Source of the DNA: a virus
Virus record (IMG/VR): IMGVR_UViG_3300037071_000228
Span: 1 to 22,789 of that record
DNA length: 22,789 bases
Direction: 5' to 3' (one strand)
Shown here: piece by piece, positions 1 through 22,789 of the stretch
Layout of the letters: every line of letters starts with the position of its first letter
Position numbering within the stretch: position 1 is the stretch's first letter
Notes under the pieces: generated by a model
The model's database searches: none
Seen by the model: the letters and a program-made list of their open reading frames with translations, nothing else
Told to the model about the DNA's origin: nothing
Made by a program: the position numbers and the translations under genes

Positions 1-548
1 AACCCGTTGGTCTTGCAGTAGTCCACGAACGCCGTGAACGCCGCGTGGCTCGCCTGCTTCTCGCTCGGAGCGTAGGCACCCGTGGCGCCGCGCCAGAGGT
101 ACGCATCGGCGGCGAGGATGTCCGGCTTGAGCGATCCCAGCCACGTCGAGGCGTTCCCGTCCTTGAACGTCTGTCCCATGAGGCAGATACCCCACTTCGA
201 GCCAGCGGCGGCCAGGATCGCCGAGACGTCGGTCTTGAACCGCGTCTGCATGGCGATGAAGTCGGCGGCGGGGAGGCCGTCGTTCTCCGGCTCGTGCTGC
301 TTCGCCACGATGTGTCCCGGACCCCACGATGCGACCTCGGTCGCGATCGCCTTATCCGAGGCCGTCTCCGCGCCGCTCGCGGCCGCGCTCCAGGAGACGG
401 TCGGCTTGTACGAGACGACGACCTTGTAGCCGTCGGCGTGCGCGGATCGAGCGTCCGCTACGTTGTAGCAACGCACCGCGTCGAGCGGGGTCTTGAGCGC
501 CGTCTCGAACGCCTTGCGGTTCGGGTGGTTCACTCCGAGCTTCGTCAT
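1..548 (-). CDS. Glycosidase-like tail protein, C-terminus cut by window edge
   Basis: An open frame starts at ATG 548 and runs off the left edge without a stop, giving 182 residues. The start is fixed by a near-perfect ribosome binding site (AAGGAGG, 6 nt upstream) that overlaps the TAA of the preceding gene. The motif QHEPEND (residues 84-90) follows a beta-strand-like stretch. It resembles the region around the acid/base Glu in clan GH-A glycosidases such as GH26, where a His-Glu pair is typical. A later segment, DILAADAYLW (143-152), fits another strand of a TIM barrel. The second catalytic Glu would lie beyond the edge. The position at the end of the tail operon suggests a tail-borne or secreted enzyme acting on a host surface polysaccharide. 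The fold assignment is inferred from motifs alone and could be wrong. The 487-residue gene upstream carries a similar HEPE motif. Confidence 0.72.
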   Translation of the reverse strand, partial: MTKLGVNHPNRKAFETALKTPLDAVRCYNVADARSAHADGYKVVVSYKPTVSWSAAASGAETASDKAIATEVASWGPGHIVAKQHEPENDGLPAADFIAMQTRFKTDVSAILAAAGSKWGICLMGQTFKDGNASTWLGSLKPDILAADAYLWRGATGAYAPSEKQASHAAFTAFVDYCKTNG

Positions 549-559
549 CTCTCTCCTCC

Positions 560-1018
560 TTACGGCACGAGGTCGATCGTGAACGCTCCACCGGCCGGTA
601 GCTGGATCGTGAACACGCCGTTGCTGACCGTGAAGTCTGCGCCGAACGTGTGCGCGAAGATCAGGTCGTTGGTCGCGAGCGCGTCGGCGTACCAGACCGC
701 ACCGCGAGCCACGAACGTCGCTGAGCTCCACGACTGGTCCGTGGTGAGGTCGTACTTCAACTGACCGGCGTTCCCGAGTCCCCACGTCGGCACCAGGCCG
801 GTCAGGATCTTCCCACCGACGGTGTATCCACCAGCCGTCGGAAGCTCCCCGTTGGGAGACGCGGGGATATCGGCGATGTCGTTGTGCGTGTCGAAGTTCG
901 GCGTGTAGTCGTCATCGACCAGGATCACCTTATGCGTGTCGAGATCGAGGTCCAGCGCGATCGCGTTGCCGAGCGCGTCACGCCAGGTGGGGATGTATAG
1001 ACCCGATGCCATCGTCAT
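560..1018 (-). CDS. Small virion-type protein (152 aa)
   Basis: The 152-residue product begins MTMASGLYIPTWRDALGNAI and contains a segment of the type IDLDLDTHKVILVDDDY..NFDTHNDIADI. That pattern, in which a short protein is introduced as being made without change across a length and then has a 'kvaLvDs.Y' strand, is shared by a widespread family of small phage structural proteins usually annotated as hypothetical or minor structural. The later part is beta-rich with repeated Gly and Thr. The first ATG (1018) was chosen because AGGAAGGA lies 8 nt upstream; ATG 1012 is possible. The gene sits 4 nt after the 67-residue gene and 11 nt before the last glycosidase-like gene, so it belongs to the tail-fibre end of the operon. 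Its exact position in the particle cannot be told from the sequence. Confidence 0.82.
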   Translation of the reverse strand: MTMASGLYIPTWRDALGNAIALDLDLDTHKVILVDDDYTPNFDTHNDIADIPASPNGELPTAGGYTVGGKILTGLVPTWGLGNAGQLKYDLTTDQSWSSATFVARGAVWYADALATNDLIFAHTFGADFTVSNGVFTIQLPAGGAFTIDLVP

Positions 1019-1022
1019 CTGT

Positions 1023-1226
1023 TCAGTCCTTCCTCTTGGCGTCGATCGTGCGCGGCATGGCTACCGCATCCTGCGAGCCGTCGTGATGCTCGACGTGGTA
1101 GCCGGCCACGCCACCGTCGTCGTCGCTCTGGACCGCCTTGCGCTTGGTCGCACCCGGCTTGAACTTCTGGACGAACCCGATCGTCTTGAGCTTCTCCACG
1201 AACTCTCTGTCCTCGTCGGTCGGCAT
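1023..1226 (-). CDS. Small hydrophilic hypothetical protein (67 aa)
   Basis: The 67-residue product begins MPTDEDREFVEKLKTIGFVQ and is highly charged, rich in Lys, Asp and His, with no membrane segment or recognised motif. The start is supported by AAGGAG 9 nt upstream and by a TGATG overlap with the stop codon of the 487-residue glycosidase-like gene. A longer reading of the same frame (to 1559) lies entirely inside that upstream gene and has the Arg/Asp-rich look of a shadow, so it was not used. I do not recognise a family. Small proteins of this kind between tail-fibre genes can be accessory or fibre-assembly factors, but nothing here demonstrates that. Confidence 0.7.
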   Translation of the reverse strand: MPTDEDREFVEKLKTIGFVQKFKPGATKRKAVQSDDDGGVAGYHVEHHDGSQDAVAMPRTIDAKRKD

Positions 1227-2689
1227 CAGAAGTTGCTCCTTATCCGGGTGTGAGGCGAGACGACTCCGGGGTGGAACGTCGGCGGCAACGGCACCGTCGT
1301 GACGGTGTACGCCGTCGCGCTCGAGGCCGATCCGGTCGGGGTCACGACCTGGAACAGACCCGACGCGGCTGCGGTCGGAACCTCGGCCGTGACCTGCGTG
1401 TCCGAGTTCACCGTGAACGCGCACGGCTGACCGTTCAGACGGACGATCGTCGTCCCCAGGAGGTTCGTCCCGACGATCGCGACGAGCGTCTGAACGGGTC
1501 CAGCGAGCGGGAGGAAGCTGGAGATCGTCGGGGGAGGCACCGGGGGAGCGTCGAGCCACGCCGCGTGGGGGATGATCTCATCGACCCAGCATTGCCAGTC
1601 GGCGAGCTGCTTGTCGATGCGCATGTCGTAGTTCGCGATCGAGTCCCACATGCAGATCAGCCACCACGGGAAAGACGTCGTGTTCACGTAGTTCGCCATA
1701 TTGCGGAACCAGTTCGGCACCGTGGTCGCGAGTCCGATCGGCCACCCCCGGTTCGTCGGGAACGTGGTGAACGCCGACACCGCCTCCGTACCCGTCTCCA
1801 GGATGCACGGCAGCCACGGGTGGCGAGCTTCCATGAACGCTCGACGTCGGGTCCACCAGGAGCCGAAGTTCAGGTTGTAGTACCACTCGGCCGCACCCCA
1901 CTGCGCCGGTCGGTTGTAGACGTCGCACGACGGGTGGGTGATGTTGTCGTTCCCCCAATCCCAGTTGTCCGGGAAGAACCCGTTGTTGATCGCCGTGAGG
2001 CCGCTGAACATGAAGGGACCGTTAGGAACCTCCGTCGAGGTATCCGAAGTCGTGGAAGGCGGTCGCGTCGCGAACGGTCCCGCCGTGAGGTTGATCATCC
2101 CGATCATGCAACCCTCTTGCGTCGTCTGGCCGGAGTTCGTCCCCTTCCAGATCGAGACACCATGCGCCACCAGGATCGCGTACAGCTTCTCGCACGCCGC
2201 TCGCCAGTTGGCGGTCCCCTGCGCAAAGGTCGTCGCTCCCGAGGTCGCTGCCGTTCTCGCGTCTCCCTCCGGTTCGTGGTGGAAGTAGAGAGCGAACGAA
2301 CATCCCCACTTCCCGATCCCACGGTGGAGGTCTTGCCAGTCCGCGATGTCCTGCGCCCAGTTGTTCGCGTCGGTCCAGATTGCCTGACCTGTCGCCGCTG
2401 CACCCATCTGCGCCCAGGTGTACGGAGGACCGACCTTCACGGTGACGATCGGTAGCACCTGGTCGGTGATGTCGTTCGCGATGTTCCCGAGCGCTCCCGA
2501 GGTACCGCTCGGCGGGAAGCTGGCGGTGATGTCGTAGTAGTGGCGACGGTTCGCGGCCGTGTGCCACGACGACGGTAGGCCAGATCGCGCTCGCACCGCC
2601 GCCTCGAAGCCTCGTCGAGTGTCGGCGATCGTCTGTCGATTCCACCCCGCTCCGGTGTCCTCCCCCGTCGAGTACCCGAGGAGCGTCAT
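1226..2689 (-). CDS. Tail-associated clan GH-A-like glycosidase with C-terminal IPT/TIG domain
   Basis: The product has 487 residues from ATG 2689, which overlaps the stop of the upstream fibre gene as ATGA; a longer reading to 2731 lacks support. Residues 1-380 look like a TIM-barrel glycosidase. ALYFHHEPEGD (133-143) resembles the acid/base site of GH26-type enzymes (His138-Glu139), and PCILETGTEA (294-303) provides a plausible nucleophile Glu298 on a late strand. Many Trp residues (for example WDWGND and EWYYNLNFGSWW) fit a sugar-binding cleft. Residues ~386-463 form an IPT/TIG immunoglobulin-like domain (PPTISSFLPLAG, GTNLLGTTIVRLNG, FQVVTPTGSAS), a module common in phage tail and surface proteins. 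The likely role is depolymerisation or recognition of host cell-envelope polysaccharide during adsorption. Family and catalytic residues are inferred by motif; the substrate is unknown. Confidence 0.82.
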   Translation of the reverse strand: MTLLGYSTGEDTGAGWNRQTIADTRRGFEAAVRARSGLPSSWHTAANRRHYYDITASFPPSGTSGALGNIANDITDQVLPIVTVKVGPPYTWAQMGAAATGQAIWTDANNWAQDIADWQDLHRGIGKWGCSFALYFHHEPEGDARTAATSGATTFAQGTANWRAACEKLYAILVAHGVSIWKGTNSGQTTQEGCMIGMINLTAGPFATRPPSTTSDTSTEVPNGPFMFSGLTAINNGFFPDNWDWGNDNITHPSCDVYNRPAQWGAAEWYYNLNFGSWWTRRRAFMEARHPWLPCILETGTEAVSAFTTFPTNRGWPIGLATTVPNWFRNMANYVNTTSFPWWLICMWDSIANYDMRIDKQLADWQCWVDEIIPHAAWLDAPPVPPPTISSFLPLAGPVQTLVAIVGTNLLGTTIVRLNGQPCAFTVNSDTQVTAEVPTAAASGLFQVVTPTGSASSATAYTVTTVPLPPTFHPGVVSPHTRIRSNF

Positions 2690-4212
2690 ACGAGCGGACC
2701 CTGTTCCAGTTCGGTCGCGATGATCCCCCACGTGTTGGACGTCGAGAACGACGCGGAGATCGACGTGTCGAAGGCGTCAGATCGCCAGACGACGTGGAGC
2801 CGGATCACCGGCGACGTCATGTCGAGCGGCGGCACCGTGAGCTCCGTCCAGGTCCCCTCCGGGGTGAACGTCGCCGTCGCCGCGTTCCTGGCGAGTGCGT
2901 AGATGCCACGGTTCGCGGCGTCGTCTGCCGCTCCCAGCGTCGCCGTTGGCGCGTTGTTCGCCGCGTTCCCGGTGACGTCCTTCGCGAGCGAGAGCGCGAC
3001 CGCGCTCGACGGTGACTCCGTGGTCCGCAGGACGACCGCGCAGACCCCGACTCTGGACTCGCCGTTGATGTGCGCGACGAGCGGAGCCGCCGAGGTCGTC
3101 ACCGCGTCTCTCCCGACGAAGTGCGTCATACGTCTACGGGTCGTGCCGGCAGAGACGAACAGCACCGATCCGCCTCGCGTCCACGACGACACACCGCCAC
3201 CGGTCAGGGTCGTCAGGATGCCAGGATCGCCGTCGGAATCCACGCGCGTCTCGACGAGGAAGACGTGGCCGACCCGCTTGTTCCCGATGTTGTAGCTCGT
3301 CGAGGAGGTGTAGTCCGACCCGTTCGTCAGCCGGTCGGCGTTGTCGATCCAGTTCGTGAGCACCTCCACGCCGAGGGTCGGGTAGACCTCCGGGGGTGGC
3401 GCGCCAGCGTTCTCCAGCGCGGTCCCGTACCAGATGCCGTTCAGTTGCCAGATCGTTACGACGGTCGTGTCGTCGGCCACCGTGGAGATCACCGGCGCCA
3501 ACCCATCTGAGGTGAACCACGTGATCGACTGATCCCACGTCACGGTTCTCGGCGTGCCGCCTTGGATGAAGTGGATCGTCGCCGCCGACGCTGCGCGTCC
3601 GAGCGAGTCGTCCAGGCCGATCGCGCAGTTAGCCGAGAGCGAGATGACGTAGAACGACGCCTCCGAGAGATCGAGGGACTGCGAGCTTCCCGACGACGCG
3701 ATGATGTCTACCGCTTCCGCAGAAGGTCCGGGGGGTCCGGTGAGTCCCGCCGCTCCGGTGGCTCCGGTGGCTCCGGTGGCTCCGGCCGAGCCGTCGTTGC
3801 CGTCGGTGGCGACCAGTTGCCAGTTCGATCCGGGAGGCTCCTGGTTCGTGTGATTGGTGTCGCAGACGTAGGTGGAGAGCGAGTCGGAGTGCCGTACGAG
3901 ATCGCCGACGACGTACGCCGTGACCGCGCTCCACTCCCCCTTCGGGGTGATGCTTACACCATCCGCGCCATCGGCTCCTGGAGGTCCGGGAGAGCCAGCG
4001 ATCGCGGGGTCGATCATCTGGAAGCGATCGGTGGACTGGTTGAAGAACGGCAGCGAGCCATCCGGCCACGTCGCGATGCCATCCTCGACCGCCTGCTCGA
4101 ACAGGTTGTAGAGGAAGTGGATCGCGTCGTGATGTTGCTGGTGGAGCTTCACGTCGGGATGCGTCGCGTCGTCGGCGTAGGCGTTATCGACGTTGATCGG
4201 TAGGTCAGTCAT
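2686..4212 (-). CDS. Collagen-like minor tail / fibre protein (508 aa)
   Basis: The N-terminus (1-70) is helical and probably anchors to the tail. It is followed by short Gly-X-Y collagen-like runs at 73-85 (GSPGPPGADGADG) and 138-163, flanking a small aromatic module (91-135: GEWSAVTAYVVGDLV, then NWQLVA). That module resembles chitin-binding-type carbohydrate modules, in which 'W....Y..GD.V' is typical. Residues ~165-265 are beta-rich. The C-terminal ~230 residues form a further beta domain (GVSSWTRGG at 340-348, WGIIATELEQ near the end). GAGGAG lies 5 nt before ATG 4212. The intergenic gap to the upstream gene is 9 nt and the downstream overlap is ATGA. Collagen-like stalks are well known in tail fibres and imply a trimer. 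The likely role is receptor binding. The C-terminal domain appears related to the 226-residue protein encoded at 14329-15009. Confidence 0.88.
   Translation of the reverse strand: MTDLPINVDNAYADDATHPDVKLHQQHHDAIHFLYNLFEQAVEDGIATWPDGSLPFFNQSTDRFQMIDPAIAGSPGPPGADGADGVSITPKGEWSAVTAYVVGDLVRHSDSLSTYVCDTNHTNQEPPGSNWQLVATDGNDGSAGATGATGATGAAGLTGPPGPSAEAVDIIASSGSSQSLDLSEASFYVISLSANCAIGLDDSLGRAASAATIHFIQGGTPRTVTWDQSITWFTSDGLAPVISTVADDTTVVTIWQLNGIWYGTALENAGAPPPEVYPTLGVEVLTNWIDNADRLTNGSDYTSSTSYNIGNKRVGHVFLVETRVDSDGDPGILTTLTGGGVSSWTRGGSVLFVSAGTTRRRMTHFVGRDAVTTSAAPLVAHINGESRVGVCAVVLRTTESPSSAVALSLAKDVTGNAANNAPTATLGAADDAANRGIYALARNAATATFTPEGTWTELTVPPLDMTSPVIRLHVVWRSDAFDTSISASFSTSNTWGIIATELEQGPLV
3724..3801 (-). 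repeat. Collagen-like Gly-X-Y coding repeat with 9-bp DNA tandem
   Basis: The fibre gene here encodes Gly-X-Y triplets (residues 138-163). At DNA level the core is a 9-bp unit, gctccggtg on the plus strand, repeated about 3.7 times at 3752-3785 and encoding GAT. Short perfect tandem units like this can change copy number by slippage, which would lengthen or shorten the fibre stalk without breaking the frame. Confidence 0.85.
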
Positions 4213-4221
4213 CTACTCTCC

Positions 4222-7200
4222 TCATCCCGTGATCCTCGTCAGCACTCCATCATCCATGAAGAACCCCGACCGGCCGGTGCCGACCCACCCCACTCTGATG
4301 CGCATGAACGACGCACCCGACGGCGCTCGCTTCGTCAGCGTCAGGAGGAACCAGTCGGTGTAGATCGCGGGGAGAGTACTGGCAGGGGTGCTTCCACCGC
4401 CGCCGCTGGGGGTCCACGACGGTTGCCAGCCGCTCGAGGTTCTCGTCGGGAACAGGTCGGGACCGATGTCGGTGGATAGGAGCACCATCGCGGCGTCATA
4501 CCACTCCATCTCCATCCGATAGGGACCGACCGTGTTGTAGCCGACGATCTCCGTCTGGTCTTCGAGGTAGCGCGCCTGTCGCAGCTTGTACTCGACGAGA
4601 TAGTTGCCACGCGGCGTGATCTCGTAGGCCACGCTGCGCGTGAAGAACGACCCCGCCGTTACCGACTTCACCCACAGCGCGTATTGACCGTGAGGAGGCG
4701 TCAGCGGCCTGTACGCCGCCACCAGGCGATCGTTGTGACCACTCCGATGGACGCTCCACTCCTGGTTCGTGGACTCGATCGTGCAGTTGCTCTGCGCGGT
4801 GAATCCTCCCACGGTGGGAGACGGGTCCTCGAACGACTGGTCCGCGATCGTGAGCAACTGGTGGTTCGGGATCACCGACAGCCACCAGACGACGAGCCAG
4901 TCGTTGAACCCCGACGTCGTGATCTCGATGCCTTCGATCAACGACTGCTGCTCCACGATGTCGCCGTTGGGAAGTCGGACGCTCAGGGTGATCTTGTCCC
5001 ACAGGTCGAGCGAGAGGATCGGGAGCCAGTCTTCCGGTGCCTTCGTCACCTCGAGGCGAGCGATGTAGCGGATGGGGAAGGCGTTGTTAGCCAGCATCTC
5101 TCGCGCTCGATCTTCCAATATCTGCGCGTCGGCGACGATCGTATCGACGGTGATCGGGGACCGGCCGGGGTGCCTCTGCTTGCTCGCTTCGTCGGTGCGC
5201 CGGATCGACGTCGGCTGATTCGCACCGAATACGTCGGTGACGAAGCCGTTGAACGTCACGTCGTTGATAACGAGCGCGTTGTCGAACGAGAACTGGACGT
5301 CACGGTAGCGCTCAGCATCGACGGCGAACGTCATCTTGGACGGTGCGTCGAACGCGCTGCGATCACGGTAGGTGGGGGACCCGTCGGGACCGATGTAGAA
5401 GTTCCCGCCACCCGACGCCGTGATCATGTCGAGCGCCTGCGTGAGCGGGACGTTGTTGATGTTCGTGAACGCCACTCGCGTCACGTCCGGGTCGATCTTG
5501 CGCAGCACGGATGGCGTGTTCGGGTCCGACGGGTACTCGTCGCGTCCCATGTAGGTGCGCGTGTCGAGCGCCGCCTCGAACGCGATCCAGACGTAGGTCG
5601 CGGGGATCGCGAACGCCACCTCATCTCGCGAGGCGAGCGCGAGGTAGTCCGACGCTCGCACCTGGACCGTGGACCACCGACCGGGACCGGGGTAGCTGTA
5701 CGTGAGCTCCTCGGTCAAGCCGTCGAAGATCGGGATGTAGTGGAACGTGTCCCCGCCGCCGACGAGATCGTCGCCACCGACGAACGACTCGCCTTGCGTG
5801 AATGCCTCTGACTGCCACGACGTGACCGCCTCCACCTGGATACGACGGTCGGGACCGACGCCGGGGTAGAACGGCGACTCGACGTTGGACGGGTCGAGTG
5901 CTCGATCGTCGTCGAAGAACGTCAGCGAGAGTTGACCGGCCTCGATCCGGTCCATCAGCCGCTTCCGGCCTCGTGCGGTGCTGAGAGGTTCTCGTAACAC
6001 CCTGGCGGTCACATCGACCCATATCGGGTCCGGCATCGTGCCGGTCATGACTCCCATGTCGTTCACGAAGTCGATCCGTACCCGTAGGAGCGGAGACTCG
6101 ACGATGACGATCGGTGCAGACGGCACGACCGGTGGCGCCTCGGAGATCGTCTCGTAACCCTGGCCGTAGCCGTCGGAGTAGAAGTCGGGACTGACGGTCG
6201 GCGTGATGGCCGTGATCGTCGGAGTGCCGATGGCTACCACCGCTGCGACCGTCGCCGGGTTCGCGTTCGCGTTACCACCTGCGATCGCCGAAGGCGTCGG
6301 CACCGCTGCCACCGCTGCCACCGTGGCCGGCGTGGCGGTTCCGTCGGCGCGGATCGTCGGGGTCGGGATGGCTGCGACTCCGGTGACCGTATCCGGCTGC
6401 GACGCCGCTCCCAGCGTGATCGTCGGGGTCCCGACCGCCGCGACTCCAGCGACCGCCGAAGGCGTGGCGTCGATCCGCTCGGCCAGGAGCGCGACCTCGA
6501 CCATGAAGTCGATGAAGTTCACGTCCGGTGCGCCGTCGGCGAACCCGAGACGGAGCTTCAGTCCATCGACCTTGGTGCGATCCCAGCCACCGGCCGGGTC
6601 CACCGTCATCCGGTGGAGGGACGTGACGGTCGTCGCGATCGTGTCGAGTACGTCGAGCGCCGAGACGACGCCGAGCGTCGGGTCGGTGACCGTGACTTCG
6701 GTGTTCGTCGAGAGCAGGAGTCGCATCTCGGCGTTGGAGCTTCCGGTCCCCGCCTCGATCGCGGCGATGTAGGTGCGCACCGCGAACGGCGTGGCGTTCC
6801 CCGCCGCGAGGTTCCCGAGCGTGAACTCCATGTAGCTCGCGACGTCGTTGGTGGTCTGGCGGATCACCTGGTTGGCGGTGTCCGCGAGTTGGAGAGGCCG
6901 GTGACCGATGAACGTGTTGCCGTTCGTCGTCGAGTTGTTGAAGGCCGTTCCGGTGTTCGAGTCGTAACCACCCGTCCCGGTGGAGTGCGTCCCGTCGGCG
7001 GTCGCGATCAGCGACTCGACCGAGTGACCACCGATCGGGAAGTCAGCCGGGTAGTCGTCGCTGACGATCCAGTCGTCGTAGTAGGCCGTGACCGTATCGG
7101 CCTGCGCGGTCCCCAGGTGATGCGACGTGCAGTCCGCCGAGACCTGCGTCCGTGGGGGACAACTGACCGATCCGCCGCCGTCGATCGCCGCCGACATGAT

Positions 7201-7617
7201 CGCCGATCCACCCGCGCAGTCGAAGCTCGCGTCCACGAGGTACCAGGTATTCGCGACGATCGTGGGTCCGACCGCCGTACGTCCCAGGTTGTTCACCGAG
7301 ACGGCGAAGCGATTCACGTTGAAGTCGAACTGGAACAGACCCGAGCCGTTGGCGTTGTTGAACGCCGCGATCGTGACGACGGTGGTGGGAAGCGTGACGA
7401 ACCGAACGTAGAAGCTCCCCGCTGGCTGCCGAACACCCGCTACGTAGTCGTACCCGAGTCGTTCGGCGGCGCCGGCAGCGGTGATCTCCAGAGCGCGAGC
7501 GCCGGTTCTGACGGGGGACGTGACGATCGCGGGGGTCCCGACCGAAGTGTTGTAGATGCCAGCCGCGCCAGCTGCGATGGAGCCATGCTCGAAGCCGTCA
7601 ACCCTGACGACGGCCAC
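4222..7617 (-). CDS. Large multidomain minor tail protein (1131 aa)
   Basis: Starting at GTG 7617, 3 nt after the upstream TAA, this is the largest gene in the window. Residues ~1-190 resemble a concanavalin/LamG-type jelly roll (FEHGS start, TWYLVDASFD, AYYDDWIVSDD). Residues ~195-385 form a second beta domain. Residues 384-473 are four ~22-residue Ala/Val/Pro repeats that probably act as a linker. From ~505 the protein follows the actinophage minor-tail pattern (DRIEAGQLSLTFFDDDRALD, SPFYPGVGPDRRIQV, then LTQALDMITASGG at a baseplate-hub-like position). The C-terminal ~180 residues look like another carbohydrate-binding-type beta domain (FEDPSPTVGGF). Its place after the tape measure and the 311-residue gene suggests a tail-tip hub or central receptor-binding component. 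Only a weak ribosome binding site is visible (GAGG, 11 nt upstream), so translation probably depends on coupling. Domain borders are approximate. Confidence 0.87.
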   Translation of the reverse strand: MAVVRVDGFEHGSIAAGAAGIYNTSVGTPAIVTSPVRTGARALEITAAGAAERLGYDYVAGVRQPAGSFYVRFVTLPTTVVTIAAFNNANGSGLFQFDFNVNRFAVSVNNLGRTAVGPTIVANTWYLVDASFDCAGGSAIMSAAIDGGGSVSCPPRTQVSADCTSHHLGTAQADTVTAYYDDWIVSDDYPADFPIGGHSVESLIATADGTHSTGTGGYDSNTGTAFNNSTTNGNTFIGHRPLQLADTANQVIRQTTNDVASYMEFTLGNLAAGNATPFAVRTYIAAIEAGTGSSNAEMRLLLSTNTEVTVTDPTLGVVSALDVLDTIATTVTSLHRMTVDPAGGWDRTKVDGLKLRLGFADGAPDVNFIDFMVEVALLAERIDATPSAVAGVAAVGTPTITLGAASQPDTVTGVAAIPTPTIRADGTATPATVAAVAAVPTPSAIAGGNANANPATVAAVVAIGTPTITAITPTVSPDFYSDGYGQGYETISEAPPVVPSAPIVIVESPLLRVRIDFVNDMGVMTGTMPDPIWVDVTARVLREPLSTARGRKRLMDRIEAGQLSLTFFDDDRALDPSNVESPFYPGVGPDRRIQVEAVTSWQSEAFTQGESFVGGDDLVGGGDTFHYIPIFDGLTEELTYSYPGPGRWSTVQVRASDYLALASRDEVAFAIPATYVWIAFEAALDTRTYMGRDEYPSDPNTPSVLRKIDPDVTRVAFTNINNVPLTQALDMITASGGGNFYIGPDGSPTYRDRSAFDAPSKMTFAVDAERYRDVQFSFDNALVINDVTFNGFVTDVFGANQPTSIRRTDEASKQRHPGRSPITVDTIVADAQILEDRAREMLANNAFPIRYIARLEVTKAPEDWLPILSLDLWDKITLSVRLPNGDIVEQQSLIEGIEITTSGFNDWLVVWWLSVIPNHQLLTIADQSFEDPSPTVGGFTAQSNCTIESTNQEWSVHRSGHNDRLVAAYRPLTPPHGQYALWVKSVTAGSFFTRSVAYEITPRGNYLVEYKLRQARYLEDQTEIVGYNTVGPYRMEMEWYDAAMVLLSTDIGPDLFPTRTSSGWQPSWTPSGGGGSTPASTLPAIYTDWFLLTLTKRAPSGASFMRIRVGWVGTGRSGFFMDDGVLTRITG
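6199..6468 (-). repeat. Four ~22-residue Ala/Val/Pro/Thr coding repeats
   Basis: Residues 384-473 of the 1131-residue tail protein are four imperfect copies of a unit with the consensus TP-x-TV-x-x-VAA-V/I-x-TPTI plus a variable 5-9 residue spacer. The copies start near residues 384, 406, 428 and 452. They separate the lectin-like N-terminal half from the tail-hub-like core, so a flexible or beta-solenoid linker is likely. DNA identity between copies is moderate, which indicates an old duplication. Confidence 0.8.
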
Positions 7618-7620
7618 GGG

Positions 7621-8556
7621 TTAGACGACCTCGTACTCGATGTATGAACCTGCCAAGCGCGTGATCGGGTTCGCGTTCGCGACGCCTTGTCCCCACGCCA
7701 CGCCGAACGACCCGGCGTTCACCCCGTTCTGGATGATGATCTCGAACGCAGCTGTCCCCTTCTGATCCGCACCGGAGAACGAGCCGAGGCGCGGGTAAGA
7801 CATGGTGCCGTTGTAAGTCGGCACCGGGGAGGTCCCGGTCATAACGGGAAGAGTGATTCCTTGGCTGCCACCGAAGGCGATGTCCCATACCGAACAGACA
7901 CCGATGACGAGCGTCGGAACCAACGGTCCAGCGATCCCCCACTGCATACCTTGGCTGCCTCCCACCGCTTGCAGCCACGCGACGTTGCCGCGCACGCGAT
8001 ACTTCGTGTTGGCCGCGACCGGGAACGCGAGAACCGAGTCCATCGTCTTCGTCCCCTGCTGCGATCGCTGGAGATCGACCGACGCCGAGATGCGGTTCCA
8101 GCCGAGGTTCGCGATCGGGTCCGGGACGGTGATGCGCTTATCGACGACCTGCTCGGACTCGATCGCGGTCGTCGCCTCCGGGATGAATATCTGCGCGATG
8201 TACACCTGATCCACTTCCGCCGACCGAGGGAACGGCGCGGCGTCGGGGGTACCTGGCAGCACGCCAGCCACGCCAGCGATGTCCACGACGAGCGAGTCGA
8301 ACCTCGGCAGGAGCGGGTCGGCGTCGGGGATGGCCGCCGTCTGCGCGGAGACGTTGTAGCGCACCCCGTCGATCACGACCTGGCCGGACTCGACCTCCAC
8401 CGTCATCGCGGGGACCCCGCTCGCGGCGGGAACGCAGCCGTCGGAGATGACGCCGTATCTCCCGCCTGCGGCTCGCGCCAGCGTCTCCACGTCGGCCTGG
8501 AACCAGCGCGACTGGAACGGGTACGTGACCGCCTTGTTCGGGATCGTGAGCGTCAT
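7621..8556 (-). CDS. Minor tail protein (311 aa)
   Basis: The start ATG 8556 overlaps the tape-measure stop as ATGA and has GGAGGG 8 nt upstream; a longer reading in the same frame lies inside the tape measure gene and was rejected. Residues 1-~125 (starting MTLTIPNKAVTYPFQSRWF) include SGQVVIDGVRYNVSAQTAAI and VDQVYIAQIFIP. This is the arrangement seen in phage tail-tip and upper-baseplate proteins, where a beta domain measures a 'v.vDgv.Y' strand. The C-terminal ~130 residues form a beta sandwich with repeated aromatic strands (YRVRGNVAWLQ, GSFSGADQKGTAAFEI, SYIEYEV), probably a receptor- or sugar-binding domain. The gene immediately after the tape measure is often the distal tail protein, but I do not see the distal tail (Dit) signature here. 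Minor tail protein is therefore the safe name. Confidence 0.82.
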   Translation of the reverse strand: MTLTIPNKAVTYPFQSRWFQADVETLARAAGGRYGVISDGCVPAASGVPAMTVEVESGQVVIDGVRYNVSAQTAAIPDADPLLPRFDSLVVDIAGVAGVLPGTPDAAPFPRSAEVDQVYIAQIFIPEATTAIESEQVVDKRITVPDPIANLGWNRISASVDLQRSQQGTKTMDSVLAFPVAANTKYRVRGNVAWLQAVGGSQGMQWGIAGPLVPTLVIGVCSVWDIAFGGSQGITLPVMTGTSPVPTYNGTMSYPRLGSFSGADQKGTAAFEIIIQNGVNAGSFGVAWGQGVANANPITRLAGSYIEYEVV

Positions 8557-11291
8557 AGACCAGTCCCTCCGTTGTTCCGGCCGACCCGGATGAGTTCGTT
8601 CCGCACCTTCTCGGCTACCCGCTGGTCGTTCCCGACCCACCCGCTGATGTTCACGGTGACGTTCGGCTTGTTGCCGTGACCCCCGCCACCACCACCCTGG
8701 TTCCAGCCGGTGTCCCACGGGTTGCTGCCATGCGGCTTGCCGCCGCTCGGCATGACCCCGCCACCGCCACCGCCACCGCCGCCAGCGCTGAGCGCGGCCA
8801 CGGTCTGCTGGCGAGACATCGCGATGAGCGACTGGAGCATCGAGACGAAGCTCTCGATGGCGTCGGACAGGTTGTTGAGCTTCCGCTCGGTTCGATCGAG
8901 CGCTCGACCGAAGAACTTGTCACCGAGAGCGGTCGCGGCGTCCCCCGCCGCCTTCGCGATCGCCGCCTGCGCTTCGTTCATCTGCGCGATGAGCGCCGGA
9001 TCGCCGAGCAGCGCCTCTGCCAACGCGCTCGCGCTCGCGCCTTGGCCGGCCAACTGCGCGAGGTTCGCCTTCGAGAGTCCCTTGGCCGCAAGGCCTGTCA
9101 GGAGTTCGGCGAAGTGCACCTGCTCCGCGACCTGCTGCGCGATCGTCGCGCTGATATCGGCCGACGTCGTGGTGACGGGGTTGCCGTTCTCGTCGGTGCG
9201 ACTGAACAGAGCGTTCGCTCGCGAGAAGATGTCCATGTCGAACCCCGACCGGATCGCGTCGGTGAACTTCAACGCTCTCTCGGCCAGACGGTTGAAGTGC
9301 GCCTCGGTCTTCGTAAGCTCCTTCTGGAGTTGCTGGAAGTCAGAGGTGATCCCCGCAACGAGTCCCTTGTTCTTGTCGCCGAGCTTCGTCTTGAGCTTGT
9401 CGATCAGACCGGTGACGAGCGAGTCGAGCTTGGTGCGCATCTTCTCGACGCCTTGGATGATGCCTTCCATCCACGCCTGACCGGTACGGATACCCCAGCG
9501 AGACGGTGACTCGATCCCCAGCGCATCATCGGCGGCTTGCGCGGCTCCTGCCGCCGCCTCGCGGAACGCGGTCGCGGCGAGACTGGCGTAGGAGTTCGCG
9601 CCACTCGCCAGTCCCTCGATCCACGACTGCGCGGATCGCCTGCCGACGTTGAAGAGGCGATCCTGCGCGTCGGCGGCCTTGACGGCCGCGTCGGTGTTCG
9701 CTCGCCAGTTGGCGACGAGTTCACGCTGGATCTTCTTGGGTGCGCCAGCGTAGATGCGGAGCAGTTCGGGATGCTCGACGGTGATGTATTGCTTGAACGC
9801 ATCCGGCACCGACTGCTTGTCGATCTCCTTGATGTCGCGTACGTACTGGAGCGACGCCTTCGCCGAGTCCTTGAACGCCTTCAAGACCTCGGCTGCCGTG
9901 ATCCGCGCGTCGTCGTTCAGGTCCTCGAACAAGATGCCGATGGCGGGGATGTTCTCTCTCGCTGCGCCACGGAGTTCCTGGATCGCTGCTTTCCCGAGGT
10001 TCCCGAATGCGCGGATACCGCCGCCTGCCTTGGAGAACAGCGGCGGGAGTTCCGATACCGCGTCTCCGGCCAGACCCTCGGCCATCGCCGCTCGACCCAT
10101 CGCGTAGGTCAGTTCTCTCGTCTGCGTGACGAGGCCGGTCCCCTCGTACTCGGTCCCCTTCAAGGCGGCCTGTAGCTGCGTGAGCCGGAGTTCGCCACTG
10201 AGTATCTGCTCGGCCCACTTGCCGGTGACTTCCGACGAGTGATCGACGACTCCCGTGAAGTCGTGGAACCCGAGCGTCATCAGCGTGAACGCGCCACCCA
10301 GGATGCCGTTATCGCTCGTGAGGTTCTGGATGTCCTGGTCGAGATCGGTGATGGCCTTCTGACCTTCACCGAGGCCAACGAGGTCGAAGAAGTCTTGCGC
10401 TCCCTTCGCCATCTCCGAGAACACGCCAGCCGCGTCTCCCACGTTCTCGACGATCAGCGGCAGCACGCGCTCGCCGAGATCGGTGAGGACGGGGATGAGA
10501 TCGAGCAGCACCGGCATGAGTTCTTCGCCGATCGCCGCCTGCGCGTCCTTGAACCTCGCCGAGAGGATGCGCTGCTGGTTCGCGAGTCCATCACTCGTTC
10601 GCGCGAAGTCACCCTGCGCGTTCCCGGTGTCCTCCAGGATGATCTTGTACGCCTCTTGCGCCTTCACCGCCGCCGAGAGCGTCTCGTTGCCATGCACGAG
10701 TCCATCGGCGAGCGCCTCTTGCTGGATGCGTGCAGCGCTGAGTGACACGCCGAACTTCCGCAGCGGTTCGACTTCACCGACGAGGCCGGATCGCAGAGCG
10801 AGCAGCACGTCTTCGGGGGAGGCGTTGTTGAACGACGCGAGGTCGGACGCCAGCTGGACGAGTTGCGTGGACATCTCGCTACCGGCCTCTGCCGCGATCC
10901 CGAGGGAGTCGAACAGGTTGCCGAACGTTCCAGCGGCCTCGAGCGCCGCCTGCTGCGAGATGCCGAGCGCGGTCGCGGAGTCTTCGGACCACGCCATGAT
11001 CGTGTCGGCCGACTCCCCGAAGACGACGTTGACCTTGGAGATCGACTCCGTGAGATCGCTCGCTGCGGAGATCGAGTCACCGAGGAACCCGACGATCGCC
11101 TTACCGACCTGGACCGCGCCGAACCCCGCCAGGAACCCGGCCGCCGCCTGACCGCCGAAGCCGCTGAACGTCTTGGAGAGGAACCCTCCCTGCTTCGGGA
11201 TCGCCTTGTTCACGCCGGTGGCGACCTCCTTGCCGAAGGAGGTCATGTCCGGACGGACCGGGACGTATGCGGTACCGACGTTGGTCGCCAT
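8553..11291 (-). CDS. Tape measure protein
   Basis: The 912-residue product sets tail length by acting as the internal ruler around which tube subunits polymerise. Family signs are an N-terminal Gly/Ala-rich hydrophobic stretch (~44-75), and a minor-tail tape-measure domain (~75-280: FGESADTIMAWSEDSATALG, FNNASPEDVLLALRSGLVGE, EPLRKFGVSLSAARIQQEAL). A conserved GIESPSRWGIRTGQAWMEG segment near residue 600 follows, then long helical coiled-coil-like stretches. It is encoded directly after the frameshifted chaperone pair, the canonical position. ATG 11291 abuts the G-T stop codon TAG, with GGAG a few bases upstream. At about 0.15 nm per residue, a tail near 135-140 nm is expected. The C-terminus is odd: a run of nine Gly, a Gly/Asn/Pro-rich linker (WNQGGGGGGHGN) and a short beta tail (VTVNISGWVG). 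Confidence 0.95.
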   Translation of the reverse strand: MATNVGTAYVPVRPDMTSFGKEVATGVNKAIPKQGGFLSKTFSGFGGQAAAGFLAGFGAVQVGKAIVGFLGDSISAASDLTESISKVNVVFGESADTIMAWSEDSATALGISQQAALEAAGTFGNLFDSLGIAAEAGSEMSTQLVQLASDLASFNNASPEDVLLALRSGLVGEVEPLRKFGVSLSAARIQQEALADGLVHGNETLSAAVKAQEAYKIILEDTGNAQGDFARTSDGLANQQRILSARFKDAQAAIGEELMPVLLDLIPVLTDLGERVLPLIVENVGDAAGVFSEMAKGAQDFFDLVGLGEGQKAITDLDQDIQNLTSDNGILGGAFTLMTLGFHDFTGVVDHSSEVTGKWAEQILSGELRLTQLQAALKGTEYEGTGLVTQTRELTYAMGRAAMAEGLAGDAVSELPPLFSKAGGGIRAFGNLGKAAIQELRGAARENIPAIGILFEDLNDDARITAAEVLKAFKDSAKASLQYVRDIKEIDKQSVPDAFKQYITVEHPELLRIYAGAPKKIQRELVANWRANTDAAVKAADAQDRLFNVGRRSAQSWIEGLASGANSYASLAATAFREAAAGAAQAADDALGIESPSRWGIRTGQAWMEGIIQGVEKMRTKLDSLVTGLIDKLKTKLGDKNKGLVAGITSDFQQLQKELTKTEAHFNRLAERALKFTDAIRSGFDMDIFSRANALFSRTDENGNPVTTTSADISATIAQQVAEQVHFAELLTGLAAKGLSKANLAQLAGQGASASALAEALLGDPALIAQMNEAQAAIAKAAGDAATALGDKFFGRALDRTERKLNNLSDAIESFVSMLQSLIAMSRQQTVAALSAGGGGGGGGGVMPSGGKPHGSNPWDTGWNQGGGGGGHGNKPNVTVNISGWVGNDQRVAEKVRNELIRVGRNNGGTGL

Positions 11292-11821
11292 CTATCTCCG
11301 TATCTGTCGAGCGAAGAACTGGTCCATGGTCTTCGTGTTCTGGTTCGGTCGCTGCTTCGTGTTCAGTTCGAGTTCCATGTCGGGTAGCGCGAACTCGATC
11401 AGGCTCCAGAGCCGTCGGACTCCGAAGGCGTCGGGTCCGTAGGCGCATCCTCTGAGGTCGAGTCCGTACTTGGCTTGGAAGGCCGCCTCCGCTTTCCCCC
11501 AGTACTCGCTGAGGACTTGGCGGAGGCTCGCGCTTCCCCCGGCTTGATCCCGTACTCCCCGAGCAGACCGCCGAAGACCTCGAACGCATCCGCAATAGAC
11601 AAGCTCCCCCGTAACTCCTCGGCCTGATCGCCGAAGAGCCGGGGGAGCAATGCCTTCACGTTCTCGTAGTCGTTCCCGTTCGAGCCGAACGACTCCAGGA
11701 GATCGACCGTCTCGATCGACAACTCCAGCGGCAGGTCGTACGTCTTCCCGTCGATCTTCACCGACGGATGGATGCCTAACGCCTCTCGGCGTGCGGCTCT
11801 CGCCGCGTCCAGGTCGATCAT
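11292..11821 (-). CDS. Tail assembly chaperone G-T fusion made by -1 frameshift
   Basis: This is the extended form of the chaperone. Ribosomes read the G frame from ATG 11821, slip back one base on GGGAAAG (11498-11492), and continue in the -1 frame to TAG 11294-11292. The join is ...SSASTGGK then AEAAFQAKYGLDLRG, giving about 176 residues with a 66-residue T domain. The T segment contains YGLDLRG and RRLWSLIEFALPDMELEL, the kind of conserved region seen in actinophage T domains, and ends immediately before the tape measure ATG. In lambda-like phages G and G-T coat the tape measure and recruit tube subunits during tail assembly. The T frame has no start of its own and is free of stops from before the slip site. 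The frameshift is read from the sequence; its efficiency is unknown. Confidence 0.9.
11399..11821 (-). CDS. Tail assembly chaperone G (unshifted product)
   Basis: The product of ordinary translation has 140 residues from ATG 11821 to TGA at 11399. Residues 1-~100 form the folded chaperone domain (KIDGKTYDLPLELSIETVDLL, then FGDQAEELRGSLSIADAFEVF). The last ~35 residues are a low-complexity basic, Ser/Thr/Asp/Pro-rich tail (GGKRRRPSKPSTDSTSEDAP), the usual look of the part encoded over the T domain in another frame. It lies between the tail-tube gene (3 nt gap) and the tape measure gene. No good ribosome binding site precedes its ATG, so it is probably coupled to termination of the tube gene and made in smaller amounts. 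Confidence 0.93.
   Translation of the reverse strand: MIDLDAARAARREALGIHPSVKIDGKTYDLPLELSIETVDLLESFGSNGNDYENVKALLPRLFGDQAEELRGSLSIADAFEVFGGLLGEYGIKPGEARASAKSSASTGGKRRRPSKPSTDSTSEDAPTDPTPSESDGSGA
11492..11498 (-). other. -1 programmed frameshift heptamer GGGAAAG
   Basis: The heptamer follows the X XXY YYZ rule in the G frame (codons GGA at 11497-11495 and AAG at 11494-11492). It is the same heptamer used by the lambda G/G-T pair. Slipping back one base re-pairs both tRNAs and opens a frame that ends exactly at the tape measure start. The slip site lies in a run of five G and three A. I see only a weak possible hairpin (GGAGG with CTTCC) directly downstream, so any stimulatory structure is uncertain. 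Confidence 0.9.
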
Positions 11822-11824
11822 CGG

Positions 11825-12394
11825 TTAGCTCGCCAAGAAGTCGGGGTCGGTGATGAAGACCGAGAACGGGTCCTGCGATCCGGCTGCGGTGGCGCCGAAC
11901 GTCACCGGCAGGTTCACGATCGACGTCCGGTTGAACGTCACCTCGCCGAGATCGGTCACGATGCCGACGGGGATGTAGAAGCGGTAGACCCGCGTCCCGT
12001 CGATGACGTCGATCGTCATGGAGCGTTCGTCCAGCGTCTCTGCCGCTGCTGGCGAGAACGTGTAGGGACCGGGGTCCGCACCCGTCGTCGTCCCACCGCC
12101 GAACGCCAGACCGAGCGTCTCGCTGTTCAGCTGCGCGAGCGTGAAGCTGACCTCGAACGACTTGGAGGTCGGGATGCGCTTGATCGGGTAGAACTCCTGC
12201 CAGACGAAGATGTCAGTGACCTCCTGGCCGGGAGCCAGGCTCACCCCATCCTGGGTGGCGTAACCGAGGTCGATCCAGTCGGAGTCCACGGACGCCATGG
12301 TGCTCGATGCGTTCGTCGGTGCCGTCGCGTCGGTTGGCGCGACGTAGATGTGTCCATTCGCTGCGACGAATACTTCGTCAGCGTTGTTCGGCAC
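11825..12394 (-). CDS. Major tail (tube) protein
   Basis: The 189-residue product forms the hexameric rings of the tail tube. The pattern is typical of siphovirus tube proteins: an N-terminal strand with IYVAPTDATAPTNAS, then WIDLGYATQDGVSL, then IRIPTSKSFEVSFTLAQLN-like content, and a C-terminal EVTFNRTSIVNLPVTFGA strand pair. The start is GTG 12394, with a very strong ribosome binding site (GAGGAGGG, 6 nt upstream) matching the high demand for this protein. It is preceded by the only sizeable gap in the tail half of the window, which holds a hairpin, and is followed after 3 nt by chaperone gene G. The order terminator, tube, chaperones, tape measure makes the assignment firm. Confidence 0.93.
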   Translation of the reverse strand: MPNNADEVFVAANGHIYVAPTDATAPTNASSTMASVDSDWIDLGYATQDGVSLAPGQEVTDIFVWQEFYPIKRIPTSKSFEVSFTLAQLNSETLGLAFGGGTTTGADPGPYTFSPAAAETLDERSMTIDVIDGTRVYRFYIPVGIVTDLGEVTFNRTSIVNLPVTFGATAAGSQDPFSVFITDPDFLAS

Positions 12395-12433
12395 GGTGAA
12401 CCCTCCTCTGCCTCTCGGACGAGGCGTAGGTTA

Positions 12434-12455
12434 CCCGCCGCTCGGGTGCGGCGGG
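12434..12455 (-). terminator. GC hairpin between tail terminator and tail tube genes
   Basis: The 64-nt gap at 12395-12458 holds a perfect 8-bp stem (12434-12441 with 12448-12455: CCCGCCGC and GCGGCGGG on the transcript) around a 6-nt loop. It begins 3 nt after the TAA of the tail terminator gene. No U-run follows (TAACCT), so it is a poor intrinsic terminator. It may instead attenuate transcription, or protect the 5' end of the tube message after processing. The strong ribosome binding site of the tube gene lies downstream of it. Confidence 0.5.
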
Positions 12456-12458
12456 GTC

Positions 12459-12854
12459 TTAGTCGGCGTGGAGCGTGACGCTTACGCCGAAGACGTAGTG
12501 GTCCCTGGCCGTCGGAGGGTCAGGGAGCCATGTGAGGCCGAGCGTGTCGTCCACTCCCGCGACGACGGCACCTGTCGGAGAGGTGCCTTCGAGGCGGTGG
12601 ATCGCGACGCGAGCCTCCTGAGCGATGTCGTGCGCTTCTGACTTCGTGTTCCCGAAGACGTCCACCTGGACCGACGCCTGGTCGATCTTGTGGCGCTCGA
12701 TCGGGAGTCCACCGATGCGCTTCACGGTGATGAGCGGGAACGTCGGCTGCTTCGGTATCGACGAGTAGACCCGCGACCCGACGTCGAGCGCGGCGTCGCG
12801 TAGTCCCTCACCGACGATCGCCTCGACGTCCGGGAACGCGATGTAGTCGGTCAT
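12459..12854 (-). CDS. Tail terminator / tail completion protein
   Basis: The 131-residue product fits the gpU/DUF3168-like tail terminator group. An N-terminal helix (PDVEAIVGEGLRDAALDVGS) precedes the strand pair FPLITVKRIGG and the conserved VQVDVFGNTKSEAHDIAQEA helix region, which in this family reads 'vqvdvwg.tk.eA.dla'. The C-terminus is a beta pair (RDHYVFGVSVTLHA). The protein caps the head-proximal end of the finished tail tube and joins it to the head. ATG 12854 overlaps the upstream stop as ATGA. The gene sits in the canonical place between the gp10-like neck protein and the tail tube gene. Confidence 0.88.
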   Translation of the reverse strand: MTDYIAFPDVEAIVGEGLRDAALDVGSRVYSSIPKQPTFPLITVKRIGGLPIERHKIDQASVQVDVFGNTKSEAHDIAQEARVAIHRLEGTSPTGAVVAGVDDTLGLTWLPDPPTARDHYVFGVSVTLHAD

Positions 12855-13153
12855 CGGAGCTTCAACCCCGCCGCTTCGGAGCCGCGCCGGAGCGTCGCGA
12901 ACGTCGGCGTGTCGGAGGTACCAAGCTCGACATAGACGGCGTAGTCCACGCCTGCCACGACCTGCGCCTCCGGCTGGTTCCCCTCGCTCGATACCTCGAC
13001 GTGGATCGAGTCTTGGTAATCGCCGCTATCGACCGGAGCGATCGAGCGAGCCTCTGCGGCTGCGCGCTCGGCGTTCTCGACCATCGCGTTCAGCACACCC
13101 TTCGATCGGCCGAGTTCGGCGATGCCGGCGAGGTTGGGGATGAAGGTCTTCAT
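12851..13153 (-). CDS. HK97 gp10-like neck / tail-completion protein
   Basis: The 100-residue product shows the HK97-gp10 family hallmarks: an N-terminal helix, then AAAEARSIAPVDSGDYQDSI (the 'A...APvdtG.l..Si' signature), then a strand and VDYAVYVELGT (the 'YA.yvE.GT' signature), and a short basic C-terminus. It is involved in head-tail joining or tail completion in phages of this type, though its exact place in the particle differs between reports. Start and stop overlap both neighbours as ATGA, so it is tightly coupled to the stopper-like gene before it and the tail terminator after it. Confidence 0.9.
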   Translation of the reverse strand: MKTFIPNLAGIAELGRSKGVLNAMVENAERAAAEARSIAPVDSGDYQDSIHVEVSSEGNQPEAQVVAGVDYAVYVELGTSDTPTFATLRRGSEAAGLKLR

Positions 13154-13485
13154 CCGGCATCGATCCTCAGTAGCTCGACCTCGAGATGGTGCGCACCGCT
13201 GGAGTCATATGCGATCTTCGGCTCCCCGTCCACGCGGTAACGGTTCGCTCCGTGAACCACCTCTGACGTCGCCGCGATCGCGGTCCCCGGCATGAGGTAG
13301 AGCTTGGCGCGGATGATGCGCGTGTCGCGGTCGATCTCCGTCTCGGTCGTCTCGACCTGGTTGATACGTCCTGACACGGTGACCCCCGATCCGAAGCCGT
13401 CGATGGCGTCGCCGTAGCGGTCATCGGCTCCAGCGACGAACGGGAAGATCGTCACCGAGTGGATCAGCAGCGACGAGAACGTCAT
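13150..13485 (-). CDS. Head-tail stopper-like connector protein (111 aa)
   Basis: The product begins MTFSSLLIHSVTIFPFVAGA. The pattern of a short beta protein with 'l.h.vtv.......D.yG' followed by VSGRINQVETTETEIDRDTR is typical of head completion/stopper proteins of the SPP1 gp16 or HK97 gp7 type. Residues 50-110 are alternating beta strands ending HHLEVELLRIDAG. It is a ring component below the connector that retains DNA until the tail attaches. Start ATG 13485 overlaps the connector stop (ATGA). The longer reading of this frame to 14208 lies antiphase inside the connector gene, is Arg-rich, and was discarded. Confidence 0.82.
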   Translation of the reverse strand: MTFSSLLIHSVTIFPFVAGADDRYGDAIDGFGSGVTVSGRINQVETTETEIDRDTRIIRAKLYLMPGTAIAATSEVVHGANRYRVDGEPKIAYDSSGAHHLEVELLRIDAG

Positions 13486-14090
13486 GCGACGGGGATGTAG
13501 CGGTAGGGGGAGAGCCGCCGGGTCTGCGTCGAGTTCAAGCCTCCACCGGCCGTCAGGATGGTCGCGGCGTCCACGGTGTACGAGTAGTCGCCGATGTCCT
13601 CTCCGGTGATGGCTCCGGACGCCGACGAGCCTCCCGAGTTCAAGATCGACTGCGCGAGTTCCAGCGCGACCTCCCGGATGTCCGAAGGCATCCGCTCGAT
13701 CACCCCCACGTCGCCGGAGTCGGCCCCCACTTCGGCCTCGGTCACGGCGTAGCCGTAGGTGTACGCGACCACGATGTTGAGACGACCCGGCGACCAGACC
13801 CCTCCCAGCTTGAAGATCATCGAGTCGCCGAGCACGTAGTCGTCTTCGGAGACGGCGCTGTCGTTCTCGGTGATGGTGTCCACGTTCACGATCGGTCCCT
13901 GGAGCATCAGCGCATCGGTTCCGGAGCCGTCTACCCGCACCGTATCGGTGGTCAGGTTCAGCCGTCGATCGAGGTAGGTGCGCACCGACTCGCAGGCGGC
14001 ATCGACCGCGACCACGGCGAGATCGCTGGCCGTGAGGTCTTGTCCCATGTACGTCCCAAGGTCTTCGGTCGAGATGAACGGCGTAGTCAT
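13482..14090 (-). CDS. Head-tail connector (gp6/gp15-like adaptor)
   Basis: The 202-residue product resembles the adaptor that binds beneath the portal. The N-terminal helical part is ISTEDLGTYMGQDLTASDLA, then AVDAACESVRTYLDRRLNL, the usual 'A...a...i..y..r.l' helix of the family. A beta insertion follows (LMLQGPIVNVDTITENDSAV, then RLNIVVAYTYGY, where 'v.v.Y..Gy' is characteristic). Next comes SDIREVALELAQSILN, the family's final helix, and a C-terminal tail. The start used is ATG 14090, which overlaps the upstream stop as ATGA and has GGGAGG 4 nt upstream; an ATG 12 nt earlier is less likely. It opens the neck-gene series but is separated from the capsid gene by about 7 kb. Confidence 0.88.
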   Translation of the reverse strand: MTTPFISTEDLGTYMGQDLTASDLAVVAVDAACESVRTYLDRRLNLTTDTVRVDGSGTDALMLQGPIVNVDTITENDSAVSEDDYVLGDSMIFKLGGVWSPGRLNIVVAYTYGYAVTEAEVGADSGDVGVIERMPSDIREVALELAQSILNSGGSSASGAITGEDIGDYSYTVDAATILTAGGGLNSTQTRRLSPYRYIPVA

Positions 14091-14332
14091 CGAACCTCCC
14101 ACTCGTCGCCACCGTCAGCGTCCCACGTGGACGGTGAGCTCGTGGCGCTCCAGCTCGAGGCGTTCGCCTCAGCCGGCCATTCTCCTGAGTCTTCGACCGA
14201 CCAGCCACCGCCAGCGTGCACCAGCCACTCCAGCGGGGTCGTGTTGACGTAGAGCGCCGACTCGACGCCGGGAAGGACGGTGACGATCGTGATGCCGGTC
14301 GCCGGAAGGCCGGAGAACAGCAGCAGGATCAT
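14087..14332 (-). CDS. Small hypothetical protein with TVLP motif (81 aa)
   Basis: The 81-residue product begins MILLLFSGLPATGITIVTVL. The start (ATG 14332) overlaps the preceding stop as ATGA. The first part is hydrophobic, but it does not read as a clear signal peptide because the following residues form the strand-like ITIVTVLPGVESALYVNTT. The C-terminal half is Trp/Ser/Glu/Asp-rich (EWPAEANASSWSATSSPSTW). The N-terminal half closely resembles parts of the 91-residue product at 16596-16871, suggesting a shared small fold. I do not know the function. The setting among virion proteins suggests a structural or decoration role. The long alternative reading of the frame (to 14815) lies inside the 226-residue gene and looks like a shadow. 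Confidence 0.72.
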   Translation of the reverse strand: MILLLFSGLPATGITIVTVLPGVESALYVNTTPLEWLVHAGGGWSVEDSGEWPAEANASSWSATSSPSTWDADGGDEWEVR

Positions 14333-15009
14333 CCGACCCCCTGCGCCGCCAGGAGCTTCGGTCCACGCCTGACCTCGATCGCGATGGCACCCCACTGGAG
14401 CTTCGTCCCACCGGAGTCGGGACCGATCGTCGTCACCGATCCGGGTGACGGGTTCGACCAGGCGGCCATGCCAGTCGTCGGTGTGCCGTAGCCGGTGTCC
14501 ATGTTCTCCGTCCAGCCGGTGAACCCCATCGTCGCGGGGTTGTTCAGGTTCGCGATCGCCATGTACACGCCTGACTCGGCGCGCGTCGCCGACATCGTGA
14601 TCTGGACCGTGGTGCCGGTTCCCGGAGTCGGGTTCGACGTCGAGACGCGCTGGACGAACGTGTTCCCCGGATCGGCGCCAGCCACCTGCACGACGTGGAT
14701 GATGCAGCCGGTGTGGTTGTCCCCCGTACAGTCGAACGTGAACTCCCCCGCCGACGGAGCCGCGATCGGTGGAGCGTCGAACAGATACATCGAGTTCGCA
14801 TCCGACGCACCCCATAGCTCGTTGAGCCGTCGGGTCCAGGTGAACCCCTGGCCGCTGAACGTCGGCGCGGCTGCCACCGTGGCGGTCGCGGTGACGACCG
14901 CGAAGACCGGACGCCAGGGTGTCGCGGTCGTCGCTCCCGAGGTCGCGGTCGAAGCGCCGTCGGTCGAGCTGGCCGTCTCCGCGATCTCGGTGAACGCGAG
15001 GGGGATCAC
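14329..15009 (-). CDS. Beta-rich virion-type protein (226 aa)
   Basis: The start is GTG 15009, overlapping the preceding stop as GTGA; no strong ribosome binding site is visible, so coupling is likely. After a Thr/Ala/Ser-rich N-terminus the protein is beta-rich (PWRPVFAVVTATATV, then FSGQGFTWTRRLNELWGA, CIIHVVQVAGAD, VQITMSATRAESGVYMAIAN), ending LQWGAIAIEVRRGP. The spacing of the FTWTR, GCIIHVVQV and WGAIAIEV strands matches the C-terminal domain of the collagen-like tail fibre. This suggests the same jelly-roll-type domain is used twice in this phage. Its place upstream of the neck genes fits an exposed head decoration or capsid-bound adhesin. The product name is left general. Confidence 0.78.
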   Translation of the reverse strand: MIPLAFTEIAETASSTDGASTATSGATTATPWRPVFAVVTATATVAAAPTFSGQGFTWTRRLNELWGASDANSMYLFDAPPIAAPSAGEFTFDCTGDNHTGCIIHVVQVAGADPGNTFVQRVSTSNPTPGTGTTVQITMSATRAESGVYMAIANLNNPATMGFTGWTENMDTGYGTPTTGMAAWSNPSPGSVTTIGPDSGGTKLQWGAIAIEVRRGPKLLAAQGVG

Positions 15010-16223
15010 TTGTACAGAAGAACCGTCTGCATGGCGTTGGAGGCTGGAGCGCCGGTATCGTTCGCCGCCACGCCGGTCGTCGCCGCCTGGCAGAGCGCGG
15101 TGTCGAACTCCACGCCGGAGGGGATGTCCTTCGTGAACGCGCTCAGCGGTGGCACCGGGAAGGGACCGAGGAACGTCGCGGTCGAGCCGACGGTCGTGTT
15201 CGCAGCGGTGGCGTTGTAGAACCGGAGGTACAGCACCGAGGTCGTGGCGTTGTAGCAGTAGATCGAGTACAGCTGGCCTCTCGAGGTCTTCACGTCGTCT
15301 TCGGATTCATCGACGTCGATGTTGTTGATGACGAGCAGACCGCCTTGCGTGTGCGGCTGCTGCGTGACGATCGCCTTACGGTCCAGCGTCATCCGAGCCG
15401 CGCCACCATCACCCTCGTCGAGCGAGTCGGTGGAAGTCTCGTCGGCCTGGAACCCCGCCATCATCACCTTCGTCGTCGCGGGGGTGAACCCAGCGTCGTC
15501 GGCGACGATCGCGTCGTCGATCAGTTGCACCGAGGTCACGATGGAGGCTTGGGTCCCCTCGATACCGTCCACGTGACCGTCGATCGCAGTCAGCAGCGTC
15601 TCGACTCCATCGACCCGTCCGTCGATCGTAGTCAGCGACGAGTTCGTGGTGCCGATGAGCGCCTCGATGCCGTCCACGTGACCCGTGATCGTGGTCAGTT
15701 GGCCTTCGATGCCATCCACTCGACCGTCGATGGTGGTCAGCGTGGAGTTCGTCGTGCCGATGAGCGCCTCGATGCCGTCCACGGAGCCTTCGATGCCATC
15801 GACGTGACCGTCGATCGCGGTGAGCAGCGTCTCGATGCCGTCCACACGGCCGTCGATCGTCGTGAGACTGGTGTTAGTGGTCCCGATCAGTCCCTCGATG
15901 CCATCGACGTGGCCGATCACCGTGTCGAGCTTCGTGTTCGTCGAGCCGACCAGCGTCTCCAGGCCGTCCACGTGACCATCGACCGCCGCGAGGGTGGAGA
16001 TCACGGTGTCGAGGTCTGTCTCGACGTTCGCGAGCGTCGCCTCTGTCGCTGCGCCGGTCGGCAAGACGCTGGAGACGACCCCCACGGAGTAGGAGTCCTC
16101 CTCCATGATCGCTTCGTCCACGCCGCCGCGAACGAGCTTCACCAGTTGGTAGTGCCGACCCGCGATCTCGTCGGTGGCGACGGTCGCGCCGGCACCTGGA
16201 GTGATATCGATGTTGTCTGCCAC
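15006..16223 (-). CDS. Heptad-repeat coiled-coil virion fibre (405 aa)
   Basis: The start is GTG 16223 with GGGAG 5 nt upstream. The N-terminal ~45 residues (IDITPGAGATVATDEIAGRH, then LVKLVRGG) match a short domain common in phage structural proteins, usually written 'GsGatVa.DeigG.hyQrvKl'. Residues 60-80 lead into a coiled coil at 81-225 built from alternating 14- and 21-residue units (DGRVDGIETLLTAI and DGHVDGIEALIGTTNSTLTTI types), with V/I/L at a and d positions. Residues ~240-405 are a beta domain with YSIYCYNATTSVLYLRFYNA and FPVPPLSAFTKDIPSGVEFD. This is the C-terminal type of many virion proteins, where 'lysiyvyN....vrylklYN' introduces the fold. The layout (anchor, rod, globular end) is that of a fibre. 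The head-gene context favours a capsid fibre or decoration protein. Confidence 0.85.
   Translation of the reverse strand: MADNIDITPGAGATVATDEIAGRHYQLVKLVRGGVDEAIMEEDSYSVGVVSSVLPTGAATEATLANVETDLDTVISTLAAVDGHVDGLETLVGSTNTKLDTVIGHVDGIEGLIGTTNTSLTTIDGRVDGIETLLTAIDGHVDGIEGSVDGIEALIGTTNSTLTTIDGRVDGIEGQLTTITGHVDGIEALIGTTNSSLTTIDGRVDGVETLLTAIDGHVDGIEGTQASIVTSVQLIDDAIVADDAGFTPATTKVMMAGFQADETSTDSLDEGDGGAARMTLDRKAIVTQQPHTQGGLLVINNIDVDESEDDVKTSRGQLYSIYCYNATTSVLYLRFYNATAANTTVGSTATFLGPFPVPPLSAFTKDIPSGVEFDTALCQAATTGVAANDTGAPASNAMQTVLLYK
15549..15983 (-). repeat. Heptad-based coding repeats (units of 42 and 63 bp)
   Basis: Residues 81-225 of the 405-residue protein consist of about eight related units of 14 or 21 residues, plus one extra 7-residue insert (SVDGIEG). 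All lengths are multiples of seven. Consensus short unit: DGRVDGIETLLTAI; consensus long unit adds GTTNSTLTTI. At DNA level the words 'gatgccgtccac' and 'ccgtcgat' recur many times. Because every unit keeps the heptad phase, copies can be gained or lost without disturbing the coiled coil. Confidence 0.88.
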
Positions 16224-16224
16224 G

Positions 16225-16599
16225 TCAACTCCCGTCTGGCATGGTTACGGACCACGAGATGATGCCAACCGGCGAGCCGGTCGTGATCGACGAAGTGGTC
16301 AACGTCATGTCGCTGGAACCGTCGATCACCGGCACGTCCGCCGAACTGTAGGCGCGGTACCACCCAGCGGTGCCATCGGTGATGCCGGTCGTCTCGGCGG
16401 CTGCTGCGTCGGCGAGCGCCACGCCATTCGTCGGTGCGCCGAAGGCCGGGGTGGCGAGTGGGATATCGGCGAGCAGCGTGCCGGTCGCGGCGTCGTCGGG
16501 GTCGGCGGGTCCGCTGCCGGTTCTGATCTCGACGTGTCCACCGTCCAGGAGATCGGTGAGCGCGGTCACCATCGCGGAGCGGGTCGCGTTCTGGATCAC
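16225..16599 (-). CDS. Small virion-type beta protein (124 aa)
   Basis: The start is GTG 16599, overlapping the stop of the 91-residue gene as GTGA and preceded by AGGAG. The product begins with a helix (MIQNATRSAMVTALTDLLDG). The pattern that follows, GGHVEIRTGSGPADPDDAAT, then LLADIPLATPAFGAPTNGVA, then GTAGWYRAYSSADVPVIDGS, is that of a widespread small phage structural protein family ('i.iytG..pa..d.a.tGtlLat', 'tGta.wfR..d..g..v.dGs'). Members are usually annotated as hypothetical or structural proteins. The C-terminus is beta-rich. A longer reading in this frame (to 16884) lies over the 91-residue gene and looks like a shadow. Location in the particle is unknown. Confidence 0.82.
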   Translation of the reverse strand: MIQNATRSAMVTALTDLLDGGHVEIRTGSGPADPDDAATGTLLADIPLATPAFGAPTNGVALADAAAAETTGITDGTAGWYRAYSSADVPVIDGSSDMTLTTSSITTGSPVGIISWSVTMPDGS

Positions 16600-16871
16600 A
16601 CCATCTCCTGTTCGTCCATGAAGTCGATGAGCGCCAGCACCTCGAGGTCGTCGTCGTGTACCTGTATCCAGAGACGCGAGCTCACCGCTGGCAGGACCGT
16701 CACGATACGGATCCCGGCTGGCCGGCGCTCGCGCAGGTGGGACGCGACTCCACCGGACGGCACGAACGGGAGGCCGCTGTCGATCGAGAGCGCCGACCGG
16801 ATCGCCGGGAGCGTCGTCTCGATCGTGACGCCGATGACCTCGACGGGAGTACCGAACAGCAGGAGCAGCAT
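16596..16871 (-). CDS. Small hypothetical protein with duplicated TVLP motif (91 aa)
   Basis: ATG 16871 has GAGGGGG 4 nt upstream, and its stop overlaps the next start as GTGA. The 91-residue product contains two similar strand pairs: VTIETTLPAIRSALSI (about residues 15-30) and IRIVTVLPAVSSRLWI (about 54-69). Each is followed by an acidic or charged stretch (the second by QVHDDDLEVLALIDFMD). The same motif recurs once in the 81-residue product at 14087-14332. I do not recognise the family. The internal repeat and compact size suggest a small beta protein, possibly decorating the head. The frame choice is supported by the ribosome binding site and by normal amino-acid composition, in contrast with the Arg-rich overlapping frame. 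Confidence 0.78.
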   Translation of the reverse strand: MLLLLFGTPVEVIGVTIETTLPAIRSALSIDSGLPFVPSGGVASHLRERRPAGIRIVTVLPAVSSRLWIQVHDDDLEVLALIDFMDEQEMV

Positions 16872-16887
16872 CGGACCCCCTCAAGGG

Positions 16888-17160
16888 TTACTCGGGGACG
16901 ATCTCCTCGCGCTCGTCGTAGACCCCCGTGATGGCGCCGTTCTCATCCCGGATCAGGTGCTTGGTGCGATCCGGTCCGATGAGCGATGCCACCCGGCCGT
17001 ACTCGTCGCGGACCACGGTGCTCGTCGCGAACGGGATGCGCAGGACCCCGGAGCCTCTCTCGGTCCCGAGGATGATCGCTTCCCGCTCGACCGGATCGGC
17101 CAGCGTCTCTACCTGCTCGACGAGCTTGTCGAGCTTGTCTCGATCTTCGGTGCCGTCCAT
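16888..17160 (-). CDS. Small acidic hypothetical protein (90 aa)
   Basis: The product begins MDGTEDRDKLDKLVEQVETL, a charged helix with heptad spacing, followed by ADPVEREAIILGTERGSGVL, then VVRDEYGRVASLIG and LIRDENGAITGVYD. The last two segments resemble YD-like turns ('RDe.GrV..l.g' and 'rDenGaitgVyd'), so a short beta-hairpin repeat is likely. ATG 17160 has GGAGG 4 nt upstream. The N-terminal 52 nt overlap the C-terminus of the glycerophosphotransferase-like gene in another frame. No family recognised. It is the first gene after the sugar-chemistry cassette and precedes the block of small virion-type genes. Confidence 0.75.
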   Translation of the reverse strand: MDGTEDRDKLDKLVEQVETLADPVEREAIILGTERGSGVLRIPFATSTVVRDEYGRVASLIGPDRTKHLIRDENGAITGVYDEREEIVPE

Positions 17161-17969
17161 AGAACCTCCAAGGCTCTCTGCGTGGCGCTCCCAAGGTAGG
17201 GGAATAGTCCACGGGTTGCTGCTCTGCGTGGCTCCTCGTGGCTCTCAGGAGCTTGTATCGCGTCTCTGACGCGCTCCACCAGGGTTCCGGGGGTCGCGTG
17301 GCTCCCTACGTCGCTGTACCACTCGTATCTGAGGCCGGAGCTCACCGAGATGAAGCTCTGCTGACCGGGATAGTCCAGGAGCACCACCGGCCGGTCGAGC
17401 GCCGTCCACTCGTAGATCGTCGAGGAGTGGTCACAGACGTACACCGAGGCTCGTTCGACCACCTCCCGGAAGTCGGGGACCCACTCGACGTTCAACGATC
17501 TCCAGAACGGCTCCATACGCTCGGCTCGTGGGTGGCCGTGGCCGATCACCGGCATCCTCGTCACGAGGTCTTCGATCGCCTCGGCGTAGTCCTCCAGGAT
17601 GCGCGAGCGGAACAGCGAGAGCCAGTGGAACGACACGGCCACCGGACCCTCGACCCGATGCGGCACCTGCACGAGCGCGTCCATCTTCGGCGTTCCGACC
17701 ACGGAGGAGCCGATCCCCGCTGCGGCGTACCTGTCCGCAAGGAACTGGTTCGGCGCGAGAACGAGAGACGCGGTGTCGCGGATGAGGTCGAGGGTCCGGT
17801 CGCCGTGCCATTGCAAGCCGACGCCGTGATCCATGTAGATCGAGCCGGGGTTCTGTCGAAGCTCCCGCGTCGAAGCGACCAAGGCCGGGGGTCCGTCGTC
17901 TCCCGTCCAGGCATCGCGTATCGGTGCGAGGTGTTGCTCGTACTGCGGTTCGTTCGCGATGAACCTCAA
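17109..17969 (-). CDS. CDP-glycerol glycerophosphotransferase-family (GT-B) enzyme
   Basis: The start is TTG 17969, overlapping the glycosyltransferase stop as TTGA; the longer reading to 18134 is antiphase inside that gene. The 286-residue product carries the signature series of the TagB/TagF group: SIYMDHGVGLQWHG (43-56), VVGTPKMDAL (90-99, the 'G.Pr.D' motif), VIGHGHPRAE (141-150, the 'HP' motif), and SVYVCDHSSTIYEWTALDRP (175-194, the 'D.SS..fE...l.rPv' motif). Those enzymes add glycerol-phosphate or related units from a CDP-activated donor to wall teichoic acid or capsule. This one lacks an N-terminal membrane-targeting region and is shorter than bacterial family members. Its Ser-rich C-terminus (IETSSTSSSSR) is encoded where the next gene overlaps. 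The donor is unknown; a UDP-sugar-using GT-B enzyme is an alternative. Confidence 0.8.
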   Translation of the reverse strand: MRFIANEPQYEQHLAPIRDAWTGDDGPPALVASTRELRQNPGSIYMDHGVGLQWHGDRTLDLIRDTASLVLAPNQFLADRYAAAGIGSSVVGTPKMDALVQVPHRVEGPVAVSFHWLSLFRSRILEDYAEAIEDLVTRMPVIGHGHPRAERMEPFWRSLNVEWVPDFREVVERASVYVCDHSSTIYEWTALDRPVVLLDYPGQQSFISVSSGLRYEWYSDVGSHATPGTLVERVRDAIQAPESHEEPRRAATRGLFPYLGSATQRALEVLWTAPKIETSSTSSSSR

Positions 17970-19348
17970 TACCCGATACCGACCCGGACGTCGCCGATGT
18001 GCGTCACCCACGGCTCGCCGTCGCCGATGAACGCCGCGAACCGACCCTTGCTCCATTGCGATCGACCGAACGTCTGCTCGCTCCCTCGCGTGTCCGGCCA
18101 GCCGTCGTCGATCAGCGACCTCCGGTACACGCACGGGTTCGTCGTCCAGAAGTTGCGGTGGCGGAGGTAGGGGATACCGTCGGCGAGTAGATGCTCATAG
18201 GTGTCGGGTCGCTCCTGGATGATCCCCCCCACCCGCTTCTCAGCCGGTGCCCAGGCGTGCCGCAGGAGCGCTACCTGCGCCAGCGACTCGTCGTACTCCA
18301 GCACCGAGATCAGATCGTCCAGGTCCACGTCACGGTCGAAGGTGAAGTCTTCCTCGAGATGGAAGATGAACGGTGACCCCTGGCCGTTCTGCTGCGACTC
18401 GTACTCCCATATGCTCCGCATCGCTCCGGTGTACCCGAGCTTGCCGGGGGTCGTGTGGATATCCCAGTCCGGGTAGACCTTGTGGAGCCACCGGCTGAAC
18501 CGCTCGTTGCCGGAGTCGTCCTGGATCGTTCGACGGACGATCTTCCCGTGGACGTGCTGGTTGAACGAGTCGATCGTCGCAGCGATGTAGTCCTGCCGAC
18601 CAGCCGAGATGACCACGACGTCGATGCCGTGGCGCTTGATCTCGTGCACCTCCTCGCCGGGGACGTATCGCTGCGCGACGTTGCGCTCGTTCAGGACCCG
18701 CTCGACCACAGGCCAGCCATCCCGAAGCGCCGCCGAGTACCGCTCCGCGAGCCTTCGACCGACGTTCCACTCGCGAGTCGGTCGAGCGATCGGGAGAGAC
18801 GGTTCGTGCCAGAGATGCCATGCCGTCCCAGGCAGTTGGTCGGCTCCACGGAGAACGACGGCTGCCGCCCAGCAAGCGATGTCTTCGTGTCCCCATCCCT
18901 GGAAGCGAGCATCGAATCCTCCCAGCTTCTCGAAGAGATCGCGACGCATCATCCAGACGCGCGACGTACACGGATCGCGTCGAGCCTCGGCGAACTCCTC
19001 CCAGCCGTGGCGACCTTCGAGGAGCTTGTCGGTACCGATCCGAGAGAGATCAGCGCCGATACGGTGCGGGACCGTGAGGCGTCCCGTCTCCAGCGCCGAC
19101 TCGTATCCGGCGACGACCTGGCGAGCGTCTTCCTCGAACACGTCGGCGTCCACGATGACGAGCACGTCGAAGTCTCCGGCCTGTCGAGCGCCTTCGTTGA
19201 TGCACCACGACCGGTTGAACGGCTCGGTCCCGGCGTGCTCGACCTCGAAGATCGGCCAGCCGAACCGCTCCCATACCTTCCGGCAGTACGTCCAGGCTCG
19301 CTCACGATCCGGGTCACCTGGTCTCCACGGCACGACGATGGCTGGCAT
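17966..19348 (-). CDS. Two-domain GT-A glycosyltransferase
   Basis: ATG 19348 shares one base with the upstream TGA (TGATG) and has AGGAGA 5 nt upstream. The 460-residue product has two GT-A-like halves. Half one (1-~235) has VLVIVDADVF (62-71, a DXD metal/nucleotide site at 67-69) and FDARFQGWGHEDIACWAAA (145-163), the region typical of polypeptide GalNAc- and galactosyltransferase C-terminal domains ('GWG.ED'). Half two (~241-460) begins IDVVVISAGRQDYIAATIDS, like GT2 enzymes, and has FHLEEDFTF (329-337) as a possible DXD-equivalent. It would transfer one or two sugars from nucleotide donors. No membrane segment is visible, so it probably acts in the cytoplasm, on protein or on a precursor. 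The acceptor is unknown. An antiphase N-terminal extension to 19504 was rejected. Confidence 0.88.
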   Translation of the reverse strand: MPAIVVPWRPGDPDRERAWTYCRKVWERFGWPIFEVEHAGTEPFNRSWCINEGARQAGDFDVLVIVDADVFEEDARQVVAGYESALETGRLTVPHRIGADLSRIGTDKLLEGRHGWEEFAEARRDPCTSRVWMMRRDLFEKLGGFDARFQGWGHEDIACWAAAVVLRGADQLPGTAWHLWHEPSLPIARPTREWNVGRRLAERYSAALRDGWPVVERVLNERNVAQRYVPGEEVHEIKRHGIDVVVISAGRQDYIAATIDSFNQHVHGKIVRRTIQDDSGNERFSRWLHKVYPDWDIHTTPGKLGYTGAMRSIWEYESQQNGQGSPFIFHLEEDFTFDRDVDLDDLISVLEYDESLAQVALLRHAWAPAEKRVGGIIQERPDTYEHLLADGIPYLRHRNFWTTNPCVYRRSLIDDGWPDTRGSEQTFGRSQWSKGRFAAFIGDGEPWVTHIGDVRVGIGY

Positions 19349-19929
19349 CACGCTCTCCTGAACGCGGTCGCACACGCCGCGCCGTGCTCGGTGGTCCGTA
19401 TCTCGTACTGCGCGAGTCTCGCGCCGCCGGCCACCGCCCACCGCTCGATCTCCTCCGGGTCCAGCGTGTGGATGTGGCAGTCGTTCTTCTCGTAGCCGAC
19501 CCACTCGAACAGTCGGACGATCGGCGCCAGTCGTATCGACTCCCGGACGATGAGTTCAGGGTCCAAGACGTGCTGGAGCGTGTTGTATATCCATATCTCG
19601 TCGGGATCCACCGACGGCGCGACGAGGAACACCTCACCCGGTATCTGGAGCACCTCGATACCGGCGTCGGCGTATCGAGCGCCGACCCACGCGGGGAACT
19701 CCCCCGGATCGACGACGACGCCACGCGACCATCCCTGCGCCTTCAAGAGCAGCGAGACGGGACCGCCGCCGATATCGACGATGTTCCCCTTGGTGTGGAC
19801 CGCTGAGGAGTAGCAGTCGAGTCCCATGAGGATCGCGGCGTCCATCTGCTCGATCTCGACGGCGAGGGTGTTCACGCAGTTCCCCCACCACTTCATCTCG
19901 GCCTTCTGCGCTTCGCGCCAGACCGTCAT
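19348..19929 (-). CDS. SAM-dependent methyltransferase (193 aa)
   Basis: ATG 19929 overlaps the previous stop as ATGA and has GGAG 5 nt upstream; longer readings of the frame (to 20379) are antiphase in the upstream gene. The class I fold is shown by motif I NIVDIGGGPVSLLLKAQG (49-66), the acidic residue of motif II in VVVDPGEF (71-78), and motif IV-like DEIWIYNTLQHVLDP (110-124), followed by a helix and strand (RLAPIVRLFEWV). The N-terminal 48 residues are helical (EMKWWGNCVNTLAVEIEQMD). The target cannot be told from sequence. Its position between two other methyltransferases and a glycosyltransferase suggests a sugar or small-molecule acceptor rather than DNA; no DNA-methylase catalytic motif (DPPY or PC) is present. 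Confidence 0.86.
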   Translation of the reverse strand: MTVWREAQKAEMKWWGNCVNTLAVEIEQMDAAILMGLDCYSSAVHTKGNIVDIGGGPVSLLLKAQGWSRGVVVDPGEFPAWVGARYADAGIEVLQIPGEVFLVAPSVDPDEIWIYNTLQHVLDPELIVRESIRLAPIVRLFEWVGYEKNDCHIHTLDPEEIERWAVAGGARLAQYEIRTTEHGAACATAFRRA

Positions 19930-20477
19930 GCGCGCTCCATGAGCCAGATGCCTTCCCAACCCCACTGCATCGAGTGGTCGGGTGGATAGTCGATCTGGAC
20001 GAACTCGCACCGATCTCCGGGGAGCATCAGCAGGTCGGCGACCTCGGGTCCGGACACCGCGAGATCGGGAACCGGCCAGTCGGGTCCCCCGGCATCGAAC
20101 TCCTCCGGCTGCGGAGGGATGAAGAACACGATCGCGGCTCGCGCAGTCCACGAGCTGGCGAAGTTCGCCGCGATCGTGCGCCAGTCGGCATTGTGCTCCA
20201 GGACGTGGCGCATCATCGCGCAGGGGACCTCCGAGCGGTACGTCCGGAGATCGGCCTGGATATCGCACCAGCGCGACCACGCGCCGTCGATGCCGATGTA
20301 GGGAGACTCGTCGAAGAACTGCTTGGCCCAGCCGACGCCGCATCCCCAATCCTCGACCGTGCCGTGTCCGTCGAGCCACGCGGCGCAGATGGCGTAGCTC
20401 TCGGTGTCCTCGTAGGCGAACTGCTGGCGCCGATCTCCGTAGTTCCAGGGACCGTACAGCGTGGCCGGCGCACTCAT
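19926..20477 (-). CDS. SAM-dependent methyltransferase (183 aa)
   Basis: The start ATG 20477 overlaps the FkbM-type stop as ATGA with GGAG 5 nt upstream; an in-frame ATG 15 nt earlier is less likely. The N-terminus SAPATLYGPWNYGDRRQQFA (2-21) is followed by motif I VEDWGCGVGWAKQFF (41-55), an acidic residue in YIGIDGAWS (60-68), and MMRHVLEHNADWRTIAANFA (88-107). The last is a classic 'HVLEH' motif of small class I methyltransferases. PPQPEEF and other aromatic or acidic residues complete the C-terminal half. Known relatives with 'HVLEHN' often act on sugars or on cell-surface metabolites. It probably works with its neighbours; the substrate is unknown. Confidence 0.86.
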   Translation of the reverse strand: MSAPATLYGPWNYGDRRQQFAYEDTESYAICAAWLDGHGTVEDWGCGVGWAKQFFDESPYIGIDGAWSRWCDIQADLRTYRSEVPCAMMRHVLEHNADWRTIAANFASSWTARAAIVFFIPPQPEEFDAGGPDWPVPDLAVSGPEVADLLMLPGDRCEFVQIDYPPDHSMQWGWEGIWLMERA

Positions 20478-21040
20478 ATCGACTCCAGCCACGACTCGAT
20501 CTGCTCGGCGTGGGTCGGGAGATCGGGGTAGGTGGTGCGGAAGTTCACGCCGGTCAGCGAGAGTCTCGCGACGATGCTCTGCGGAGCGTCGGAGATCGCG
20601 GGGACCTTGCGCGCATCGAAGTCGATCATCAAGCTGCCGATCCTCTCGATCTGTCCTGATCTCAGGAGGTCTTCGAGGATGGGGACCTCGCCGCCTTCGC
20701 AGTTCATGGATACCACGGACCCCCGACAGATCGCGCGGAAGAACGCGCTGGCTCTCACGGCTCGTACGTAGGTCTTCACGCTGGCGTCTACGTCGTCCTT
20801 GTCGGGGTAGAGGCTCGCTTCGAGTCGATCGTTCACGCCGTACATCGTCGTCGAGCCGGACGTGTGCGAGAGCGCGAACTCGTGGACCACGATGCGAGGG
20901 TCGAACGAGTACCGCTGGCGCAGGATCGCCGCCTGTACCGGCATCGGCTCGATCGCGTGTATCACGTCGAACGGATACCTCGAGCGGCGTACTTCGTCGA
21001 TGGTCTGGCCTTCGTGAGCTCCAACGTCCACGAAGATCAT
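20474..21040 (-). CDS. FkbM-family methyltransferase
   Basis: The 188-residue product starts at ATG 21040 after GGGAGG (5 nt spacer). It shows the FkbM pattern: motif I IFVDVGAHEGQT (2-13), motif II HAIEPMPVQAA (28-38, the 'fEP.p' site), IVVHEFALSHTSGSTTMYG (50-68, the 'v.n.Alsd..G...f' segment), and SMNCEGGEVPILEDL (111-125), the 'iDvEGaE..vL.G' signature of the family with the first Asp replaced by Asn. Family members O-methylate hydroxyl groups of sugars, glycans or polyketides. It opens the five-gene cassette after the capsid gene and is separated from it by the hairpin gap. The Asn substitution at the signature could alter metal or acceptor binding; activity is likely but unproven. Confidence 0.88.
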   Translation of the reverse strand: MIFVDVGAHEGQTIDEVRRSRYPFDVIHAIEPMPVQAAILRQRYSFDPRIVVHEFALSHTSGSTTMYGVNDRLEASLYPDKDDVDASVKTYVRAVRASAFFRAICRGSVVSMNCEGGEVPILEDLLRSGQIERIGSLMIDFDARKVPAISDAPQSIVARLSLTGVNFRTTYPDLPTHAEQIESWLESI

Positions 21041-21056
21041 GCGTACCTCCCGGGTC

Positions 21057-21089
21057 GGGGGGAGGGGGAGACCACCTACCCCTCCCCCC
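21057..21089 (-). terminator. Perfect 11-bp GC hairpin after the capsid gene
   Basis: The 72-nt gap at 21041-21112 contains an exact inverted repeat, 21057-21067 with 21079-21089 (GGGGGGAGGGG and CCCCTCCCCCC), with an 11-nt loop. It starts about 23 nt after the capsid stop. No U-run follows, so it does not look like a standard intrinsic terminator. It could reduce read-through into the enzyme cassette, or shield the 3' end of the capsid message. The purine-only arm could also form unusual DNA structure. Confidence 0.6.
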
Positions 21090-21112
21090 TATCGGGGTGA
21101 AGCGCCAGAAGC

Positions 21113-22342
21113 TTACGACGCTCCGATATCACACTGCTTGAACCACTCCGGGTAGTGCTTCACGGCCTTGCTGCGCCGGTAGGCACGCACCGCGATCTGG
21201 TCCTTGGCGAACCAGTCGTCGTGGCTCGTCGATGTCTCCACCGTGGTTCCACCCCGCGTGTAGAGGGTGGCGCCTGCGCGGAACGCACCGACCAACGGAC
21301 GTCCGGGGTCGGCCGCTGTCGAGATGACGAGGCGCAGTCCGCCCCACCAGTCGCCACGCGGTCCACCGACGGGACCTCCGCCGTAGTACTCGTCACTCGT
21401 CGCCGAGCGCAGCGTGTCGAGGAACCCGGCGTCTGTCGGGTAGACCAACACACCGTCGGGACGGCCACCGCTGATCTGGATGGCGACCATCGCCGCTCGG
21501 ATCGCGTCGAACCCGTTCGGGGTTGTCGGGTGGACCGTCGAGCCGTCCACCGTGGACGCGCTCGCGTACAGGACGGTCGTGATGGCCGTCTCCTCGACCT
21601 GATCGACCATGAGGCCGATCTGGTTGTTGATGTACCCCGCCAGCGCCGGAGCGTCGGAGAAGAACTCGTCCGACATGCCGCCGAACGCGGTGTTCTTCTC
21701 CAGCGTCACGGTCGCGTCGTCGAACGCGAACTCGACACCCTTCTTGGCCGCACCTTCTGCGGTCGGGTTGTCGGACGGTGCCGTGCGTGTCACGACCGTT
21801 GGGTAGTGACCGACGTTGGAGTCCACCGGGACCGCCGTCATCAGGTCACGCACCGTCAACGGCAGCTGCACCAGCGACGGCGTGTAGAGGGTGGGGTCCC
21901 ACCACGGCCGGATCGCGTCGGCGTTGCTACCGGTCGAGATCAGCGTCGGGTCCCCAGCGGCCTTGAGGTTCATCGCGGGAATCTTGAACCCCGACGGGAA
22001 CTCTCCCGTCCGCTTGAACTCGGCGACCGCCGCCTTGTAGTGCACGGAGTTGATGAACGCCTCGCCGATGGTCGCGGCTCGCACCTCGACCTCCGGGTCC
22101 TGGGTGGCGATCTCGGTGATGGCGCCGATCGCGTCCAGCTGTGCCTTCATCTCTTCCTTCTGCTCGATCGACTTGATCTCGACCTGGTCCTGCGTGATCG
22201 ACTTCATGTTGCTCGACCACTCGGACATCTCGTCGTCGGTCAGGTCGCGGTGCTCGTTCTGCGCGACGTCGAGGAGCGTCTTGTTCCGCTCGGTCAGGTT
22301 CTTGACCTTGCCGAGCAGGTGTTCTTTCACCTCGTTCTTCAC
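21113..22342 (-). CDS. Major capsid protein (HK97 fold)
   Basis: The start is GTG 22342, overlapping the protease stop as GTGA with GAGAGGGG just upstream. Longer readings to 22708 run antiphase through the protease gene and have shadow composition. The 409-residue product has a helical, charged N-terminal segment (1-~85: KVKNLTERNKTLLDVAQNEH, then QVEIKSIEQKEEMKAQLDAI), the delta/scaffolding domain removed by the protease. The coat domain follows (VRAATIGEAFINSVHYKAAV; VQLPLTVRDLMTAVPV; FDDATVTLEKNTAFGGMSDE; GYINNQIGLMVDQVEETAI; RLVISTAADPGRPLVGAFRA; WFAKDQIAVRAYRRSKAVKH). These are the E-loop, spine-helix, A-domain and C-terminal P-domain features of this family, where 'd.f.kdqva.Ra..R.a..v' is especially typical. 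Cleavage probably lies between residues 80 and 92, near EVEVRAA. Confidence 0.95.
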   Translation of the reverse strand: MKNEVKEHLLGKVKNLTERNKTLLDVAQNEHRDLTDDEMSEWSSNMKSITQDQVEIKSIEQKEEMKAQLDAIGAITEIATQDPEVEVRAATIGEAFINSVHYKAAVAEFKRTGEFPSGFKIPAMNLKAAGDPTLISTGSNADAIRPWWDPTLYTPSLVQLPLTVRDLMTAVPVDSNVGHYPTVVTRTAPSDNPTAEGAAKKGVEFAFDDATVTLEKNTAFGGMSDEFFSDAPALAGYINNQIGLMVDQVEETAITTVLYASASTVDGSTVHPTTPNGFDAIRAAMVAIQISGGRPDGVLVYPTDAGFLDTLRSATSDEYYGGGPVGGPRGDWWGGLRLVISTAADPGRPLVGAFRAGATLYTRGGTTVETSTSHDDWFAKDQIAVRAYRRSKAVKHYPEWFKQCDIGAS

Positions 22343-22789
22343 GTGCGTCCCCTCTCGGAGAGGTAGGCGTCGAGTTCCGCGAGCTGCAAGCGGAGCCGTT
22401 CGGCCTCGGATAGCGGAGCGGATGCCTGCTCCTGGTCGTCGTCCTCGTCCACGCCTTCGGATAGGAGTGAATCGAGTTCCTGGCGCATCCTCTCCAGGAC
22501 TGATGCGGTAGCGGCGGAGATACGTCGTCCGCGCTTCGTCTCGGTTGCGGGTTCGTCCGGGTGAGCGATGGCCTTCAGCGCGATCGTCTGCGCCTCCGGG
22601 TTGGCTCCGATGAGGGTGGGACCGACCTCGTAGAGATCGAGGTCCATGATCTCGCGCACGCCGTCTTTCCCTACACGGTCCTCGACCGGCGTGAACGCGA
22701 AGCTCCACGCGGTGATGAGTCCACGCCGCATGGCCTTCCAGACGGAGAGTGCTTCGGGGTCATCGAGGAAGAACTTCCCCGCGACGACG
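22339..22789 (-). CDS. Prohead maturation protease, N-terminus beyond window edge
   Basis: The frame is open from the right edge to TGA 22339, giving 149 visible residues. FFLDDPEALSVWKAMRRGLI, then AWSFAFTPVEDR, then IMDLDLYEVGPTLIGANPEA match the end of the caudoviral prohead serine protease (peptidase family S78/U35). In that family, 'v...vkrG.i.glSfgf...' is followed by 'l.EvS.v..gaNp.a'. The catalytic His and Ser would be mostly or wholly beyond the edge; the Ser of AWSFAF is the family position of the nucleophile. The last ~70 residues are acidic, with a helical tail (RLRLQLAELDAYLSERG). The enzyme removes the delta domain of the capsid protein encoded directly after it, with which it overlaps as GTGA. 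Confidence 0.92.
   Translation of the reverse strand, partial: VVAGKFFLDDPEALSVWKAMRRGLITAWSFAFTPVEDRVGKDGVREIMDLDLYEVGPTLIGANPEAQTIALKAIAHPDEPATETKRGRRISAATASVLERMRQELDSLLSEGVDEDDDQEQASAPLSEAERLRLQLAELDAYLSERGRT

Follow-up and report, generated by a model that had tools for sequence, protein, structure and literature searches.

The window analysed here, i.e., the whole stretch of 22,789 nucleotides covering positions 1 to 22,789 of IMG/VR virus record IMGVR_UViG_3300037071_000228, very probably holds an ordinary case of the known GGGGGAA G/GT frameshift, with the slip location corrected with respect to a first-pass annotation that had placed it at GGGAAAG. A short tail assembly chaperone and a frameshifted long one are made by most long-tailed phages. 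Comparison with related sequences gives high confidence that the locus is a G/GT pair of the actinobacteriophage type, which would slip at the GGGGGAA heptamer lying 42 bases upstream of GGGAAAG (Table 1). The general scheme of the first-pass annotation, namely a G/GT chaperone produced by a -1 shift, with its T frame and end point and its position between the major tail protein (MTP) and tape measure protein (TMP) genes, is borne out by comparative sequence evidence, and both the -1 frameshift and the T domain look well supported.

Table 1. Features of the G/T locus and their positions in the window.
Feature	Coordinates	Strand	Basis
Gene G, zero-frame tail assembly chaperone, 140 aa	11821-11399	minus	ORF
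T frame, from slip site to TAG, 80 residues	11292..11540	minus	T-profile matches
Tape measure protein (TMP), ATG at 11291	8553..11291	minus	phrog_1535 (E 6.9e-26); tblastn to actinophage TMPs
Major tail (tube) protein (MTP), directly upstream of G	11825..12394	minus	PF25681 (E 4.1e-37); phrog_117; tblastn to actinophage MTPs
Most likely slip site G GGG GAA, in phase with G	11540-11534	minus	Relatives' heptamer, T-profile start, N65 spacing, SEA-PHAGES reports
GGGAAAG, first-pass choice, probable decoy inside the hairpin	11498-11492	minus	In phase
Hairpin, plausible stimulator; outer stem GCCUCCGC/GCGGAGGC = 11527-11520/11492-11485	11485..11527	minus	Folding
GGGGAG, possible Shine-Dalgarno-like stimulator, weak, 14 nt upstream of GGGGGAA	11555..11560	minus	Sequence reading

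The gene set comprises a head maturation protease, the major capsid protein, head-tail connector genes, a tail terminator, the MTP, G/T and the TMP. This neighbourhood is of the long-tailed phage type, with G and T lying between MTP and TMP, all on one strand. An actinobacterial host is likely, since the tail genes (MTP and TMP, by tblastn) match phages of Streptomyces, Propionibacterium, Gordonia, Microbacterium and Arthrobacter. The G protein consists of a conserved body (about residues 1-94) followed, past GGGGGAA, by a 44-residue S/T/P-rich tail. It matches the PHROG tail assembly chaperones weakly (best E 0.0019), and among selected loci the G of L119 aligns with its first 92 residues (1-92) at 36% identity (E 5e-10). 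Neither G nor T has a Pfam match, and G has no tblastn match in named phages; when G, MTP, TMP or T of the window was used singly to scan viral contigs for close relatives, nothing useful came back. One candidate relative, L002, turned out to be unrelated, the only shared element being a DGKTYDLP peptide. AlphaFold models of T and G made from single sequences are of low confidence and provide weak hints only; in that of G, residues 95-112 have a pLDDT below 50.

The T frame lies at -1 relative to G and closes at TAG 11294-11292, abutting the TMP ATG at 11291, so that the 66-residue frame described in the first pass, from GGGAAAG to a TAG directly ahead of this ATG, has the right coordinates. 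Its remark that T has no start of its own also holds: ATG, GTG and TTG are absent from the frame from 12212 down to 11378, and a gene caller would therefore miss T. The open frame as such is weak evidence, because it extends over 306 codons (12212-11292) in a window of 65% GC. Both profile matches and codon usage point to T as a conserved coding frame.

Two heptamers in the G ORF have the phase that a -1 shift from G into T requires. The G frame divides GGGAAAG as G GGA AAG, as the first pass had it; GGGGGAA had been missed. Codon usage predicts an in-phase GGGAAAG at ~1.4e-4 per codon, or ~2% per 140-codon ORF. For an in-phase GGGGGAA the figure is lower (7.7e-5 per codon), and the window's other genes have it at none of 5178 in-frame positions. 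A slip at GGGAAAG as in lambda would give a GT made of G residues 1-110, with ASAKSSASTGGK and then AEAAFQAK, lacking QVLSEYWGK; the 66 further residues up to TAG would read AEAAFQAKYGLDLRG...QIRR. This scheme, which we regard as very unlikely, has the merit of using G_GGA_AAG, a heptamer with proven, strong shift activity in bacteria and listed as highly shift-prone in E. coli (PMC5009743), and this counts against the choice of GGGGGAA. It also predicts a GT of equal length (176 aa) and a shorter zero-frame tail past the site, of 90 nt. However, the T frame from GGGGGAA reads GGSASLRQVLSEYWGKAEAAFQAKYGLDLRG, its portion between both sites (SASLRQVLSEYW) being the first helix of the T domain, and a slip at GGGAAAG would replace this conserved helix by an S/A/K-rich stretch.

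The extent of T homology also argues against GGGAAAG. A first T profile was built from 16 annotated relatives, with the window excluded; Gordonia phages Sekhmet (no recognised site near the G end) and GMA1 (sole candidate site 117 nt from the G stop) and Microbacterium phage Megan (no joined gene) were left out. Searched against the six-frame window, it gave one significant match (25.7 bits, E 2.9e-7; next best 4.1 bits), aligned from model position 1, which is the GG of the GGGGGAA site. T scored 29.1 bits when taken from GGGGGAA versus 14.2 from GGGAAAG, the homology upstream of GGGAAAG being thus worth 14.9 bits. None of 2000 controls, in which the 14 residues upstream of GK were shuffled or swapped for off-frame translations of other window genes, reached 29.1 bits (maximum 23.0). 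A second profile was derived from the viral-contig loci listed with the 65-nt spacing (N65) described below; their selection fixed the motifs at either end and left the intervening residues free. This profile gave 39.5 bits (E 7.7e-12) in the six-frame window, and 42.7 bits from GGGGGAA versus 22.6 from GGGAAAG, with 0/2000 controls at or above. The T frame was the only one to match the T profiles significantly. By tblastn, T from GGGGGAA retrieved 10 records, all of them tail assembly chaperones with weak scores (E 5-10), and T from GGGAAAG a single one, an unrelated helicase.

Codon usage switches frame at or near GGGGGAA, since the G frame is ahead by 102 bits upstream of this site, whereas the T frame is ahead by 8.5 bits over the 11 codons between both sites and by 20.8 bits past GGGAAAG. 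An excess of 8.5 bits is typical if T is coding (29th percentile), and is seen off-frame in 0.14% of truly coding 11-codon stretches. T homology and T-like codon usage reach 14 codons upstream of GGGAAAG, to GGGGGAA, and the in-phase G GGG GAA coincides with the start of T homology.

The first-pass annotation had suggested aligning T with other phages to see whether frame and heptamer are conserved; the frame is, but not the heptamer. A joined tail assembly chaperone with a -1 T frame is annotated in nearly all named relatives collected (the annotation of E6 has two overlapping genes), and GGGAAAG is found near the G stop in none of the 16 used. An in-phase G GGG GAA near the G end is present in half of them (8/16: Kromp, Armstrong, PFR1, P9.1, Pumancara, Eden, Franklin22 and Sheen), the others having GGGAAAC, CCCAAAC or CCCAAAA. 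T starts in these relatives with GG(I/S)xxL...(E/D)xD....YG(V/I)DL.

A similar picture emerges from the spacing of these motifs in viral contigs. When GGGGGAA-N{53,77}-TAYGGNNTNGAYYT was searched, 74 of 121 among the matches listed had exactly N65, the spacing of the window, a peak that is conditioned on GGGGGAA and for that reason has less weight in favour of this site. With GGGAAAG-N{11,35}-TAYGGNNTNGAYYT, only 2/120 among the matches listed had the window's N23, and the spacings were spread, with no clear phase bias (48/36/36). GGGAAAG was absent from the first 80 nt of T in all 69 distinct related loci among the matches listed. The nearest locus among those listed, L063, has a T with 51% identity over 53 residues, starting at residue 1, and an MTP match upstream; in this locus and six other near ones, the MTP is 32-41% identical to that of the window. 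Two further GGGGGAA-N65-YGVDL matches, L045 and L139, have a T frame unlike a tail chaperone (GGNPFGQGSIRSC...VVYGVDLAKSIDW); they probably correspond to another gene matching by chance and were kept out of the T profile.

A predicted hairpin starts 6 nt past GGGGGAA, within the range of 5-9 nt at which a stable structure is expected in the actinophage arrangement (-26.0 kcal/mol and z -4.6 for the hairpin alone). The 50-nt stretch past GGGGGAA has an MFE of -27.4 kcal/mol, among the lowest 0.5% of MFE and 1.6% of z in 1516 windows of the same strand. No stable fold was found past GGGAAAG (z -0.14 and +1.6), which itself falls inside the hairpin, where its T-frame reading encodes W-G-K; this is probably a chance product of T codons and stem. 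A hairpin with z <= -2 follows the site in 7 of the 16 named relatives, not in all, and that of L063 has the same geometry as the window's. The family-wide comparison weighs somewhat against GGGGGAA: covariation of the window's hairpin is not significant across the family, the window-column stem, paired in 41% of cells, does not exceed shuffles, and the position of the 3' arm differs from group to group. The usual stem of the family is ~10 nt shorter and slightly above shuffles. Given this lack of significant covariation and the shorter usual stem, a stimulating role of the hairpin is plausible, and not more. The GGGGAG motif further upstream is a possible additional stimulator, of weak Shine-Dalgarno-like character.

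T homology, codon usage, relatives and hairpin hence all favour GGGGGAA over GGGAAAG as the slip site. The junction GGK-AEAAFQAK proposed in the first pass is probably wrong, since the T sequence upstream of GGGAAAG (GGSASLRQVLSEYWGK) is already conserved and has T-like codon usage, relatives slip earlier, and the hairpin follows GGGGGAA. AEAAFQAK is a tryptic peptide under either slip model.

A feature that sits less well with GGGGGAA is the length of the zero-frame G tail past this site, 132 nt versus a median of 18 nt in the related loci listed. This long tail left room for the first pass to look for a site further downstream. It is unusual, not unique: tails of 123 and 105 nt are found in L027 and L040, and 30% of off-frame 45-codon stretches in the window's genes are stop-free by chance. 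The zero-frame extensions of L027 and L040 past GGGGGAA are S/T/P-rich tails that resemble the window's.

According to the proposed mechanism, most ribosomes would translate G as far as the stop codon at 11399. A smaller share, whose tRNA-Gly and tRNA-Glu sit on the GGG and GAA codons of G GGG GAA, would be halted by the hairpin, slip one base back to GGG GGA and follow the T frame up to the TAG ahead of the TMP ATG, thereby producing GT. The predicted GT would have G residues 1-96 (...KPGE) followed by SASLRQVLSEYWGKAEAAFQAKYGLDLRG...; this T part, SASLRQVLSEYWGKAEAAFQAKYGLDLRGCAYGPDAFGVRRLWSLIEFALPDMELELNTKQRPNQNTKTMDQFFARQIRR, adds 80 residues, for a total of 176 aa. Re-pairing of tRNA-Glu on GGA requires a G:U pair, which is a point against GGGGGAA. 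G:U pairs have been put forward to explain re-pairing of the second tRNA at GGGGGAA in PRFect, where the 'fivetwo' motif is reported as GGGGGAA in all of the roughly thousand SEA-PHAGES cases (PMC10885494), and GGGGGAA with a pseudoknot was assigned in corynephage phi16 (PMC5506516). In lambda, gpG binds the TMP and the T part of gpGT binds the MTP, at a ratio of ~30:1 (PMC5009743); by analogy, G may coat the TMP and the T part of GT may recruit the MTP.

Use of both sites is another very improbable reading, whereby the two in-phase heptamers, 42 nt apart, would yield two GT isoforms differing only in residues 97-110, a 14-residue segment of the first T helix, with the hairpin perhaps selecting the site. 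Zero-frame ribosomes do get to GGGAAAG, and the reading keeps its slim chance because G_GGA_AAG is highly shift-prone in E. coli (PMC5009743); against it, none of the 69 related loci listed has the second site, and no fold follows it. A T made on its own through internal initiation or reinitiation, and not as a fusion, would fit the overlap of G and T and the abutting TMP gene, but is next to impossible given its start-less frame and the nearly universal annotation of joined fusions in relatives.

With slippage placed at GGGGGAA, the locus compares well with actinobacteriophages (Streptomyces Kromp, Microbacterium Armstrong, Arthrobacter Pumancara, Mycobacterium Sheen, Propionibacterium PFR1), which have in common with it the MTP - G - T - TMP order, the heptamer and phase, the T start GG(I/S)xxL and YG(V/I/L)DL motif and, in several cases, a hairpin just past the site. 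It differs from the annotated relatives by its zero-frame G tail (132 nt versus 0-21 nt), its shorter T from the site (82 aa versus roughly 115-150) and its chance in-phase GGGAAAG. Uncultured loci L063, L082, L094, L119, L049 and L032 have GGGGGAA at the 65-nt spacing, T 38-51% identical from residue 1 and MTP 32-41% identical; in contrast to the window, their zero-frame G mostly ends a few codons past the site and they lack GGGAAAG. With lambda G/GT, the locus has in common a -1 fusion of chaperone domains between MTP and TMP, presumably with the same role. Lambda slips at GGGAAAG, whereas the evidence in the window favours GGGGGAA, and no relation between the window's G and lambda G was detectable in the searches run.

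The significance is mostly one of annotation, with a corrected GT protein for an uncultured actinophage-like virus. An ORF's most familiar heptamer can turn out to be a decoy, and placement by motif only risks a wrong junction; the new frame's homology and codon usage are a better guide to the slip site. The pair of sites 42 nt apart also makes a clean test construct.

Several other genes, all on the minus strand, deserve a mention. A block at 17109-21040, flanked by the major capsid gene and the head-tail genes, encodes three proteins with no Pfam match, a galactosyltransferase-like one (PF02709, E 2.6e-5) and a methyltransferase of FkbM-like type (PF05050, below cut-off). It may be an unusually placed cassette for surface glycans or virion glycosylation. 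The product of 2686-4212, with a short collagen-like GxxG stretch and a weak CBM_5_12 match, is probably a tail fibre. That of 1226-2731 has a C-terminal IPT/TIG domain (E 1.6e-8), the remainder being without Pfam match. At 15006-16223, a 405-aa coiled-coil protein (DUF7310, E 7e-15) contains many VDGIExLIGTTNxxLTTIDGR-type repeats.

Follow-up and report, generated by a model that had tools for sequence, protein, structure and literature searches.

The DNA examined here (the window) is a 22.8-kb viral fragment from IMG/VR, analysed over its whole length of 22,789 nucleotides and not a complete genome; a near-DNA search with the whole window found no match among phage records. Five minus-strand genes run from 21040 to 17109 with consecutive overlaps of 4, 4, 1 and 4 nt—in agreement with the initial annotation, which had described a tightly coupled five-gene cassette (1-4 nt overlaps) at 17109-21040, directly after the capsid gene. 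In turn, they encode an FkbM-family methyltransferase (20474-21040), the class I methyltransferase MT2 (19926-20477), the class I methyltransferase-like MT3 (19348-19929), a fused glycosyltransferase (GT; 19348-17966) and a TagF-like GT-B enzyme with a TTG start (17109-17969). Upstream, also on the minus strand, lie the C-terminal part of an HK97-type capsid maturation protease (22339-22788, the gene being cut by the window end; phrog_80, 2.2e-19) and then the major capsid protein of HK97 fold (22342-21113; Phage_capsid PF05065, 5.8e-11; phrog_10), with a gap of 72 nt from its stop codon to the cassette. The proposed placement between capsid and neck genes stands, with one nuance: on the 3' side of the cassette come small ORFs, a Ser/Thr-rich virion structural protein with a GTG start (16225-16599, minus strand; phrog_3758, 3.7e-18 on 16596-16225) and a coiled-coil fibre-like gene (15006-16223, minus strand; DUF7310, 7e-15; fibritin-like phrog_1056), and only beyond the latter are the head-closure and neck genes found, at ~13.9-12.9 kb. 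The fibre-like protein is built from repeated IDGRVDGIE-type coiled-coil units. Further along the same strand, the major tail (tube) protein is encoded at 11825-12394 (phrog_117, 4.4e-35), and a gene of the tail region (1226-2731, minus strand) specifies a C-terminal IPT/TIG domain (PF01833) preceded by an N-terminal part that looks glycoside hydrolase-like by eye and has no Pfam match there. The protein of another contig, L065:70-975, looks similar to this product, and in phage GX15bay genes annotated as endoglucanase and mannanase are located upstream of the GT cluster.

The first gene of the cassette had been read as an FkbM methyltransferase, and its product indeed passes NCBIfam TIGR01444 (52.5 bits, cut-off 37.7), while falling slightly under the Pfam PF05050 cut-off (20.3 vs 22.7). 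By profile, it belongs to the FkbM methyltransferase family, for which sugar or polyol O-methylation is predicted. The two additional class I methyltransferases that had been proposed were likewise recovered. MT2 gives a weak match alone, and its sequence, with the motifs EDWGCG and MRHVLEHN, is conserved in three other phage contigs (56-64% identity); a genome scan with MT2 found no prophage among the matches and returned bacterial homologues adjoining glycosyltransferases and surface-polysaccharide genes instead. MT3 carries the SAM motif VDIGGG and belongs to phrog_3603 (4.4e-34), a PHROG without known function with relatives in Synechococcus phages; its slot is taken by a sulfotransferase (PF03567) in contig L031. 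When MT2 or FkbM was used singly, IMG/VR scans matched contig L007 alone and searches of phage records yielded no match. Comparison with the 65%-identical L007 copies gave dN/dS values of about 0.25-0.33 for FkbM and MT2, i.e., both genes are under purifying selection. A recent acquisition of the cassette was also considered and rejected, as its GC and GC3 resemble those of neighbouring genes and the divergence of FkbM and MT2 equals that of the protease.

The fused GT (460 amino acids) has the two GT-A domains originally assigned to it. Domain 1 (18734-19348) is GT7-like and corresponds to phrog_1721 (residues 3-184), with the motifs FNRS, DAD and GWGHED; it passes Pfam Glyco_transf_7C (PF02709) at 24.0 against a cut-off of 23, and its FNR/DxD/GWGxED motifs align with those of beta4GalT1 in a weak alignment (E 0.15). 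Domain 2 (17966-18643) corresponds to phrog_3047 (residues 274-460; 3.1e-9) and displays DDSG and HLEEDF motifs. The predicted structure of the fused protein is a poor model (pLDDT 54.7). A genome scan with this protein recovered no relative, and a single-sequence scan of IMG/VR returned nothing, such that alignments were needed. In phages A3Wally and Syleon, the two halves are encoded by separate neighbouring genes, which supports their action in one pathway.

The fifth enzyme had been called CDP-glycerol glycerophosphotransferase-like, an assignment that holds for fold, motifs and family but not for the window protein's own profile score: the protein (286 amino acids) reaches 15.1 bits against Pfam PF04464, under the cut-off of 22.1, whereas its homologue in L012 passes with 33.9 bits. 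Single-sequence searches with this protein found no match in the PDB and nothing in IMG/VR, where alignments were needed; a family search seeded by an alignment with the Rctr41k homologue led to 18 IMG/VR loci. Across a 13-sequence family, the HG, HP and D-x-SS motifs (H48-G, H146-P, D180 and S183 in the window protein) are nearly invariant, and further residues are conserved as well; as a profile, this family hits Cps3D, a TagF-like capsule polymerase (1.4e-4), and TarL (0.016). The predicted model (pLDDT 84.7) has TagF (3l7j) as its best PDB match, at 2.9e-8. Because this model is matched nearly as well by UDP-GlcNAc 2-epimerases and by other GT-B enzymes as by TagF, the fold prediction indicates a TagF-like GT-B enzyme whose donor may be CDP-glycerol or another compound, with glycerophosphate transfer as a plausible activity. 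In several of the 18 loci, the TagF-like enzyme carries a fused C-terminal segment that resembles a GT-A domain (weak Pfam Nucleotid_trans match, E 0.0064), and in several the gene is situated among head genes. In L016, L017, L021, L024 and L026 (5/5), the gene 3' of such a fusion is short, encodes a GKGPSL motif and is weakly MptE-like (PF01973). Sulfotransferase-like, HAD-like and GT genes also occur in two unrelated viruses with TagF-like homologues (L018:1493-6759 and L005:274-3105), beside the homologue in L018 and ~9 kb upstream in Rctr41k.

Comparative genomics of the capsid-to-connector interval, which the initial annotation had put forward as a check, recovered cassette genes in L007, L031 and L065; these and the other recurring loci were selected for their cassette genes, so they give no prevalence. 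L007 carries the protease, capsid (88%), FkbM (65%) and MT2 (65%) genes in the order seen in the window. The core of FkbM, MT2 and fused GT is found beside two other capsids (L031 and L065; 46-65% identity, with 46-53% for FkbM). In L031, the order is portal, S49 protease, HK97 capsid, FkbM, MT2, sulfotransferase (PF03567, 5e-16) and fused GT (58%), followed by two more GT7-like genes and an adaptor-like gene. In L065, a P22-type coat gene (PF11651, 3.5e-16) precedes a gene with weak similarity to Stealth proteins, MT2, FkbM and the fused GT (55%), and connector genes come next. The recurrence of the core next to a P22-type capsid thus means that the position of the cassette is kept while the capsid fold changes. 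Further GT cassettes lie between head genes and head closure in L034, L035, L038, L041, L044 and L045, and the cluster J phage Baka has a GT, a kinase, a methyltransferase, two GTs and a GT7-like gene (genes 11-16) between its capsid and head-tail connector. In L028, an HK97 capsid gene is followed by an adaptor-like gene, a GT7-like gene, Gly_transf_sug, a methyltransferase, PS_pyruv_trans, the TagF-like gene and a head completion protein. The distance from capsid to adaptor is only 228-500 bp in 12 actinophages with related capsids and no cassette. Tailoring genes differ among cassettes and comprise sulfotransferase, pyruvyl-transferase-like and Stealth-like genes as well as extra GTs. NAD-dependent epimerase (nucleotide-sugar) genes lie inside the GT cassettes of L039 (9029-9994) and L044 (6054-6992), which suggests that some phages also produce their own sugar donor. 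In Streptomyces phage Keanu (L122:7447-7926), whose capsid ends in Ala, a gene annotated as a methyltransferase lies between the capsid gene and the tail genes and is possibly a minimal cassette.

Many phage GTs are thought to act on the host surface, and both the TagF-like enzyme and the relatives of MT2 belong to bacterial surface-polysaccharide loci—associations that would fit a cassette altering wall teichoic acid or another host polysaccharide late in infection or during lysogeny, e.g., for superinfection exclusion. This explanation appears unlikely, as the cassette contains no membrane-anchored flippase or GtrA/B-type gene and lies inside the late head operon, beside different capsid folds. 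Virion decoration, the role favoured in the initial annotation, emerges as the likely one from this recurrence beside unrelated capsids together with a serine tag at the C-termini of the capsid and tail-tube proteins; the neighbourhood of MT2's bacterial relatives fits a glycosylation pathway too.

The window capsid ends in GAS (...CDIGAS) and the tail tube in LAS (...DFLAS). Counting one cassette phage per lineage, with lineages that are partly non-independent and controls that may hold GTs elsewhere, a terminal Ser—often [G/A]-S—was found on the capsid of 10/11 cassette phages vs 1/21 controls (p 1.8e-6) and on the tail tube of 9/10 vs 3/20 (p 1.3e-4). The hypothesis arose on this first set, and a second set, unseen at that time and with most of its GT genes located in other parts of the genome, gave a weaker yet significant result: G[ST] ends occurred on five of nine capsids vs 0/21 controls, and on five of six tail tubes vs 0/20. 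Che8 also shows such ends, TGS and DGS, and its capsid-neck interval is empty. Among Pseudomonadota prophage capsids, a terminal Ser was found in 9/29 and GS in 0/29. The tag is missing from the capsids of Baka and Syleon, from both proteins of L049rec, and from L042rec and L060rec. Based on these sequence correlations, the C-terminal small residue plus Ser is likely the glycan attachment point, and a link of this kind would not be expected if the cassette acted on the host surface or on phage DNA. The literature points the same way: mycobacteriophage GTs are reported to place glycans on capsid and tail-tube C-termini (PMC12619734 and PMC11600133, both citing Freeman 2023), and cluster O phages, as described in PMC11600133 from the same study, possess an O-methyltransferase and three GTs, with capsid and tail tube modified.

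A decorated virion could also have its glycans elsewhere, i.e., on the coiled-coil fibre-like or the Ser/Thr-rich structural protein, whose genes closely follow the cassette (16599-15006) and whose products contain 20-24% Ser+Thr (24% in the structural protein). We regard these targets as improbable in comparison with the capsid and tail-tube C-termini, since in other cassette phages (L065 and L034) the gene directly 3' of the cassette encodes an adaptor or a head closure protein and no such fibre gene lies there, whereas the C-terminal tag is common to these phages. A still more remote option is that the cassette hypermodifies phage DNA, for which gene cluster 146-155 of phage SP-15 offers a precedent: its CDP-glycerol glycerophosphotransferase and GTs have been proposed to decorate a modified uracil (PMC5977210). 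However, no thymidylate-synthase-family gene was detected in 10 cassette- or GT-bearing phage records, three of them complete (Baka, Che8 and Syleon), the studied window itself being only a genome fragment. The placement between capsid and neck likewise speaks against DNA as the substrate, and the C-terminal tag correlation would be left unexplained.

Taken together, these observations lead us to propose, with a probability of about 0.73, that the cassette encodes a pathway by which the phage glycosylates its own virion, in which the fused GT acts on a C-terminal Ser and the methyltransferases and the TagF-like enzyme perform the tailoring; both host-wall modification and DNA hypermodification are less likely than this. 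We infer the activities, the acceptor site, the order of steps and the glycan structure as follows. The cassette would be expressed along with the head genes—the late-operon position speaks to the timing of expression, not to the target. The fused GT may then attach a short glycan to virion proteins and extend it, the C-terminal Ser common to capsid and tail tube being the most likely site of O-linkage; FkbM, MT2 and MT3 could add O-methyl groups and the TagF-like enzyme a further residue, either glycerol-phosphate or a sugar.

A wider and distinctly tentative generalization, which we hold at somewhat under even odds, is that many tailed phages have in common a modular virion-glycan system with a GT core—often located between capsid and neck genes and transferable between unrelated capsid folds—that reads a [G/A]-Ser tag at the C-termini of both the capsid and the tail tube. 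Tailoring enzymes could be exchanged (three O-methyltransferases, TagF-like phospho-transfer, sulfation, pyruvylation) and would diversify the coat, so that particles would bear teichoic-acid-like or sulfated glycans. Reports of phage virion glycosylation are recent and cover few phages. If our reading is right, the combination of a capsid-neck cassette with capsid and tail-tube proteins ending in [G/A]S would serve as a simple sequence rule to predict which phages are decorated, and at which sites; it would also suggest coats bearing methyl, sulfate, pyruvate or phosphodiester groups. Such coats could bear on the immune recognition of phages and on particle stability, and the system could be a source of enzymes for tagging proteins at their C-terminal Ser.

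Several known systems share parts of this architecture. With TagF, TarL and Cps3D (PF04464), the window enzyme has the GT-B fold and the HG/HP/D-x-SS motifs in common, TagF being the best structural match; the solved TagF and TarL chains are longer than its 286 residues. The SP-15 cluster combines a CDP-glycerol glycerophosphotransferase with GTs, as the window cassette does, but is tied to base modification, whereas the window genes lie in the head operon. Cluster J (Omega-like) phages such as Baka bring a GT/kinase/methyltransferase cassette to the same interval; unlike the window, Baka has no FkbM and no annotated TagF-like enzyme, its GTs are unfused, and its capsid does not end in Ser. 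A functional parallel is mycobacteriophage virion glycosylation in cluster O and other clusters (Freeman 2023, as presented in citing papers), with phage GTs, a cluster O O-methyltransferase beside the GTs and C-terminal modification. In comparison, the window has three methyltransferases and a TagF-like enzyme, its relatives have sulfotransferase, pyruvyl-transferase-like or Stealth-like genes, and its cassette sits inside the capsid-neck interval that is empty in Che8. The novelty suggested for the cassette must be narrowed accordingly: as far as these citing papers convey, virion glycosylation by phage GTs with an O-methyltransferase, on capsid and tail tube, is already known (PMC11600133), and the cluster J cassette was already annotated in the same interval. 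What appears to be new is that the placement between capsid and neck persists when the capsid fold differs, that tailoring includes sulfate, pyruvate and TagF-like steps, and that capsid and tail tube have in common a C-terminal tag of a small residue followed by Ser.
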